A DNA stretch of 64,000 nt from Pseudomonas nitroreducens TX1 (GTDB taxonomy: Bacteria; Pseudomonadota; Gammaproteobacteria; Pseudomonadales; Pseudomonadaceae), in contig NZ_AMZB01000118.1 in NCBI RefSeq assembly GCF_000313755.1, positions 62,001 to 126,000 on the forward strand, read 5' to 3'. The position numbers and the translations under genes were made by a program. The first letter of the stretch is position 1; the number at the start of each line of letters is the position of its first letter. The notes under the pieces are model-generated. The model saw nothing but the letters and a program-made list of their open reading frames with translations, made no database searches and was not told the origin of the DNA. Below, one piece after another: positions 1 to 64,000 of this stretch.

Positions 1-238
1 TGTGGTACTGGCGGCCGAGCGTGATGAGAATGTCTTCGATCACATCGTTGAGCGCCAGCGACTTCATGGTCTTGAGTTTGGCGCGGACCACCTCGGTATT
101 GCCCGCAGCAGCCAGTTCGAGGTCCACGCCGCCGCCGGCCTGCCCGAGCAGCATGCCGCTCTTGGCATCCACCACGGCCGACGCCAGGGCACCATCCAGG
201 TTCAGCAGTTCGTCCAGCGATTGTTGCAGTGCTGCCAT
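1..238 (-). CDS. Roadblock/LC7 domain protein (3' part missing)
   Basis: The first 79 codons of a minus-strand gene are visible; its 3' end lies outside the window. The protein starts MAALQQSLDELLNLDG and continues with ALASAVVDAKSGMLLGQ and NDVIEDILITLG. This is the helix plus beta-hairpin pattern of Roadblock/LC7 proteins, which bind or regulate small GTPases such as MglA and the conservon GTPases. It is the fourth visible gene of the operon that begins at 1872, 71 bp after the second Roadblock gene. The family assignment rests on fold pattern and on the GTPase neighbour, not on catalytic residues, because the family has none. The precise partner is unknown. It is presumably expressed from the same riboswitch-controlled leader. 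Confidence 0.75.
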   Translation of the reverse strand, partial: MAALQQSLDELLNLDGALASAVVDAKSGMLLGQAGGGVDLELAAAGNTEVVRAKLKTMKSLALNDVIEDILITLGRQYH

Positions 239-309
239 AGCGATTACTCCTTGAGTGCGCGTCCTGTTGTAGTGGCTCCGCAACCGCGCGCGCCGCGAAG
301 CCTTTTGTC

Positions 310-720
310 TCAGCCGGCCAGCGACAGATCCGCCAGCCGTGTTGCGGTTCGTTTTGCCTGGTAGAGCACCTGACCGAGCATCTCCTCGCGGTCGGCGACC
401 AGGTTTAGGATCATCGGGTGGCTCGGGTGCGGGATGTCGACGATGACGATGTAGCCCTCGCTCGCTTCGACTATCACATTCTGGTGCGGCCCCACTTCGC
501 TCTCCTGGCCGACCATGGCGCCGAGGGCGGAGATCGAGCAGGCCATTGCAGCCAGCTTGGAAACCTCCAGCCCCTTGCCGGCGCGGGAGGCCACTTCGAA
601 ACCGTCCGTGGTGGCGATCACCGCCGCGCTCAGCCGGCCCAGGCTGGAGCCGAGTTCGTCCAGCGCCTGTTCAGCGTCCCTGCGCAGTCGTTCCGGCAGG
701 CTCATCAAGGCGTTTTCCAT
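310..720 (-). CDS. Roadblock/LC7 domain protein
   Basis: This 136-aa protein contains the typical Roadblock pattern: SSLGRLSAAVIATTDGFEVA, then a helix (LAAMACSISALGAMVGQES), then strands NVIVEASEGYIVIVDI and a final helix ending in a basic segment. Roadblock proteins of this size act as partners or GAP-like regulators of MglA/CvnD-type GTPases. The start at 720 (MENALMSLPERL) was chosen because the longer reading frame upstream runs into the GTPase gene in another frame. The gene lies 25 bp downstream of the GTPase gene and is co-directional with it, so it is almost certainly co-transcribed. A second Roadblock gene follows, so two different subunits could form a heterodimer. The cellular process served is not evident from sequence. 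Confidence 0.85.
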   Translation of the reverse strand: MENALMSLPERLRRDAEQALDELGSSLGRLSAAVIATTDGFEVASRAGKGLEVSKLAAMACSISALGAMVGQESEVGPHQNVIVEASEGYIVIVDIPHPSHPMILNLVADREEMLGQVLYQAKRTATRLADLSLAG

Positions 721-745
721 GGTCGACTCCAATGGGTTGTGGGCG

Positions 746-1276
746 TCAGGCCGCCGTGCACTCCAGTTGCAGCAGGAGCAGGTCAAGCAACAGGCGCACC
801 TGCTCCGCTTCACGCACGTCCACCTCAACCACGGGGAAGCTGTATCCGGCTTGCGCCAGGGTGGCGGCGTAGTCGTCCAAGCCGGGATGCGGATGACCGG
901 GCAGGCGACCGACGCCCACCACGCAGGACGTGCGGCCGATGCAGTCGGCGAAGCCATCGAGGTAAATCCGCAGATCGGCCAGCGGGTCGGGCCGCGAGTT
1001 GTCGATCAGAATCACCAGCCCCAGTGCGCCGCGGGAAAGAATTCCCCACATGAAGGCGAAGCGCGCCTGGCCGGGGGTGCCATAGAGGCGCAGACGCTCG
1101 TCCGGGCCAAGCACCACCTCCCCGTAATCGAGGCCGACCGTGGTGCGCGCCTTGTCCAGGCTGGGGTCGTTGTTCTGCACATCGGTGGTGACCGGCTCGA
1201 TATCGCTGACCGCGGCGATGGCGGTGGTCTTGCCGGCGCCCATGGTGCCAGTGAAGAGAATCTTGTATTCCCTCAT
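746..1276 (-). CDS. Small GTPase, MglA/SRbeta-like (COG2229-type)
   Basis: This 176-aa protein has a clear P-loop near the N-terminus (FTGTMGAGKTT, residues about 8-18). The G3 region reads LYGTPGQARFAFMW instead of the canonical DxxG, and the G4 region reads ILIDNSRPDPLADL rather than N/TKxD. These changes are typical of the predicted GTPase group that includes conservon CvnD proteins and MglA relatives. The gene overlaps the upstream gene by 4 bp (ATGA), implying translational coupling, and is followed by two Roadblock genes. The set GTPase plus Roadblock plus a winged-helix-like protein matches actinobacterial conservons (CvnB/C/D), although no conservon-type histidine kinase is visible here. 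A role as a molecular switch, possibly at the membrane, is inferred. Confidence 0.85.
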   Translation of the reverse strand: MREYKILFTGTMGAGKTTAIAAVSDIEPVTTDVQNNDPSLDKARTTVGLDYGEVVLGPDERLRLYGTPGQARFAFMWGILSRGALGLVILIDNSRPDPLADLRIYLDGFADCIGRTSCVVGVGRLPGHPHPGLDDYAATLAQAGYSFPVVEVDVREAEQVRLLLDLLLLQLECTAA

Positions 1277-1872
1277 CGGCTGGCCTCCGCCACACCGCCC
1301 AGGCCCAAGTGACGGCGGATACGTGCCAGCAGGCCAAGGGGAGCGGCAGTCTGCTGCGCAGGTGCAACCGGAATGGCCTCACTGTGTTGAAGCATCCCCT
1401 GCGCCTCCATCAGGCGGGCGAAGTTTTCCGCTACCGGGCGCGGCACGCCGGAGCGCTCGCATAGTTCTTCCAGGCTCATGGCCCGGGCACAGAGCAGCGT
1501 GGCCAGGCGTACGTAGCGATGATCGCCCTGGAGCAGAGAAGCCGCTGGCCAGTGCTTCAGGCGTAGCGCAGCGCCAGGTATCTCCACGGGCTGGTGGCCG
1601 ATGGCGCGGGCGGCGCGCTCCAGGCAGTCGAAGACTTCACCGGCACGCAGCGGCCAGTGCACCCAGAGCGACTCACCCTCGGCTGTGCGCAACTGCACCC
1701 TGGGCCCACCTTCCTCACCCTCGACCAGCAAATCGGCCGGGCCGTCGACGTAGGCCCAACTCGCCAATGTGCGGCCGCTTAGCAGGCCGACAATGGACTT
1801 GAAGACCACCTGATCTCGTAACGCCATGCGGGCGAACCCGTAGGTGCAATGAAGCTTGTACGGCTGATTCAT
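1273..1872 (-). CDS. Conserved partner protein of the Roadblock/GTPase operon
   Basis: This is a 199-aa protein with no recognisable enzyme motif. The N-terminal part (residues about 15-70: VVFKSIVGLLSGRTLASWAY...) recalls DUF4388-like sensor or adaptor domains. The C-terminal part (about 135-165: MSLEELCERSGVPRPVAENF) reads like a winged-helix segment, comparable to conservon CvnC/DUF742 proteins. Start at 1872 (MNQPYKLHC) was preferred to 1896 because a GGGAG sequence lies 7-12 bases upstream. It is the first gene of the operon and sits directly behind a structured leader with a c-di-GMP-I riboswitch. Its 3' end overlaps the GTPase start by 4 bp. Both domain comparisons are by eye and uncertain. 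Confidence 0.65.
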   Translation of the reverse strand: MNQPYKLHCTYGFARMALRDQVVFKSIVGLLSGRTLASWAYVDGPADLLVEGEEGGPRVQLRTAEGESLWVHWPLRAGEVFDCLERAARAIGHQPVEIPGAALRLKHWPAASLLQGDHRYVRLATLLCARAMSLEELCERSGVPRPVAENFARLMEAQGMLQHSEAIPVAPAQQTAAPLGLLARIRRHLGLGGVAEASR

Positions 1873-1901
1873 CGGCGCGCTCCCTTGGGCCAACAAACAC
1901 C

Positions 1902-1921
1902 ATCAACCTGCACGGGTTGAT
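1902..1921 (-). promoter_or_regulatory. Hairpin in the riboswitch expression platform
   Basis: On the minus strand the sequence ATCAACC-CGTGCA-GGTTGAT forms a 7-bp stem 30 bases before the start codon of the first gene, followed by GGTGTTTGTTGG. The CAACCC strand could alternatively pair with GGGTTG in the 3' strand of the aptamer (positions 1999-2004). The hairpin could therefore be one of two mutually exclusive structures. There is no clean U-tract, so a translational or weak termination mechanism is possible. The pairing is seen; the mechanism is inferred. Confidence 0.45.
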
Positions 1922-1990
1922 CAGGAGGCTCACCGGGACGTTGAAGGAAGCCGAGCGCACGCTCGCAGAAGGCTCGGACGAACGTCCGGC

Positions 1991-2080
1991 CTGCTTGGCA
2001 ACCCCGCGGTCATGGCCCTTTCGGGCTGTAGATCGGTGGCTTTGCGTCCCTGGCTTTCGCACAGGTTTGCCCTGGTCAAT
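1991..2080 (-). promoter_or_regulatory. Cyclic di-GMP-I riboswitch (GEMM-I) aptamer
   Basis: Read on the minus strand, the leader of the Roadblock/GTPase operon contains GGGCAAACC, then a stem CCTG-T-GC-GAAA-GC-CAGG with a GNRA tetraloop, then GGGACGCAAAGCC, a second stem, and finally GACCGCGGGGTTGCC. These blocks, in this order and spacing, are the conserved core of class I c-di-GMP riboswitches: the GCAAACC and GACGCAAAGCC joining segments, the GAAA docking loop, and the GCGGGGTT segment that carries the ligand-contacting C. The aptamer lies about 120 nt upstream of the first gene. GEMM-I elements are common in Geobacter, Vibrio and clostridia but, to my knowledge, unusual in Pseudomonas. 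Whether ligand switches the operon on or off cannot be decided by eye. Confidence 0.85.
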
Positions 2081-2091
2081 TGAGTCTCAGC

Positions 2092-2121
2092 GTAGTACGC
2101 CGATTTCGTTCGCCAAGGCAA
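2092..2121 (-). promoter_or_regulatory. Possible sigma-70 promoter of the riboswitch leader
   Basis: On the minus strand TTGCCT (2121-2116) and TACTAC (2097-2092) are 18 bp apart. They end about 18 bp before the aptamer begins, which is the right place for a promoter of the leader RNA. An alternative is TTGGCG with TACGCT at 16 bp in the same stretch. The match is moderate only. Confidence 0.35.
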
Positions 2122-2308
2122 AAAAATGCGAAATGCATCACACAAATATCGGAAATATCACCGGAACGACTTCGCAATATCTGTCGCTACATTTCGATCC
2201 AAAAGCGGCGAAAACTGCCTCGTCGGCTAGGATTTCCTACAGCGGCGCCCTACCGGCAGGGGCTCGCCGAATTCCCCTACAAGCCGGAGCTCACTGCCCA
2301 GAGACACC

Positions 2309-3634
2309 ATGCTAGAGCGCCAGCGCTTCCTGAATATTCTCAACCTGGGTCTGCCGATCATCGGCGGGATGCTCAGCCAGAGCCTGCTTAACCTGGTGGA
2401 TGCGGCCATGGTCGGCCACCTCGGGGAAAAGTCCCTCGCCGGAGTCGGCATCGGCAGCTACGCCAATTTCGTCGCCATCTCCCTGGTGATGGGCCTGGGC
2501 GCCGGCGTACAGGCACTGGTGGCGCGCCGACGGGGCGAAGGACGCAGCGACGAACTCGCCGCGCCGCTGAACTGCGGGCTGCTGGTGGCGCTGGGCCTGT
2601 CGCTGCCGATCACGCTGTTCTGCCTGCTATTTGCCGAGCCCATTGTCCGCGCCCTATCCCATGACCCCGAGGTGCTCGCGGTCGGCATTCCCTACTTCGA
2701 ATGGCGTGCCTTGTCGGTACTCGCCGTCGGCCTCAACTTTTCCTTCCGCGGCTATTGGAACGGCACCCGGCGCTCGGGCACGTACATGCGTACCCTGGTG
2801 GTGATGCACCTGGCCAACGCGGCGATCAGCTACAGCCTGATCCACGGCCTGTTCGGCCTGCCGCGAATGGGCGCCGTGGGCAGCGGCCTCGGCACAACCC
2901 TGGCGCTGTATATCGGCTCGCTGATCTATGCCTGGATCACCTGGCGCGACACCCGCGCCCAAGGCGGCCGCCTGCGCCTGCCGAGTGAACGCGATATCCG
3001 CACGTTGCTGCGCCTGTCGCTGCCCAACTCACTGCAGCAATTCTTCTTCGCCGCCGGCATCACCCTGCTGTTCTGGATCATCGCCCAGGTCGGCACCCGC
3101 GAGCTGGCGGTGGCCCACGTGCTGATCAACCTGGCGCTGTTCCTGATCCTGCCCGGCGTCGGCCTGGGCATGGCGGCGACCACCCTGGTCAGCCAGAGCA
3201 TGGGCGAGCGCGACTTCGACAGTGCGCACCGCTGGGGCTGGGACGTGGTGAAAGTGGCGGCCTGCGGACTGGCGATGCTGGGCGCTCCGTTCTGGATTTT
3301 TCCCGAAACCATCCTGCGGCTGTTCGTCAGCGACCCCGCGCTGATCGAACTGGGCCGCGTACCGCTGATGCTGACCGGCATGGGCATGGTGATCGACGCC
3401 ACTGCGCTGGTATTGACCCAGGCGCTGCTTGGCGCAGGCGCCGTCCGCACTGTGATGGCGGTCAGCCTGGGCAACCAGTGGCTGTTCTTCCTGCCGCTGG
3501 CCTACCTGGTGGGCCCGGTGCTGGGCGGCGGGCTGCTGGCGATATGGAGCATGCAGATTCTGCAGCGCGGGCTGGCTTCGGCGATCTTCGCGGTGATGTG
3601 GCAGAAGCGCCAGTGGACGCAGATCGAACTCTAG
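2309..3634 (+). CDS. MATE family multidrug/Na+ (or H+) antiporter
   Basis: This 441-aa protein has about twelve hydrophobic segments and the MATE family's internal duplication. The first half has LGLPIIGGMLSQSLLNLVDAAMVGHLG and the second half LRLSLPNSLQQFFFAAGITLLFWII, with VSQSMGERD resembling the conserved loop after TM8. MATE proteins in the inner membrane export cationic drugs and metabolites in exchange for Na+ or H+. The length matches the family (about 440-460). The start ATG at 2309 follows CAGAGACACC, which is a weak ribosome binding site. The gene is divergent from the riboswitch operon across a 436-bp gap. Substrate cannot be predicted. It is NorM/PmpM-like in general features but not assigned to either. 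Confidence 0.88.
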   Translation: MLERQRFLNILNLGLPIIGGMLSQSLLNLVDAAMVGHLGEKSLAGVGIGSYANFVAISLVMGLGAGVQALVARRRGEGRSDELAAPLNCGLLVALGLSLPITLFCLLFAEPIVRALSHDPEVLAVGIPYFEWRALSVLAVGLNFSFRGYWNGTRRSGTYMRTLVVMHLANAAISYSLIHGLFGLPRMGAVGSGLGTTLALYIGSLIYAWITWRDTRAQGGRLRLPSERDIRTLLRLSLPNSLQQFFFAAGITLLFWIIAQVGTRELAVAHVLINLALFLILPGVGLGMAATTLVSQSMGERDFDSAHRWGWDVVKVAACGLAMLGAPFWIFPETILRLFVSDPALIELGRVPLMLTGMGMVIDATALVLTQALLGAGAVRTVMAVSLGNQWLFFLPLAYLVGPVLGGGLLAIWSMQILQRGLASAIFAVMWQKRQWTQIEL

Positions 3635-3683
3635 CGTTCGCGCCCTCAGGAGCTAGGCTTGCAGGCAACAAGGAGGACTAACG

Positions 3684-3899
3684 ATGGACGAGCAACAGAA
3701 CAAGCCACCGAGCTTCTGGCAGATGCTCCACAGCGTGCTGGCCGCGGCCTTCGGCGTACAGAGCGGACGCAACCGCGCGCGCGACTTCACCCACGGCAAA
3801 CCCAGTCACTTCATCGCCATGGGCATTCTCTTCACGCTGGCCTTCGTGTTGCTGCTCTATGGGCTGGTGCAATTGGTACTGCATTTCGCCGGGCTGTAG
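3684..3899 (+). CDS. DUF2970 small membrane protein
   Basis: This 71-aa protein begins with a cytoplasmic stretch including FWQMLHSVLAAAFGVQSG, a signature of the DUF2970 family, and ends with one transmembrane helix (FIAMGILFTLAFVLLLYGLVQ, written here in part). Family members are found in many proteobacteria and have no known function. An AAGGAGG ribosome binding site at 3670-3676 supports the start at 3684. It lies 49 bp after the MATE gene on the same strand and may be co-transcribed with it. Confidence 0.8.
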   Translation: MDEQQNKPPSFWQMLHSVLAAAFGVQSGRNRARDFTHGKPSHFIAMGILFTLAFVLLLYGLVQLVLHFAGL

Positions 3900-3960
3900 G
3901 AAAGCCGACTGGGGGCATGAGGTACCGGCCGGGCCGCAGGACGACCCGCCGGCACTGCCG

Positions 3961-4074
3961 TCACTGGTGGCTGACCCAGAACACGGCCGTCGCGACCACC
4001 AGCAGGATCAGGATGAATGCGGCGCGGGCATCGACGACGCTGTCGCTGGTCTTGTGGGACGTTTCTTCGCTCAT
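3961..4074 (-). CDS. 37-residue single-span membrane protein
   Basis: A short minus-strand frame encodes MSEETSHKTSDSVVDARAAF followed by ILILLVVATAVFWVSHQ and a TGA stop at 3963-3961. It has a polar N-terminus and one clear transmembrane helix ending near the C-terminus. A GGGGGA sequence lies a few bases upstream of the ATG at 4074. The organised polar/hydrophobic split and good ribosome binding site favour a real gene. It sits between convergent and divergent neighbours in a stretch that otherwise has no gene. Function unknown. Similar tiny membrane proteins often modulate transporters or respiratory complexes, but nothing here shows that. Confidence 0.6.
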   Translation of the reverse strand: MSEETSHKTSDSVVDARAAFILILLVVATAVFWVSHQ

Positions 4075-4229
4075 GCTTCCCCCATTTTCTCGTTATTGGC
4101 TGAAGGACCACAGGCAAGAGTTAAGACCAGGCCAGCCCACCGCTCAAGGAACCGCCCCCTTTTCGCCGCCGCACAAATGTCGGTAGGCTGCCGCTTCGAC
4201 AAGACAAGCGATATGAAAAAGGTAGGACC

Positions 4230-4724
4230 ATGCACGTGGATTCACTGCAAGACACTGTCGCCCCGGAAGGCGTCTGCTACGGCTGCGGCGGCAGCAACCC
4301 GCACGGACTGCACATCAAGAGCCGCTGGCACGAAGACGGCATCCACGTGGTCGCCGAGCACCTGCCCGAAGCCAAGTACTGCGGCTGGCCGGAGCTGGTC
4401 TACGGCGGCCTGATCGCCATGCTGGTGGACTGCCATTCGAACTGGACCGCCATGGCCTACCACTATCGAGCCGAAGGCCGCGAGCCGGGCAGCCTGCCGC
4501 GCATTGACTGCGTCACCGGCAACCTGGGCATCAAGTACATCAAACCGACGCCCATGGGCGTGCCGCTGACCCTCAGGGCCCATGTCGAGGGTGAGGTCGG
4601 GCGCAAGAGCCGGATCATCTGCGAGGTCTACGCCGGCGACGTGCTGACCTGCGTCGGCGACTCGATCTTCGTCCGTGTCGACACCTCGCAACTGCGCGAT
4701 GCCGCCCACGGTCGCGATGCCTGA
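4230..4724 (+). CDS. PaaI-type hotdog-fold thioesterase
   Basis: This 164-aa protein contains GVCYGCGGSNPHGLHIKS near the N-terminus (residues about 14-30) and a hotdog core with LVYGGLIAMLVDCHSNWTAMAY, the pattern of the PaaI/YdiI-like thioesterase superfamily in which the long helix follows a conserved G-G. The late motif ITVRAHV-like strand (PLTLRAHVEGEVGRKSRII) fits. Family members hydrolyse acyl-CoA thioesters. The CxGC cluster at the N-terminus is common in a proteobacterial subgroup annotated only as PaaI family. It lies about 260 bp upstream of cysI on the same strand; in P. aeruginosa a thioesterase gene occupies a similar place near cysI. Substrate unknown. Confidence 0.8.
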   Translation: MHVDSLQDTVAPEGVCYGCGGSNPHGLHIKSRWHEDGIHVVAEHLPEAKYCGWPELVYGGLIAMLVDCHSNWTAMAYHYRAEGREPGSLPRIDCVTGNLGIKYIKPTPMGVPLTLRAHVEGEVGRKSRIICEVYAGDVLTCVGDSIFVRVDTSQLRDAAHGRDA

Positions 4725-4801
4725 CTCACTCCCATTGCGGCACCGCCATTAACCCGGCGAAGCGGCGCCACGCAGGAACGGACGTCCGGCTTCGGGTACC
4801 C

Positions 4802-4831
4802 GCCCCGCTTGAGCTTCAGGCCCGGCGGGGC
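4802..4831 (+). terminator. Possible hairpin terminator after the thioesterase gene
   Basis: GCCCCGC at 4802-4808 and GCGGGGC at 4825-4831 form a 7-bp GC stem followed by TTAG, with no real T-tract. The rest of the 261-bp gap before cysI contains AT-richer sequence around 4850-4890, with TTTTGC and TATCGT 17 bp apart as a possible cysI promoter. I could not identify a CysB site by eye. Confidence 0.3.
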
Positions 4832-4985
4832 TTAGATCCGAAAGTTCTCGCCATATACTCAAACATCACTTTTGCGCATATTCCCGAACTGGTATCGTGC
4901 GCCCCACTCCGCGTGGAGCGCGTTGCCGTGCGCGCTGGGATACGCAATACGCCCTGAGCGCTATAGCCTGACAGCAGGATGATTC

Positions 4986-6644
4986 ATGTACGTATATGAC
5001 GAATACGATCAGAGGATCGTAGAGGATCGCGTCAAGCAGTTCCGCGATCAGACCCGCCGCTACCTGGCGGGCGAACTGACCGGCGAGGAATTCCGCCCGC
5101 TGCGTCTGCAGAATGGCCTGTACATCCAGCGCTACGCACCCATGCTGCGAGTGGCCGTGCCTTACGGCCTGCTGTCTTCGAAGCAGGTTCGCAAGCTGGC
5201 GCAGATCGCCCGCGACTACGACAAGGGCTACGCGCACATCAGCACCCGCCAGAACGTCCAGTACAACTGGCCGGAACTGGAAGACGTGCCGGAAATCCTC
5301 GCCGAGCTGGCCACCGTGCAGATGCACGCGATCCAGACCAGCGGCAACTGCATCCGCAACACCACCACCGACCAGTTCGCCGGCGTCGCCCGCGACGAAC
5401 TCGTGGACCCGCGCCCCTGGTGCGAGATCATCCGCCAGTGGTCGACCTTCCACCCCGAATTCGCCCACCTGCCGCGCAAGTTCAAGATCGCCGTCAACGG
5501 CGCCGTGAGCGACCGCGCCGCCATTGAGGTGCACGACATCGGCCTGGAAGCGGTGAAGAACGAAGCCGGCGAACTGGGCTTCCGTGTTTCCGTCGGCGGC
5601 GGCCTGGGCCGTACCCCGATCGTCGGCAGCTTCATCAATGAATTCCTGCCCTGGCAGCACCTGCTGTCGTACCTGGACGCCATCCTGCGCGTGTACAACC
5701 GCTATGGCCGTCGGGACAACAAGTACAAGGCGCGCATCAAGATCCTGGTCAAGGCGCTGACCCCGGAAGTCTTCGCCCAGAAGGTCGACGCCGAATGGGC
5801 GCACCTCAAGGACGGTCCGAGCACCCTGACCGAGGCCGAACTGCAGCGCGTGGCCGCCCACTTCGTCGACCCGGCGTACCAAGCCTTGGAAGACCAGGAC
5901 GCCGCCCTCGCCCAGCTGGACGCCGAACACCCCGGCTTCGCCCGCTGGCGCAGCCGCAACACCTTCGCCCACAAGAAGCCCGGCTACGTCGCCGTGACCC
6001 TGTCGCTCAAGCCCACCGGCGTGGCGCCTGGCGACATCACCGACAAGCAACTGGACGTGGTCGCCGACCTGGCCGACCGCTACAGCTTCGGCGAAGTGCG
6101 CAACAGCCATAACCAGAACATCATCCTCGCCGACGTCGAGCAGGCGCAGCTGTTCACCCTCTGGGGCGAACTGCGCGAGAACGGTTTCGCTACCCCCAAC
6201 GTGGGCCTGCTGACCGACCTCATCTGCTGCCCGGGCGGCGACTTCTGCTCCCTGGCCAACGCCAAGTCGATCCCGGTGGCCGAAGCCATCCAGCGCCGCT
6301 TCGATGACCTGGATTACCTGTTCGACATCGGCGACATCGACCTGAACATCTCCGGCTGCATGAACGCCTGCGGCCACCACCACGTGGGCCACATCGGCAT
6401 CCTTGGCGTGGACAAGAAGGGCGAGGAGTTCTACCAGGTCTCCCTCGGCGGCAGCGCCAGCCGCGAGGCGAGCCTTGCGCAGATCCTCGGCCCGTCCTTC
6501 GCCCAGGAGCAGATGGCCGACGTGATCGAGAAAATCATCAACGTCTACGTGGAACAGCGCACCGAAGAGGAACGCTTCCTCGATACCTACCGTCGCATCG
6601 GCATCGACCCCTTCAAGGAGCGCGTATATGCAGCGAATCATTAA
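4986..6644 (+). CDS. cysI: Sulfite reductase (siroheme, [4Fe-4S]) CysI
   Basis: This 552-aa protein has the nitrite/sulfite reductase duplicated ferredoxin-like half domains followed by siroheme-binding halves. The four [4Fe-4S]/siroheme cysteines are present as C415-x5-C421 and C458-x3-C462 (in CCPGGDFC and GCMNACGHHH). The enzyme reduces sulfite to sulfide in the cytoplasm for cysteine synthesis. The N-terminal part includes STRQNVQYNW and TSGNCIRNTT, which are hallmark siroheme-phosphate contacts. The ATG at 4986 is preceded by AGGATGATTC. The downstream DUF934 gene overlaps by 17 nt, so the two are coupled. P. aeruginosa has the same pair. Electron donor genes are not nearby, consistent with use of ferredoxin or a separate flavoprotein. 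Confidence 0.95.
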   Translation: MYVYDEYDQRIVEDRVKQFRDQTRRYLAGELTGEEFRPLRLQNGLYIQRYAPMLRVAVPYGLLSSKQVRKLAQIARDYDKGYAHISTRQNVQYNWPELEDVPEILAELATVQMHAIQTSGNCIRNTTTDQFAGVARDELVDPRPWCEIIRQWSTFHPEFAHLPRKFKIAVNGAVSDRAAIEVHDIGLEAVKNEAGELGFRVSVGGGLGRTPIVGSFINEFLPWQHLLSYLDAILRVYNRYGRRDNKYKARIKILVKALTPEVFAQKVDAEWAHLKDGPSTLTEAELQRVAAHFVDPAYQALEDQDAALAQLDAEHPGFARWRSRNTFAHKKPGYVAVTLSLKPTGVAPGDITDKQLDVVADLADRYSFGEVRNSHNQNIILADVEQAQLFTLWGELRENGFATPNVGLLTDLICCPGGDFCSLANAKSIPVAEAIQRRFDDLDYLFDIGDIDLNISGCMNACGHHHVGHIGILGVDKKGEEFYQVSLGGSASREASLAQILGPSFAQEQMADVIEKIINVYVEQRTEEERFLDTYRRIGIDPFKERVYAANH

Positions 6645-7131
6645 GCACCGCGAGGTCGTCGACGACCGCTGGCATCTGCTGCCCAAGGACGCGACCCTCG
6701 AAACCGTGCCCAACTGCGACGACGTGATCATCCCGCTGAACCTGTGGCTGGAGCACGGCCCGGCCCTGCGCGGCCGTGACGGCGGCCTGGGCGTGTGGCT
6801 GGATGCGGACGAAGAGCCGGAAGCCATCGCCGAGGACCTGGACAAGTTCAAGGTGATCGCCGTGAACTTCCCCGCCTTCACCGACGGCCGCGGCTTCAGC
6901 ACCGCGCGCCTGCTGCGCGAGCGTTTCGGCTACAAGGGCGAAGTACGCGCCATCGGCGATGTGCTGCGTGACCAGCTGTTCTTCATGCAGAGCTGCGGCT
7001 TCGACGCCTACGCCATCCGTGCCGACCGCGACCCGCAGGCCGCGCTGGCGGGCCTGGATGACTTCAGCGAGGTCTACCAGACCTCGGTGACCCAGCCGCA
7101 ACCGCTGTTCCGTCGCCGCCAGCTCGCCTGA
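6628..7131 (+). CDS. DUF934 protein, sulfite reduction partner
   Basis: This 167-aa protein has VIIPLNLWLEHGPAL, GVWLDADEEPE, and FPAFTDGRGFSTARLLRERFGYKGEVRAIGDVLRDQLFFMQSCGFDAYAIR, which is the DUF934 signature. The family is found almost always directly behind cysI-type genes and is described as an oxidoreductase probably involved in sulfite reduction. It begins inside cysI (17-nt overlap in another frame) and ends just before a strong terminator, so cysI and this gene form a two-gene operon. No cofactor-binding motif is obvious; an assembly or electron-transfer role is inferred from context only. Confidence 0.88.
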   Translation: MQRIIKHREVVDDRWHLLPKDATLETVPNCDDVIIPLNLWLEHGPALRGRDGGLGVWLDADEEPEAIAEDLDKFKVIAVNFPAFTDGRGFSTARLLRERFGYKGEVRAIGDVLRDQLFFMQSCGFDAYAIRADRDPQAALAGLDDFSEVYQTSVTQPQPLFRRRQLA

Positions 7132-7144
7132 TCCGGCCGATATG

Positions 7145-7171
7145 AAAAAGCCCCGCATCGCGGGGCTTTTT
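7145..7171 (+). terminator. Rho-independent terminator of the cysI operon
   Basis: AAAAAGCCCCGC-AT-CGCGGGGCTTTTT forms a perfect GC-rich hairpin flanked by A and T runs, 14 bp after the DUF934 stop. It can work in both directions. Confidence 0.92.
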
Positions 7172-7183
7172 CTTTGGCTCTTC

Positions 7184-7258
7184 GTAGGAGCGAGCTTGCT
7201 CGCGAACCCCAGCTTCAGCGCCGCCGGTAAATCTGTTCGCGAGCAAGCTCGCTCCTAC
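7184..7258. repeat. REP-like inverted pair (copy 1)
   Basis: Two perfect inverted arms of 24 bp (7184-7207 and 7235-7258) enclose a 27-bp spacer. Each arm contains the self-complementary core GAGCGAGCTTGCTCGCGAA. The same arms recur at 15722-15794 with a different spacer. This is the structure of Pseudomonas repetitive extragenic palindromes arranged as an inverted pair (BIME-like). It sits between convergent genes behind a terminator, as such elements usually do. Confidence 0.88.
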
Positions 7259-7271
7259 AGGGAAGCCCCAC

Positions 7272-7850
7272 TCAAGCGCGAACGCTCTCCCAGGCGATCT
7301 GCGCCAGCTGATCCCGGCAATCGATCAGGTCCACCTTCGTCCGCCCCGCCAGCCAATTGCGCGCATAGTCCTGGCTCGGGCCGATGACCACCGAATTGAA
7401 CAGCTCCGGCGCAAGCTCCTTGAAGGCGCCGGCTTTGCGGTGCTCAGAGAGCAGACTGGCAATGCGTCGGCCCTGTTGGCGGTTAGCCTCACGCAACGCC
7501 TCGCCCACCTCTCCTGCCTCGACCCGGCCGCGGCTGTGCAGGATGAAACGTGCCCACTCCGGGTTGGCCGCCACCCAGTCGACGTAGCTGGTGACGAACA
7601 GCTTCACACAAGCCTCCGCGCTCATTCCCTCCTCCAATCCAGCGTCGAGCAGCGCGGCGTATTGGCCGACGCCCGTCAGGTAGAGCGCGCCGATGATGCG
7701 TTCCTTGTTGCCATAGTGGTGGTAGAGACTGCCGATGCTGGCGCCGGAGCGGTCGCGGATCATCTCGATGGTGGTGGCGTCCACACCGAATTCGCTGAAG
7801 CAGGCCAGCGCAGCCTGAAGAATGTCATCTTTGCGGGAAGGTCGGGCCAT
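7272..7850 (-). CDS. TetR/AcrR family transcriptional regulator
   Basis: This 192-aa protein has an N-terminal TetR DNA-binding domain (residues about 5-50: RKDDILQAALACFSEFGVDATTIEMIRDRSGASIGSLYHHYGNKE, quoted only to locate it as the standard HTH with LYHHYGNKE). The C-terminal ligand-binding part is unassigned. It is divergent from the DUF4442/hydrolase pair; the 124-bp gap holds three TTCTAG boxes at 13-bp spacing that are the obvious operator candidates. TetR proteins normally repress their own gene and the divergent operon and are released by a small molecule. Given the hydrolase and the hotdog protein, the ligand may be an acyl compound or ester, which is only a guess. Confidence 0.88.
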   Translation of the reverse strand: MARPSRKDDILQAALACFSEFGVDATTIEMIRDRSGASIGSLYHHYGNKERIIGALYLTGVGQYAALLDAGLEEGMSAEACVKLFVTSYVDWVAANPEWARFILHSRGRVEAGEVGEALREANRQQGRRIASLLSEHRKAGAFKELAPELFNSVVIGPSQDYARNWLAGRTKVDLIDCRDQLAQIAWESVRA

Positions 7851-7884
7851 GGGGTTCCTGTGGAGAAAAACCGCTCGAACAGAA

Positions 7885-7916
7885 TTCTAGAATATTTTTC
7901 TAGAATTAATTTCTAG
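7885..7916. promoter_or_regulatory. Triple TTCTAG operator candidate
   Basis: The palindrome TTCTAGAA occurs at 7885-7892 and again at 7898-7905, and TTCTAG a third time at 7911-7916, with start-to-start distances of exactly 13 bp. A possible -10 (TATACT, 7923-7928) of the rightward operon follows directly. The stretch is strikingly AT-rich compared with its surroundings. A TetR dimer or two dimers on overlapping sites would fit. The boxes are seen; the assignment to the adjacent TetR protein is inferred. Confidence 0.6.
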
Positions 7917-7974
7917 TCTTCGTATACTGCCTGGGCGCGCATCCATCTTCAATCCGCCTTACCCCGGAGTTGCC

Positions 7975-8412
7975 ATGAGTCAGATGATGCAAATGTACCA
8001 GCAGGCCGGCCCCGCGCAGTTCAGCGCCATGATCGGCCAGGTCGCCCCCTATTTCGCCAGCATCGCCCCGCAGTTCGTCGAGCTGCGCCCAGGCTATGCG
8101 GAAGTGACGTTCCCCAAGCGCCGCGAAGTGCTCAACCACATCGGCACCGTGCATGCCATCGCCCTGTGCAACGCCGCCGAGCTGGCCGCCGGAACCATGA
8201 CCGACGTGTCGATCCCCAAGGGCCGCCGCTGGATTCCCCGCGGCATGACCGTGGAATACCTGGCCAAGGCCGAGGGTGACGTCCGCGCCGTGGCCGACGG
8301 CCGCGCGATCGACTGGAACCAGGAAGGCGATGTCGTCGTCCCGGTGCTCGCCTATGTCGGTGACAAAAAGGTCTTCCGCGCCGACATCACCATGTACGTC
8401 AGCCAGGCCTGA
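7975..8412 (+). CDS. DUF4442 hotdog-fold protein (putative thioesterase)
   Basis: This 145-aa protein has a hotdog pattern of the DUF4442 group: FVELRPGYAEVTFPKRREVLNHIGTVHAIALCNAAELAAG followed by strands MTVEYLAKAEGDVRAVA and VVVPVLAYVGDKKVFRADITMYV (cited as landmarks). The N-H-x-G-T-V-H segment corresponds to the catalytic loop region of acyl-CoA thioesterases. The start at 7975 follows GGAGTTGCC. It is 11 bp upstream of an alpha/beta hydrolase gene and divergent from a TetR gene, so it is probably the first gene of a small regulated operon. Substrate unknown. Confidence 0.75.
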   Translation: MSQMMQMYQQAGPAQFSAMIGQVAPYFASIAPQFVELRPGYAEVTFPKRREVLNHIGTVHAIALCNAAELAAGTMTDVSIPKGRRWIPRGMTVEYLAKAEGDVRAVADGRAIDWNQEGDVVVPVLAYVGDKKVFRADITMYVSQA

Positions 8413-8423
8413 GGGACCGCGCC

Positions 8424-9278
8424 ATGATCACCCCGCTCCCCCGCCCGCTGGACAACGGCAACGGCCACAGCCTCTCCAGCCACTGGTACTATCCGCCCGG
8501 CGAAGCTCGCGGAGCGGTGCTGATCGTCCCCGCCATGGGCGTCGAACAGCGCTTCTACGCGGCCTTCGCCCACTGGCTGGCCGAGCGCGGTTTCCTCGCC
8601 GTGACCTTCGACTACACCGGCATGGGCAAGTCCCGCACCGGCCATCTGCGCGACCTGGATATCGACATACTGGCCTGGGGCAACCACGACTGCAGCGCCA
8701 TGCTCGACGCGGTGGTCGAGGCCGCCGGCGAATTGCCGGTGTACTGGATAGGCCACAGCCTCGGCGGGCAGATCCTGCCCTTCGTGCGCGGCACCGAGCG
8801 CATCCACCGTGCCTTCACCATCGCCACCGGCAGCGGCTATTGGCGCGAGAACACCAAGGGCCTGCGGCACAAGGCCTGGCTGCTCTGGTACCTGCTGGCA
8901 CCAACCATCACGCCCGTGTTCGGCTACTTCCCCGGCAAGCGCCTGGGCGTGGTCGGCGACCTGCCGCGCGGCGTGATCGAACAATGGCGGCGCTGGTGCC
9001 TGAATCCCGAGTACTCGGTGGGCGCAGAAGGCGGCGCGGTGCGCGAGGCCTATTCCTCGGTGCGCACCCCCATCACCTCGATCTCCTTCACCGACGACGA
9101 GATGATGTCCGGGCGCAACACCGAATCGCTCCACGGTTTCTACCGGGGCTCGCCGAAGTCGCTGAAGCGAATTGCGCCGCAAGACATTGGCGTGAAGCGT
9201 ATCGGCCACTTTGGCTTCTTCCGCAGCCAGTTCGCCGATTCATTGTGGGCGGATTACCTGCTGCCGGACCTGGGTTGA
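8424..9278 (+). CDS. Alpha/beta hydrolase
   Basis: This 284-aa protein has the alpha/beta hydrolase core: strand VLIVPAMGVEQRFYAAFAHWLAERGF, then FDYTGMGKS, and the nucleophile elbow GHSLGG with Ser112. A candidate acid occurs in SFTDDEMM and a candidate histidine in RIGHFGFFR near the C-terminus. It likely hydrolyses an ester or thioester in the cytoplasm (no signal peptide). It is co-directional with the DUF4442 gene (11-bp gap), so the two may act on the same substrate class under TetR control. Similar proteins in Pseudomonas are annotated only as serine aminopeptidase or lysophospholipase-like. Confidence 0.82.
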   Translation: MITPLPRPLDNGNGHSLSSHWYYPPGEARGAVLIVPAMGVEQRFYAAFAHWLAERGFLAVTFDYTGMGKSRTGHLRDLDIDILAWGNHDCSAMLDAVVEAAGELPVYWIGHSLGGQILPFVRGTERIHRAFTIATGSGYWRENTKGLRHKAWLLWYLLAPTITPVFGYFPGKRLGVVGDLPRGVIEQWRRWCLNPEYSVGAEGGAVREAYSSVRTPITSISFTDDEMMSGRNTESLHGFYRGSPKSLKRIAPQDIGVKRIGHFGFFRSQFADSLWADYLLPDLG

Positions 9279-9316
9279 AGCAACCGCTCTGGTCAGCAAA
9301 ACAAGGCGTCCCGCGG

Positions 9317-9901
9317 TTAGCGAACCAGCTCTCCGCTGGACCTTCTGATCTCGTCGATATGGAAACCCAGCCTCGACGACCTTCCCACGAGCAGATACGG
9401 AGCACTCTCGGGCAAGGCTTCGAACTGCGCTGGGTCCACACAGAGATAATCGGGCCAGCCGACACGTAGCACCGGCCCTTCGAGCCGGTAGTTGCAAGCC
9501 CGCCGACTGTGGACGCGCTCTTTCGTCAACACAGTCTCGATCTGCGTCGAACGTCCAATCCAGCACGAATACAGATCGCCAGCCCCCCGTACCAATCCTA
9601 GCCATACAACGAAGTACAGCATCAGCGGCACGCCCAGGATCGCCAGCCATTTGCGCCAGAAGGAGTTCTCGTCCTTCAGGGGAATTCGCCCCAGCGCCAG
9701 GTTCACATAGAAGATAAGCGTCACGATTGCAGTGACGGCGGCGGCAATGTAGGTGCCGTTGGAACGCCAAAAGAGATTGGGCACAAAATCGGTGATCGCG
9801 CCGTAACCGAACATGCCCAGCGCGAAGTACATGCAGGACACCCAGGCCAGCCGCTCTTTTGAGGGGCTCTCGCTGCCGATAAACGCTGCCTTCCAGCTCA
9901 T
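9317..9901 (-). CDS. Hypothetical membrane protein
   Basis: This 194-aa protein (start MSWKAAFIGSE at 9901) has about three hydrophobic helices in the first 110 residues (WVSCMYFALGMFGYGAITDF; YIAAAVTAIVTLIFYVNLAL; WLAILGVPLMLYFVVWLGLV) and then a soluble C-terminal part with two cysteines (CWIG, CNYR). I do not recognise the family. Start at 9901 was chosen over 9940 because a GGGAGG sequence lies about 8-13 bases upstream. Its base composition is less GC-rich than neighbours, which suggests an accessory gene. It sits between convergent-facing hydrolase and the oxidoreductase gene and seems to be a single gene. Confidence 0.6.
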   Translation of the reverse strand: MSWKAAFIGSESPSKERLAWVSCMYFALGMFGYGAITDFVPNLFWRSNGTYIAAAVTAIVTLIFYVNLALGRIPLKDENSFWRKWLAILGVPLMLYFVVWLGLVRGAGDLYSCWIGRSTQIETVLTKERVHSRRACNYRLEGPVLRVGWPDYLCVDPAQFEALPESAPYLLVGRSSRLGFHIDEIRRSSGELVR

Positions 9902-9961
9902 CCCGAGGCCTCCCTGCCCCAGAAGAACAAAGGAGCCCATTGCGGGCCCCTTCGAGTTTCG

Positions 9962-10954
9962 TCAGTCCAGATTCACCAACACCCGACCGACCAGCTTGCC
10001 GGCGAGGATCTGGTGTATAGCGGCCGGCAGGTCGTCGAGCTTGACCTCGCGCACTGCGGCTTCGAGGTTGTCGAGCTTCCACTGCAGGGACAGCTTGTCC
10101 CACATGGAAGCCTTGACCACCAGCGGCAGCTCCACCGAGTCCACGCCCAGCAGGTTCACACCGCGCAGGATGAACGGCAGCACGGTGGCCTTGAAGGCGG
10201 CGCCGGCGGTCAGGCCGCAGCAGGCGACGCTGCCGCCGTACTGCAGCGACTTGACCACGTTGAAAAGGATGTCGCCACCCACGGTGTCCACAGCGCCGGC
10301 CCACTGCTCGCGCAGCAATGGCTTGTCGACGCCATCGGAGACGGTGGCGCGGTCGAGTATCTGCCGCGCACCGAGGCGGTTCAGCAGCTCGGCCTGTTCC
10401 AGCTTGCCGGTAGCGGCAGCTACCGTGTAGCCCAGTTGCCCCAGCAGCATCACTGCGATGCTACCCACGCCGCCGGTGGCGCCAGTGACCAGGATCGGTC
10501 CGGCGGACGGCGTGACGCCGGCGCGCTCCAGCTTGTCGACGCAAAGGGCGGCGGTCAGGCCAGCGGTGCCGAGGATCATCGACTCGCGCAGCGAAAGGCC
10601 CTGCGGGCGCTTGATCAGCCAGGCCGCAGGCACGCGGATGTACTGGCCGAAGCCGCCCGGCGTGTTCATGCCCAGGTCATAGCCGGTGACGATGACTTCA
10701 TCGCCCGCAGCGAACTCGCCCACCGAAGACTCTTCCACCACGCCGGCGGCGTCGATGCCGGGGGTATGCGGGTATTTGCGGGTCACGCCACGGTTGCCGC
10801 TGGCGGACAGCGCATCCTTGTAGTTCAGCGACGAATACTTCACCCGCACCAGCACTTCACCCGCCGGCAGATCGGCAACCTGCCGCTCGGCCACCTGCAG
10901 GTCATACACGCCATGCGCGCTCTCCGTGACCCACAACGCCTTGAATGCACTCAT
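9962..10954 (-). CDS. YhdH/AcuI-type quinone oxidoreductase (acrylyl-CoA reductase-like)
   Basis: This 330-aa zinc-free MDR protein has SSLNYKDALS near the N-terminus, HTPGIDAAGVV, the YhdH-specific GYDLGMNTPGGFGQYIRV, and a Rossmann segment ILVTGATGGVGSIAVMLL (residues about 153-170). The YhdH/AcuI group reduces acrylyl-CoA to propionyl-CoA with NADPH and detoxifies acrylate. The length (about 325-330) matches. The gene is minus-strand and followed by a short gap to the membrane protein gene. In P. aeruginosa an oxidoreductase gene also sits directly beside sohB. Enzyme identity is inferred from family only. Confidence 0.85.
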   Translation of the reverse strand: MSAFKALWVTESAHGVYDLQVAERQVADLPAGEVLVRVKYSSLNYKDALSASGNRGVTRKYPHTPGIDAAGVVEESSVGEFAAGDEVIVTGYDLGMNTPGGFGQYIRVPAAWLIKRPQGLSLRESMILGTAGLTAALCVDKLERAGVTPSAGPILVTGATGGVGSIAVMLLGQLGYTVAAATGKLEQAELLNRLGARQILDRATVSDGVDKPLLREQWAGAVDTVGGDILFNVVKSLQYGGSVACCGLTAGAAFKATVLPFILRGVNLLGVDSVELPLVVKASMWDKLSLQWKLDNLEAAVREVKLDDLPAAIHQILAGKLVGRVLVNLD

Positions 10955-11024
10955 CTCGACCCTCCTCTTTCGAATATGGAACGGGCGCGATCCCGGCGCC
11001 CGACGACAATCATTGCCAGAAGAG

Positions 11025-12053
11025 TCACTGCCAGAAGCGGCTGCGGCCCAGGCGATCCCACCAGGTCACCAGCACGCGATCGATCACGCCGCTGACGCCC
11101 ACGCCGAAACGCTCCTGGATGGACTTCTTCTGCACATAACTGAGCTGGTAGACATCCGCCTCGCGGGCACGTTCGGCCAGGTACTCGTCACTGGTCTTGA
11201 GTTCGTCGACCAGCTTCTTGCCCAGCGCCGCCTGGCCCAGCCAGACCTCGCCGGTGGCGATCTCGTCGATGGCCAGTTGTGGACGGTAGTGAACGACGAA
11301 GCGCTTGAACAGCTCGTGGGTGGTTTCCAGGTCTTCCTGGAACTTCTCCCGGCCCTTGTCGGTGTTCTCGCCGAACACGGTCAGGGTGCGCTTGTACTCG
11401 CCGGCGGTGAGCACTTCGAAATCGATGTCGTGCTTCTTCAGCAGGCGGTTGACGTTGGGCAACTGCGCCACCACGCCAATGGAACCCAGAATGGCGAAGG
11501 GTGCGGACAGGATGCGCTCGCCGATGCAGGCCATCATGTAGCCGCCGCTGGCTGCGACCTTGTCCACGCAGACGGTCAGCGGTACGCCAGCCTGACGTAT
11601 GCGCGCCAGCTGGGAAGCGGCCAGTCCATAGCCATGCACCATGCCGCCGCCGCTCTCCAGGCGCAGCACCACTTCATCGCGCGGGGTCGCGAGGGTCAGC
11701 AGCGCGGTCACTTCATGGCGCAGCTGCTCGGTGGCGGATGCCTTGATGTCGCCATCGAAGTCGAGCACGTAGACGCGATTCTTCTCGCCGCCCTTCTTCT
11801 TTTTCGCGTCCTTCAGGCTTTTCGCCTCGGATTTGCGCAGGGCCTTGAGCTTGGCCTTTTCCAATACGCTATGTTGCAGGCGCTCGCGCAGTTCCTTGTA
11901 GAAGTCGTTGAGCTTGTGCACCTCCAGGTGCCCGCTGCCGCCGCGACGGCCACGGCCGCGCAACGCGGCGACCAGCACCAGGACGATGACGATGGCCACC
12001 ACCACGGTGAAGGTCTTGGCCAGGAAACCCGCGTAATCCGCTAGAAACTCCAC
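11025..12053 (-). CDS. sohB: SohB-type inner membrane serine protease
   Basis: This 342-aa protein has one N-terminal transmembrane helix (residues about 13-31), a lysine-rich linker (about 65-90), and an S49 peptidase domain. The nucleophile is Ser169 in KVAASGGYMM and the general base Lys221 in AGEYKRT, the serine-lysine dyad of the SppA/SohB family. The protease faces the periplasm in characterised relatives and degrades membrane-derived peptides. The length agrees with E. coli SohB (349). The upstream region (12054-12264) is shared with the divergent phosphatase gene. P. aeruginosa has the same order. Confidence 0.92.
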   Translation of the reverse strand: MEFLADYAGFLAKTFTVVVAIVIVLVLVAALRGRGRRGGSGHLEVHKLNDFYKELRERLQHSVLEKAKLKALRKSEAKSLKDAKKKKGGEKNRVYVLDFDGDIKASATEQLRHEVTALLTLATPRDEVVLRLESGGGMVHGYGLAASQLARIRQAGVPLTVCVDKVAASGGYMMACIGERILSAPFAILGSIGVVAQLPNVNRLLKKHDIDFEVLTAGEYKRTLTVFGENTDKGREKFQEDLETTHELFKRFVVHYRPQLAIDEIATGEVWLGQAALGKKLVDELKTSDEYLAERAREADVYQLSYVQKKSIQERFGVGVSGVIDRVLVTWWDRLGRSRFWQ

Positions 12054-12201
12054 TCACATCCCCTTTTACAATTCTGGTCGAGCCCGCCAGGCGAGCGCAG
12101 CGAATCCCGCAAGCATACCCACGCCGCAGGCCCGCCACCAGCGCTGGCAAACCGCTGCATCAGTCCAGCGAATGCCATTCAAACAAGCGTATGTTTTTTC
12201 G

Positions 12202-12230
12202 TTGACAGCCCCAGGTGATCCTCATAACCT
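12202..12230 (+). promoter_or_regulatory. Sigma-70 promoter of the histidine phosphatase gene
   Basis: TTGACA (12202-12207) and TAACCT (12225-12230) are 17 bp apart. Transcription would start near 12237. That excludes the upstream ATG at 12172 and supports the GTG start at 12265. Confidence 0.6.
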
Positions 12231-12264
12231 CGCCGGAACTTTCAGCCCTGCCGGGATACTGCGC

Positions 12265-12975
12265 GTGGGAAGCATCTACCTGATTCGACATGGCCAGGCT
12301 TCATTCGGCGCCGACGACTACGATGTGCTCTCGGCCACCGGCGTACGCCAGGCGGAAATCCTCGGCGAGCACCTGGCCAGCCTGGGCCTGCGCTTTGACC
12401 GCTGCGTCGCCGGCGACCTGCGTCGGCAGCGCCACACGGCCGAAGCGGTGATGGGGCGGCTGAACGAAGCCGGGATCGAAACCCCATCCCTTGAGATCGA
12501 TTCCGCCTTCAACGAATTCGAAGCCGACGCGGTGATCCGCGCGCACCTGCCGGACCTGCTGGAGATCGAGCCGCAGGCGCTGCACATCATGCGCAACGCC
12601 GCCGACCACCGCGCCGAGTTCCAGCGCCTGTTTTCCACAGTGATCGCCCGCTGGGTTTCCGGCGACCATGACAAGGACGGCCTGGTCAGTTGGGCAGAAT
12701 TCCTCGACACCGTGCACGGCGGCCTCAAGCGCCTGCTGGAGTCGGCCAGCGGCAAGGATAATATCGGTGTCTTCACCTCCGGCGGCACCATCACCGCGGT
12801 GCTCCAGCAGGTGACCGGCATCCCGGCGCTGAACGCCTTCGAGCTCAACTGGCAGATCGTCAACACCTCGCTCAACCGCCTGAAGTTCCGCGGCAGCGAA
12901 GTGGCCCTGGCTTCCTTCAACAGTCACGTGCATCTGGAACTGTTGAGGGCGCCGGAACTCATCACCTATCGTTGA
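12265..12975 (+). CDS. Histidine phosphatase family protein
   Basis: This 236-aa protein begins with the catalytic motif IYLIRHGQASFG (His9 as phosphoacceptor), with the distant second histidine region in IGVFTSGGTITAVLQQ and SFNSHVHLEL. The family includes phosphoglycerate mutase-like phosphatases with diverse substrates. The GTG start at 12265 is preferred because the phosphatase motif normally starts within ten residues of the N-terminus and because a promoter lies between this GTG and the upstream ATG. A 58-bp gap leads to the SCP2 gene on the same strand. The substrate is unknown. Confidence 0.85.
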   Translation: MGSIYLIRHGQASFGADDYDVLSATGVRQAEILGEHLASLGLRFDRCVAGDLRRQRHTAEAVMGRLNEAGIETPSLEIDSAFNEFEADAVIRAHLPDLLEIEPQALHIMRNAADHRAEFQRLFSTVIARWVSGDHDKDGLVSWAEFLDTVHGGLKRLLESASGKDNIGVFTSGGTITAVLQQVTGIPALNAFELNWQIVNTSLNRLKFRGSEVALASFNSHVHLELLRAPELITYR

Positions 12976-13033
12976 GTGCCGGCCCATTGCGACGCAAGCG
13001 TCGCGCGAGAAAACCTAGAAAAGGAATAGAACC

Positions 13034-13345
13034 ATGAGTGTTGCTGACATCGTTTCCACCATGAAGAGCAAGTTCAACGCCAGCGCGGCCGCCGGTCTGG
13101 ATCTGGTGTTCCAGTTCAACATCGAAGACGGCGACAACCACTACCTGGTCGTCAAGGACGGCACCTGCGAAGTCGTACAGGGCGACGCCGAGTCCCCCAA
13201 CGTCACCCTGATCATGGACAGCGAAACCCTCAAGGGCATCACCAGCGGCGAAACCGACGGCATGCAGGCCTTCATGGCCGGCAAGCTGCGCGCCGAAGGC
13301 GACATGATGCTGGCGATGAAGCTGGGCGAACTGTTCCCGGTCTGA
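13034..13345 (+). CDS. SCP2 sterol-binding domain protein
   Basis: This 103-aa single-domain protein matches the SCP2 family: LVFQFNIEDGDNHYLVVKDGTCEVVQGDAESPNVTLIMDSETLKGITSG (landmarks) and AFMAGKLRAEGDMMLAMKLGELF. SCP2 domains bind hydrophobic ligands such as fatty acyl chains or acyl-CoA. An AAGGAATAG ribosome binding site precedes the ATG. It stands between the phosphatase gene and a phosphotransferase/SDR pair associated elsewhere with acyl-CoA metabolism, and a strong terminator follows. A lipid-carrier role is inferred. Confidence 0.9.
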   Translation: MSVADIVSTMKSKFNASAAAGLDLVFQFNIEDGDNHYLVVKDGTCEVVQGDAESPNVTLIMDSETLKGITSGETDGMQAFMAGKLRAEGDMMLAMKLGELFPV

Positions 13346-13377
13346 TCCGAGGAAAACCTGCCCACGCAACGCGAAGA

Positions 13378-13404
13378 ACCGGAGTCCATGGCTCCGGTTT
13401 TTTT
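13378..13404 (+). terminator. Rho-independent terminator after the SCP2 gene
   Basis: AACCGGAG-TCCATGG-CTCCGGTTTTTTT is a 7-8 bp hairpin with a T7 tail, 33 bp after the stop codon. Confidence 0.92.
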
Positions 13405-13649
13405 ATGCCCGCGCTCCGCTGCAAGGCCCGGATCAGGCAGCCTGATCGGGGCCCAACACGAACGCCAATAACGGCTCCGGCCGCTTGTGACGGGCAGAGG
13501 CGGACATTAGATTAGCCAATGATCACCCGGCGCCATCATAGCTTTGCCTGATCCTGCAAGGCGTCACGCCGGCCTGCGCGCACCTCGCCAGGAGCCCTGA
13601 GGCCCTCGTGAGGACGACTCGTACAAGCTCGTATAAGAAAGGGACCAGC
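13405..13649. other. Gene-free stretch before the phosphotransferase
   Basis: About 245 bp lie between the terminator and the next ATG. I see no gene, repeat or strong promoter. The section around 13505-13545 is somewhat AT-richer and may hold the promoter of the phosphotransferase gene, but no convincing hexamer pair was found. Confidence 0.4.
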
Positions 13650-14717
13650 ATGTCGTTGACCGACCAGACCATCCGCTCCCGCGAAGGCGAAGAACTCGAT
13701 GCCGCCGTGATCGACGGCTACCTCAAGGACCACATCCCCGGCTTGAAGGGTCAGCCGCGCATCAGCCAGTTCCCCGGCGGCGCCTCGAACCTGACCTACC
13801 TGATCCAGTACGACAACCAGGAACTGGTCCTGCGCCGCCCGCCGTTCGGCAAGAAGGCCAAGTCCGCCCACGACATGGGCCGCGAATTCCGCATCCTGAA
13901 CCAGCTCAAGGACGGCTTCCCCTACTGCCCCAAGGCGTACACCTATTGCACCGACGAATCGGTGATCGGTGCCGAGTTCTACGTCATGGAGCGGGTCAAC
14001 GGCATCATCCTGCGCAGCGACCTGCCCAAGGAGCTGAACCTCGACGCCGAGAAGACCACCGCCCTGTGCAAGAGCTTCATCGACAAGTTCGTCGACCTGC
14101 ACAACGTCGATTACAACGCCTGCGGCCTGGGTGACCTCGGCAAGCCCGAGGGCTATGTGCAGCGCCAGATCGGCGGCTGGATCGATCGCTACGAGAAGTC
14201 GCTGACCCCCGACGCGCCGGCCTGGGAACAGGTGAAGGTATGGCTGCGCGAGAAGATGCCGGCCGACCACCACAAGCCGGGCATCGTGCATAACGACTAC
14301 CGCTTCGACAACGTCATCCTCGACCCGAACAACCCGATGCAGATCATCGGCGTGCTCGACTGGGAGATGACCACCCTCGGCGACCCGCTGATGGACCTGG
14401 GCAACACCCTCGCCTACTGGATCCAGGCAGACGATCCGCAGCCGATGCAGATGCTGCGCCGCCAGCCCAGCCACGAGCCGGGCATGCTGACCCGCCAGCA
14501 GTTCGCCGACTACTACGCCGAACGCGCCGGCATCCAGATCGACAACCTCGATTACTACTACACCTACGGCCTGTTCCGCCTGGCCGGCATCATGCAGCAG
14601 ATCTACTACCGCTTCTTCCACGGCCAGACCCAGGACAAGCGCTTCGCCACCTTCATCCACGCCAACAAGCTGCTGGAACAGGTGAGCCTGCAGGTCATCG
14701 GCAAGTCCCGCCTGTAA
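13650..14717 (+). CDS. Phosphotransferase (APH) family protein, ACAD10/11-like
   Basis: This 355-aa protein has the aminoglycoside phosphotransferase/choline kinase fold: ISQFPGGASNLTYLIQY (nucleotide loop), LVLRRPPFGKKA, and the catalytic loop GIVHNDYRFDNVILD with Asp and Asn, then VLDWEMTTLGDPLMDLG as the DxD-like metal site. The long motif GGxSNLTY...LRRPP is typical of the kinase-like domain found in ACAD10/11 and in bacterial proteins encoded near acyl-CoA dehydrogenases, thought to phosphorylate hydroxyacyl-CoA. The start at 13650 has AAGAAAGGG upstream. The downstream SDR gene is a common neighbour. In P. aeruginosa the same pair occurs. Confidence 0.88.
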   Translation: MSLTDQTIRSREGEELDAAVIDGYLKDHIPGLKGQPRISQFPGGASNLTYLIQYDNQELVLRRPPFGKKAKSAHDMGREFRILNQLKDGFPYCPKAYTYCTDESVIGAEFYVMERVNGIILRSDLPKELNLDAEKTTALCKSFIDKFVDLHNVDYNACGLGDLGKPEGYVQRQIGGWIDRYEKSLTPDAPAWEQVKVWLREKMPADHHKPGIVHNDYRFDNVILDPNNPMQIIGVLDWEMTTLGDPLMDLGNTLAYWIQADDPQPMQMLRRQPSHEPGMLTRQQFADYYAERAGIQIDNLDYYYTYGLFRLAGIMQQIYYRFFHGQTQDKRFATFIHANKLLEQVSLQVIGKSRL

Positions 14718-14857
14718 GAGTCGACTGTCGACCTGGCGAGCTAGAGCCGTACAAGGCGGAAGCCGGACGAAGAGCGGAGTTTACCGATTGTAAATGAGCA
14801 TCTGAGTCCGGCTTCCAACGCAGTACGGCCGACGCGCAGCCGGTCGCCAGCCGACTC
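14718..14857. repeat. Long imperfect inverted repeat in the intergenic gap
   Basis: The whole 140 bp between the phosphotransferase stop and the SDR leader folds on itself. GAGTCGACTGTCGACC at the left end matches the reverse complement of the right end (GAGTCGGCTGGCGACC), GCCGTAC matches GCCGTAC, and GGAAGCCGGA (14757-14766) is perfectly matched by TCCGGCTTCC (14808-14817). The central part also has GTTTAC/GTAAA-type complementarity. It could be a degenerate repeat element of the MITE/REP kind or a structured RNA between two co-directional genes. No coding frame fits. Whether other copies exist in the genome cannot be seen from this window. Confidence 0.6.
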
Positions 14858-14884
14858 TTGCGGCCCAAAACAAGGAGAATTTCC

Positions 14885-15652
14885 ATGTCCAAGACCCAAC
14901 TGTTCGACCTCGACGGCAAGATCGCCTTCGTCTCCGGCGCCAGCCGCGGCATCGGCGAAGCCATCGCCAAGCTGCTGGCCCAACAGGGCGCCCACGTGAT
15001 CGTCTCCAGCCGCAAGATCGATGGCTGCCAGGCCGTGGCTGACGACATAGTCGCCGCCGGCGGCAAGGCCACTGCGATCGCCTGCCACATCGGCGAGATG
15101 GAGCAGATCCAGGCCGTCTTCGCACAGATCCGCGAGCAGTTCGGCCGCCTGGACATCCTGGTCAACAACGCCGCCACCAACCCGCAGTTCTGCAACGTGC
15201 TGGACACCGACCTGTCGGCCTTCCAGAAGACCGTGGACGTGAACATCCGCGGCTACTACTTCATGTCCATCGAAGGCGGCAAGCTGATGAAGGCCAACGG
15301 CGGCGGCAGCATCATCAACGTCGCTTCGGTCAACGGTGTCACCCCGGGCGAGTTCCAGGGCATCTACTCGGTGACCAAGGCCGCGGTGATCAGCATGACC
15401 AAGGTCTTCGCCAAGGAATGCGCGCAGTTCGGCATCCGCTGCAACGCCCTGCTGCCGGGCCTGACCGACACCAAGTTCGCCTCGGCGCTGGTGAGCAACG
15501 ACGCCATCCGCAACGTCGCCCTGCAGCGCATCCCGCTCAAGCGCGTGGCCGACCCGAGCGAAATGGCCGGCGCCGTGCTGTACCTCGCCAGCGATGCGTC
15601 CAGCTACACCACCGGCGTGACGCTGAACGTGGACGGCGGTTTCCTCGCCTAA
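14885..15652 (+). CDS. Short-chain dehydrogenase/reductase (SDR)
   Basis: This 255-aa classical SDR has the NAD(P) motif SGASRGIGE (residues about 17-25), LVNNAATN, the catalytic serine region NVASVNG and YSVTKAA with the Tyr-x3-Lys pair, and the C-terminal GVTLNVDGGFLA. It is FabG-like in general, but with a substrate not defined by sequence. AAGGAG precedes the ATG at 14885, chosen over the upstream in-frame ATG. It follows the phosphotransferase gene after an unusual 167-bp structured gap and is closed by a terminator. A role in hydroxyacyl or ketone metabolism together with the phosphotransferase is an inference from the conserved neighbourhood. Confidence 0.88.
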   Translation: MSKTQLFDLDGKIAFVSGASRGIGEAIAKLLAQQGAHVIVSSRKIDGCQAVADDIVAAGGKATAIACHIGEMEQIQAVFAQIREQFGRLDILVNNAATNPQFCNVLDTDLSAFQKTVDVNIRGYYFMSIEGGKLMKANGGGSIINVASVNGVTPGEFQGIYSVTKAAVISMTKVFAKECAQFGIRCNALLPGLTDTKFASALVSNDAIRNVALQRIPLKRVADPSEMAGAVLYLASDASSYTTGVTLNVDGGFLA

Positions 15653-15668
15653 GCGCTGGCGTGGTGAC

Positions 15669-15698
15669 GAAAAAGGGAGCCGATGGGCTCCCTTTTTC
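15669..15698 (+). terminator. Rho-independent terminator of the SDR gene
   Basis: GAAAAAGGGAGCC-GAT-GGGCTCCCTTTTTC is a strong hairpin with flanking A and T tracts, 16 bp after the stop codon. Confidence 0.92.
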
Positions 15699-15721
15699 TT
15701 TGGCAAGGATTGGGCTTTTCA

Positions 15722-15794
15722 TAGGAGCGAGCTTGCTCGCGAACCGCACGGCAACTCCAGCGTGAAGCAGGTTCGCGAGCAAGCTCGCTCCTAC
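15722..15794. repeat. REP-like inverted pair (copy 2)
   Basis: Inverted arms 15722-15744 and 15771-15794 carry the same GAGCGAGCTTGCTCGCGAA core as the pair at 7184-7258, with an unrelated 26-bp spacer. Again the element lies just behind a terminator between converging genes. The near identity of arms in the two copies indicates a dispersed repeat family in this genome. Confidence 0.88.
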
Positions 15795-15798
15795 AAGG

Positions 15799-16443
15799 TC
15801 ACTGCCACTCCTTCAGGGCCTGGTTCGCCGCCGCATTCATCGGTTCGGCGGTCAGCCCGCCGGCCCCATAGCGCACCGCGAACACGGCCTGGTCGGCCAT
15901 CGGCAGATAGTTCACCCGGCCCGTCTTGGGCACGAAGGTCAGCAGGTCATGCTGGCCGTCGCGCAGCCAGCGCCACAGGTCGATGCCCGGCACGTCATCC
16001 GCCAGTGCCACCTTGCGCCCCTGGCTCTGCTGCTCCACGGCCAGAAAGCGGCCGCTGAGATCCTGCAGGCGGTAGCCCGGCGCCATCCCGATCAGCCGCG
16101 CCAGCCCCTTCCACTCCAGCACGCGCGCATCCAGCTGCCAGAGGTCGCCGGCCAGCTCCACGCGGCGCTCCTGATCGCCCTGGAGTAGGGTTACCTCGAA
16201 GCGTTGGTCAGCGATCTTATGGAAGCTCAGCGTTGCCAGCGGGCGCTCTGCCGGCAGCGGGTCGTAGCTGCGCAGGTCCCAGGCGACCAACGCCACCAGC
16301 ACGGCGACGGCCACGAACAGCATTCCCGCCGTACCGCGCAACCAACCGAGGAACCAGTGGCGGTCGAACAGAATGCGGGCGGCTACCATCAGGGCCAACA
16401 ACGCCAAGAAGGCAACGACCCAGGCCAGACCGTCGTACTGCAT
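15799..16443 (-). CDS. Conserved membrane-anchored protein of unknown function
   Basis: This 214-aa protein has two N-terminal transmembrane helices (residues about 7-22 and 35-56) and a soluble remainder, presumably periplasmic, with FEVTLLQGDQERRVELAGDLWQLDARVLEWKG and GHD-free beta-rich sequence. Orthologues in Pseudomonas are annotated hypothetical, sometimes as multidrug transporter without evidence. A single minus-strand gene behind the REP pair and divergent from the TauE-like exporter. No catalytic motif is visible. I would leave it as hypothetical. Confidence 0.75.
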   Translation of the reverse strand: MQYDGLAWVVAFLALLALMVAARILFDRHWFLGWLRGTAGMLFVAVAVLVALVAWDLRSYDPLPAERPLATLSFHKIADQRFEVTLLQGDQERRVELAGDLWQLDARVLEWKGLARLIGMAPGYRLQDLSGRFLAVEQQSQGRKVALADDVPGIDLWRWLRDGQHDLLTFVPKTGRVNYLPMADQAVFAVRYGAGGLTAEPMNAAANQALKEWQ

Positions 16444-16600
16444 CGAATGATTTCCTTCCTCGTAGAAATGCCGGCATTATGCGCACCGCATACCTGCGCG
16501 GCCAGCCAGACCGTCGCAGCTTTCGGGCCCGTTAACGTTTCCTATGCCGCCGCTCTTTACAAAAGAGCGGCGCCGCGGGCTCCTGATCAAGGCTGACCCA

Positions 16601-17383
16601 ATGCCCTTCGAACTCGTCGTAGACCCAACCACCCTCGTCATTCTCGCCGGCGTCGCCTTTCTCGCCGGTTTCATCGATGCCATCGCCGGCGGCGGCGGCC
16701 TGCTCACCATCCCTGCCCTGCTCACTGCCGGCGTCCCGCCGCACCTGGCGCTGGGCACCAACAAGCTGAGCTCGACCTTTGGCGCCGCGGTGGCCAGCTA
16801 CACCTTCTACCGGCGCAAACTGTTCCAGCCGCGCCAGTGGCGCAACGGCATCATCGCCACAGCCATCGGCGCGGCGCTTGGCGCCTGGGCCGCGCACCTG
16901 ATGCCGGCGGAATGGCTCAACCGCATGCTGCCGATAGTGGTGTTCGGCTGCGGCCTCTACCTGCTCTTCGGCAAGACGCCCGAAGCGCCGTTGGACGCCA
17001 CCCCCCGTATCGCCCAGCATCGCCAGTGGCCGCAGGGCCTGGGCCTGGGCTTCTATGACGGCGTGGCGGGCCCCGGTACCGGTGCCTTCTGGACGGTCAG
17101 TTCCCTGCTGATGTACCCGCTCGACCTGGTCCGCGCCAGCGGCGTGGCGCGCAGCATGAACTTCGTCAGCAATATCGTCGCACTGGCGGTATTCATCGCT
17201 TCGGGCCAGGTGGTCTGGCTGATGGGCCTGTGCATGGGCAGTTCACTGATGATCGGCGCGTACTTCGGCGCGCGCACGGCGATTGGCGGCGGCGCCCAGT
17301 TCATCCGTCCGGTATTCATCCTGGTGGTACTTGCATTGACTGTGCGCCTGGCCTGGCAGCACTGGTTCAGCGCCGCGGCCTGA
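16601..17383 (+). CDS. TSUP family (TauE/SafE, DUF81) membrane exporter
   Basis: This 260-aa protein has about seven to eight hydrophobic segments and the TSUP hallmarks FIDAIAGGGGLLTIPALLTAGVPPHLALGTNKL near the N-terminus and GFYDGVAGPGTGAF in the second half, the duplicated G-rich motifs of TauE/SafE (YfcA-like) proteins. The family transports sulfite, sulfonates or organic anions across the inner membrane. The ATG at 16601 gives the standard N-terminus starting just before TM1; the frame is open further upstream but that extension contains no conserved sequence. The substrate cannot be assigned. Confidence 0.88.
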   Translation: MPFELVVDPTTLVILAGVAFLAGFIDAIAGGGGLLTIPALLTAGVPPHLALGTNKLSSTFGAAVASYTFYRRKLFQPRQWRNGIIATAIGAALGAWAAHLMPAEWLNRMLPIVVFGCGLYLLFGKTPEAPLDATPRIAQHRQWPQGLGLGFYDGVAGPGTGAFWTVSSLLMYPLDLVRASGVARSMNFVSNIVALAVFIASGQVVWLMGLCMGSSLMIGAYFGARTAIGGGAQFIRPVFILVVLALTVRLAWQHWFSAAA

Positions 17384-17407
17384 GCAAGGCCGGAGCGGCG
17401 CCTGGGT

Positions 17408-18247
17408 TCAGGCGCCGCCGGGCAGGACAGGATCGGGACGGCCGGCGCGGCGCGCCAGGTAGACCTCGATCAGGTAGCGGGCAATGGAGCGCTCGGCTGG
17501 CAGGCGCGGCAGCTCGTCGACGTGGAACCAGCGGGCATCCTCGATCTCGTCCGGCTGCATGACGATTTCGCCGCTGACGTACTCGGCGTGGTAGCCGAAC
17601 ATCAGCGAATGCGGGAACGGCCAAGGCTGGCTGCCCATGTAGCGGATATTGCCGATCTCGACGCCCACCTCTTCGCGCACCTCGCGCGCGACGCAGTGCT
17701 CCACCGACTCGCCCGGCTCGACGAAGCCGGCCAGGGTGCTGTACATCCCCGGCACGAAGCGCGGCGAACGCGCCAGCAGCACTTCATCGCCACGGGTCAC
17801 CAGCACGATCATGCTCGGCGACAACAGCGGGTAGCGCTGGATACCGCAGCTCTCGCAGTGCATGGCACGGTCGCGGGGCATGCGCAGGCTTGGCTGGCCG
17901 CAACTGCCGCAGAAGCGGTTCTGCCGCCACCAGATACCGATCTGGCTGGCGAAGCCAAGCATGGCGAAGATGTCTTCCTCAGCCTGCATCATGAACTGGC
18001 GCAGGCCGATCCAGCTGGCGCCCTCCAATGGATCAGTGCCGTCGATTTCCAGCAGGTACACCGGCTCGCCGTCGAACTGGCCGACAGCGTGCTCGGAAAG
18101 CACCGAAAGGTCCTGGCGCTTGAGCCAGTCGCGGGGGAACAGCACGCCGTTGCTGTCGGCGAGGAACTGCTGCTGGCAGTGGGCGAGCGCCCAGCCACCG
18201 TTCGCCGCGACCTCGAACATCGAGGATTCCCAGCGTCCGGTACGCAT
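17408..18247 (-). CDS. nudC: NADH pyrophosphatase / RNA deNADding enzyme NudC
   Basis: This 279-aa protein has a zinc ribbon (C113-x2-C116 and C131-x2-C134), a Nudix box starting at Gly174 ([12 protein letters not shown]...REEVGVE) and the NudC-specific SQPWPFPHS motif just after it. NudC hydrolyses NAD(H) to NMN(H) and AMP and removes NAD caps from RNA. Its start codon overlaps the stop of fimL (ATGA at 18247), so the two are translationally coupled. P. aeruginosa has the same fimL-nudC order. All key residues are present and the length is typical. Confidence 0.95.
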
Positions 18248-19920
18248 CAGGCTGCCACCGTCAGGCCCAGGGCCTTGACGCTCTCGCTGGCGACGTCCAG
18301 GACGTCAGGTTGGCCTTCAGGCCGCATCATGGCTCCCCCTTCCAGGTAGTACTCCAGGCCGGTCAGCGCATCCGCCAGGGTTTCCAGCATCTGCTCGGAC
18401 GGCATCTGGGTCGTCTCGATCATCTGCCCCTGAATGTAATCGGCGCAGGCGCCCACGAGCAATGCCGCACGCTCCTGGCCGAGGAACCACAGGCCGCCGC
18501 GCACCGCCTGCAGGCTGATCGGGACATTGGCCAGGTGCAGCTTGTCGCCGTTGGATTCCAGGTACGCAGTGATCGCGCGCTTGGCCAGCGCCAGGCCGGC
18601 CTGGGCCTCGTCGATCACCACGATGCGCGCTTCGGCGAGCTGGTGCACGGCGAAGGAGTCGTCCTCTCCCATCGGCGCCGGACGCGCGCTCATGCGCTCG
18701 CCACGCTCCAGGTTGCCGACCATGCTCTCGACGTACAGCAGCGCGTCTGCCAGCGCGTTGAGCGCCGCAGGTTCATCCACTGCGCCCTTGGCGACCCAAC
18801 CGGCGACGACACCATGCTGGTGCTGCAGCGAAGTGGCGGCGGAGTTCAGGCCGACCATACCAAGGGTCTTGGCCAGCTTGCCCAGCTGGGTGTGCAGGAT
18901 GCCCAGGGCATCGGCCTGGGACACGCCTCGCTCGATCAGGTCGAGCTGGTCCTTCACTGCGGTGAGTTCCTCGCGGATCGCCACCGACAGCGAGCGCATC
19001 ACCGACTGGCCGGGGCCGGACAGGCGCTGCGATTCGTCTTCGAGCAGGTGATCGGTGAACGGCAGCGGTGCCAGGCCAAATACCTGGCGCAATTCGGTAG
19101 CGCGTACGCCGCTGGTGTCAGCCAGGGTGGTGAGATACAGCAGCTCCTTGAGCAACTGGCGCGGCGCTTCGTATTGCGGGTTGGCAATCAGTTGCTTGAG
19201 TTCGCGGTCCAGCCGCGCGAACACCTGCTTGCGCGTCTTGCGCGGCAGCATCTGCGCGTCCACCAGGGCTTCCAGCGCGCCGGCGCCGACCCAGCACAGG
19301 CGGGTGCGCGCGGCGCTGCCCAGCAACACGTCGAGCTTGCCCAGTGCGCGGCCCATGAGCTTGAGGCTGGGGTAGAGATTCTGTTCGCGGATCAGCCCCA
19401 CCAGACCGACCTGGTACATCTGCCGCAGGCGACGGACTTCGCGGGCCGGGTCTTCCACCTGCGGTGCGGTGACGGCGCGTAGCGGGCGCGGCAGATCCAG
19501 GCGCGCACTGAAGAAGAAGCTCTCCGGCAGCGCGGGCTGGCCGGCGGCCTGGCGCACGTCATTGATCGCCGGCAGTAGCAGCTCGGGGATTTCCTGGCGG
19601 TGTGCTTCGAGGTTTTCCAGGTAGCGACGCAGCACATAGAGCGCATTGCCGAGCGCGGCCAGTTGGCCGTCGCGGTCCTCGCTGACCCCGGTGGGAATGT
19701 CCGTGGCCAGGTCCAGCGCTTCCTGTGCCAGCAACTCGGCACCGGCCAGCTCGATGAGATTGAGCGTGCCGCGAATCTGGCTCAGGCAATCGACGGAATG
19801 TTGCAGCAGGCTGCCGTTCTGGCGCTCGGCGATGAAGTGCTCGAGATTCTGCTCGGCTTCCTCCATCGTGGCGAACAGCTCGTCGCGGACCAGACTGAGG
19901 GACGTGGCTCCAGTAACCAT
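18247..19920 (-). CDS. fimL: FimL, ChpA N-terminus-like regulator of type IV pili and virulence
   Basis: This 557-aa protein is mostly helical with repeated HPt-like segments (for example [30 protein letters not shown] and [18 protein letters not shown]) but no kinase or receiver domain, as expected for FimL, which resembles the N-terminal part of ChpA without the phosphorylatable histidines. In P. aeruginosa FimL affects twitching motility and cAMP signalling through the adenylate cyclase CyaB. Identification rests on this architecture, the length, and the neighbours (crotonase upstream, nudC downstream), which match PA1821-PA1823. It overlaps nudC by three bases. The c-di-GMP and cAMP connection to other genes in the window is not shown by the sequence. 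Confidence 0.88.
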
Positions 19921-19962
19921 CGGCCTAGTGCGCCTCCTGCGCGCAAGAAGAGTGGACGGACA

Positions 19963-20775
19963 TCAATCGGCGAACTCGGGGGTCTTCTTGCTCATGTGCG
20001 CCATCATGGCGGCCTGCAGGTCGGCAGACTGCAGCATCGCGGCGTTCCAGGTGGCGATGTATTCCAGTCCGTCCTCGACACGGTGGTCGCGGGCATAGCC
20101 GATCATTTCCTTTGTGCCGCGGATGGCGATCGGCGACTTGGCGGCGATCTGCCGGGCCAGCTCCATCACGCCATCGAACAGCGCGGCATGGTCGGCGTAG
20201 ACGCTGTTGACCAGGCCGATGCGCTGCGCTTCCTCGGCGTTGACGTTACGCCCGGTGTAGGCCAGCTCACGCATGATGCCATCGCCGATCAGGCGCGGCA
20301 GGCGTTGCAAGGTGCCGACATCGGCCGCCATGCCCATGTCGATTTCCTTGATGGAGAACTGCGCGTCCGCGCTGCAGTAGCGCATGTCGCAGGCAGAGAT
20401 CAGGTCGATGCCGCCGCCGATGCAGTAGCCCTGGATCGCCGCAAGCACCGGCTTGCTGCACTTGTCCACGGCGTTGAAGGAGCCTTGCAGTTGCAGGATG
20501 GTCTTGCGCAATGCGCGGGCGTTGCGGCCGACGTCCTTGCCCAGGTGGCTGGCGGCCTGGGCCAGCAGGGCGAGATCGATACCGGCGGAGAAGTGCTTGC
20601 CGGAGCCGCTGAGGACGACAACACGGACCTCATCCGTTTCATCGGCCCACTGGAAGATATCGATGATTTCTTTCCAGAAATCGGCATTCATCGCGTTGAG
20701 CTTTTCCGGACGGTTGATCTGCACATGGGCGATCTTGTCCGCCAGTTCAACGCGGAAGGCTTTGTATTCAGTCAC
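19963..20775 (-). CDS. Crotonase family enzyme, dienoyl-CoA isomerase-like
   Basis: This 270-aa enoyl-CoA hydratase/isomerase family protein has the oxyanion-hole loops KHFSAGIDL and IQGYCIGGGIDL and the segment IKEIDMGMAADVGTLQRLPR. The acidic residues in IDMGMAADVG match the pattern of delta3,5-delta2,4-dienoyl-CoA isomerases (ECH1) rather than plain hydratases. A GTG start at 20775 with GAGGA 8 bases upstream was chosen; the longer frame upstream has no homologous sequence. It is followed after 42 bp by fimL, so they may be co-transcribed from the promoter at about 20.9 kb. It would serve beta-oxidation of unsaturated fatty acids; the precise reaction is inferred. Confidence 0.85.
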   Translation of the reverse strand: MTEYKAFRVELADKIAHVQINRPEKLNAMNADFWKEIIDIFQWADETDEVRVVVLSGSGKHFSAGIDLALLAQAASHLGKDVGRNARALRKTILQLQGSFNAVDKCSKPVLAAIQGYCIGGGIDLISACDMRYCSADAQFSIKEIDMGMAADVGTLQRLPRLIGDGIMRELAYTGRNVNAEEAQRIGLVNSVYADHAALFDGVMELARQIAAKSPIAIRGTKEMIGYARDHRVEDGLEYIATWNAAMLQSADLQAAMMAHMSKKTPEFAD

Positions 20776-20886
20776 GGGAGATGTCCTCGGGAATGCCCTG
20801 CTTCTCGTCTGGGGGCGGCGCGCTGCCGCCGGAGCCCGGGCCAACAGTTCTTATGGGTGCGGCTTACAGATTTTTGGCATCGCGCC

Positions 20887-20914
20887 ACTATAACAAGGCA
20901 AGACCAAAAGTCGA
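20887..20914 (-). promoter_or_regulatory. Sigma-70 promoter of the crotonase-fimL-nudC operon
   Basis: On the minus strand TCGACT (20914-20909) and TATAGT (20892-20887) are 16 bp apart, about 112 bp before the crotonase start. The -10 is good, the -35 fair. Confidence 0.5.
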
Positions 20915-20945
20915 TGCCGCGGTCTGTGACACAGACCACGGCATC
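20913..20945 (-). terminator. Strong hairpin behind the permease gene
   Basis: GATGCCG-c-GGTCTGT-gac-ACAGACC-a-CGGCATC forms a 14-bp stem with one mismatch and a 3-base loop. On the minus strand it is followed by GACTTTTGG, so it can terminate transcription coming from ldcA and the permease. The last bases overlap the next promoter. Confidence 0.7.
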
Positions 20946-21013
20946 GGGCGTGAATTCGCTCGCAATACGCTCACCAACTGCTTGATCTGGCAGGAAGGTG
21001 GTCGCCGCGACAA

Positions 21014-22357
21014 TCAGTCGCCAGCAGCCAGCGGCAACCCCTGCGCACGGTTGCGGTACTGGCGCCAGGTGTACATCGGGATACCGGCCATGAACACCAG
21101 GAAGCCCCAGAAGATTGCCTGCTCGCCGGTGCCATACAACGCCCAAAGTGAATAGAGGAAGCCCAGGCAACCGATCGCCAGCACCTGCGGCCGCGAGCGC
21201 GGCGAGAAGGAGTCCGGCTTGGTCGCCAGCAGTTGCAGTAGCGCGGCGGTGCAGAAGGCATAGGGCACGACACCGGTCATGGTGCCCAGCAGGATGATGA
21301 CGTTGAACACCTCCACCAACTCGCCATGGCCGTCGACCATCACCAGCGCCGTCACCAGCAGCCCGGAGGACAGCAGGCCATTGGCCGGCGCGCCATTCTT
21401 ATTGAGCTTGCCCAGGGATTCGGGAAACAACCCATCGCGAGCCGGCGCCACCGGAATCTGTCCCTGCAGCAGCACCCAGCCGTTGAGCGCCCCCAGGCAA
21501 GCGATCACCGCGCCGCCGGCGACCAGGTAGTAACCCCAGTTGCCCAGCAGGATGCGCGCGGCATCGGCGAAGGGTGAAGTGGACTTGGCCAGCACTTCCG
21601 GCGGCATCAGGCCCTGCACGGCGGTGATCGACAGGATGTACACCGCAGCGGCGGCCAGGGTGCCGAACAGCGTGGCGCGCGGGATGGTCTTCTTCGGGTC
21701 GCGCACGTCGTCCGCCGGCACGGTGGCCGATTCCAGACCGATGAAGGACCACAGCGTCAGCGCCGCCGTGGTGGCGATCGCCTGGGCATAGCCCATGTTC
21801 GGCAGTTCGCTGGGCGCCGGGATGGTCAGGTAGTCAGGGTTGAAGTGGAACCAGCCAAGGATGCCTACCAGCAGCAGCGGGATCAGCTTGAGCGCGGTCA
21901 GGCAGTTCTGCACCACGGCGAAGGCAGTGATGCCGCGCAGATTGATCAGGGTGCACAGCCAGATGGCGCCGATGGCCGTGGCGACCATCAGCAGCGGGTC
22001 GGCCAGCGCCGGTATGAACACTCGCAGGTAGCCCACCAGCGTGACGGCGATGGCGGCGTTGCCGATCCACGCGGCTTTCCAGTACGTCCACGCACAGAGA
22101 TAGCCGGCGAAGCTGCCGAAGCCATCGCGGGTATAGGCGTAAGGCCCGCCAGCACCGGGATTGAGCCGCGCTAGCCGAGCGAAGGTGAAGGCCAGGATCA
22201 CCGCCCCGGTACTCGACACCAGCCAGCCGAACAGGCTGAGCCCACCGAACGCCGCCAGGCTCGAGGGCAACAGGAAGACCCCTGACCCGACCATGTTGCC
22301 GACCACCAGCGCAGTGCAGCTCCAGAACCCCATGCTGCCCTTTTTCGCTTCCGCCAT
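21014..22357 (-). CDS. APC family amino acid/polyamine permease
   Basis: This 447-aa protein has about twelve transmembrane helices and the APC signature in TM1 (VVGNMVGSGVFLLPSSLAAFGG) and in TM3 (ARLNPGAGGPYAYTRDGFG). It resembles the AdiC/CadB/PotE exchanger group in length and TM1 sequence. It lies in the same orientation as ldcA, with one gene between them. In P. aeruginosa an amino acid permease is the direct neighbour of the lysine decarboxylase gene. A lysine/cadaverine or related exchange is therefore plausible but not proven. The downstream hairpin closes the unit. Confidence 0.85.
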   Translation of the reverse strand: MAEAKKGSMGFWSCTALVVGNMVGSGVFLLPSSLAAFGGLSLFGWLVSSTGAVILAFTFARLARLNPGAGGPYAYTRDGFGSFAGYLCAWTYWKAAWIGNAAIAVTLVGYLRVFIPALADPLLMVATAIGAIWLCTLINLRGITAFAVVQNCLTALKLIPLLLVGILGWFHFNPDYLTIPAPSELPNMGYAQAIATTAALTLWSFIGLESATVPADDVRDPKKTIPRATLFGTLAAAAVYILSITAVQGLMPPEVLAKSTSPFADAARILLGNWGYYLVAGGAVIACLGALNGWVLLQGQIPVAPARDGLFPESLGKLNKNGAPANGLLSSGLLVTALVMVDGHGELVEVFNVIILLGTMTGVVPYAFCTAALLQLLATKPDSFSPRSRPQVLAIGCLGFLYSLWALYGTGEQAIFWGFLVFMAGIPMYTWRQYRNRAQGLPLAAGD

Positions 22358-22547
22358 CTGCGCTCCTTAGAAGCCGAGATCCGTATTTTCGTTGTATCGA
22401 CCTGCCCTCGGAAAAGACGCAGAGCGGCGATCTGTCCTACAGGGTAGACAGCGCCGGGCAAAGGAGGAAACCGTTTTGCAGGACGAGACCGCTCGTTTCG
22501 AGCGATTTCGCCCTGCGCGGTCAATACCGTTGCAGAAATTCCGCCGC

Positions 22548-24734
22548 TCAGGCGGAGCCGAACTGGCGCCTGCCGATCTCGTAGAGCTGCTCGAACTGCA
22601 ACGACGACATCGGCTTGGCGAACAGGTAACCCTGCCCTTCGGTGCAGCGCTCGGCGCGCAAACGGTCGCGCTGGGCGGAGGTTTCGATGCCCTCGGCGAT
22701 GGTCTCCAGGTCGAAGCTGCGGGCCATGTCGAGGATCGCGCGGATCACCGACAGGTCCTGCTGTGTCTCCAGCATGCCGATCACGAAGGTGCGGTCGATC
22801 TTGATGCGGCTCAGCGGGTAGGTCTTGAGCAGGCTGAGGGAGGCGTAGCCGGTGCCGAAGTCGTCGAATGCGATGCCGACCCCATAGGAACGCAGGCTCT
22901 GCAGGGTACTGAGCACGCTGTCGTCGTGATTGAGCACGATGTTCTCGGTGATCTCCAGCTCCAGCGCTTCCGCCGGCAGGCCGTGGCGTTCCAGTGCTTC
23001 AAGCACCTGGGTGACCAGGTTGCCCATGCGGAACTGGGCGCCGAACAGGTTCACCCCCATGCGCAGGTCCGGAGCACCGTTGCGCCGCCAGTAGGCAGCC
23101 TGGGCGCAGGCTTCATCCAGTATCCAGGCGCCGACGATGGCCGCCAGCGGCCCGCACTCCAGCGATGGCAGGAAAGCTGCCGGCGACAGCAGGCCGCGCT
23201 GCGGATGCTGCCAGCGGATCAGTGCCTCGGCCCCGCGCAGGGAACCGTCGCGCAGGCTGACCTGAGGCTGGTAGAACAGCAGGAACTCGCCATTGGCCAC
23301 GGCACGATGCAACTCCATGCCATACAGATGCCGTGCCGCCGCTTCCATCTTCAGCGCCGGAAGGAACACGAAGGCGTGACTGCGGCCGCTACTCTTGGCC
23401 TTGAACAGCGCAAGATCGGCGTCGCCCACCAGATCCAGCGCTTCCTGGGCATGCAAGGGCGCCAGCGCCACCCCGCAGCTGGCGGCCACTCGCACTTCAT
23501 GGGCATCGATGACGATGGGCTCGGCGATACTGGCTATCACGGCCTGGGCCAAGCGCATGGCGTGCTCCGGCGAAAGCAGGTTGGGCTCGAGGATGGCGAA
23601 TTCGTCTCCGCCGATTCGCGCGACCGTGGCGTCCGCAGTGGCCAGCCGGTCCAGTCGTTCGGCCACCTGCCGCAGGATGCCGTCCCCCACGGCATGGCCA
23701 AGAGAATCATTGACGTCCTTGAAACCGTCCAGGTCGATCATCAGCACCGCCGCCGGCCGGGACTGCACCAGCACCTCCTCGGTGCGCCGGTAGAACTGGC
23801 CGCGATTGGCCAGTCCGGTGAGCACGTCGACGCAGGCCAACTGGCGCAACGCTTCTTCTTCCCGATGGCGAGCGGTGAGGTCCTTGAGCACAGCCTCGAA
23901 CTTGAGTTTGCCCCGCTCCGACCAACTGAACAGGGTCAGGCCGAGGGACACTTCCGAGCCATCCTTGCGCAAACCGGTGATTTCTCCCGGCACGGCCATG
24001 CCGTCCAGGGAGGTGGCATCGCTTGCCCCACTGATCAGACTGCGAAAGGACTGGCGGCTGCGCTCGGGCAACAGCAGTTCAAAAGCCTGTCCGCTGCCCT
24101 CGGCGAGATCATAGCCAAACAGGTTGGCGGCGGCCTCGTTCCAGGCGCCGATCTCACCCCAGCAGTCGAACCACACGACCGGCGTCGGCGACGTGCCGGC
24201 ATACTCCTCGAACAGCGGCCGAGTGCGCGCCGAGGCGACCTCGATACGCCTGAGCTCGAGGCGGTCGGCAGCCATTCGCGCCAGCTCCTTCAAGCGCTCG
24301 CAGTCATCCCGACTGAAGTCTTCATGGGGCTGGCTATCGATGATGCACAGGGCGCCCAGGGGCTGACCTTCCACTGACAGCAGCGGCACCCCGGCATAGA
24401 AGCGCACGCCATTGACCGCGGTCACCAGGGGGTTGTCATGGAAGCGCTCATCGCGGCTGGCATCGCCCACCACCATCACGCCGTCCTGGGCGATGGCATG
24501 GGCGCAGAAGGACACGTCGCGCCCCATGTCCACTTCGCCGATACCGGTGGCGGCGGCGAAGAACACATGGTCACTGCCGATCATGTTCACCGCCGCGACC
24601 GGCATACCGAACATGCGCACAGCAATCTGCACCACCGGGTCGAGGCTCGGCAGCAGGTTTTCGTCGTCGAATCCGTAATCGGAGAGCGCTGTCAGGCGCT
24701 CGCTTTCGTTCGGCAACGTCACGGGACAACGCAT
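22548..24734 (-). CDS. GAF-PAS-GGDEF-EAL cyclic di-GMP enzyme
   Basis: This 728-aa protein has a GAF domain (residues about 24-160), PAS domain (about 172-290), GGDEF domain (about 295-455) with an intact GGDEF at 375-379, and an EAL domain (about 470-715) with EALIRW at 503-508, ELEITE, DDFGTGYASL, KIDRTF and the AEGIET glutamate. Both catalytic sets look intact, so it may make or degrade c-di-GMP. No RxxD I-site precedes GGDEF. No transmembrane segment is seen. It separates ldcA from its usual permease neighbour. Sensory input is likely through GAF/PAS. Net activity cannot be read from sequence. Confidence 0.92.
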   Translation of the reverse strand: MRCPVTLPNESERLTALSDYGFDDENLLPSLDPVVQIAVRMFGMPVAAVNMIGSDHVFFAAATGIGEVDMGRDVSFCAHAIAQDGVMVVGDASRDERFHDNPLVTAVNGVRFYAGVPLLSVEGQPLGALCIIDSQPHEDFSRDDCERLKELARMAADRLELRRIEVASARTRPLFEEYAGTSPTPVVWFDCWGEIGAWNEAAANLFGYDLAEGSGQAFELLLPERSRQSFRSLISGASDATSLDGMAVPGEITGLRKDGSEVSLGLTLFSWSERGKLKFEAVLKDLTARHREEEALRQLACVDVLTGLANRGQFYRRTEEVLVQSRPAAVLMIDLDGFKDVNDSLGHAVGDGILRQVAERLDRLATADATVARIGGDEFAILEPNLLSPEHAMRLAQAVIASIAEPIVIDAHEVRVAASCGVALAPLHAQEALDLVGDADLALFKAKSSGRSHAFVFLPALKMEAAARHLYGMELHRAVANGEFLLFYQPQVSLRDGSLRGAEALIRWQHPQRGLLSPAAFLPSLECGPLAAIVGAWILDEACAQAAYWRRNGAPDLRMGVNLFGAQFRMGNLVTQVLEALERHGLPAEALELEITENIVLNHDDSVLSTLQSLRSYGVGIAFDDFGTGYASLSLLKTYPLSRIKIDRTFVIGMLETQQDLSVIRAILDMARSFDLETIAEGIETSAQRDRLRAERCTEGQGYLFAKPMSSLQFEQLYEIGRRQFGSA

Positions 24735-24839
24735 GGGGGAAACCTCCCTTTTTCCTCATTTCTCCCTTTACCGATGCGCAGAAGAATAGTTCCACTTTTC
24801 AAAAATGGACGTCGGCCCACGAGCGCAGGGGCCGAGCGG

Positions 24840-27092
24840 TCATTTGCAGCACTCCACGGTGTAGCGTTTTTCTCCCTCGACCTCACGTATCTGCAGTCCA
24901 TGGACGTCGGAGTCAAAACCGGGGAAGTTGCGCTCGAAACTCTGCGCGAAGGCCAGGTAGTCGAGTATCGAGCGGGTGGATTCGGTGAACCGCTCCCCTG
25001 GCATGATCAGCGGTATACCTGGCGGATATGGCACCAGCATCACCGCTGCGACGCGACCTTCCAACCGATCGATAGGCACCGCCTCGACTTCGCCGCGCAC
25101 CAGCTGCGCATAGGCATCCGCCGGGCGCATGGCGATTTCCGGGAGCACCGTGTACATGCGTTTCATCGCCTTGGCGGTGGCATGGTCCCGGTAGCAGCGG
25201 TGCAACTCGTCGCACAGGTCGCGCAGGCCCATGCCCGCATATCGCGCGCCTCCCGCCTGGGCAACGCTGGGCAGCGCGTCCGCCAGCGGCTGGTTGGCAT
25301 CGTAGCTGCGCTTGAACTCCAGCAACTCGGTGACCAGGGTGCTCCACTTGCCCTTGGTCACGCCCATGGAGAACAGTACCAGGAAGGAGTAGAGCCCGGT
25401 TTTCTCCACCACCAGCCCTCGCTCCCAGAGGAAGCGGCTGACCACCGCAGCGGGAATCCCGCGCGAATCGAGGCGCCCGCCGGCGGTAAGGCCCGGCGTG
25501 GCCAGCGTGACCTTGATCGGGTCGAGCAGCACGTAGTCTTCCACCGCGTCGCCGAAGCCATGCCAGTCGGCGTTGGGCTCCAGCACCCAATCGCGGGTCT
25601 TCACCTCATCGGTACCCTCGACACCCGGCGGCTGCCAGACGCTGAACCACCAGTCGTCCTCGGCGAGATTCTGCCGCACGTTGGCCAGGGCGCGGCGGAA
25701 GCTCAGGGCTTCGTCGAAGGTTTCCTGGATCAGCGAGCGGCCCGCGGGGCCTTCCATCATCGCCGAGGCCACGTCCAGCGAGGCAATGATGCCGTACTGC
25801 GGGGAGGTGGAGATGTGCATCATGAAGGCTTCGTTGAAGCGCGCCTGCTCGAAGCGCCGCGCACCGGCATCCTGCACGTGGATCATCGAGGCCTGGCTGA
25901 AGGCCGCGAGCATCTTGTGCGTGGAGTGGGTAGTGAATACCAGTGGGCCGCTGTCATCGCGATGGGTGCCCATGCCATAGCGGCCGTCGTAGAACTCGTG
26001 GAAAGCCGCGTAGGCATACCAGGCCTCGTCGAAATGCAGCACCTCGACACTGTCGCCCAGTGCCTGCTTGATCATCTGTGCGTTGTAGCAGAGGCCGTCG
26101 TAGGTGGAATTGGTCACCACCGCCAGCCGCACCCTGGGCTCGCGGCCGCGTGCCAATGGGCTGGCCTCGATCTTGGCGGCAATGGATTCGCGGCTGAACT
26201 CCGACAGCGGGATCGGCCCGATGATGCCCAGCTCGTTGCGCTCCGGCGTCAGGTACAGCGGGATGGCGCCGGTCATGATGATCGCGTGGAGGATGGACTT
26301 GTGGCAGTTGCGGTCCACCAGCACCAGGTCGTCGCGGCAGACCATCGAGTGCCAGACGATCTTGTTCGCCGTGGAGGTGCCGTTGATCACGAAGAAGGTG
26401 TGGTCGGCGCCGAAGTTGCGCGCGGCGCGGGCCTCCGCTTCGGCGAGCGGGCCAGTGTGGTCGAGCAGCGAGCCCAGCTCGGGCACCGAGACGGAGAGGT
26501 CCGAACGCAGGGTGTTTTCCCCGAAGAACTGGTGAAACGCCTGCCCCACCGGGCTCTTGCGATAGGCGACACCGCCGCCGTGGCCGGGCGTGTGCCAGGA
26601 GTAGTTGGACTGCGCGGTGTGCTCCACCAGCGCGCGGAAGAACGGCGGCAGCAGGCCCTCCAGGTACTTGCGCGCGGCGCGGCTGACCTGGCGGGCGAGG
26701 AAAGGCACGGTGTCTTCGAACAGGTAGAGAATGCCGCGCAGCTGGTGCAGGTCGGCCATGGATTCGGCCGGTGCGTTCTCGATGGTCATCTGCTCGCCCA
26801 GAGCGAAGATCGGCAGCTGCGGCGCGCGCACCCGGGCCATGCGGATCAGTTCCACCACATCCTGCAGAAGGCGCTGGTTCTCCCCCGCCCCCTCGGCGGC
26901 GACCAGGATGCAGGCCAGCCCATGGTGAGTCGAGGCGACGATGCGCCCCTCGGCGGAGCTGGCAGTGGAAAGGATGCTGAAGCCGTCCTGCTCCAGTTCC
27001 CGCGCGATATCCCTGACCCGGTCGCCGGCCACGGTATCGGCCTTGATGTCGCGGTGAACGATGAGGATGGGGAATTTTAGATCTTTGTACAT
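24840..27092 (-). CDS. ldcA: Lysine decarboxylase (Orn/Lys/Arg decarboxylase family)
   Basis: This 750-aa protein has the N-terminal receiver-like wing domain (residues about 1-130), the PLP domain with HTPGHGGG (168-175) and the PLP-binding lysine K393 in THSTHKMLAAFSQ, and the C-terminal domain ending in YTVECCK. Length and neighbourhood fit P. aeruginosa LdcA (751 aa), which decarboxylates lysine to cadaverine in the arginine-regulated lysine catabolic route. A strong acid-stress-type promoter was not identified; in P. aeruginosa the gene is controlled by ArgR, whose site I cannot locate by eye. Other family members use ornithine or arginine, so the substrate rests on synteny. Confidence 0.9.
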   Translation of the reverse strand: MYKDLKFPILIVHRDIKADTVAGDRVRDIARELEQDGFSILSTASSAEGRIVASTHHGLACILVAAEGAGENQRLLQDVVELIRMARVRAPQLPIFALGEQMTIENAPAESMADLHQLRGILYLFEDTVPFLARQVSRAARKYLEGLLPPFFRALVEHTAQSNYSWHTPGHGGGVAYRKSPVGQAFHQFFGENTLRSDLSVSVPELGSLLDHTGPLAEAEARAARNFGADHTFFVINGTSTANKIVWHSMVCRDDLVLVDRNCHKSILHAIIMTGAIPLYLTPERNELGIIGPIPLSEFSRESIAAKIEASPLARGREPRVRLAVVTNSTYDGLCYNAQMIKQALGDSVEVLHFDEAWYAYAAFHEFYDGRYGMGTHRDDSGPLVFTTHSTHKMLAAFSQASMIHVQDAGARRFEQARFNEAFMMHISTSPQYGIIASLDVASAMMEGPAGRSLIQETFDEALSFRRALANVRQNLAEDDWWFSVWQPPGVEGTDEVKTRDWVLEPNADWHGFGDAVEDYVLLDPIKVTLATPGLTAGGRLDSRGIPAAVVSRFLWERGLVVEKTGLYSFLVLFSMGVTKGKWSTLVTELLEFKRSYDANQPLADALPSVAQAGGARYAGMGLRDLCDELHRCYRDHATAKAMKRMYTVLPEIAMRPADAYAQLVRGEVEAVPIDRLEGRVAAVMLVPYPPGIPLIMPGERFTESTRSILDYLAFAQSFERNFPGFDSDVHGLQIREVEGEKRYTVECCK

Positions 27093-27254
27093 TGTGAACC
27101 CCTGAAAAGACGTACGACTGGCGTCGATCCTCTCCAGAGTATGGACTCACGGAATGTAGGGGAATGCGCCCGGCTGACGGCTGTAATAAAACGTCGCGTG
27201 GCTGACAGGTGCGTACACCTAGAGCGTCTGGCTCTGGCGACTGTTCGCAGAAAT

Positions 27255-27278
27255 GAAAAAGGCCCCAGTTCGGGGCCC
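27255..27278 (-). terminator. Rho-independent terminator of dnaQ
   Basis: Read on the minus strand, GGCCCC-GAACT-GGGGCC is followed by TTTTTCATTT, 21 bp beyond the dnaQ stop. The remainder of the 27093-27298 gap holds the region upstream of ldcA. Confidence 0.85.
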
Positions 27279-27298
27279 TCTTCAAGCAGCGCGGAGGA

Positions 27299-28036
27299 TC
27301 ACTCCTTCGGTGCTTCCATCTGCGCCCACAGTGACGGGCCGCCAGCGGACTTCTCGATCACCGCCAGGCGCGCGATATGCGCTTCGATCTCTTCATCGGT
27401 GGCACGGATCACGCGGGTCAGCGCGCGATCCGCCGCGAGGCGACGGATCGCCGTAGCCGTAGCACGGCCGCTGCCGTCACCCTCGGCGCCGTTGCCCGCC
27501 AGCGACAGGCTGGTCTGGCCACCGGTCATCGCCAGGTAGACGTCGGCAAGAATCTCGGCATCGAGCAAGGCGCCGTGCAGGTCACGGCCGGAGTTGTCGA
27601 CGCCATAGCGCTTGCACAGGGCATCGAGGTTGTTGCGCTGGCCCGGATGGCGCTCGCGGGCCATCAGAAGGGTATCGAGGATACTGCAGTAATCGGCGAC
27701 GTCCGCGCGCTCACTCTGTCCCAGCAGGGCGAATTCGTTGTTGATGAAGCCAACGTCGAACGCCGCGTTGTGGATGATCAGCTGGGCGCCCTTGATGAAC
27801 TCGAAGAAGTCATCCGCCACTTCGCGGAAGCGCGGCATGTCCTTGACGTATTCATTGGTGATGCCGTGGACCGCGATGGCGCCCTCGTCGATCTCGCGAT
27901 CGGGCTGCAGGTAGACATGGAAGTGCCGGCCAGTCAGGCGACGGCCTTCGAGCTCGACGCAACCGATCTCGATGATCCGGTGGCCGTCGGTGACCGGCAT
28001 ACCGGTCGTTTCAGTATCGAGTACGACGCTGCGCAT
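27299..28036 (-). CDS. dnaQ: DNA polymerase III epsilon subunit, 3'-5' exonuclease
   Basis: This 245-aa protein has the DEDDh exonuclease motifs: D7-x-E9 in VLDTETTG, HNAAFDVGFI with the second aspartate, and H154/D159 in DLHGALLDAEI. After the exonuclease domain the sequence QTSLSL (174-179) matches the beta-clamp binding motif of epsilon. The C-terminal tail would bind the alpha subunit. It proofreads replication errors. It is 58 bp downstream of rnhA on the same strand here, whereas E. coli has them divergent; Pseudomonas has the co-directional order. All motifs are intact. Confidence 0.95.
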   Translation of the reverse strand: MRSVVLDTETTGMPVTDGHRIIEIGCVELEGRRLTGRHFHVYLQPDREIDEGAIAVHGITNEYVKDMPRFREVADDFFEFIKGAQLIIHNAAFDVGFINNEFALLGQSERADVADYCSILDTLLMARERHPGQRNNLDALCKRYGVDNSGRDLHGALLDAEILADVYLAMTGGQTSLSLAGNGAEGDGSGRATATAIRRLAADRALTRVIRATDEEIEAHIARLAVIEKSAGGPSLWAQMEAPKE

Positions 28037-28094
28037 TCTCTGTGAAACCTTCTTGCGGTTGATGCGCCCGAAGCTTTCCGGGCGCTCATGATTC

Positions 28095-28538
28095 TCAGCG
28101 CGGCAGTTCGCTCACGCCACGGTTGGCGAGCATGTCGGCGCGCTCGTTGCCGGGGTGGCCGGTGTGACCGCGCACCCAGCGCCACTCGACATTATGCCGG
28201 TTCACCTGCTCGTCCAGCGCCTGCCACAGGTCGGCATTCTTCACCGGCTGCTTGGCAGCGGTCTTCCAGCCGCGCTTCTTCCAATTGACCATCCACTCGG
28301 TGATGCCCTGCATGACGTACTGCGAGTCGGTGACGATGCGCACGTCGCAATGCCGCTTGAGCGCAGCCAGGGCCATGATCGCGGCCATCAGTTCCATGCG
28401 GTTGTTGGTGGTTTCCGCCTCGCCGCCCCACAGTTCGCGCTCGGCGCCCTTGTAGAACAGCACGGCGCCCCAGCCACCCGGACCCGGATTGCCCTTGCAG
28501 GCGCCGTCGGTGTAGATCTCGACTTTCTCTTCGCTCAT
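28095..28538 (-). CDS. rnhA: Ribonuclease HI
   Basis: This 147-aa enzyme has D11 ([16 protein letters not shown]), E49 (NRMELMA), D71 (VTDSQYV), H125 and D135 ([12 protein letters not shown]), the full RNase HI active site, plus the basic handle region [15 protein letters not shown]. It cleaves the RNA strand of RNA-DNA hybrids. The start at 28538 ([12 protein letters not shown]) is the family's usual N-terminus. It lies 11 bp after the methyltransferase gene and 58 bp before dnaQ, forming a three-gene minus-strand operon. Confidence 0.96.
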
Positions 28539-28549
28539 TTGGCTCGCTT

Positions 28550-29308
28550 TCAGGACTCGGAATCGCGGCGACTGACCTTGGCCACCGGCAGCGGCACCAG
28601 TTGGCCGCGCGGCTCGCGACGGGGCTGACGCAGGGGCCGCAGACCGACCACCAGCTTGCGCGCCACCAATAGATAGAAGCCGGCGCCGGAGCCCTGCAGG
28701 ACGGGGCCCCAGGTCTCCATGCGGGCCAGGCGGCCCTGCCACTTCGCCGATGCAAGCGGCGGACGATAACACCCGAAGCGGCGTTTCTCCAGCGCGAAGC
28801 CCAGCAGGTTGAGCCAGTCGCAGACTCGGTTCGGCGAGATGCAGCGGGCGCGGCGCAGGGCGTCGCGGGCGAAATAATGGCGGATGCCCCAGGCACTCCA
28901 GGGATTGACCCCGACCACCAGCAGGTGTCCACCCGGACGCACGCTGCGCGCGGCTTCACGCAACAGGCGGTGCGGCGACAGGCAGAAATCCAGGCCGTGG
29001 TGCAGCAGCACCACGTCGGCGGCATGCTCGCCCAGCGGCCAAGCCGCTTCGTCGCAGGCGATCTCCACGCCGGGCAAGGGTGGCCCGAGGCGCACGCCAC
29101 GCTGGATATTGCCGACGCTGGCCGGCAGCTGCGCATGCGGTCCGTAATGCACAAGGTAACCGCCGAAATAGCGCTCCAACTCGTCGATCAGCAGTTGCTG
29201 CTCTTCGGCGAGCATCATCCCGCCGATCGGCCCGGACAGCCAATGGCGGGCCTGGTCGATCAGCTCGAGCCAGTCGGCATCCGCCTGGGCGAAGGGTTCT
29301 TCAATCAT
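28550..29308 (-). CDS. SAM-dependent methyltransferase-like protein
   Basis: This 252-aa protein has a degraded class I methyltransferase pattern: [61 protein letters not shown] (the acidic loop, the HHxLDF strand and the RPGGHLLV motif). The first glycine-rich loop is poorly conserved ([12 protein letters not shown]). Pseudomonas orthologues lie between rnhA and gloB as here. The start at 29308 (MIEEPFAQ) was chosen because it is close to the divergent gloB promoter region and matches the family length. Target unknown. Confidence 0.82.
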
Positions 29309-29394
29309 CACTACCCCCTGTGGGACAGCGCGACACAAAAGTGCGTATCCGCACTACTATGCGCCAATGCCCACCACTTGGCGACTTTCCACCC

Positions 29395-30189
29395 ATGATA
29401 CAGATAGATGCTCTGCCCGCCTTTTCCGACAACTACCTCTGGCTGTTGCAGGATGTGACCCGCCGTGAATGCGCGGTGGTCGACCCGGGTGACGCCGCGC
29501 CGGTCGAGCGATGGCTGCTGGCCCATCCCGGCTGGAAGCTGACCGACATCGTCATCACCCACCACCACGCCGACCACGTCGGCGGTGTCGCCCGCCTCAA
29601 GGCCGAAACCGGCGCCCGTGTACTGGGCCCGGCGGGGGAAAAGATTCCCGGGCGCGACGTGGCGCTGGAGGACGGCGACCGTGTCGCAGTGCTCGGCCTG
29701 GAGTTCGAGGTCATCCACGTGCCCGGCCATACCCTCGGCCACATTGCCTATTTTCATGCAACGAACCGCCATGACGATGAAAGCCTGCCACTGTTGTTCT
29801 GCGGCGACACTCTGTTCGCCGCCGGTTGCGGCCGACTGTTCGAAGGCACGCCGGCACAGATGCATGCGTCGCTGAGCCGTCTGGCCGCCCTGCCCGGCCA
29901 CACCGCCGTGTACTGCGCCCACGAATACACCCTGAGCAACCTGCGCTTTGCCTGTGCAGTCGAACCGGGGAACCCGGAAGTGCTCGCCCGTTTCGAGGAA
30001 GTCAGCCGCTGGCGCGAACAGGGAAAGATCAGCCTTCCTTCTTCCATAGCTTTAGAGCGAGCGACGAATCCTTTCCTTCGCGTGTCGGAAACATCCGTTA
30101 AGAAAGTCGCCGACGAGCGGAACGGCCAGCAAATCCGCACGCCGGAAGAGGTCTTTGCGACCATTCGCCGCTGGAAGGATCAGTTCTGA
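29395..30189 (+). CDS. gloB: Hydroxyacylglutathione hydrolase (glyoxalase II)
   Basis: This 264-aa metallo-beta-lactamase fold protein has THHHADH (H56, H58, D60, H61), the histidine of [25 protein letters not shown] with the bridging aspartate, and [14 protein letters not shown] for the third histidine and substrate contacts. It hydrolyses S-lactoylglutathione in the methylglyoxal detoxification pathway. The N-terminus [16 protein letters not shown] is typical, which fixes the start at 29395. It is divergent from the methyltransferase gene (86-bp gap). The sequence near 30030-30130 is less GC-rich than the rest, but intact. Confidence 0.95.
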
Positions 30190-30268
30190 GGGCTGGCGAA
30201 ATCTTGACCAGGATGGGCCCGGTTTCTAGAATCGCCGAAATTTTTGCCCCGGACATAGTCATCAGCCA

Positions 30269-31888
30269 ATGCCGCCCAAGACCAGAAAGACCTCCGATCT
30301 AGACGCATTGGCACGCGCCATCCGAGTCTCCATTGTCCTGCTCGCGGCGGGCCTGGCAGGCTGCCAGTCGACCCAGCAGACCGCCAGTGACAGCCAGGTC
30401 CGCAGCGCTTCCCGCGCCGTCGACGTGCAGTTCAACCCAGCCTGGAACCAGGCCCAGAACGATATCTGGGAACGCATGCGTGGCGGCTTCCAATTGCAGG
30501 ACCAGCTCAATACCAACCCGCGTATCGAGCGTCAGCGCCTGTGGTTCATGAGCAACCAGTCGTTCCTGGAGAACGCCAGCGAGCGCGGTGCGCCGTACAT
30601 GCACTACGTCGTCGAGCGCTTGGAAGAGCGCGATATGCCGCTGGAGCTGGCGCTGCTGCCGATGATCGAGAGCTCGTACAACCCGATGGCCGTGTCGCGC
30701 GCCCAGGCCGTTGGCCTGTGGCAGTTCATCCCGAGCACCGGCACGCACTTCAACCTGCGCCAGACCAACTTCTATGACGGCCGTCGCGACATCACCGCGT
30801 CGACCAACGCCGCGCTGACCTATCTGACTCGCCTGCACGACATGTTCAACGGCGACTGGCTGCTCGCACTGGCCGCCTACAATGCCGGTGAAGGCACCGT
30901 CAGCCGCGCGATCGAGCGCAACGAGCGCCTCGGCCTGCCCACCGACTACTGGAACCTTCCGCTGCCCCAGGAAACCCAGGACTACGTACCCAAGCTGCTG
31001 GCCCTGTCGCAGTTGGTGAATGCCCCGACCATCTACGGCATCAACCTCAGCCCGATCGCCAACCAGCCCTACTTCACCTCGATCCGCGTCAAGCCGGGCC
31101 TGGATCTCTCCCAGGTCGCCGCGGTCGCCGACCTGGACCAGGACGAACTGCAACAGCTCAACCCGGCCTTCAAACGCGGCGTGACCCTGGACGGTCCGCA
31201 CCACCTGCTGGTGCCGCTGGCCAAGGCCGACTCCCTTAAAGCCGGGGTCGCGAACCTGCAGCCAGTCGAGCTCAAGCCCCTGGCGGCAACCGTGGCCAGC
31301 TCGGGCAGCCGCTACCGTGTACGCAAGGGCGATAGCCTGCACAGCATCGCCCAGCGCTACCGCCTGAGCGTGGCCGAGCTCAAGGCCGCCAACCGCCTGA
31401 GCGCGAACCGCCTGCGCAGCGGCCAGACCCTGGTCATCCCCGGCCAGCCCGGCCGCCCGACCATCGAGCCGGAAAGTCCGCGCCAACTGGCACAGGTGGA
31501 AAGCTCGAAGACCATCGCCAGCGCCCGCGTCGCTACGCGCAGCTACACCGTGAAGAACGGCGACACCCTGTGGAACATCGCCAAGAAGAACGGCGTCGAC
31601 GTTGCCGATCTCAAGCGCTGGAACGGTCTGGACAGCCACGGCGTCAAGCCCGGCCAGACGCTCAAGCTGCAGAGCGCCGCTGCCACCCAACTGGCTTCCA
31701 GCAGCAGGAGCAAGGCCAAACAGGACACCGCGACCTACTACAAGGTCAAGCAAGGCGACTCGATATCCATGATCGCCAAGCGCTTCAATGTCGAGACGCA
31801 ACATATCCAGCGGTGGAACCCGCGCACCGGCAAGGCCCTGAAGCCCGGCCAGACGCTGACCCTGTACCTCGGCACCGCCAGCCGCTGA
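30269..31888 (+). CDS. mltD: Membrane-bound lytic murein transglycosylase D
   Basis: This 539-aa lipoprotein has a signal peptide with lipobox LAGC (C32), an SLT domain with catalytic Glu134 in PMIESSYNPMAVS and QFIPSTGTHF, AYNAGEGTV, and three LysM repeats near residues 347-391, 426-468 and 492-535. It cleaves peptidoglycan glycan strands to anhydro-muropeptides in the periplasm. It follows gloB as in P. aeruginosa. The start at 30269 gives a long, basic n-region, which is normal here. No truncation. Confidence 0.95.
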   Translation: MPPKTRKTSDLDALARAIRVSIVLLAAGLAGCQSTQQTASDSQVRSASRAVDVQFNPAWNQAQNDIWERMRGGFQLQDQLNTNPRIERQRLWFMSNQSFLENASERGAPYMHYVVERLEERDMPLELALLPMIESSYNPMAVSRAQAVGLWQFIPSTGTHFNLRQTNFYDGRRDITASTNAALTYLTRLHDMFNGDWLLALAAYNAGEGTVSRAIERNERLGLPTDYWNLPLPQETQDYVPKLLALSQLVNAPTIYGINLSPIANQPYFTSIRVKPGLDLSQVAAVADLDQDELQQLNPAFKRGVTLDGPHHLLVPLAKADSLKAGVANLQPVELKPLAATVASSGSRYRVRKGDSLHSIAQRYRLSVAELKAANRLSANRLRSGQTLVIPGQPGRPTIEPESPRQLAQVESSKTIASARVATRSYTVKNGDTLWNIAKKNGVDVADLKRWNGLDSHGVKPGQTLKLQSAAATQLASSSRSKAKQDTATYYKVKQGDSISMIAKRFNVETQHIQRWNPRTGKALKPGQTLTLYLGTASR

Positions 31889-32004
31889 GTTTCAGGCTGC
31901 GCCGGGGCGCACAGCCCCGGCCGCATGTCTTCTGGCAGCACGGACAAGCTGCTACTGTACGACGCAACTCTCCTTCAGCCAGCCAGGATCGGATCCTACG
32001 CCTG

Positions 32005-33834
32005 ATGCGTCGCTTGTCTCTGATGCTCCTGGGACTTTTCCTGGGCCTTCCCGCCTCCGCCCAGATCACCGAGAGTCACGGCTACGCCCAGTTCGGCGAC
32101 CTCAAGTACCCGGCCAGCTTCGATCATTTCGACTGGGTCAACCCCAAGGCTCCAAAGGGCGGCGTGCTGCGGCTGATGGGCCTGGGCACCTTCGACACGC
32201 TTAACCCCTACACCTTCAAGGGCAGCCCGCCGGTCAGCACCGCGGACTTCCTGCAGTACGGCGTCAGCGAGCTGAACGAGCCGCTGATGGTCGGCACCGG
32301 CCTGTACGACCCCTCCGGCGACGAGCCCGCCTCCAGCTACGGCCTGATCGCCCGCAGCGTGGAGTACGCTGAAGACCGCAGCTGGGTGGTGTTCAACCTG
32401 CGTCCGGAAGCACGCTTCCACGACGGCAAACCCATCACCGCCTACGACGTGGCGTTTTCCTACCGCACGCTGCTCAAGCATGGCCACCCGATGTACCGCA
32501 CCAACCTGCAGGAAGTGCAGCGGGTCGACATCCTCTCGCCGCAGAGCATCCGCTTCGTCTTCAAGCGCCACGACAACCCCCTGCTGATCCTGCGCCTGGG
32601 TGAGATGCCGGTGCTACCGCAGCACTACTGGAAAGGCCGCGACTTCCAGGCCACCACCTTCGAACCGCCGCTGGGCAGCGGCCCCTACCGGATCACCGAG
32701 GTGGTGCCGGGGCGCCGTCTGGTGTTCGAGCGGGTCAAGGACTGGTGGGGCAAGGACCTGCCGGTAAACCGCGGCAAGTACAACTTCGACCGCGTCGAGG
32801 TGGACTTCTACCGTGACGCCGGTATTGCCTTCGAAGCCTTCAAGGCCGGCGAGTTCGACATCTACATCGAGCACCAGGCGAAGAACTGGCGCAGCAACTA
32901 CCGCTTCCCGGCGGTACGCCGTGGCGACGTGGTGAAGGCTGAAATTCCCCACCAGATCCCCACCCAGACCCAGGCGCTGTTCCTCAATACCCGCCGCGCG
33001 ACCTTCGCTGATCGTCGCCTGCGCGAGGCGCTGGGAATGATGTTCGATTTCGAGTGGACCAACCGCGCGCTGTTCAACGACGCCTATGTACGCGCCAGCA
33101 GCTACTACCCCAACAGCACCTTCGCCGCCACCGGTGTACCCCAGGGCCAGGAATGGCTGCTGCTTTCACCGTATCGTCAGCAGTTGCCCGAAGCGCTGTT
33201 CAAGCGTCCTTTCACGGTACCGGTGACCAAGGGAGCCGGCATCCCGCGGGAAACCCTGCGCCACGCATTGGGTCTATTGGCCGAAGCCGGCTGGAAGCTT
33301 TCCGGCGACCGACTGCTGGACGCCACCGGCACGCAGCTGCGCTTCGAGATCCTGCTGGTCAACCCCAGCCTGGAACGCATTCTCCAGCCGTATCGCGAGA
33401 ACCTTGCCAGCATCGGCATCGATACGAGCTTGCGCACCGTGGACCGCGCCCAGTACAAACAGCGTCTGGACCAGTTCGACTACGACATGATTCTGATGAC
33501 CCTGCCCCAGACCCTGAGCCCCGGCCTCGAACAATGGCAGTACTTCCATTCCAGCCAGGCGGCGGTGAAGGGCAGCAAGAACTATGCGGGCATCGCCAAC
33601 CCCGTGGTGGACGCGATGCTCGAGAAACTCCTCGGCGCCACCGACCGCGACCAGCAGCAAGCCGCGGCGCGCGCCCTGGACCGGGTGCTGCTGTGGCAGC
33701 ACTACAGCATTCCCAACTGGTACCTGAACAAGCACCGACTGGCGTACCGCAACCGCTTCGCCTTCGTCACCACGCCGCCCTACACGCTGGGTCTGCGGGC
33801 CTGGTGGCAAAAAGACCAGGAGAAAACCCTATGA
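32005..33834 (+). CDS. Extracellular solute-binding protein, YejA-like (first copy)
   Basis: This 609-aa family 5 binding protein has a signal peptide (MRRLSLMLLGLFLGLPASAQ) and the YejA pattern YAQFGDLKYPASFDHFDWVNPKAPKGG, GTFDTLNPYTFKG and LGSGPYRI. It delivers peptides or peptide-like compounds to the YejBEF permease in the inner membrane. It overlaps the second binding-protein gene by 4 bp (ATGA). The start at 32005 is where the signal peptide begins. Two tandem paralogues ahead of one permease is the Pseudomonas arrangement (PA1811-PA1807); YejABEF transports microcin C in E. coli. Confidence 0.9.
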   Translation: MRRLSLMLLGLFLGLPASAQITESHGYAQFGDLKYPASFDHFDWVNPKAPKGGVLRLMGLGTFDTLNPYTFKGSPPVSTADFLQYGVSELNEPLMVGTGLYDPSGDEPASSYGLIARSVEYAEDRSWVVFNLRPEARFHDGKPITAYDVAFSYRTLLKHGHPMYRTNLQEVQRVDILSPQSIRFVFKRHDNPLLILRLGEMPVLPQHYWKGRDFQATTFEPPLGSGPYRITEVVPGRRLVFERVKDWWGKDLPVNRGKYNFDRVEVDFYRDAGIAFEAFKAGEFDIYIEHQAKNWRSNYRFPAVRRGDVVKAEIPHQIPTQTQALFLNTRRATFADRRLREALGMMFDFEWTNRALFNDAYVRASSYYPNSTFAATGVPQGQEWLLLSPYRQQLPEALFKRPFTVPVTKGAGIPRETLRHALGLLAEAGWKLSGDRLLDATGTQLRFEILLVNPSLERILQPYRENLASIGIDTSLRTVDRAQYKQRLDQFDYDMILMTLPQTLSPGLEQWQYFHSSQAAVKGSKNYAGIANPVVDAMLEKLLGATDRDQQQAAARALDRVLLWQHYSIPNWYLNKHRLAYRNRFAFVTTPPYTLGLRAWWQKDQEKTL

Positions 33835-35696
33835 AAAGCCCCCGCCGCGCCGCGCTCTGCGCCGGCCTGTTGCTGGGACTGCTGGGCAGTGCGCAGGCCG
33901 CGCCGCAGCACGCCATCACCCTGTATGACGAGGCGCCCAAATACCCGGCGAACTTCAAGCACTTCGACTTCGTCAATGCCGATGCGCCCAAGGGCGGTAC
34001 GCTGCGCCTCTCCGATTTCGGCGGGTTCGACAGCCTCAACCCCTTCATCGCCAAGGGCAACTCAGCGCCGCAGATCAACCTGATCTACGACACCCTGACC
34101 TTCCATTCCCTCGACGAACCCTTCACCGAGTACGGCCTGCTCGCCGAGAAGATCGAGAAGGACCCGGAGCACCGCTTCGTCCGCTACTACCTGCGCCCGG
34201 AGGCGAAGTTCCAGGACAGCACGCCGGTCACAGCCGAAGACGTGGTGTTCACCTTCGAGACGCTGATGAGGGACGGTGATCCCATGTACCGCAACTACTA
34301 CGCGGACGTCGACAAGGTGGTGGCCGAAGACAAGCTGCGCGTGCGCTTCGACTTCAAGCACGGCGACAATCGCGAGCTGCCGCTGATTCTCGGCCAGCTA
34401 TCGATCCTGCCCAAGCACTGGTGGGCCAGCCGCGACTTCAACAAGACCAACATGGAGCCACCGCTGGGCAGTGGCCCGTACCGCATTGCCAAAGTCGAGG
34501 CCGGCCGCTCGATCCGCTATGAGAGGGTCAAGGACTGGTGGGGCAAGGACCTTCCGGTGAACCGTGGCTTCAACAACTTCGACGCCGTGGTGGTGGAGTC
34601 CTACCGTGACCTCACAGTGGCCCTGGAAGCCTTCAAGGCCGGGCAGTTCGACTTCAATGACGAGCGCATCGCGAAGAACTGGGCGACCGCCTACGATTCG
34701 CCCGCCGTGCGTGACGGCCGCATCGTTCGCGAAGAGCCGGTGAACGGCAACCCGTGGGGCATGCAGGCCTATGCCTTCAACATCCGCCGCCCGGTGTTCC
34801 AGGACCCGCGCGTGCGTGAAGCCATCACCAACCTGTTCGACTTCGAGTGGACCAACAAACAGCTGTTCTTCGGCTCCTACCTGCGCGATGGCAGCTACTT
34901 CGAGAACTCCGAGATGGCTGCCAAGGAGCTGCCCGACGCGGAGGAGCTGAAGATCCTCGAGCCCCTGCGTGACAAGCTGCCGCCAGAGGTCTTCACCCAG
35001 GTCTACGTGCCGCCCACCAGCGACGGCAGCGGCATCATCCGCGAGCAAAAGCGCAAGGCCTACCAGCTGCTGCTGGACGCCGGCTACAGAATCGAGAACG
35101 ACAAGATGGTCGGCCCGGACGGCAAGCAGCTGAGCTTCGAGTTCATGCTCGCCCAGGCCGACTTCGAGCGCGTACTGCTGCCCTTCAAGCGCAACCTCGC
35201 CGAACTGGGCATCGACATGCAGCTGCGCCGTGTCGACGTCTCGCAGTACATCAACCGCCTGCGCTCGCGTGACTACGACATGATCGTCAGCAGTTGGCCG
35301 CAGTCCAGCTCGCCCGGCAACGAGCAGCGCGAGTTCTGGCACTCCAGCAGCGCCGACAAGCCCGGCAGCCGCAACTTCATCGGCCTGCGCGACCCGGGCA
35401 TCGACGCCCTGGTGGAAGGCCTGATCAACGCCGGCTCCCGCGAAAGCCTGGTGCGCCACGCCCGCGCCCTCGACCGCGCCCTGCTCTGGGGCCACTACGT
35501 GGTGCCCAACTGGTACCTGGGCAACTGGCGCATCGCCTACTGGAACCGCATCGCCCACCCGGAAAAGCTGCCGCCCTACAGCTACGCCCTGCAGACCTGG
35601 TGGCAGGCCCGCGACAAGGCCGTACCAACCCATACGGATGCCAAGGCCGCGAGCGAAACGCCGGCTGACGGCACCGTCGCCCAAGGGTCCAACTGA
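33831..35696 (+). CDS. Extracellular solute-binding protein, YejA-like (second copy)
   Basis: This 621-aa protein has a signal peptide (start [20 protein letters not shown]) and the same YejA-family blocks as its upstream neighbour: [53 protein letters not shown]. Only part of the sequence is shared, so the two copies may have different peptide specificities. Its start codon overlaps the first copy's stop, and its own stop overlaps the yejB start (TGATG), showing tight coupling. It is periplasmic and works with YejB, YejE and YejF. Confidence 0.9.
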
Positions 35697-36778
35697 TGCT
35701 GGCCTACATCCTGCGGCGCCTGCTGCTGATCATCCCCACCCTGTTCGGCATCCTGCTGATCAACTTCATCATCATCCAGGCCGCCCCCGGTGGCCCGGTC
35801 GAGCAGATGATCGCCAAGCTGGAGGGCTTCGATGCTGCCAGCGGCGGCGCCACCGGGCGTATCTCCGGCGGCGGTGGTGAAGTCGCCTCCGCCGGCACGC
35901 ACTACCGCGGCGCCCAGGGCCTGGACCCGGAGCTGGTGAAGGAAATCGAGAAGATGTACGGCTTCGACAAGCCGGCCCCCGAGCGCTTCTGGATCATGCT
36001 CAAGAACTACGTGCACCTGGACTTCGGCCAGAGCTTCTTCCGCGACGCCAAGGTCACCGACCTGATCGTCGAGAAGCTGCCCGTGTCCATCTCCCTGGGG
36101 CTATGGAGCACGCTGATCATGTACCTGGTCTCGATCCCGCTGGGTATCGCCAAGGCGGTGCGCCACGGCAGCCATTTCGACGTCTGGACCAGCTCGGCAA
36201 TCATCGTCGGCTACGCCATCCCCGCATTCCTCTTCGCCATCCTGCTGGTGGTTCTGTTCGCCGGCGGCAGCTACTGGGACTGGTTCCCCTTGCGCGGGCT
36301 GACCTCCAACAACTTCGACGAGCTGACCTGGGGCGGCAAGGTCCGCGACTACTTCTGGCACTTGGCGCTGCCCATCACCGCGCTGGTGATCGGCAACTTC
36401 GCCACCATCACCCTGCTGACCAAGAACAGCTTCCTCGACGAGATCGGCAAGCAGTACGTGGTCACCGCCCGCGCCAAGGGCCTGACCGAACGCCGCGTGC
36501 TCTACGGCCACGTGTTCCGCAACGCCATGCTGCTGATCATCGCGGGCCTGCCGTCTGCCCTGCTGGGTATCTTCTTCACCGGATCCTTGCTGATCGAGGT
36601 GATCTTCTCCCTCGACGGACTGGGCCTGCTCAGCTTCGAGGCGGCGCTGAACCGCGACTACCCGGTGGTATTCGGCACGCTGTTCATCTTCACCCTGTTC
36701 GGCCTGATCATGAAGCTGGTCAGCGACGTCCTCTACACGCTGGTCGATCCGCGCATCGACTTCGAGAACCGGGAGTAA
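35696..36778 (+). CDS. yejB: Peptide ABC transporter permease YejB
   Basis: This 360-aa permease has six transmembrane segments, the N-terminal signature [19 protein letters not shown] of DppB/OppB-type permeases, and the EAA-type cytoplasmic loop [21 protein letters not shown]. The large extracellular insertion after TM1 containing [11 protein letters not shown] is specific to YejB. It pairs with YejE in the inner membrane. The coupled start overlaps the previous stop by one base. Confidence 0.93.
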
Positions 36779-36782
36779 TCCG

Positions 36783-37802
36783 ATGCGCCTGTCTCCCATC
36801 AATCAGCGCCGCTGGGCGCGCTTCAAGGCCAACAAGCGCGGCTGGTGGTCCCTCTGGCTGTTCCTCACGCTGTTCGTCCTGAGCCTGGGCGCCGAGCTGA
36901 TCGCCAACGACAAGCCACTGGCGATCCGTTATGACGGCCAGTGGTACTTCCCGGTGGTCAAGCGCTACCCGGAAACCGCCTTCGGCGGCGAGTTCCCCAT
37001 GGAGGCCAACTACAAGAGCCCGTACATGCGCGAGCAGATCGCGCAGAAGGACGGCTGGATTCTCTGGCCGCCGATCGCCTACAGCTACGACACCATCAAC
37101 TACGACCTGCGGGTGCCGGCCCCCTCCGCGCCCACCTCGGAGAACTGGCTGGGCACCGACGACCAGGCGCGCGATGTCATGGCGCGGGTGATCTACGGCT
37201 TCCGTGTCTCCGTGCTGTTCGCCCTCATCCTCACCGTGCTCAGCTCCATCATCGGCGTCGCCGTGGGCGCGCTGCAGGGCTTCTACGGTGGCTGGATCGA
37301 CCTGCTCGGCCAACGTTTCCTGGAAATCTGGTCGGGCCTGCCGGTGCTCTACCTGCTGATCATCCTCGCCAGCTTCGTGCAGCCAGGCTTCTGGTGGCTG
37401 CTGGGGATCATGCTGCTGTTCTCCTGGATGAGCCTGGTGGACGTGGTGCGCGCCGAGTTCCTCCGTGGCCGCAACCTGGAGTACGTGCGCGCCGCACGTG
37501 CCCTGGGCATGCGCAACGGGGCGATCATGTTCCGCCACATTCTGCCCAACGCGATGATCTCCACCCTCACCTTCATGCCCTTCATCCTCACTGGCGCGAT
37601 CGGCACCCTGACCTCCCTGGACTTCCTCGGCTTCGGCCTGCCCGCCGGCGCGCCGTCGCTGGGCGAGCTGGTCGCCCAGGGCAAGTCCAACCTGCAGGCG
37701 CCCTGGCTGGGCATCACCGCCTTCGTGGTGCTGGCCGTGATGCTGAGCCTGCTGGTGTTCATCGGCGAAGCCGCCCGCGATGCCTTCGACCCGAGGAAGT
37801 GA
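36783..37802 (+). CDS. yejE: Peptide ABC transporter permease YejE
   Basis: This 339-aa permease begins SPINQRRWARFKANKRGWWSLWLF (N-terminal cytoplasmic segment), has a YejE-specific periplasmic loop (YPETAFGGEFPMEANYKSPY) and the EAA-loop VRAARALGMRNGAIMFRHILPN. It forms the second permease subunit. It starts 4 bp after yejB and ends just before the ATPase gene. Confidence 0.93.
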   Translation: MRLSPINQRRWARFKANKRGWWSLWLFLTLFVLSLGAELIANDKPLAIRYDGQWYFPVVKRYPETAFGGEFPMEANYKSPYMREQIAQKDGWILWPPIAYSYDTINYDLRVPAPSAPTSENWLGTDDQARDVMARVIYGFRVSVLFALILTVLSSIIGVAVGALQGFYGGWIDLLGQRFLEIWSGLPVLYLLIILASFVQPGFWWLLGIMLLFSWMSLVDVVRAEFLRGRNLEYVRAARALGMRNGAIMFRHILPNAMISTLTFMPFILTGAIGTLTSLDFLGFGLPAGAPSLGELVAQGKSNLQAPWLGITAFVVLAVMLSLLVFIGEAARDAFDPRK

Positions 37803-37803
37803 C

Positions 37804-39414
37804 ATGAGCCAGAACGAGAACCTCATCGAAGTCCGCGACCTGTCCGTCGATTTCCGCTGCGGCGACGAACAAGTGCGTGCGGTCGAGCACATCAGCTTCG
37901 ACATCCGCAAGGGCGAGACCCTGGCGCTGGTGGGCGAGAGCGGCTCCGGCAAGTCGGTCACCGCGCACTCCATCCTGCGCCTGCTGCCCTACCCCACCGC
38001 CAGCCATCCCTCCGGCAGCATCCAGTATGCCGGCAAGGACCTGCTCAAGCTGCCCGAGCGCAAGCTGCGCGGCATCCGCGGAAACCGCATCGCCATGGTG
38101 TTCCAGGAACCCATGACCTCGCTGAACCCGTTGCACACCATCGAGAAGCAGATCGGCGAAGTGCTCGCGCTGCACAAGGGAATGAGCGGCAATCAGGCCC
38201 GCGCGCGCACGCTGGAACTGCTCGACCTGGTCGGTATTCCCAATCCCGCCAGCCGCCTCAAGGCCTACCCGCACGAGCTTTCCGGCGGCCAGCGGCAGCG
38301 GGTGATGATCGCCATGGCGCTGGCCTGCGAGCCGGAGCTGCTGATCGCCGACGAACCGACCACGGCGCTCGACGTCACGGTGCAGCTGAAGATCCTCGAC
38401 CTGCTGCGCGACCTGCAGCAGCGCCTGGGCATGGCCATGCTGCTGATCACCCACGACCTCAACCTGGTGCGGCGCATCGCCCATCGAGTTTGCGTAATGA
38501 AGCGCGGCTGCATCGTCGAGCAGGCCGATTGCGACACCCTCTTCGAGGCCCCACAACACCCCTACACGCGCGAATTGCTCGGCGCCGAACCCAGCGGTAG
38601 CCCCGCGCAGAACGAGCCCGGCGAGCCGCTGCTGGAGGTCGACGACCTGCGCGTGTGGTTCCCGATCAAGAAAGGCGTGTTCCGCAAGACCGTCGACCAC
38701 GTCAAGGCGGTGGACGGCATCGACTTCAGCCTGCCGCGCGGCCAGACGTTGGGGATCGTCGGCGAGAGCGGCTCGGGCAAGTCGACCCTGGGCCTGGCCA
38801 TCCTCCGGCTGATCAACAGCCGGGGCGGCATCCGCTTCGAAGGCCAGGCCATCGAAAGCATGAACCAGGCGGAAGTCAGGCCTCTGCGTCGCGAGATGCA
38901 GGTCGTCTTCCAGGACCCGTTCGGCAGCCTCAGCCCGCGCATGTCAGTGGGCCAGATCGTCGGCGAGGGCCTGGAGATCCATGGGATGGGCACCTCCGAG
39001 GAGCGCGAGCAGGCGATCATCGAGGCGCTCAAGGAAGTCGGGCTCGACCCGGATACTCGCCACCGCTATCCCCACGAGTTCTCCGGGGGCCAGCGGCAGC
39101 GCATCGCCATCGCCCGCGCACTGGTGCTCAAGCCGGCGCTGATCCTGCTGGACGAACCGACCTCGGCGCTGGACCGCACAGTGCAGCGCCAGGTCGTCGA
39201 ACTGCTGCGCGGATTGCAGGCCAAGTACAACCTGACCTACCTGTTCATCAGCCACGACCTGGCGGTGGTGAAAGCCCTCAGCCACCAACTGATGGTGATC
39301 CGCCATGGCAAGGTGGTCGAACAGGGTGCTGCAGAGGAAGTCTTCGCCGCGCCGCAACATACCTATACGCAACAACTGCTGGAAGCCGCTTTCCTGGCTC
39401 CAGCGGATGCGTAA
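37804..39414 (+). CDS. yejF: Peptide ABC transporter ATPase YejF (two ABC domains)
   Basis: This 536-aa protein has two ABC domains. The first contains GESGSGKS (Walker A), [15 protein letters not shown] (signature) and LLIADEPT (Walker B). The second contains [24 protein letters not shown] and [12 protein letters not shown]. Each domain ends with the oligopeptide-family C-terminal region HPYTRELL and HTYTQQLL. It powers import by YejBE. The start at 37804 ([10 protein letters not shown]) directly follows the yejE stop. It is the last gene of the five-gene operon, with fabI following after 29 bp. Confidence 0.94.
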
Positions 39415-39443
39415 CCCAGCCTCAGCTGACTGAAGGAGAGCAC

Positions 39444-40241
39444 ATGGGTTTTCTCGCCGGTAAACGCGTACTGATAGTCGGAGTCGCCAGCAAGCTGTCG
39501 ATCGCTTCCGGCATCGCTGCGGCGATGCACCGCGAAGGCGCCGCGCTCGCCTTCACCTACCAGAACGAAAAGCTCAAGGGCCGCGTCGAGGAGTTCGCCG
39601 CCGGCTGGGGCTCCAGCGCCGATCTCTGCTTCCCCTGCGACGTGTCCAGCGACGAGGATATCGACGCCGTGTTCGCCGCACTGGCGAAGCAATGGGATGG
39701 CCTGGACTGCATCGTCCACTCGGTGGGCTTCGCGCCAGGCGACCAGCTCGACGGCGACTTCACCGAAGTCACCACCCGTGACGGCTTCCGCATCGCCCAC
39801 GACATCAGCGCCTACAGCTTCATCGCCCTGGCCAAGGCCGGACGCGAGTTGATGCAGGGCCGCAATGGCAGCCTGCTCACCCTCTCCTACCTGGGCGCCG
39901 AACGCACGATGCCCAACTACAACGTCATGGGCATGGCCAAGGCCAGCCTCGAGGCCGGCGTGCGCTACTTGGCCGGCAGCCTCGGTCCGGGAGGCACCCG
40001 CGTCAACGCCATCTCCGCCGGCCCGATTCGCACCCTCGCCGCCTCGGGCATCAAGAGCTTCCGCAAGATGCTTGCCGCCAACGAACGGCAGACGCCGCTG
40101 CGGCGCAACGTGACCATCGAGGAGGTCGGCAACGCTGGCGCCTTCCTCTGCTCGGACCTGGCCAGTGGCATCAGTGGCGAGATTCTCTATGTCGACGGCG
40201 GCTTCAACACCACCGCCATGGGCCCGCTGGGCGACGACTGA
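39444..40241 (+). CDS. fabI: Enoyl-[acyl-carrier-protein] reductase FabI
   Basis: This 265-aa enoyl-ACP reductase has [13 protein letters not shown] (the divergent FabI nucleotide motif), catalytic Y149 and Y159 with K166 ([20 protein letters not shown]) and C-terminal [16 protein letters not shown]. It carries out the last step of each fatty acid elongation cycle with NADH and is the target of triclosan. AAGGAGAG is the ribosome binding site. A terminator follows. The order yejF-fabI-ppiD agrees with P. aeruginosa. Confidence 0.96.
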
Positions 40242-40259
40242 GCCGCTCTCACAGACAAA

Positions 40260-40289
40260 GAAAAAGGCCGCATCAGCGGCCTTTTTCTT
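40260..40289 (+). terminator. Rho-independent terminator of fabI
   Basis: AAAAAGGCCGC-ATCA-GCGGCCTTTTTC, a perfect stem with flanking A/T tracts, 18 bp beyond the stop. Confidence 0.92.
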
Positions 40290-40302
40290 GTACCGGATAA
40301 AA

Positions 40303-40325
40303 CGAGGGCCGCTTGCGCGGCCCCT
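40303..40325 (-). terminator. Hairpin terminator of ppiD
   Basis: On the minus strand GGGGCCGC-GCAA-GCGGCCCTCG is followed by TTTTATCC, 6 bp beyond the ppiD stop. It faces the fabI terminator. Confidence 0.75.
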
Positions 40326-40330
40326 GTCTT

Positions 40331-42220
40331 TTACTTCTTGGCGTCGTCAAACTTCTCGATCTTCGCCTGATCCTGCAGATAGCGACGGAAGGCCGAGAAA
40401 TCGTCCTGGCCGCTACGCGAGGCGAGGAAGCGCTGGTACATCGCCTTCTCCTGCTCGGTCGGCTTGGTCTCCGGCTCGCTCACACCGCTGAGCTTGACCA
40501 CCACGAAGTCGCCGTTCTGCAGCGCGACACCGCCCAGGCTGGGCTTGCCGGCACCGTCCGGGCGAGCCATGCGGAACACACTCTGCAGCACGACCGGATC
40601 AACCCCTTCCTGGCCACGGGCAGCCGCTTCCACGACGTTCCAGTCCTGGCCTTCATGAGCCTGGGTCAGCGGGATCTTGCCATCGCGCAGCCCCGCCAGC
40701 AGCGCTTCGCCACGAGCCTTGGCATCGGTGGCGGCGTGCTCGACCTGCAGACGCTTGAGGATATCGCCACTGACCTGTTCCAGGGTTTCCTGTTGAGGCT
40801 TGTGGTGCTCCTTCACGCGCAGCACGACTACGGTGTCGGGGTCCAGTTCGATGGCGCCGCTGTTGGCGCCCTCTTCCAGCACTTCGGGGCTGAAGGCGGC
40901 CTGGATGACCTGGCGGTTGGCAGTCACGCCCTCGCCACCTTCCTTGCCGAACGGCTTGCTGGTCTGCACCTTCAGGCCCATGTCCTGGGCCGGCTGGCCC
41001 AGATCGGAAGCTTCGTAGGCGGAGCTTTCCAGCTGCTTGGTGGCATCGACGAAGCGTTGTTCGACCAGTTGGGCCTTGGCTTCATGCTCAAGCTTGGCCT
41101 TCAGGCTGTCGAAGGTCGGGACTTCCGGCGCTTCGACTCCCAGCAGCTTGATCAGGTGCCAGCCGTAGGAAGTCTTCACCGGCGCGGAGACTTCGCCCTT
41201 CTTCAGCGCATACAGCGACTCTTCGAAGGCCGGGTCATACACGCCACGACCGGCAAAGCCGAGGTCACCACCGTTGGCGGCAGAACCGGTGTCGTTGGAC
41301 AGCTCCTTGGCCAGCTTGGCGAAGTCTTCACCCTTGTCCAGGCGCGCCTTGATCTCGTCGATCTTGGCCTTGGCCTGCTGGTCGTTCTGCTTGTCGTTCA
41401 CCTCGATCAGGATGTGCGCGGCGTCGCGCTGCTCGGCCAGGCCGGCGATTTCCTTCTGATAGAGGGCGTCGAGGTCTTCCTTCTTCACCTCGACCTGGTC
41501 GAAGAAGGCAGACTTCTTCAGCTCGACGTAGTCGATGGTGACCTGTTCGGGTGTCATGAACTCGGCGCTATGGGCGTCGTAGAAGGCCTTGATCTCGCTG
41601 TCCTCGACCTTGCTCTTGGCCGGGTCGGCCTTGAGGGTCAGGGTGGCGAAGTCACGGGTCTGCTTCTCCAGGCGGGCGAAGGCATTGAGCTCGTCATCGG
41701 TGACGAACCCGGTACCTGCGATGCCGGCGCGCAGCTGACCAATGAGCATTTCCTCGCCGAACATGCGGCGGAACTGCATGCGGTCATAGCCCATCTGGCG
41801 GATGACCTGGTCGAAGCGCTCAGCACTGAACTTGCCGTCCACCTGGAATTCGGGGGTCGACAGGATCAGTTGGTCCAGCGCCTGCTGGGAGAAGGCGAAC
41901 TTGTCGTTCTGGGCGGCTTGCAGGACCAGCTTGCGCTCGATGAGCGACTTCAGCGCGGAGTCCTTGAGCAGCTTGTCGTCGAGCATGGACGAATCGAAGT
42001 CCTTGCCCAGACGCTGCATCAACTGGCGACGCTGCATGTCCGCAGCCTGCTGCAGTTCCGGCAGACCAATGTCTTCACCGTTGACCTGAGCAGCGACGTT
42101 CTCGTGGTGGGTTGCGCGAATGATCTGATCGAACCCGGTCAAAGCCATGAGGACAACGATCACGCCCAGGATGGTCTTGGTGATCCAGCCTTGGGAATTG
42201 TCCCTGATGTTTTGCAGCAT
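40331..42220 (-). CDS. ppiD: Periplasmic folding chaperone / peptidyl-prolyl isomerase PpiD
   Basis: This 629-aa protein starts MLQNIRDNSQGWITKTILGVIVVLMALTGF, with a membrane anchor and the PpiD N-terminal signature. It has a SurA-like domain (about 40-180), a parvulin domain around residue 260-370 (AAHILIEVNDK, GGDLGFAGRGVYDPAFE) and a C-terminal dimerisation part. It sits at the inner membrane and interacts with SecYEG and outer membrane protein folding. The start at 42220 fits the family; the 11-codon longer frame is not conserved. It follows hupB after a structured 227-bp gap, as in other gamma-proteobacteria. Confidence 0.93.
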   Translation of the reverse strand: MLQNIRDNSQGWITKTILGVIVVLMALTGFDQIIRATHHENVAAQVNGEDIGLPELQQAADMQRRQLMQRLGKDFDSSMLDDKLLKDSALKSLIERKLVLQAAQNDKFAFSQQALDQLILSTPEFQVDGKFSAERFDQVIRQMGYDRMQFRRMFGEEMLIGQLRAGIAGTGFVTDDELNAFARLEKQTRDFATLTLKADPAKSKVEDSEIKAFYDAHSAEFMTPEQVTIDYVELKKSAFFDQVEVKKEDLDALYQKEIAGLAEQRDAAHILIEVNDKQNDQQAKAKIDEIKARLDKGEDFAKLAKELSNDTGSAANGGDLGFAGRGVYDPAFEESLYALKKGEVSAPVKTSYGWHLIKLLGVEAPEVPTFDSLKAKLEHEAKAQLVEQRFVDATKQLESSAYEASDLGQPAQDMGLKVQTSKPFGKEGGEGVTANRQVIQAAFSPEVLEEGANSGAIELDPDTVVVLRVKEHHKPQQETLEQVSGDILKRLQVEHAATDAKARGEALLAGLRDGKIPLTQAHEGQDWNVVEAAARGQEGVDPVVLQSVFRMARPDGAGKPSLGGVALQNGDFVVVKLSGVSEPETKPTEQEKAMYQRFLASRSGQDDFSAFRRYLQDQAKIEKFDDAKK

Positions 42221-42287
42221 GCGGCCCCCGACGCGGCCACGGCCCACCGTCAATGGCGGCGCGGCGTGGAAAAAAGGCGGATATAAG

Positions 42288-42313
42288 AAAGGCGCATCCG
42301 AGGATGCGCCTTC
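42288..42313 (-). terminator. Terminator of hupB
   Basis: On the minus strand GGCGCATCC-TC-GGATGCGCC is followed by TTTCTTAT, a typical terminator that separates hupB from ppiD. Confidence 0.85.
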
Positions 42314-42323
42314 TCGTAACTGG

Positions 42324-42396
42324 TGGAGCTTGCGGGCTTTGAGCCCGTGACCCCTGATGATTCCAACCGACCTACGCCAGCCGGGTCACCGCTCCA
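42324..42396. other. Structured intergenic element between ppiD and hupB
   Basis: Three nested stems can form: TGGAGC (42324-42329) with GCTCCA (42391-42396); CGGGC (42333-42337) with GCCCG (42343-42347) around a 5-base loop; and GTGACCC (42347-42353) with GGGTCAC (42383-42389). Read on the minus strand, the end resembles a tRNA-like 3' terminus ending in GCTCCACCA, but the arms do not fit a real tRNA. It sits in the 3' untranslated region of hupB, before its terminator. It may be a small RNA, a decoy of a tRNA or simply a stable 3' structure. No protein frame is present. Confidence 0.45.
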
Positions 42397-42447
42397 TGGC
42401 CGGCCCAACCGAGGTTGAACCGATCCAGGTCAAGTCCAAAAAGACGC

Positions 42448-42720
42448 TTAGTTGACAGCGTCCTTGAGAGCTTTACCGGCCTTGAAGCCCGGGATCTTAG
42501 CAGCAGCGATCTTGATCGGCTTGCCGGTTTGCGGGTTGCGACCGGTGCGAGCAGCGCGCTCTTTGACAGCGAAGGTGCCGAAGCCTACCAGTACGACGGA
42601 GTCACCAGCCTTCAGGGCGCCAGTTACGGACTCGATCACCGCGTCCAGAGCGCGACCGGCAACAGCTTTCGGGATATCAGCAGATGCGGCGATAGCATCG
42701 ATCAGTTCCGACTTGTTCAC
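42448..42720 (-). CDS. hupB: DNA-binding protein HU-beta
   Basis: This 90-aa protein is a complete HU: helical dimerisation part [20 protein letters not shown] and the DNA-binding arm [26 protein letters not shown] with the conserved proline. The start codon is GTG (42720-42718) with AGGGGA upstream, since the ATG-like reading is not present. It compacts and bends DNA. A textbook promoter lies in the gap before lon's end. The length matches other HU-beta proteins. Confidence 0.96.
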
Positions 42721-42814
42721 TCTAAGTCCCCTTATTTCTGTTGAGTATGTTTCTATGTGTTAGGTGTAAGCAAAAGCAGGTGCTGGTTTGCCAACTGACA
42801 AAGCAAGTGCCGCT

Positions 42815-42843
42815 TTATAACAAGGGCTCAAAAACAGTGTCAA
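42815..42843 (-). promoter_or_regulatory. Strong sigma-70 promoter of hupB
   Basis: On the minus strand TTGACA (42843-42838), a 17-bp spacer and TTATAA (42820-42815) are nearly consensus. It starts 13 bp after the lon stop, so hupB is independently expressed. Confidence 0.85.
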
Positions 42844-42856
42844 GAAAGCCCCCCAA

Positions 42857-45253
42857 CTAATGCGTGCTGATTCGCTCCTTGGAATCAGACTCGCGCTTCT
42901 CATCCTTTGCAACCATCTCGGGAGCCGCATCGGGCAAGGGCTCCGGGGCGTATTGCAGCGCAATTTGCAGGACTTCGTCAATCCATTTAACCGGTTTAAT
43001 AACGAGATCAGCCTTAATATTATCCGGAATTTCCCTAAGGTCTCGTACATTTTCCTCGGGAATGATCACAGTCTTGATTCCACCCCGGTGCGCAGCCAGA
43101 AGTTTTTCCTTCAGGCCACCAATGGCCAGCACTTGACCACGCAGGGTGATCTCGCCGGTCATGGCAACGTCCGCCCGGACCGGGATCTGGGTAATCGCCG
43201 AGACCAGCGCAGTGCACATGCCGATACCCGCGCTAGGGCCGTCCTTGGGCGTGGCGCCCTCGGGCACGTGGATGTGGATATCGTGCTTCTCGTGGAAGTC
43301 CGGGGCGATGCCCAGGCTCTTCGAACGACTACGAACCACGGTCAGCGCAGCAGTGATGGACTCCGCCATGACGTCACCCAGCGAGCCGGTCTTGGTCAGT
43401 GCGCCCTTGCCGGGAACCATGGCCGATTCAATGGTCAGCAACTCGCCACCCACCTGGGTCCAGGCAAGGCCGGTGACCTGGCCGATCTGGTCCTGCTGCT
43501 CGGCCAGGCCGTAGCGGAACTTGCGCACGCCCAGGTAGTTTTCCAGCGAATCCGGAGTCACCACCGCTTCGATGCGCTTGGCCTTGCCACCATCCTTGAC
43601 CGCCTTGCGGCAGACCTTGGCGATCTGTCGCTCGAGGCTGCGCACACCGGCTTCACGGGTGTAATAACGGATGATGTCGCGGGTAGCCGCTTCTTCGAAG
43701 ACCACCTCGCCCTTCTTGAGACCATTGGCCGCAGTCTGTTTCGGTACAAGATATTTCGAGGCGATGTTGATCTTCTCGTCCTCGGTGTAACCCGGAAGGC
43801 GGATGACTTCCATGCGGTCCAGCAACGCTGCCGGAATGTTCATGGAGTTCGCCGTGCAGAGGAACATCACGTCGGAGAGGTCGTAGTCAACTTCGAGATA
43901 GTGGTCGTTGAAATTGTGGTTCTGCTCCGGATCGAGCACTTCCAGCAGCGCCGAAGCGGGGTCGCCGCGCATGTCGCTGCCCATCTTGTCGATCTCGTCG
44001 AGCAGGAACAGCGGGTTGCGCACGCCGACCTTGGTCATCTTCTGAATCAGACGGCCGGGCATGGAGCCGATGTAGGTACGACGGTGACCACGAATCTCCG
44101 CCTCGTCACGCACGCCACCCAGGGCCATGCGCACGAATTTGCGGTTGGTTGCTCGGGCGATGGACTCGGCCAGCGAAGTCTTGCCGACGCCGGGCGGGCC
44201 GACCAGGCAAAGCACCGGGCCCTTGAGCTTCTTCACGCGTTTCTGCACGGCGAGGTACTCAAGGATGCGCTCCTTGACCTCTTCCAGACCGTAATGGTCG
44301 GCATCGAGGATATCCTCGGCCTTGTCCAGGTCATGGCGCACCTTGCTTTCGGCTTTCCACGGCACATTGACCAGCCAATCGATGTAGGAACGCACTACGG
44401 TCGCCTCGGCGGACATCGGCGACATCTGCTTGAGCTTGTTCAACTCGGCGGTAGCCTTGGCCATGGCCTCCTTGGTGAGGCCGGCAGCGTCGATGCGCTT
44501 CTTCAGCTCTTCGACTTCGTTGTGACCTTCATCGATGTCACCCAGCTCTTTCTGGATGGCCTTCATCTGCTCGTTCAGGTAGTACTCGCGCTGGCTGCGC
44601 TCCATCTGCTTCTTCACGCGGCCGCGGATGCGCTTCTCGACCTGCAGCAGATCGATCTCGGCATCCAGCATCGCCAGCACGTGCTCGACACGGGCAGACA
44701 GCTCGGTGATCTCGAGGATTTCCTGCTTCTGCTCGATCTTCAGCGCCATGTGAGCGGCCATGGTATCCACCAGGCGGCCGGGCTCGTCGATGCTGTTGAG
44801 TGAGGACAGGACTTCAGCCGGGACTTTCTTGCCCAACTGGACGTACTGCTCGAATTGGCTGAGCAGGCTACGGGTGAAGACTTCGGATTCGCGCTCGCCG
44901 ACGGAGACCTCGTCAATGATCGACACTTCGGCGCGGCAATAGGCTTCCTCATCGATAAAGCGCTCAACCTGGCCGCGCTGTTCGCCTTCGACCAGCACCT
45001 TGACGGTGCCGTCGGGCAGTTTCAGCAGCTGCAGGACGGTGGCCACTGTACCCATGCGGTACAGGCCGTCGGCGCCCGGATCGTCGTCGGCCGGGTTCTT
45101 CTGCGCCAGCAACAGGATCTGCTTGTCGCGGGTCATGGCGGCCTCGAGGGCCTCGATGGATTTCTCTCGCCCCACGAAAAGCGGGATGACCATGTGCGGA
45201 TAGACCACTACGTCACGCAGGGGGAGCAGGGGCAACTCGACGAGTGTTTTCAT
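42857..45253 (-). CDS. lon: ATP-dependent protease Lon
   Basis: This 798-aa protein has the LON N-domain, the AAA+ module with Walker [10 protein letters not shown] (352-360) and Walker [10 protein letters not shown], and the catalytic dyad S674 (DGPSAGIG) and K717, spaced 43 residues as in E. coli Lon. It degrades unfolded and specific regulatory proteins. It starts after a sigma-32-type promoter and is followed by hupB under its own promoter. Together with clpX, clpP and tig it forms a proteostasis cluster. No anomalies. Confidence 0.97.
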
Positions 45254-45311
45254 GATATTCGGCTCTACAGCGGCACTTGGCCAAAACGATGGGATTGGAC
45301 CCTTCGGGCTA

Positions 45312-45340
45312 AGATGGGGTTAGGACTGGGAAAAAACAAG
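45312..45340 (-). promoter_or_regulatory. Sigma-32-type heat-shock promoter of lon
   Basis: On the minus strand CTTGTTT (45340-45334), a 14-bp spacer and CCCCATCT (45319-45312) match the RpoH consensus CTTGAAA-N(11-16)-CCCCATNT. The promoter lies about 60 bp upstream of the lon start and explains heat induction. Confidence 0.8.
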
Positions 45341-45355
45341 CGCGGTAGATGGGAA

Positions 45356-45379
45356 GAAAAAAGGGGCCCTAGGGCCCCT
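45356..45379 (-). terminator. Rho-independent terminator of clpX
   Basis: AGGGGCCCTAGGGCCCCT is a perfect palindrome; on the minus strand it is followed by a T-tract (45361-45356), 8 bp after the clpX stop. Confidence 0.85.
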
Positions 45380-45386
45380 TCTGGTT

Positions 45387-46667
<1,281 letters not shown>

Positions 46668-46739
46668 TCGATCGTTCCAATCGGGGATATACGTGAAGGA
46701 CAAGATGAAGGCATTCGCAGGCATTTTCAAGCCCGCGAA

Positions 46740-46759
46740 GCGGCCGGATCACCGGCCGC
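46740..46759 (-). other. GC hairpin between clpP and clpX
   Basis: GCGGCCGG-ATCA-CCGGCCGC is a perfect 8-bp stem with a 4-base loop, between the clpP stop and the clpX start. No T-tract follows on the minus strand, so it may attenuate rather than terminate, or protect RNA ends. Confidence 0.5.
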
Positions 46760-46775
46760 GGTATTGCGGAGAGAC

Positions 46776-47414
46776 TCAGCTCGCAGCAGGACGCTGAGTG
46801 AAGACCTGGTCGATCAGACCGTATTTGACGGCCTCTTCGCCGCTCATGAAGCGGTCACGGTCGGTATCGCGGGCGATGATATCCAGCGGCTGGCCGGTAT
46901 GGTGCGCCAGCACCTGGTTCAGGCGCTCCTTGATGAAGAGGATTTCCTTGGCGTGGATCTCGATATCCGAGGCCTGGCCCTGGAAGCCGCCCAGTGGCTG
47001 GTGGATCATCATCCGCGAGTGCGGCAGGCAATAGCGCTTGCCCGCGGCGCCGCCAGCCAGCAACAAGGCACCCATGCTGCACGCCTGGCCCACGCAGATG
47101 GTGGACACGTCGGGCTTGATGAACTGCATGGTGTCGTAGATCGACATGCCAGCGGTCACCGAACCACCCGGGGAGTTTATGTAGAGGTGGATATCCTTGT
47201 CCGGGTTCTCGGCTTCGAGGAACAGCAACTGGGCAACCACGAGGTTGGCCATGTAGTCCTCGACCTGGCCGACCAGGAAGATGATCCGCTCCTTGAGCAG
47301 GCGCGAATAGATGTCGTAGGAACGCTCACCGCGGGCGGACTGCTCCACCACCATCGGCACCAGACCACCAGCGGCCTGAATGTTCGGAACTTGCGGCATA
47401 TAAGGATTATGCAT
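46776..47414 (-). CDS. clpP: ATP-dependent Clp protease proteolytic subunit ClpP
   Basis: This 212-aa serine protease has the triad S113 (GQACSMGA), H138 (RMMIHQP) and D187 (ARDTDRDRF), and the N-terminal propeptide-like segment with [23 protein letters not shown]. It forms the double-heptamer barrel of ClpXP/ClpAP. Start at 47414 ([13 protein letters not shown]) is a short N-terminus differing from P. aeruginosa ClpP1 but the same length class. It is in the order tig-clpP-clpX-lon-hupB-ppiD, the usual gamma-proteobacterial arrangement. Confidence 0.96.
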
Positions 47415-47459
47415 GTCCGACGATCACTCCCTAATAAAAAGTCATGTCTCTATAGACGC

Positions 47460-47485
47460 ACAAGCCAGCCCGAAGGCTGGCTTGT
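47460..47485 (-). terminator. Hairpin between tig and clpP
   Basis: ACAAGCCAGCC-CGAA-GGCTGGCTTGT forms an 11-bp stem 22 bp after the tig stop. No U-run follows on the minus strand (GCGTCTATAG), so it is likely to be an attenuator or 3'-end stabiliser more than a complete terminator. Confidence 0.55.
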
Positions 47486-47507
47486 GACAATCGAACGAAG
47501 CGCTGGA

Positions 47508-48818
47508 TCAGGCCGCTTGCGGAGCTTCTGCAGGCTTGACCGCTTCTTCGTAGGATACCTGCTTGTCGGTCACATTGGCCTTCTGCAGGACAGTATCTAC
47601 AACTTGTTCTTCCAGTACAACCGAACGAACTTCGTTCAGTTGCTGGTCGTTCTTGTAGTACCAGGAAACAACCTGTTCCGGCTCCTGATAAGCGGAAGCC
47701 ATCTCTTCGATCATTTCGCGAACGCGGGCTTCGTCAGCCTTCAGCTCATGCTGCTTGACCAGTTCGGCGACGATCAGACCCAGCACCACGCGGCGCTTGG
47801 CTTGTTCTTCGAACAGCTCGGCCGGCAGTTGGTCGGGCTTGATGTTGCCACCGAACTGCTGAACAGCCTGAACGCGCAGACGATTGACTTCGTTGCCGAT
47901 CAGGGCTTTCGGAACTTCGATCGGGTTGGTCTCGACCAGACCTTCCATCACCTGGTTCTTCACCTTGGACTTGATGGCCTGACGCAGCTCACGCTCCATG
48001 TTCTTGCGAACTTCGGTGCGGAAGCCTTCCAAGGTGCTTTCCTTCACGCCGAACAGAGCGAAGAATTCTTCGTTCAGTTCCGGCAGCTTCGGCTCGGCGA
48101 CGCTGTTGACGGTAACGGTGAACTCGGCGGCTTTGCCGGCCAGGTCCAGATTCTGGTAGTCCTCGGGGAAGGTCACGTTCAGCACGCGCTCTTCACCGGC
48201 CTTGGCGCCAACCAGGCCCTCTTCGAAGCCCGGGATCATGCGGCCGGAGCCCAGCACCAGCAGGGTGCCCTTGGCGGAACCGCCAGCGAAGGCTTCGCCG
48301 TCGATCTTGCCAACGAAGTCGATGTTCACCTGATCGTCGTTCTGAGCGGCGCGATCAACGGCTTCGAAGCGGGTGTTCTGCTTGCGCAGGATTTCCAGCA
48401 TGTTGTCGAGATCGGCGTCAGCCACGTCGGCCTGCAGGCGCTCGACCTTGATGCCGTCGAAACCGGCAACCTTGAATTCCGGGAAGACTTCGAAGGTCGC
48501 GATGTACTCGAGGCCCTTCTCTTTCTCGAACACTTTCGGTTCGACAGAAGGAGCACCCGCCGGGTTCAGCTTCTGCTCGACCACGGCTTCGTAGAAGGTT
48601 TCCTGGATCAGGTCACCGAGGGCTTCCTGACGAGCGGCGGCTTCGTAGCGCTGACGGATCACGCTCATCGGCACCTTGCCGGGACGGAAGCCAGGAACCT
48701 TGGCGCGACGAGCGGTCTGCTGCAGACGCTTGTTGACTTCGGTCTCGATACGCTCGGCCGGCACGCCAACGGTCATGCGGCGCTCAAGAGCGGAGGTGCT
48801 TTCAACGGAAACTTGCAT
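47508..48818 (-). CDS. tig: Trigger factor (ribosome-bound chaperone)
   Basis: This 436-aa protein has the ribosome-binding N-domain with the signature [18 protein letters not shown], a FKBP-type PPIase domain (about 150-245) with [19 protein letters not shown], and a helical C-domain. It shelters nascent polypeptides. Start at 48818 ([15 protein letters not shown]) with GAGGAA as ribosome binding site is the canonical one. A promoter candidate lies 60-90 bp upstream. Confidence 0.97.
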
Positions 48819-48879
48819 GGATATTCCTCGTGGCACAGACGTAAGCCGGTCCTTCCGGCTCCCAGAATCAAGGGCAAGC

Positions 48880-48908
48880 ATTCTAGTAGCTAGAAATGCA
48901 GAAGTCAC
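48880..48908 (-). promoter_or_regulatory. Sigma-70 promoter candidate of tig
   Basis: On the minus strand GTGACT (48908-48903) and TAGAAT (48885-48880) are 17 bp apart. The -10 is good; the -35 matches 4 of 6. A GC hairpin (AGCCGG/CCGGCT) lies in the leader. Confidence 0.55.
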
Positions 48909-48956
48909 CCTGAGTGGAAGCTGCAGAAATTCACGGATGCGAGAGCTTATGGAAAG

Positions 48957-48984
48957 AAGATGGTGCGGACGGAGAGACTCGAAC
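48957..48984 (-). tRNA. 3' end of tRNA-Leu (attL remnant, not a complete tRNA)
   Basis: On the minus strand the sequence GTTCGAGTCTCTCCGTCC followed by GCACCA is the T-arm, acceptor strand and CCA end of a leucine tRNA. No anticodon arm, D arm or 5' acceptor strand follows to the right: phage DNA begins at about 48985. This is what remains when a phage recombines into the tRNA 3' end. The complete, restored tRNA should be at the right end of the prophage. The tig neighbour of P. aeruginosa also has tRNA genes including a leucine tRNA here. Confidence 0.85.
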
Positions 48985-49161
48985 TCACCACGGGGTGCCC
49001 GGTCTCGCTGGGGGGCGCATTCTGCCTGAGCCCTGGAGCGAGTGTCACCGTGTTTTTGTTCCCAAAGTGTTCCCAGCGCCAGAGAGTGTGGCGGTGGAGA
49101 AGCAGCCCAAACCAGCCCGGCCGGGGCTTTCCGTCGATTTCATGTTGACCCATAAAAATGG

Positions 49162-49434
49162 GGTAATTTTGGTAATTTATTTTCAAAACAGCCTGAAAAC
49201 CCTTTTTGATCAAGGCGTTAGAAGACCTCCCAAAGGTAATTTATTGGTAATTTTGAGGTAATCGAATTACCGTCCAGCAGGGTAAGCTCTGGGAAAAATA
49301 AATATCAATAAAATCAGCTACTTACTGAAAAATTACCTTTCACATTACCCCAAATTACCATTCAAGGTAATCGCTCAAACCTAGAGGCGACGCGCGCTCC
49401 AGGGGCGTTCTGAGCGGGAATTACCGAAATTACC
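49162..49434. repeat. Array of twelve GGTAAT hexamers next to attL
   Basis: GGTAAT occurs perfectly at 49162, 49171, 49235, 49246, 49257 and 49366. Its complement ATTACC occurs at 49266, 49332, 49344, 49354, 49420 and 49429. Copies within groups are 9-12 bp apart, about one helical turn. Ten of the twelve positions mirror each other around 49298 (two sites exactly, three pairs within 2 bp). The stretch is AT-rich and gene-free. Candidates are arm-type sites of the phage integrase, Cox/excisionase sites, or an origin of replication. The position directly beside attL favours recombination sites. Some near matches (GGTAAG at 49281) are not counted. Confidence 0.8.
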
Positions 49435-49616
49435 CTTTTCTGAGATGTCACCCGGAAACAGCAGATCGGGAGGCCATCTGCCGCCACCTGTAAAAGGCCT
49501 CTCAGCGCAGGGATTCGCAGGCATTCCACCGCCTCAGAACGGGCAAACAGCGCACAGTCTGGGCCGCTTGGAGACCTCCGCAGGGGTGAAGAAAAAGTGC
49601 CACCTTTAGCCCGCAG

Positions 49617-49635
49617 GCGTGGCGGGGGGACGACC
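49617..49635 (+). other. Candidate cos site
   Basis: GGCGTGGCGGGGGGACGAC resembles the 19-base cohesive end of phage P2 (GGCGAGGCGGGGAAAGCAC) in the first 12 positions with one mismatch. It lies in the gene-free stretch between the hexamer array and the accessory gene, where phiCTX has cos between att and its accessory gene. The cutting positions cannot be verified from the sequence alone. Confidence 0.55.
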
Positions 49636-49677
49636 GCGCGCGCCGGGTGCTGTCCGGGGCCGATTTTGGCGGATATA

Positions 49678-49693
49678 CTGTACCGATATACAG
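49678..49693 (+). promoter_or_regulatory. LexA (SOS) box
   Basis: CTGTACCGATATACAG is a full match to the gamma-proteobacterial LexA consensus CTGT-N8-ACAG. It lies 17 bp before the ATG of the next gene and overlaps a TATACT -10-like sequence (49674-49679). The gene should thus be repressed by host LexA and induced by DNA damage. Confidence 0.8.
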
Positions 49694-49709
49694 TACTTTT
49701 CAGCCTGCC

Positions 49710-50435
49710 ATGACACCCCCTCAACCCCCCGATCTGGCTTGCTGGTACCGCCGCCTGAACGACTCCAGCGAGCGCATGCGCAACCCTGACCGCTACCACC
49801 AGGCTGTCACGGCAGCCGCGGCCGACCTGCTCGCCCGGCGCGTCATCAACCACCACGAGCACCAGGACATGGCCGACCTTGCCGACGCCGCACTCATGCA
49901 TGCCCGAGAAGAGCTGGCCACTCAGCTGTTCGAGCTGACGGCTATCTATGACGTGGTCGACCCATCCACCGCTGAGCTGGCAGGCTCGATCGTCACCGGC
50001 ACCTACCTGTGCAGTGGGCGCGAGCTGCCAGGGTCCCGAACCTCGATCGAGGGAGTGGTCCGCTACAACAGCGCCGGCCAGCTCAGCATGGTCACAATGA
50101 GCAGTGACGACCTTGGGCCGATCAGAGGGCTGACGTGGACAACGAGGCAAGGTCGCGCTCTGAACCTGATGAAGGTTGCTCAGTACCACCAGGGGCGCAG
50201 CATCCCGTACCTGTGGGACCCTGACTCCTGCCGACTGGCCTTGGATCAGTTGCGCGCACTCCGCGAGGACGGCCAGGACCAGGCTTGTCGGGAGCTGCAG
50301 CGGGTGCTCGCCATCGCCCCGTTCGGCCTGTGCCCGAGCTGCTGCGATCGCTTCGACCTGGTCGATGACTGCGAAAGGTGCCTGGGCCGAGGCATCATCC
50401 GCCGTATCAGCTGCCGCTTGTCGCAAGACCAGTAA
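49710..50435 (+). CDS. SOS-controlled prophage protein of unknown function
   Basis: This 241-aa protein (start MTPPQPPDLACWYRRLNDSS) has no family I recognise. The N-terminal half is helical; the middle has beta-rich sequence with VVRYNSAGQLSMVTM; the C-terminus carries a putative zinc ribbon with cysteine pairs in GLCPSCCDRF and DDCERCLGRG. It stands alone, on the plus strand, with a perfect LexA box just upstream and a terminator just downstream. It occupies the slot between cos and the portal gene where phiCTX carries its cytotoxin ctx and where the P2-like phage 186 has its LexA-controlled antirepressor gene tum near the other cos side. An antirepressor or DNA-damage function is a reasonable guess, nothing more. 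Confidence 0.75.
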   Translation: MTPPQPPDLACWYRRLNDSSERMRNPDRYHQAVTAAAADLLARRVINHHEHQDMADLADAALMHAREELATQLFELTAIYDVVDPSTAELAGSIVTGTYLCSGRELPGSRTSIEGVVRYNSAGQLSMVTMSSDDLGPIRGLTWTTRQGRALNLMKVAQYHQGRSIPYLWDPDSCRLALDQLRALREDGQDQACRELQRVLAIAPFGLCPSCCDRFDLVDDCERCLGRGIIRRISCRLSQDQ

Positions 50436-50542
50436 ATACGCGGCTTCCAGGCCGATTAAGCTGGCTTGGACTGACTAAAAATGGTATGTTTTGATGGGGC
50501 TTTTCATACTGGAGACAGGCAAAAATCCTTGCCTGCAGACGT

Positions 50543-50570
50543 AAAAAAGCCGCCTCGCAGGCGGCTTTGA
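50543..50570. terminator. Bidirectional terminator between the SOS gene and portal gene
   Basis: AAAAAAGCCGCC-TCGCA-GGCGGCTTTG forms an 8-bp GC stem flanked by A and T runs. It lies 10 bp beyond the portal stop on the minus strand and serves converging transcripts. Confidence 0.88.
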
Positions 50571-50579
50571 TATGGCAGG

Positions 50580-51629
50580 TCAGCGCTTGCCCGGCGGCGG
50601 CGGCTCGACGTCCTTGAATCGAATCACTTCCTCCCCTGCCCATTCGTTCACCTGGCGCAACCGCGCCTGCATCGGCTCCAGTTCGTTGGTGGTCCACACC
50701 TCCGACGCCTCCTTGATGGACCCGAAGCCCCCGGCGTTCTGCGGCACCACCCCCAGCAGCTGCGGATAGACACGCAACGCCGCGAGCTGGTCGTCGCGGC
50801 TGATGTTCTTGATCGCCCCAAAATCATCCTTGGCCGCCACCTCGCTGACCGGAATCAACTGGATGCCCTCCTTCTTGCCGTTGGGCGCGTAGACGAACAG
50901 GTTGCGGAAATTGCCCGGGCCCTTCGCGTTCTTCAGCGCGGTGCGCAGGTTGTCGATATCCGCCTGATCCTGGGCGGCGTCGGTCATGTAGAGGATGAAG
51001 CCGGCGTGACTGCCGTTGTTGTAGTACTTGCGGCGGAACAGCGTGGCCGATTCATTGAGCAGCGCGCTCTGCAGGGCGCAGAACCACTCCGGGATGCCAT
51101 ACAGCTCCTGATTGACGTCCGCCTCGCGGAGCTGGAACACGCTTCCGGCCTCAAACTCATGCTCATCCTTCCAGCCCAGCACCTGGAAGAAGACGCCCTC
51201 TTCCACCCCACGGCGCATGTACTTGGCCAGCGGCGGCTGCAGAGCCAGCATGCCCTGCAGCCTGCTGCGCCGCCTCTCGAGGTAGCTGTTACCGAAGGTC
51301 AGCCAGTCCAGGCTGAACTGCTCGAACGCCGCCAAGCTCAGCAGGCGGTGCGGGATGAAGCTCTTCGCCAGCATGTTGCGCTTGAACATCAGCGCCGACT
51401 GGACGTAAGGGCTCGACCGCATGCCCTTGGCCAAGCCGTACATCGACAAGGGCGGCTCATACCAGCGGCCATTGGACCAGCACTCCAGGTAATCGAGGAT
51501 GCCGCGGCTATCCAGCACCGGGGTCGGCTCACCAAAGGTGAAGGCCTCCATGGACGCCTGCGGCGATAGTACTTCGCCCTCGGCGACGGTCGATTGGGTA
51601 GCCAGTTCCTGGCGCGTTGCGGTGCTCAT
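50580..51629 (-). CDS. Phage portal protein (P2 gpQ family)
   Basis: This 349-aa protein matches the PBSX/P2 gpQ portal family: PPLSMYGLAKGMRSSPYVQSALMFKRNMLAKSF, WLTFGNSYLERRRS, and RVYPQLLGVVPQNAGGFGSIKEASEVW are landmarks. It forms the dodecameric gate through which DNA enters the head. The start codon overlaps the terminase stop (shared base at 51629). Minus orientation together with terminase is the P2 late operon P-Q. Length is typical. Confidence 0.94.
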   Translation of the reverse strand: MSTATRQELATQSTVAEGEVLSPQASMEAFTFGEPTPVLDSRGILDYLECWSNGRWYEPPLSMYGLAKGMRSSPYVQSALMFKRNMLAKSFIPHRLLSLAAFEQFSLDWLTFGNSYLERRRSRLQGMLALQPPLAKYMRRGVEEGVFFQVLGWKDEHEFEAGSVFQLREADVNQELYGIPEWFCALQSALLNESATLFRRKYYNNGSHAGFILYMTDAAQDQADIDNLRTALKNAKGPGNFRNLFVYAPNGKKEGIQLIPVSEVAAKDDFGAIKNISRDDQLAALRVYPQLLGVVPQNAGGFGSIKEASEVWTTNELEPMQARLRQVNEWAGEEVIRFKDVEPPPPGKR

Positions 51630-53389
51630 CAGTAGCTCTCCATGAATCCGGTGTTGGCCTTGGTCTGGCCCTCAAGCGGTTCGTTGTGCAGGGCGTGGAA
51701 CAGGGCCCACGCCAGGTCGGCGTGGCCGGTGTTGTCGTTGCGACCGGCGGTATACGTGAACTGCCGCCCGCCAGCGGTCATGGTCTTGCGGATCGCCATC
51801 AGCGACGACGCCAGGTCCGTCCAGCCAGCATCGAACTCAAGCCGGCCGTTCTTGATCACGTCCCAGGCTTTCATCACCAAGCGGACCTTCACTTCGGGGG
51901 AGTAGCTGAAGGTGGTCACGGCCGGGAAGAAGCTGCGCACCAGTTGGGCGACGCCAGTCCCCATCCCGGTGATGTCGATGCCGATATAGGTCACCCAGTA
52001 GCGCTCGGTGACCTTGCGGATGAACTGGGCTTGTGCGGCGAAATCCATCCCGCGGAACTGGTGCCGCTCGAGCACACGGAACTTGCCACCAGCCACCATC
52101 GGCGGCGCCACCACTACCAGGCCGGCGCTATCGCCATTCTCAGCAGGGTCATAGCCGACCCAGACCTGGCGGTCGCCAAACGGGCGCAGGGCGTGCGGCT
52201 TGTAGTCCTCATTCCACTCGAGCCAGCTGTCGACCATGCCAGGCTGCAACATGGCCAGCGGGAAGATGCTCGCGCCGTCGTCGACGAACTCGCACATCAG
52301 CAGGTTCTGGAAGGCCTCGGCATCGTACTCATGGCGCAACTCTTCGAGGTCGAACAGGTCGCAGCCCCGAGCCTCTGCGTCCCGGATAGTCACGATCTGC
52401 CGCCACAGCTTGTCCTCGCAGAGCCTTCCCTGTGCCAGGGCGTCGTGGCTCACGTCGATCTTGATGTGCTGCGCTGTGGGTTTGCCGCGGTTGAATCGCT
52501 CCCCCGTCCAGAACGTGTACGCCTCATGCGCCATGCTCGAGGGCGTCGAGAAGTAGGTCCGGCGGTAGCGCTTCTGCATGGCCATGCCCGACGCGACCTT
52601 GTTCAGTTCCTTGAACTTGTAGGTCCAGAAGAATTCGTCGAAATAGAAATTTCCGTGGTAGCCCTGGGCCGTCCGGGCGTTGGTACCCAGGAAGTGCAGC
52701 TCGGCGCCGTTGGGCAGAATGATCGGGTCGCCGGTCAGGTCCACGCCAACCACGTCCCGGGCAAACGCCTGGATGTAGGCCTTGAAGATGTGCGCCTGGT
52801 TCTTCGACGCCGACAGGAAAATTTGATTGCGCCCAGTCACCAGGGCGTCGATCAGTGCCTCGCGGGCAAAGTAGAACGTGGCACCGATCTGGCGCGACTT
52901 GAGAATCACCCGCGTGCGCATCTCGCCAGCGCGGTACCAATCCTTCTGGTAGTCGAAACTCTCGTCGAGGAAGGCCTCGAGCAGCTTCTCGACCAGTTCC
53001 TCGTCGATGTCGTTTCGCTTGGGCTTGCGCTTGGGCGCCGCGTTGCGCTTCGCCAACTCGGGGTTCAGGTCAGTCTCACTGCCGCCGCCTTGGTAGCGCT
53101 GGATGCGTGCCTGACGCTCCAGTTGGCGATGCAACAGGTCGATTTCCTTGAAGTCGCCGCCGGTCTTCGCGTCCTTCAGGATCAACTGGACGAGACGGGC
53201 TTCCAGCGCCCCACCAATCCGTTCTACGCTGTCGGCCCGGTCCCAGCTGTCGCGATCCTTCCAGCTGTGAAGGGTCTTCTCCTTCTCGTCCAGGAAGTCG
53301 GCGATATCGCAGACACGCCAGCCCATCCAGTACAGGAATTTGGCCTGGCGGCGATTGTCTCGGACGGGAATTTCGGCGGTCACATTCAT
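51629..53389 (-). CDS. Terminase large subunit (P2 gpP family)
   Basis: This 586-aa protein has the ATPase P-loop variant SRQIGAT (165-171) and Walker B YFDEFF (249-254), followed by the nuclease part with WVGYDPAENGDSAGLVVV and IDITGMGTGV, which contain the acidic active-site residues. An N-terminal small helix-turn-helix-like part (about 15-50) is typical for the family. It cuts and packages phage DNA at cos. Its start lies 57 bp from the centre of the late box at 53435-53457. Confidence 0.95.
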   Translation of the reverse strand: MNVTAEIPVRDNRRQAKFLYWMGWRVCDIADFLDEKEKTLHSWKDRDSWDRADSVERIGGALEARLVQLILKDAKTGGDFKEIDLLHRQLERQARIQRYQGGGSETDLNPELAKRNAAPKRKPKRNDIDEELVEKLLEAFLDESFDYQKDWYRAGEMRTRVILKSRQIGATFYFAREALIDALVTGRNQIFLSASKNQAHIFKAYIQAFARDVVGVDLTGDPIILPNGAELHFLGTNARTAQGYHGNFYFDEFFWTYKFKELNKVASGMAMQKRYRRTYFSTPSSMAHEAYTFWTGERFNRGKPTAQHIKIDVSHDALAQGRLCEDKLWRQIVTIRDAEARGCDLFDLEELRHEYDAEAFQNLLMCEFVDDGASIFPLAMLQPGMVDSWLEWNEDYKPHALRPFGDRQVWVGYDPAENGDSAGLVVVAPPMVAGGKFRVLERHQFRGMDFAAQAQFIRKVTERYWVTYIGIDITGMGTGVAQLVRSFFPAVTTFSYSPEVKVRLVMKAWDVIKNGRLEFDAGWTDLASSLMAIRKTMTAGGRQFTYTAGRNDNTGHADLAWALFHALHNEPLEGQTKANTGFMESY

Positions 53390-53434
53390 GGCGCCGATGC
53401 TGCCGCCCGCGCGCGAGCCTCCCTAGCCCCGCTT

Positions 53435-53457
53435 CCTGTAGCTCCGTCGCTTACAGG
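53435..53457. promoter_or_regulatory. Late-activator box, P/O divergent promoter region
   Basis: CCTGTA-N11-TACAGG is a perfect dyad in the gap between terminase (minus) and scaffold (plus). The same format occurs at 60541-60563. In P2 the activator Ogr binds TGT-N12-ACA sites at about -55 of late promoters PP, PO, PV and PF; here the internal spacing is one base longer. The terminase start codon is 57 bp from the box centre. Confidence 0.7.
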
Positions 53458-53540
53458 ACCGAGCCGTTGCCCGGCTAGCCCCACCTCCCGACCATGCCCT
53501 CAACGCCACGGCGACCGCCGCCACGCATTGAGGACAGCAC

Positions 53541-54392
53541 ATGTCGACCCCCGCCAAGAAATTCCGCTCCAACTGGTTCCGCGTTGCCGTCGAAGGCGCG
53601 ACCTCGGACAAGCGCACCATCAAGCGCAGCTGGCTGGAGCAAGCCGCCAAGAACTTCGACCCGAAAACCTACGGCGCCCGCATCTGGCTGGAGCACTTCC
53701 GCAGCCTGCTTCCGGACAGCCCCTTCCGCGCCTACGGCGACGTCCTGGCGGTGAAGGCTGAAGAGGCCGAGGTCGACGGCCAGAAGAAGCTGGCCCTGTT
53801 CGTTCAGGTAGAGCCGACCCCCGACCTGGTCGCCATGAACAAGGCGAAGCAGAAAATCTACACCTCGATCGAGATCGACGATTCCTTCGCCGATACCGGC
53901 GAAGCCTACCTCGTCGGCCTGGCCGTCACCGACTCCCCGGCAAGCCTGGGCACTGACGTCCTCGCCTTCTCGGCTCAGAAGCCGGACGCCAGCCCCTTCA
54001 AGGATCGGCACTACTCCGAAACCTCGATGTTCTCTGAGTCCATCGAAGTGGACGGGCTCACCTTCGAGGAAGTGGAAGACCCGAAGACCGGCGTGGGCGC
54101 CAAGCTGCTCAGCAGCGTGAAGGCGTTGCTCAGTGGCAAACAGGCGCAGGCCGACGAGCAGTTCAGCCAGGTCGCCGAAGCGGTCCAGGCAGTGGCCGAG
54201 CATGTGAAGGACCTGCCGGAAAAGTTCGCCAGCCTGGAAGGCAAGCAGAGCGACCACGACGGCCAACTGACCAAGCTCAGCGCTGACCTGGACGAGCTGA
54301 AGCAAAAGCTCAGCCAGACCCCCGATACGACTCAGAGCAAGCGCCCCGTGGTAACCGGCGGCGAAAACAAGGTCGAGAAGACCGACTGCTGA
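53541..54392 (+). CDS. Capsid scaffolding protein/protease (P2 gpO family)
   Basis: This 283-aa protein has an N-terminal serine protease domain and a C-terminal coiled-coil scaffolding part (about 190-265). D23, H52 (IWLEHFRS) and S109 (IYTSIEID) occupy the places of the catalytic triad of P2 gpO. It assists head assembly and matures capsid proteins. It is the first gene of the rightward late operon. The ATG at 53541 follows GAGGACAGCAC. Confidence 0.92.
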   Translation: MSTPAKKFRSNWFRVAVEGATSDKRTIKRSWLEQAAKNFDPKTYGARIWLEHFRSLLPDSPFRAYGDVLAVKAEEAEVDGQKKLALFVQVEPTPDLVAMNKAKQKIYTSIEIDDSFADTGEAYLVGLAVTDSPASLGTDVLAFSAQKPDASPFKDRHYSETSMFSESIEVDGLTFEEVEDPKTGVGAKLLSSVKALLSGKQAQADEQFSQVAEAVQAVAEHVKDLPEKFASLEGKQSDHDGQLTKLSADLDELKQKLSQTPDTTQSKRPVVTGGENKVEKTDC

Positions 54393-54428
54393 TTCACCAC
54401 GACCGCCCTATCGCTACGGAGTAGCCTC

Positions 54429-55442
54429 ATGCATAACGATACCCGCCGCCTGTTCAACGAATACCTCGGCGTGCTCGCCGCGCTGAACGGTGTAGACGAC
54501 GTCACCACCAAGTTCTCTGTCGACCCGACCGTCGCCCAGACCTTGGAAACCCGCATCCAGGAATCGAGCGGCTTCCTGCAGCAGATCAACGTGCTCGGCG
54601 TTACCGAGCAGTCCGGTGAGAAAGTCGGCCTCGGCGTTTCCGGCCCGATCGCCAGCACCACCGACACTACTGCTCAGGACCGTCAAACCCGCGACGTGAC
54701 CGTGCTCGACAACCTGGGCTATCTCTGCACCCAGACCAACTTCGACAGCCACATCACGTACAAGAAGCTGGATGCCTGGCGCAAGTTCAAGGACTTCCAG
54801 GCCCGCATTCGTGACGCGATCCTGCGCCGCCAGGCCCTGGACCGCATCATGATCGGCTGGAACGGCACCAGCCGTGCCGCCACCTCGAACATCGCCACCA
54901 ACCCCCTGCTGCAGGATGTGAACATCGGCTGGCTGGAGAAGATGCGCCTCACCAACGCGGCGCGCGTGATGACCGAGGGTGATAAGGAAGCCGGCAAAAT
55001 CCTCATCGGCGCCACGGGCGACTTCAAGAACATCGACGCCCTGGTTTACGCCATGGTCAACGAACTCATTGAGCCCTGGTATCAGGAAGACTCTGAGCTG
55101 GTCGTCGTGTGTGGTCGCGAACTGCTGGCCGACAAGTACTTCCCGCTGGTCAACAAGGACCAGGCGCCCAGCGAGCAGTTGGCAGCCGATGTGGTCATGA
55201 GCCAGAAGCGCATCGGCGGCCTGCCTGCCGCTCGCGTTCCGTTCTTCCCTGCCAAGGGCCTGATGATCACCCGCCTCGACAACCTGTCGATCTACTGGCA
55301 GGAAGAGAGCCGCCGCCGCCAGATCGTGGACAACGCCAAGCGCGACCGCATCGAGAACTACGAGTCGTCCAACGATTCCTACGTGATCGAGGACCTCGGC
55401 TGCGCCGCGATGGCCGAGAACATCACTCTCCAGGTCGCGTGA
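54429..55442 (+). CDS. Major capsid protein (P2 gpN family)
   Basis: This 337-aa protein has the P2 capsid family landmarks RLFNEYLGVLAALNGV, FDSHITYKKLDAWRKF, WNGTSRAATSN and PFFPAKGLMITRLDNLSIYWQEESRRR. It forms the HK97-fold icosahedral shell, and the N-terminal part is probably removed by the gpO protease. It is 36 bp downstream of the scaffold gene. Confidence 0.95.
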   Translation: MHNDTRRLFNEYLGVLAALNGVDDVTTKFSVDPTVAQTLETRIQESSGFLQQINVLGVTEQSGEKVGLGVSGPIASTTDTTAQDRQTRDVTVLDNLGYLCTQTNFDSHITYKKLDAWRKFKDFQARIRDAILRRQALDRIMIGWNGTSRAATSNIATNPLLQDVNIGWLEKMRLTNAARVMTEGDKEAGKILIGATGDFKNIDALVYAMVNELIEPWYQEDSELVVVCGRELLADKYFPLVNKDQAPSEQLAADVVMSQKRIGGLPAARVPFFPAKGLMITRLDNLSIYWQEESRRRQIVDNAKRDRIENYESSNDSYVIEDLGCAAMAENITLQVA

Positions 55443-55453
55443 GGTAAACCGCC

Positions 55454-56278
55454 ATGAACCTCTGCCGCCGCCATTACCAGCGCGTCACCGCCGCCCAAGC
55501 GGCGGCGGAGGTCGCTGGTCCAACCCAGACCATGGCAGGACTGACCGCCTACGAACTCCAGCTCGCCCAGCTCATCCATGACCGGGCCCGCCTGAAGGGC
55601 ATTCAGTCCACCGAGGGCAAGATCGAGCTCAAGCGTCAGCTGCTCCCCGCCTATGCCCCCTACGTCGAGGGCGTGCTCTCGGCCGGGCAAGGCGCCCAGG
55701 ACGAGGTGCTGGTCACCATCATGCTCTGGCGCATTGACGCCGGAGCGTTCACCGAAGGCCTGGATATCGCCGCCTACGTGTTCGCGCACGGCCTGGTGAT
55801 GCCGGATCGATTCAACCGCACCGTCGGCTGCCTCGTTGCAGAGGAAGTGGCCGAGAGCGCCATCAAGGCCCTGAAGGCAGGTCAACCGTTCGACATCGCC
55901 GTGCTGCTGCGCACCGCCGAACTCACAGCCGAGCAGGACATGCCCGACGAGGTTAAGGCCAAGCTCTTTCTCGCCCTCGGCCGAGCCACCTTGCACGGGC
56001 TGTCCGTCGAGGTTCCGGGCAAGCCAGGTCAGGTCGAAGAAGGCGTCGCTCTCCTGACGCGCGCCATCGAGCTGCATGACAAGTGCGGCGGCAAGAAGGA
56101 CCTCGAAGCTGCCGATCGGCTGCACAAGAAACTGGCCGACGCTGCTACGGCAGCTGCTCCGACTTCGACAGAGCCGCCGCCTTCCAGCGCCCCAACCGGG
56201 AACAAGCCCTCTGTGTCTCGGAAACCGTCCGGCAAGGGCACCCGAAAGACCCAACAGAATCTGCCCCGCAAGGGCTGA
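55454..56278 (+). CDS. Terminase small subunit (P2 gpM family)
   Basis: This 274-aa protein has gpM landmarks RIDAGAFTEGLDIAAYVFAHGLVMPDRFNRT and FLALGRATLH. The C-terminal tail after residue 225 is low-complexity, rich in Pro, Ser and Lys, and probably disordered. It recognises cos for packaging together with gpP. A 103-bp gap follows before the head completion gene. Confidence 0.92.
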   Translation: MNLCRRHYQRVTAAQAAAEVAGPTQTMAGLTAYELQLAQLIHDRARLKGIQSTEGKIELKRQLLPAYAPYVEGVLSAGQGAQDEVLVTIMLWRIDAGAFTEGLDIAAYVFAHGLVMPDRFNRTVGCLVAEEVAESAIKALKAGQPFDIAVLLRTAELTAEQDMPDEVKAKLFLALGRATLHGLSVEVPGKPGQVEEGVALLTRAIELHDKCGGKKDLEAADRLHKKLADAATAAAPTSTEPPPSSAPTGNKPSVSRKPSGKGTRKTQQNLPRKG

Positions 56279-56381
56279 CCGAGCGCCCCGCGCACCCAAG
56301 CCGGCTCGGGGCCGATCTGCCTGGTGACTCCTTCCAGCGCAGTGACGCCCCGACCACCGGCTACCCATTCAAGGCAGGACC

Positions 56382-56846
56382 ATGAGCGCATTCGTAGCCA
56401 GCGGCGACGCAACCAATGGCGTCACCATCAACAGCGACGAGTTCTGGCCAGGCATCGACCTGGACACGCTCCGCGACGACATGCGCATCGGCTCCGATGT
56501 CAGCAACGCCAAGCTTGAAACCGCCGTAGTAGCAGCCCTTCTCAACGTCAATCGCCAGCTGGTCGAGTGGCAGGGCATGCAGCAGGACCAGGGCTACAGC
56601 ACCCTCAGCCAGGTCCCCGCGAAGAAGGTAAACGGCGAATCGGCCCTGGTGCTGCACTACCAGCGCGCCGTGCGCTGCGCCACCGCAGCCGAGCTGCTCG
56701 AGCGCTACCGCGGCTACGACGCCACCAACAACGGCAACCAGAACGCCGAAGAGCGCGCCCCGACCATCGACGAATACCGGCGCGATCTCGCCTGGGCAGT
56801 CAGTGACCTGGTCAATCGGCCGCGCTCAACCGTGGAGCTGATCTGA
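56382..56846 (+). CDS. Head completion/stabilization protein (P2 gpL family)
   Basis: This 154-aa protein matches gpL by TINSDEFWPGIDLDTLRDDMRIGSDVSNAKLE, LVEWQGMQ and the C-terminal EYRRDLAWAVSDLVNRPRSTVELI. It attaches to the portal vertex after packaging. The last codon overlaps the start of the next gene (TGATG). Confidence 0.92.
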   Translation: MSAFVASGDATNGVTINSDEFWPGIDLDTLRDDMRIGSDVSNAKLETAVVAALLNVNRQLVEWQGMQQDQGYSTLSQVPAKKVNGESALVLHYQRAVRCATAAELLERYRGYDATNNGNQNAEERAPTIDEYRRDLAWAVSDLVNRPRSTVELI

Positions 56847-57043
56847 TGGAAAAGCCCGAATACATCGACTGGAACGAAATCTCGCGCCGCGGCCTGCTCG
56901 AGCGCATCAACCGCGAAATCATGCACCCGCTTGGTTTGGCCGTCTGCCGTGTAATCGAGACGGGGCAGTCCCCGGGCGCCCTGGTATCCCCGGATGGCCC
57001 GTTCTGCTACCCGGAAGATCAGCAGAAGCACGAGGCCGAGTGA
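56846..57043 (+). CDS. Small phage protein between gpL and gpX
   Basis: This 65-aa protein reads MEKPEYIDWNEISRRGLLER then INREIMHPLGLAVCRVIETG and a proline-rich end. A similar small gene sits at this place in many Pseudomonas P2-like phages (annotated hypothetical). It overlaps both neighbours by one base (TGATG on each side), so translation is tightly coupled. No function known. Confidence 0.75.
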   Translation: MEKPEYIDWNEISRRGLLERINREIMHPLGLAVCRVIETGQSPGALVSPDGPFCYPEDQQKHEAE

Positions 57044-57255
57044 TGGCCGCCATCCTCCGCACGCAACAGCGCGACACCGTCGAAGCGCTCTGCTGGCGGT
57101 ACTACGGCCGGACTGGGAACGTCACCGAGGCCGTCCTCGAGGCGAACCCGGGCTTGGCCGACTACGGCCCGATCCTCCCCCAGGGCATCGAAGTCACAAT
57201 GCCCGACGCCCAGAACACCGCCCCGACACAGCAGGTAGTGAACCTGTGGGATTGA
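57043..57255 (+). CDS. Tail protein X (P2 gpX family)
   Basis: This 70-aa protein has the gpX/LysM-like pattern TQQRDTVEALCWRYYGRTGN, VLEANPGLADYGPILPQGIEV and MPD. It takes part in tail assembly, probably at the tail tube tip. The ATG at 57043 overlaps the previous stop. Confidence 0.9.
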   Translation: MAAILRTQQRDTVEALCWRYYGRTGNVTEAVLEANPGLADYGPILPQGIEVTMPDAQNTAPTQQVVNLWD

Positions 57256-57276
57256 CCAACAAGGGAAGTAGTAGAC

Positions 57277-57630
57277 ATGGCTGATCCAACCACCACTGCT
57301 GCTGGCGGTCTCCTGATGGGGCTGGGCCTTGGCGCCACCCTCCACGTCGACGGCTACGTGCTGTTCGGTGCCCTGCTCGGCGCCTGGATTACCACCAGCA
57401 GCCGCCACGACTTCAAAGTCTGGACGCGCATGTTTGCGCTGATCCTGCCCACCTGCGTCGGGTACCTCTCCGCCGGCCCGGCGCTCGCCCAGATTCCTTG
57501 GCTCACCACCCGCGAATTCGCCGCCCTGGTCTGCGCCGTGGTGGTCATCCCCCTGATCCTCAAGGCCGCAGCCTGGCTGGACAAACTCGACTTCGGCGAG
57601 ATTCTGCGCCGCATTCGCGGAGGGAGCTGA
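57277..57630 (+). CDS. Putative phage holin (first)
   Basis: This 117-aa protein has hydrophobic segments at about residues 8-40 (GGLLMGLGLGATLHVDGYVLFGALLGAWI), 52-70 and 82-98 and a charged C-terminus (KLDFGEILRRIRGG), fitting holins that permeabilise the inner membrane to time lysis. It is the first of two small membrane proteins before the endolysin. Class is not certain. Confidence 0.75.
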   Translation: MADPTTTAAGGLLMGLGLGATLHVDGYVLFGALLGAWITTSSRHDFKVWTRMFALILPTCVGYLSAGPALAQIPWLTTREFAALVCAVVVIPLILKAAAWLDKLDFGEILRRIRGGS

Positions 57631-57631
57631 C

Positions 57632-57904
57632 ATGTTCATGCTGATCATCCCGCTCATCACCGCCCTGGCCTACCTGGCCGGCGCAGCGCGCATCGCTTGC
57701 TTTCGCAGGGGGCCGGCACGCTATCGCCGCGGCATGTCGGTCGTCGCCAGCCTGCTGGGTGCGTCCATGGCCATCTGCGGCCTGGAAATCCTGTTCTACC
57801 GCCCGCCGGTCAGCCTGTGGCACGGCATCACCGCGTGCCTGCTGTGCGTCCTTATTTTCCGTTCCCGCGGCAACGTCGCCGCCCTGCTGAGGCCCTCCAC
57901 ATGA
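57632..57904 (+). CDS. Phage holin family protein (second)
   Basis: This 90-aa protein has three hydrophobic stretches (MFMLIIPLITALAYLAGAAR; SVVASLLGASMAICGLEIL; LWHGITACLLCVLIF) and basic loops. It resembles the Phage_holin_3 group. Its stop overlaps the endolysin start by 4 bp (ATGA). Having two holin-like proteins suggests a holin/antiholin pair, which is an inference. Confidence 0.75.
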   Translation: MFMLIIPLITALAYLAGAARIACFRRGPARYRRGMSVVASLLGASMAICGLEILFYRPPVSLWHGITACLLCVLIFRSRGNVAALLRPST

Positions 57905-58737
57905 CAACCCTTCGCCACGGCGATCGCGGGCAGGACGTCCGCACCCTGCAGAACCGTCTGAACGACCGCCTGAAGGTGGGCCTGGACGCCACCGGCCTAT
58001 TCGACGACGCCACGGAAGCCGCAGTGCAAACTTTCCAGCGTGGCGCAGGCCTGGTCGACGACGGAATCGTCGGCCCCAAGACCCAGTCGGCGCTGACCGG
58101 CCAGGGCACCGCCCTGCTGCTGGGCGCCGGCAACCTGGTCGCAGCTGCAAAGCGCCTGGATGTGCCGCTGGCCAGCGTCTACGCGGTCAACGAGGTCGAG
58201 TCGGCCGGCGCCGGCTTCCTGCCCAACGGCAAGCCCAAGATTCTGTTCGAGCGGCACCAGATGTATCGCCAGCTCTGCACGTCACGGCATCCTGACGACG
58301 ACGTCGCCGCGCTGAAGCGTCACGCCGACGAACTGGCCGCCCAGTACCCAAGCCTGATCAACCCCACCCCGGGCGGATACGCAGGCGGCGTCGCCGAACA
58401 CCAGCGCCTGGCCCAGGCCCGGCTGATAGACGACACCGCCGCCCTGGAGTCAGCCAGTTGGGGCGCCTTCCAGATCATGGGCTACCACGCCACCCGCCTG
58501 GGCTACGAGAGCGTGCAGGCCTTCGCCGAAGCGATGGCCAGCGGCGAACCGGCTCAGCTCGACGCGTTCGTGCGCTTCATCGAGGCCGACCCCGCCCTGC
58601 TCAAGGCCCTGAAGGCCCGCAAGTGGGCCGACTTCGCCAAGATCTACAACGGCCCGGCCTACGCCAGAAACCTCTACGACGTGAAGCTGCAGCGCGCCTT
58701 CGAGCGCTACTCCGCCAGCCTGAAGGAGGTCGCATGA
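57901..58737 (+). CDS. Endolysin: peptidoglycan-binding domain plus N-acetylmuramidase
   Basis: This 278-aa protein has an N-terminal peptidoglycan-binding domain (residues about 5-68: LRHGDRGQDVRTLQNRLNDR, VQTFQRGAGLVDDGIVGPKT) and a DUF3380-type muramidase domain (about 85-275) with YAVNEVESAGAGFLPNGKPKILFERH, where the glutamates of NEVES are the catalytic candidates, and WGAFQIMGYHA. No signal peptide, so it needs the holin to reach the wall. It is followed by an unknown gene and the spanins. Confidence 0.92.
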   Translation: MTTLRHGDRGQDVRTLQNRLNDRLKVGLDATGLFDDATEAAVQTFQRGAGLVDDGIVGPKTQSALTGQGTALLLGAGNLVAAAKRLDVPLASVYAVNEVESAGAGFLPNGKPKILFERHQMYRQLCTSRHPDDDVAALKRHADELAAQYPSLINPTPGGYAGGVAEHQRLAQARLIDDTAALESASWGAFQIMGYHATRLGYESVQAFAEAMASGEPAQLDAFVRFIEADPALLKALKARKWADFAKIYNGPAYARNLYDVKLQRAFERYSASLKEVA

Positions 58738-59021
58738 GCCCGCGCCCCGTAGCTCCACCCCCTGCCCCTCCAGCCCCGCCCGCTCGGCGAGCCACGGTCG
58801 TCATCAATGAGCAGCGCATCGACCTCGACCAGCTCCGCCGAATCGACCCGCAGGACGGCGACGTCCTGGTGCTTCCGGATGACTTCCCGCAGGGCGACTT
58901 CCACGCACTGGCCGAGGCGCTGCAGGTCGCCAAGCCGGGCATCAAGTGTCTGATCGTGCGTGGCGACGTCCGCCGCCTCGACGTCAGCGAAATGAACCGC
59001 CTGGGCTGGTACCGCGCATGA
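58734..59021 (+). CDS. Unknown protein within the lysis cassette
   Basis: This 95-aa protein starts with a proline-rich stretch (MSPRPVAPPPAPPAPPARR) and continues as a compact domain with VVINEQRIDLDQLRRIDPQDGDVLVL and IKCLIVRGDVRRLDVSEMN. No transmembrane helix and no signal peptide. It overlaps the endolysin and Rz genes by 4 bp on each side, with AAGGAGG as its ribosome binding site, so it is translated as part of the lysis cassette. I do not recognise it. It could regulate lysis timing. Confidence 0.7.
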   Translation: MSPRPVAPPPAPPAPPARRATVVINEQRIDLDQLRRIDPQDGDVLVLPDDFPQGDFHALAEALQVAKPGIKCLIVRGDVRRLDVSEMNRLGWYRA

Positions 59022-59461
59022 GCACGCTGCGCCAGGCGCTCTACGGCATAGCCCTGTTGGGCGCCCTGGCGCTGCTGCTGTGGGGCTATCACCAGCGCGG
59101 CTTGGCCGCCGACGCCACCTTGGCACTGGCCAACCAGCAGACGCATGACGCCGAGGCGCGGAACGAGCGCCTGTCCAACATCGTCACCGCCCTGCACGCC
59201 AACTTGCGAACCGAGCGTGAAGCGCAAACCAACCTGCGCACCACGCAAGACCAGCTCCGCCTGGGGCTGGCCACCCGGCAACGCCTGATCGAGGACCTGA
59301 AGCGTGAAAACGAGGAACTACGCGCATGGGCTGCTCAGCCTCTGCCTGACGATGCTCGCCGCCTGCGGCAGCGCCCGGCCATCATCGGAGCAGACGCTTA
59401 TCGCGACTGGCTGTCCGGCCGTGGTGCAGTGCCAGCTGCCCGCGACGGCGCCGGCCAGTAA
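59018..59461 (+). CDS. i-spanin (Rz / LysB-like)
   Basis: This 147-aa protein has one N-terminal transmembrane helix (about 6-23) and a long coiled coil (about 35-110, e.g. ARNERLSNIVTALHANLRTERE), the structure of inner-membrane spanins that help destroy the outer membrane at lysis. The Rz1 gene begins inside it in another reading frame. Confidence 0.88.
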   Translation: MSTLRQALYGIALLGALALLLWGYHQRGLAADATLALANQQTHDAEARNERLSNIVTALHANLRTEREAQTNLRTTQDQLRLGLATRQRLIEDLKRENEELRAWAAQPLPDDARRLRQRPAIIGADAYRDWLSGRGAVPAARDGAGQ

Positions 59462-59579
59462 CGGCGAGCTGCTCAACGACACCGACCGCGCCGAGTCCGC
59501 CTGGGCGGACTGCGCCGCCCAGGTCGACATGATCTACCGCCACCAGCAGGACCACCCACAGCATGTACAAGCCAGATAG
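59304..59579 (+). CDS. o-spanin (Rz1 / LysC-like lipoprotein)
   Basis: This 91-aa lipoprotein starts with GTG at 59304 inside the Rz gene in another frame and extends 118 bp past its end. The lipobox LAAC at residues 18-21 (C21) follows a short basic and hydrophobic signal. It is rich in proline and alanine in the middle. It joins Rz to link inner and outer membranes. The nested arrangement is typical of P2-like LysB/LysC. It overlaps the tail R gene by 17 nt. Confidence 0.85.
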   Translation: MKTRNYAHGLLSLCLTMLAACGSARPSSEQTLIATGCPAVVQCQLPATAPASNGELLNDTDRAESAWADCAAQVDMIYRHQQDHPQHVQAR

Positions 59580-60096
59580 CCTGCGAGCCGCGCTGCTTGC
59601 CTCGGTACCGCAACTGAAGCATGACCCCGAGCGCCTGCTGATCTTCATCGAGGAGGGCACCGTCCGATGCACTGCGGCGGCCTCCCTATCCTTCGAATAC
59701 GGCTACACCCTGCAGGTCATCCTGACCGACTTCCCAGGGTCGCCTGATGCCGTGATGCTGCCCCTGCTGGGCTGGCTCCGCGAGCACCAGAGCGAGCTGC
59801 TGGCCAACCTTGAAAAGTCGGCTGAAGCGATCAAGTTCGAAGCCGAGATCATCGACAAGAACAAGGTCGACCTGGCCATCACGCTTCCGTTGACCGAGCG
59901 CGTGGTAGTCCAGCGCCTCGAGAACGGAACCTACAGCGTCACCCACGTTCCTGAACCGCAATACGAGCCCTACGAGTCCTATGGCACCATGCAGTTCATC
60001 GCCAACGGTGATCTGCTGGCCGAGTGGGTTCCTCCGTCCGCACCGGACGGGATGGCGCTTGCCACGCCGCACCCGCAACACCACCACGATGGCTGA
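59563..60096 (+). CDS. Tail completion protein R (P2 gpR family)
   Basis: This 177-aa protein has the gpR landmarks MYKPDSLRAALLASVPQL, LIFIEEGTVRCT and LSFEYGYTLQVILTDFPG. It finishes the tail for joining to the head. It overlaps the spanin Rz1 and, by 8 nt, the S gene. Confidence 0.9.
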   Translation: MYKPDSLRAALLASVPQLKHDPERLLIFIEEGTVRCTAAASLSFEYGYTLQVILTDFPGSPDAVMLPLLGWLREHQSELLANLEKSAEAIKFEAEIIDKNKVDLAITLPLTERVVVQRLENGTYSVTHVPEPQYEPYESYGTMQFIANGDLLAEWVPPSAPDGMALATPHPQHHHDG

Positions 60097-60547
60097 CGCA
60101 CTCGACACGCTTGAGGATTGGGCGGGCCCGGTACTACGCGCCATGGAACCTGTTGCGCGGCGAAAGCTCGCCGCCGATCTGGCCCGCCGGCTCCGCCGTA
60201 GCCAGCAGAAGCGCATCGCCATGCAGAAGAACCCGGATGGCAGCGGGTACACAGCGCGAAAGCCCCGCGAGCTGCGCGGCAAGGCGGGCCACATCAAACG
60301 CCGCGCCGCCATGTTCACCAAGCTGCGCACCGCCCGCTACCTGAAGGCCAAGGGCGACTCGCAAGCCATCGTGCTCAGCTTCGCCGGCCGCATCTCCCGT
60401 ATCGCCCGCGTCCACCAATACGGCCTCAAGGATCGCGCCGCACCAGGTGCGCCCGACGTGCGCTATCCCGAGCGCAAGCTGTTCGGCTTCACCGACGCAG
60501 ACCTCGACCTGATCCGCGACGGCCTGCTCGAGCACATCCCCCTGTAA
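60089..60547 (+). CDS. Tail completion protein S / virion morphogenesis (P2 gpS family)
   Basis: This 152-aa protein has LRRSQQKRIAMQKNPDGSGY, AMFTKLRTARYLKAKG and RIARVHQYGLKDR, characteristic of gpS. Its stop codon lies within the late box at 60541-60563. Basic overall. It works with gpR in tail completion. Confidence 0.9.
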   Translation: MADALDTLEDWAGPVLRAMEPVARRKLAADLARRLRRSQQKRIAMQKNPDGSGYTARKPRELRGKAGHIKRRAAMFTKLRTARYLKAKGDSQAIVLSFAGRISRIARVHQYGLKDRAAPGAPDVRYPERKLFGFTDADLDLIRDGLLEHIPL

Positions 60548-60563
60548 GCCGCTGCGCTACAGG
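60541..60563 (+). promoter_or_regulatory. Late-activator box, V promoter
   Basis: CCTGTA-N11-TACAGG, identical in format to the box at 53435-53457, with the following ACCG(C/A)GC also shared. Its centre is 57 bp from the spike gene ATG at 60609, the same distance as between the P/O box and the terminase ATG. It overlaps the end of the S gene. Equivalent to P2 PV. Confidence 0.7.
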
Positions 60564-60608
60564 ACCGCGCGGCTGCGTCGCGCGCGCGTGAGCGCCATGC
60601 TCGGCGCC

Positions 60609-61181
60609 ATGACTGACTATGCCGAACTCGCCCGCCTCATCGAGAACCTGATCCGCATCGGCACCATTGCCGAAGTCGACCTGATCAAGGCGCGCGTCCG
60701 CGTACAAACCGGCGACCTGCTTACCGGCTGGTTGCCATGGCCAGCTGCACGCGCCGGAGACGACCGCGAGTGGGACCCTCCTACGGTCAATGAGCAGGTA
60801 GTGTTGCTCAGCCCCTCCGGTCAGTTGGCCAATGGAGTCGCAATCCTCGGCGTGTTCAGCGATGCACACCCCGCCAACGGTGACCGCGCCAAGCTTCACC
60901 GCCGCACCTACTCAGACGGCGCCGTGATCGAGTACGACAGCCAGGCGCACCATCTACGCGCCCATCTTCCAGGCGGAGGGAGCACAGAGCTGATCAGCGA
61001 CGGCGGCGTGCACATCGTCGGCGACATCACCCTTGATGGCGACCTCATCCAGACCGGCAACCAGCACGTAACCGGCAACGTCGAGGTCACCGTCGACGTC
61101 GTCACCGCTGGCATCAGCCTGGTGCACCACGTACACGGCGGCGTGCAGATCGGCGGCAGCAACACGGGAGCTCCGAAATGA
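60609..61181 (+). CDS. Baseplate spike protein V (P2 gpV family)
   Basis: This 190-aa protein starts MTDYAELARLIENLIRIGTI, followed by the OB-like domain (VDLIKARVRVQTGDLLTGWLPWP) and a beta-helical C-terminal spike with the metal motif LVHHVHGG (HxH) near the tip, as in P2 gpV, which coordinates iron at its apex. The start at 60609 is preferred to in-frame GTG 60588 and ATG 60597 because it matches the family and gives the same box-to-start spacing as in the P operon. It punctures the outer membrane during infection. Confidence 0.92.
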   Translation: MTDYAELARLIENLIRIGTIAEVDLIKARVRVQTGDLLTGWLPWPAARAGDDREWDPPTVNEQVVLLSPSGQLANGVAILGVFSDAHPANGDRAKLHRRTYSDGAVIEYDSQAHHLRAHLPGGGSTELISDGGVHIVGDITLDGDLIQTGNQHVTGNVEVTVDVVTAGISLVHHVHGGVQIGGSNTGAPK

Positions 61182-61519
61182 ACCGCATCACCGGCAGCAG
61201 CCTCGGCACGATCGAGCACATTCGGCAGAGCATCGCCGACGTGCTCATGACCCGCATCGGTACCCGCTGCATGCGCCGCGAATACGGCAGCCAGCTGCCT
61301 GACCTGGTCGACCAGCCCTTCAACGACGCCACGCGCCTGCGCGTCTACGCCGCCACGGTCATGGCGCTGATGCGCTGGGAGCCGCGCATTCGCATCAGCC
61401 GCGTGCAGTTCACCGGAGTGAGCCTGCAAGGCCGCGTGGTGCTGCTGCTCGAGGGAACCCTCGTCGACAGCAACGAACGGCAGAACATCAGCATTCCGCT
61501 CAGCCTGGGGGCCGCATGA
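61178..61519 (+). CDS. Baseplate wedge protein W (GPW/gp25 family)
   Basis: This 113-aa protein has the gp25 pattern GTIEHIRQSIADVLMTRIGTRCMRREYGSQLPDLVDQP (landmark) and the beta strand IRISRVQFTG. It overlaps V and J by 4 bp each. It starts sheath assembly in the baseplate. Confidence 0.93.
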   Translation: MNRITGSSLGTIEHIRQSIADVLMTRIGTRCMRREYGSQLPDLVDQPFNDATRLRVYAATVMALMRWEPRIRISRVQFTGVSLQGRVVLLLEGTLVDSNERQNISIPLSLGAA

Positions 61520-62430
61520 GCACGACTTTTAGCGCCATTGATCTGAGCCAGCTGCCAGTTCCCCAAGTGGTCGACTCGATCGACTTCGAGACCATCCTCG
61601 CCGAGCGCAAGGCGTACCTGGTCAGCCTCTATCCGGCAGATCAGCAAGCAGAGATCGCCGCGCGACTGGAGCTGGAGTCGGAGCCCCTCACCAAGCTGCT
61701 CGAGGAAAACGCCTACCGCGAGGTCATCTGGCGGCAGCGGGTCAATGAGGCGTCGCTCGCCAACATGCTGGCCTATGCCTCGGGCAGCGACCTTGAGCAG
61801 CTCGCCGCCAACTACAACGTCAAGCGCCTGGTCGTAACGCCAGGCGACGCGACTGCCGTTCCACCAGTCGCCGAGGTCCTCGAGGACGACGACAGCTTGC
61901 GCGAACGCGCCCAGATGGCCTGGGAGGGGTTGAGCACTGCCGGGCCACGGAACAGCTACATCTTCCACGCTCGCGCCGCAGATGGCCGCGTCGCCGATGC
62001 ATCGGCGGTCAGCCCGTCGCCCGCGGTGGTGGTGGTTACCGTCCAGGGCAACACCGTGGACGGCAGTGCGCCTGCTGACCTGGTCGCTGTGGTGAAAACC
62101 TACCTCAGTGACGACGACCGTAGGCCGGTCGCCGACCGCCTTACCGTACAGGCGGCGACCGTAGTCCCCTACAGCATCACCGCCACCTTGTACCTGCAGA
62201 GCGCCGGCCCTGAGTCCGAGCCGATCCTTGATGCAGCGGAAACCGCGTTGCTGGCCTACGTGCACCAACGCCGCCGGCTGGGCATGGAAGTGTCAGAGTC
62301 AGCCGTCCATGCTGCGCTGCACGTCGAGGGCGTGCGCAAGGTCGAGCTGGTCGGCTGGGCTGACATCGTCGCCACCGAGGCCCAGGCACCCTACTGCACC
62401 GCAGTTCACCTGTCCGTGGGTGACGACTGA
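61516..62430 (+). CDS. Baseplate assembly protein J (P2 gpJ family)
   Basis: This 304-aa protein is a gpJ-type baseplate wedge: IDLSQLPVPQVVDSIDFETILAERKAYLVSLYPADQQAEI, ASGSDLEQLAANYNVKRLV, GPRNSYIFHARAADGRVADASAVSPSPA. It forms baseplate wedges with W. Its stop overlaps the start of I by one base. Confidence 0.94.
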   Translation: MSTTFSAIDLSQLPVPQVVDSIDFETILAERKAYLVSLYPADQQAEIAARLELESEPLTKLLEENAYREVIWRQRVNEASLANMLAYASGSDLEQLAANYNVKRLVVTPGDATAVPPVAEVLEDDDSLRERAQMAWEGLSTAGPRNSYIFHARAADGRVADASAVSPSPAVVVVTVQGNTVDGSAPADLVAVVKTYLSDDDRRPVADRLTVQAATVVPYSITATLYLQSAGPESEPILDAAETALLAYVHQRRRLGMEVSESAVHAALHVEGVRKVELVGWADIVATEAQAPYCTAVHLSVGDD

Positions 62431-63056
62431 TGGGGGCCTTCTACCCGCTGCTGCCAGGCAACTCCACCCAACTGGAGCGCCTGGCCGCTCAGGCCCTCGC
62501 CGAGATTCAGCGCGTGCCGATCCCGCTGCGCAAGCTGGTCAACCCCGACACCTGCCCGGTGAAACTGCTGCCGTACCTGGCCTGGGCCTTCTCGGTCGAC
62601 CGCTGGGATAGCACCTGGCCCGAGGCCGCGAAGCGCTCGGCGATCCGCTCCGCCTACTTCATCCACTCCCGCAAGGGCACCATCGGCGCCCTTCGCCGCG
62701 TGGTGGAACCGCTCGGCTACCTGATCGAGGTCCGCGAGTGGTGGCAGCTCACCCCCCAGGGCGTCCCAGGCACCTTCGCCCTGGTCGTCGGCGTTCTTGA
62801 GGCGGGCATCACCGACGAGATGTACGCCGAGCTCACCTGGCTGATCGACGATGCCAAGCCGCTCACCCGCCATCTGATCGGGCTCGACATCAGCCTCGAA
62901 GTGCAAGGGCGAGTGCCAGTCACCGCCGGCCACTACGACGGCGACACCCTGACCGTCTACCCCTACCTCCCCGACACGATCGAGGTCACCGGCACGCTTG
63001 GCATGCCGGGCCGCGAACACACCATCGACACTGTGAGCGTCTACCCATGGCAGTGA
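62430..63056 (+). CDS. Tail protein I (P2 gpI family)
   Basis: This 208-aa protein has gpI landmarks FYPLLPGNSTQLERLAAQALAE, PVKLLPYLAWAFSVDRWD and AKRSAIRSAYFIHSRKGTIGALRRVVEPLGY. It links baseplate wedges to tail fibres. Its last 10 bases overlap the fibre gene. Confidence 0.94.
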   Translation: MGAFYPLLPGNSTQLERLAAQALAEIQRVPIPLRKLVNPDTCPVKLLPYLAWAFSVDRWDSTWPEAAKRSAIRSAYFIHSRKGTIGALRRVVEPLGYLIEVREWWQLTPQGVPGTFALVVGVLEAGITDEMYAELTWLIDDAKPLTRHLIGLDISLEVQGRVPVTAGHYDGDTLTVYPYLPDTIEVTGTLGMPGREHTIDTVSVYPWQ

Positions 63057-64000
63057 CCTATTACGCACTTCTCACCAACGTCGGCGCGGCCAAGCTGGCC
63101 AACGCTGCCGCCCTCGGCACTACCCTACAGATTACCCAGATGGCCGTGGGCGACGGCGCCGGCAACGTCCCGGTCCCCGATGCCAACCGCACCGCCCTGG
63201 TCAATGAAGTGCGCCGCGCGCCGTTGAATCAACTCAAGATCGACCCGAGCAACGCCTCACAGGTCATCGCCGAACAGGTCATCCCGGAGACGGTGGGAGG
63301 CTGGTGGATTCGGGAAATCGGCCTGCTGGACAACACCGGGGCGCTGATCGCCATCGCCAACTGCGCGCCGTCCTACAAGCCGCAGCTCGCCGAGGGCAGC
63401 GGACGCACCCAGACCGTGCGCATGGTGCTCATCGTCAACAACACCGGGGCTGTCGAGCTGAAGATCGACCCCAGTGTCGTGCTGGCCACGCGCGAGTACG
63501 TCGACACCGCCATTGTGACTGCGATCAACCGCCAGGACGCGAAGGCGTCCGTGCGGGCGGCCACCACCGCGAGCATCGCGCTCAACGGCCTGCCCACTGT
63601 GGATGGCGTGGTGCTGGTAGCGGGTGATCGGGTGCTGGTGAAGAACCAGGCGACCGGAAGTCAGAACGGCATCTATGTCGCCGCGGCGGGAGCCTGGGCG
63701 CGCAGCGCGGACGCTGACGAAAACGCCGAAGTAACGCCCTCTCTCACTGTCTCGGTGGAAAGCGGCGCCATCCAGGCCGACACAGTCTGGCAGCTCATCA
63801 CCGATGCCCCCATCGTGGTGGGTACAACCGCCCTGGTATTCCAGGACATTACCAACGGCCTCGCCCGACTCGCCTCGCCTGCCCTCACCGGCACACCGAC
63901 TGCTCCAACCGCTGCACCTGGGACCAACACCCAGCAACTAGCTACCGCCGCCTTCGTCGCGGCTGCCGTTGCACCTCTGGCGCCAACGGCCTCGCCGCTG
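63047..64000 (+). CDS. Tail fibre protein H (partial, runs off the window)
   Basis: This open frame of 318 codons continues to the window end. The N-terminus MAVTYYALLTNVGAAKLANA and VVGGWWIREIGLLDNTGALIAIANC-like sequence (positions about residues 82-105) are those of the phage tail-collar/DUF3751 domain that attaches fibres to the baseplate. From residue about 175 a shaft follows. Near residue 275 comes the repeat type ASPALTGTPTAPTAAPGTN and TQQLATAAFV, common in tail fibres. The receptor-binding end is not in the window. Confidence 0.92.
   Translation, partial: MAVTYYALLTNVGAAKLANAAALGTTLQITQMAVGDGAGNVPVPDANRTALVNEVRRAPLNQLKIDPSNASQVIAEQVIPETVGGWWIREIGLLDNTGALIAIANCAPSYKPQLAEGSGRTQTVRMVLIVNNTGAVELKIDPSVVLATREYVDTAIVTAINRQDAKASVRAATTASIALNGLPTVDGVVLVAGDRVLVKNQATGSQNGIYVAAAGAWARSADADENAEVTPSLTVSVESGAIQADTVWQLITDAPIVVGTTALVFQDITNGLARLASPALTGTPTAPTAAPGTNTQQLATAAFVAAAVAPLAPTASPL

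Follow-up and report, generated by a model that had tools for sequence, protein, structure and literature searches.

The riboswitches of the c-di-GMP-I class (GEMM-I) are usually named for surface, motility or regulator genes as their targets, and the c-di-GMP effectors known in Pseudomonas are mostly proteins. According to the available text of one review, the Vc2 element of Vibrio cholerae is a translational OFF switch (PMC9262584), and in that of another Vc2 is called a gene-on switch (PMC12564702); GEMM-Ib is named as a riboswitch type in the accessible part of PMC8835794. On the protein side, the closest described systems are the Group 3 MglA systems surveyed by Wuichet and Sogaard-Andersen in 2014 (PMC4316618). 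As given in the available text of that survey, they pair a homologue of MglA with one or two of MglB and include a further protein, of unknown function, that begins with a receiver-like region and ends in a winged helix; they occur almost only in beta- and gamma-proteobacteria, their GTPases often lack the usual lysine in G4 and carry an arginine in G5, and no tested function was assigned to them.

The locus described here lies in a stretch of 64,000 nucleotides from Pseudomonas nitroreducens TX1, the whole of which was analysed and is referred to as the window. It very probably represents a four-gene operon of the Group 3 MglA type whose 5' leader carries a c-di-GMP-I riboswitch (Table 1). 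Rfam cmscan of the whole window, in which 4227 families were run against both strands, returned the RF01051 element at 2081-1994 of the minus strand (E 1.4e-13; gathering threshold 35 bits) as the sole match above threshold. The match is not cut off and spans the full model (positions 1-87 of 87), departing from it by a single inserted base in P2 and a single non-standard pair. Within its clan the best match is RF01051, not RF03167 (c-di-GMP-I-GGC) or other variants, and a whole-genome search of TX1 gave no second RF01051 match. An earlier note on this DNA had read a complete GEMM-I core in the leader and proposed a search of the minus strand with RF01051; the motifs it quoted are present, within a full-length match scoring far above the threshold. 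Its range of 1902-2121 does contain the aptamer but is too wide, as it takes in flanking leader and promoter region and parts of the expression platform. The aptamer is on the same strand as orf1, 121 nt before the orf1 ATG; its form is canonical, and it is both conserved and linked with the operon. With Vc2, likewise of RF01051, it shares the core motifs, a GAAA tetraloop and a G at the specificity base, whereas its target, a small-GTPase/Roadblock operon, differs from the genes usually named for the class.

Table 1. Features of the riboswitch leader and operon, in order of transcription (positions are those of the window).
Feature	Position	Strand	Evidence
CRP/Vfr-like palindrome TGTGA-N6-TCRCR, here TGTGATGCATTTCGCA	2127..2142	minus	9/10 half-site positions
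Putative -10 element TACGCT, start near 2082	2089..2094	minus	by-eye alignment
c-di-GMP-I (GEMM-I) riboswitch aptamer	1994..2081	minus	RF01051 77.7 bits; 82/88 columns invariant in 12 genomes
Aptamer segment GGGACG, possible anti-aptamer target	2045..2050	minus	sequence, predicted pairing
Expression platform, 121 nt	1873..1993	minus	76 of 121 columns invariant; pairwise identity 0.91 on average
Candidate anti-aptamer CGTCCC, complementary to GGGACG	1935..1940	minus	present in 11/12 genus leaders
Terminator-like hairpin, weak T tract	1902..1921	minus	1 found in region, 0.6 expected
Shine-Dalgarno-like AAGGGAG of orf1	1880..1886	minus	sequence, alignment
orf1, 199 aa, C-terminal winged HTH	1273..1872	minus	HTH_IclR 22.4 bits, cut-off 22
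orf2, 176 aa, MglA-type Ras-like small GTPase	746..1276	minus	PF03029 38.2 bits, cut-off 27
orf3, 136 aa, Roadblock/LC7 (MglB-like)	310..720	minus	orthologue profile: 7f8m E 1.2e-13, cvnB5 E 4.9e-10
orf4, 119 aa, Roadblock-like	1..238, runs past window edge	minus	7yh1 E 0.026

Four genes follow the leader on the minus strand, encoding a winged HTH protein (orf1), a Ras-like GTPase (orf2), a Roadblock protein (orf3) and a Roadblock-like protein (orf4); the neighbouring gene at 2309, which is divergent, encodes a MATE-family transporter. Where the earlier note had listed a small GTPase and two Roadblock proteins, with the GTPase first, the GTPase and one Roadblock protein (orf3) stand, the second (orf4) is weakly supported, and the first gene is in fact orf1 (1872-1273), which had been overlooked. 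HTH families were matched in few of 15 aligned orf1 relatives, the HTH_IclR match of the window protein lying just past its cut-off. Profile-profile comparison (probability 99.1) showed orf1 to be homologous to a longer Marinobacter/Acinetobacter protein of the same operon type; this homologue, encoded beside the same GTPase in both of those genera, has 318-355 aa, as against 199 in the window. Sequence and profile searches with the orf1 N-terminus gave no clear Pfam or PDB match, including none to a receiver-like domain. The family profile of orf2 matches Sec4/Rab structures (best E 3.5e-6), and its motifs read GTMGAGKT, LYGTPGQ, GVGR and DVR. For orf3 the Pfam score of the protein itself (15.9) is below the cut-off of 23, and the assignment comes from the orthologue profile. 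The end of orf4 is outside the window and was read in L013; the protein has 84-45% identity to 13 chosen orthologues, and Robl_LC7 appears below threshold in one Acinetobacter orthologue and is absent from the window protein.

By its sequence the operon fits the Group 3 MglA type. The GTPase has GVGR at G4, with no NKxD lysine, and DVR at G5; one or two MglB/Roadblock genes are adjacent (orf3 by profile, orf4 weakly), and orf1 supplies a partner with a C-terminal winged HTH. Among 75 relatives, in which G5 was read by a pattern that missed 17 and G4 as a fixed window rather than an aligned motif, G5 is DVR in 53, DAR in 4 and another sequence in 1. The gene set, the G4 and G5 motifs and the beta/gamma-proteobacterial spread of the relatives are thus points of likeness; points of difference are the short orf1 of the window and the riboswitch, of which the available text of PMC4316618 makes no mention. 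The actinobacterial conservons (Cvn, Group 2 MglA), as described in the same text, also combine a GTPase with a Roadblock partner and have unusual G4/G5 motifs, but their histidine kinase (CvnA) is absent from the four genes of the window, where a winged HTH protein has the first place. Since that first gene encodes a probable DNA-binding protein, the output of the operon is plausibly transcriptional.

The association of riboswitch and operon was followed across genomes at several levels, with the reservation that all searches of more than 40 genomes (the sets of 298, 49 and 390, and the genus of M. lipolyticus) used stricter filters, by which weak matches are lost. In the genus of the window the riboswitch is present in 12 of 25 genomes (window included), orf1-orf2-orf3 come directly after it in all 12, and exactly the same 12 have close GTPase orthologues (87-100% identity); one further member (G001) has a partial GTPase homologue at 42% without the riboswitch. 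Class I c-di-GMP riboswitches had been thought unusual in Pseudomonas, and an RF01051 match was indeed found in only 22 of 298 Pseudomonadaceae genomes, and five of the loci from that search score higher with RF03167, which is the best model for 5 of the 20 loci scanned besides the window. A GTPase homologue occurs in 27 of the 298, and in 13 of these (the 12 of the genus and G257) the riboswitch adjoins the operon; five other genomes contain both, with the two either on separate contigs or over 300 kb from each other. When GTDB genomes were scanned with the GTPase alignment, 75 named loci were obtained, mainly from Comamonadaceae judging by the genus names; in these, nearby matches were obtained to orf2 and orf3 in all 75, to orf1 in 71 (one weak) and to orf4 in 69 (three weak), all four genes being matched in 65. 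RF01051 was found anywhere in 8 of 49 relatives' genomes (50 loci) and next to the operon in four, these being Pseudomonas sp. MRCP1333 (L050), sp. 5P_3.1_Bac2 (L061, the strain of G257) and sp. TTU2014-080ASC (L063), together with Marinobacter lipolyticus SM19 (L115), where at 3166-5959 the riboswitch is followed by orf4, a long orf1 homologue, the GTPase and a Roadblock gene. For 19 more loci 18 genomes were searched (2 also among the 49) and RF01051 was matched in none, the controls of that search going unmatched too. The same element was thereby recovered before orthologous operons, where the earlier note had suggested looking for it, in 12 of 12 cases in the genus, in three further Pseudomonas and in one Marinobacter.

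Seen from the side of the riboswitch, an order-level sample gave RF01051 in 51 of 390 genomes, the orf4 profile in 45 and both in nine, and among these nine the two are adjacent only in the 4 members of the genus. Operon genes were found within 1500 bases on either side at none of 26 further riboswitch loci of the order search, and at 1 of 20 riboswitch loci (of 46 matches) in the genus of M. lipolyticus. The link is thus maintained in one clade of Pseudomonas and strains related to it, and in Marinobacter it seems to stem from an independent recruitment or from a transfer. The riboswitch as a general trait of the operon type was rejected, given its adjacent position in 13 of 27 Pseudomonadaceae genomes with a GTPase homologue, and, among the named relatives, in 4 of 49 genomes and in 0 of the 18.

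Other riboswitches of the class were met in the course of these searches, and the genes after them were named by eye, with no family search. Elements of a GCC...CGGAAAG type occur in other Pseudomonadaceae (L022-L030) and make up most of L209-L221 in the genus of M. lipolyticus; RF03167 is the best match for L022, L024 and L025, and RF01051, at 48-55 bits, for L023, L026-L030 and L214. As judged by eye, several of those in Pseudomonadaceae precede repeat-rich surface or secreted proteins. Five c-di-GMP-I riboswitches in the genus of M. lipolyticus (L203-L206 and L208; 69-82 bits) stand before exported-looking proteins with N-termini that appear similar by eye, and in one genome (G743) a pair of aptamers is separated by roughly 740 bases.

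Conservation of the leader in the 12 genomes of the genus is graded, with mean pairwise identities of 98% in the aptamer, 91% in the platform and 75% in the region further upstream. The base equivalent to G20 of Vc2, which we take by the Vc2 numbering to be position 11 of the aptamer model, is G in all 12 aptamers of the genus (window included), and also in those of MRCP1333 (L120) and the Marinobacter (L119); it is A in L061/L125 and L063/L123, which are orthologous riboswitches before the same operon in two sister Pseudomonas lineages. The pattern covers aptamers with a located core (none was located in L147, L153, L154, L162, L163, L165, L169, L208 and L213), and in aptamers of the GCC...CGGAAAG type the base read is not safely position 11. 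An A at this base goes with cGAMP binding in the GEMM-Ib riboswitches of Geobacter, which belong to the same aptamer family and whose A is shared by L061 and L063, whereas the window aptamer has G. The G at this specificity base makes c-di-GMP the likely ligand of the window aptamer and argues against a different one there.

An in vivo ligand of 3',3'-cGAMP, or a mixed response, as for GEMM-Ib in Geobacter, is accordingly improbable for the window. Some room for it is left by the A that the L061 and L063 orthologues of the aptamer carry, and by the available text of PMC9262584, in which G11 of Cd1 is equated with G20 of Vc2 and this base in Cd1 is described as contributing to selectivity among cyclic dinucleotides without acting as a hard filter; the G shared by all 12 aptamers of the genus, and the best clan match of the window to RF01051 rather than to the variant families, weigh against it. 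Even more remote is the idea that the aptamer is a degenerate relic which travels with the operon and has no regulatory function. The absence of the riboswitch from most relatives of the operon and the lack of a clear switching fold in the folding predictions would suit a relic, but an aptamer identity of 98%, higher than that of its flanks, and an intact aptamer both in lineages with 42% orf1 identity and in Marinobacter would not.

Upstream of the aptamer, a CRP/Vfr-like palindrome is predicted that matches at 9 of 10 positions in all 12 operon-bearing genomes of the genus (the window and the same place in L002-L012), with the TGTGA half-site invariant and the 6-base spacer 59% identical. 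Conservation is the main evidence for this predicted site: in the whole window 1 match was found against 1.11 expected by chance, and 7 of 2000 shuffles of the 142-base upstream piece reach 9/10. In the 11 operon-less genus genomes compared, matches within 400 bases upstream of the MATE gene reach at best 5 to 7 of 10 (a close orthologue of that gene is lacking in the other two), and the palindrome therefore goes with the operon (12 of 12 operon-bearing genomes as against 0 of 11 operon-less neighbours). Beyond the genus the match is 8/10 in L050, L061 and L063 and only 6/10 in L115; as 64 to 97 of 2000 shuffles equal the 8/10 matches, these are suggestive only. In three genomes without the operon (G002, G003 and G013) a 7/10 match stands at nearly the same place and is perhaps a remnant; such 7/10 matches in operon-less genomes, as at the loci L238, L239 and L243, lie 185-203 bases from the MATE start and may be left over from the promoter of a lost operon. 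A sigma-70 promoter scan of the leader region found none; the by-eye alignment offers TAGACT in L050 and TAGGCT in L061 and L063 as counterparts of the putative -10 element. With a transcript start near 2082 the centre of the palindrome would be near -52.5, which is no classical activating position for CRP-type sites.

From these elements a working model can be drawn. Transcription would begin roughly one base before the aptamer; bound c-di-GMP would stabilise the aptamer and so exclude an alternative pairing of GGGACG (2050-2045) with CGTCCC (1940-1935), and by this exchange between aptamer and anti-aptamer the ribosome-binding site of orf1 would become more or less accessible. In this manner c-di-GMP could set the dose of the GTPase/GAP pair and that of the DNA-binding protein, which is perhaps the output of the pair. 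Predicted pairing probabilities of CGTCCC with GGGACG range from 0 to 0.98 over 12 leaders (L012, without CGTCCC, left out).

Translational control is considered more likely than a terminator, since the sole terminator-like hairpin of the region is not conserved. Attenuation of transcription, in which this hairpin (1921-1902), or else a Rho site within the long leader, would stop transcription before orf1 in dependence on c-di-GMP, is possible though doubtful. The hairpin folds better than shuffles (z -2.25) and keeps its arms in 11 of 12 genus leaders; however, it has only 3 G-C pairs, its T tract is interrupted by a G, and 0.6 such hairpins are expected by chance in the region. With the arms lost in G022 and the T tract in G020, it is probably no conserved terminator, and on these grounds it is not favoured as an intrinsic one.

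For the preferred translational mechanism, thermodynamic folding gave no clear answer as to the direction of switching, as the Shine-Dalgarno and AUG measures conflict and the local stem is at shuffle level. When the aptamer was forced to form, at an energy cost of 0.9-10 kcal/mol over 13 leaders, predicted access to the Shine-Dalgarno went down in 11 of the 13 (by 0.01 to 0.30), went from 0.91 to 0.92 in the window and was unchanged in L009, whereas access to the AUG went up in 8, down in 3 and was unchanged in 2; the two predictions thus disagree on direction and the changes are mostly small. In the five leaders concerned, the local stem over the Shine-Dalgarno is no more stable than shuffled sequences (z -0.74 for the window and for L003; between 0.17 and 1.24 for L002, L009 and L050). 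We lean slightly toward an OFF switch, by analogy with Vc2, because a freed CGTCCC would let the stem over the Shine-Dalgarno close fully, and because the forced aptamer lowers predicted Shine-Dalgarno access in most leaders.

A search of the open-licence literature (titles and the starts of abstracts) returned no report of a c-di-GMP riboswitch before a GTPase/Roadblock operon. The earlier claim that no such case had been described therefore holds for the pairing within that literature, but not for the operon type itself, which is described in the available text of PMC4316618. Rfam-based tables, for instance in subscription papers or supplements, may already list the riboswitch. As a riboswitch the element is a regular case of a known class; what is new is the operon it precedes.

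In summary, a conserved c-di-GMP sensor before the operon is, as far as we know, the first concrete indication of the conditions under which a Group 3 MglA system is used. Such a system would be called for at a particular level of c-di-GMP, and so probably when cells change between motility and life on a surface. For this Pseudomonas clade the finding points to an RNA effector of c-di-GMP, which may serve there as a natural reporter of the second messenger. A wider reading, tentative and rather unlikely as a whole, would join the observations into a two-messenger gate, with CRP/Vfr acting on transcription and c-di-GMP on translation, recruited repeatedly (in Pseudomonas and in Marinobacter) and shifted toward cGAMP by a G-to-A change in some lineages; if true, a bacterial Ras-like switch would be gated by two second messengers. 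At the level of the locus itself, the lifestyle signal c-di-GMP would be connected to a Ras-like switch system.
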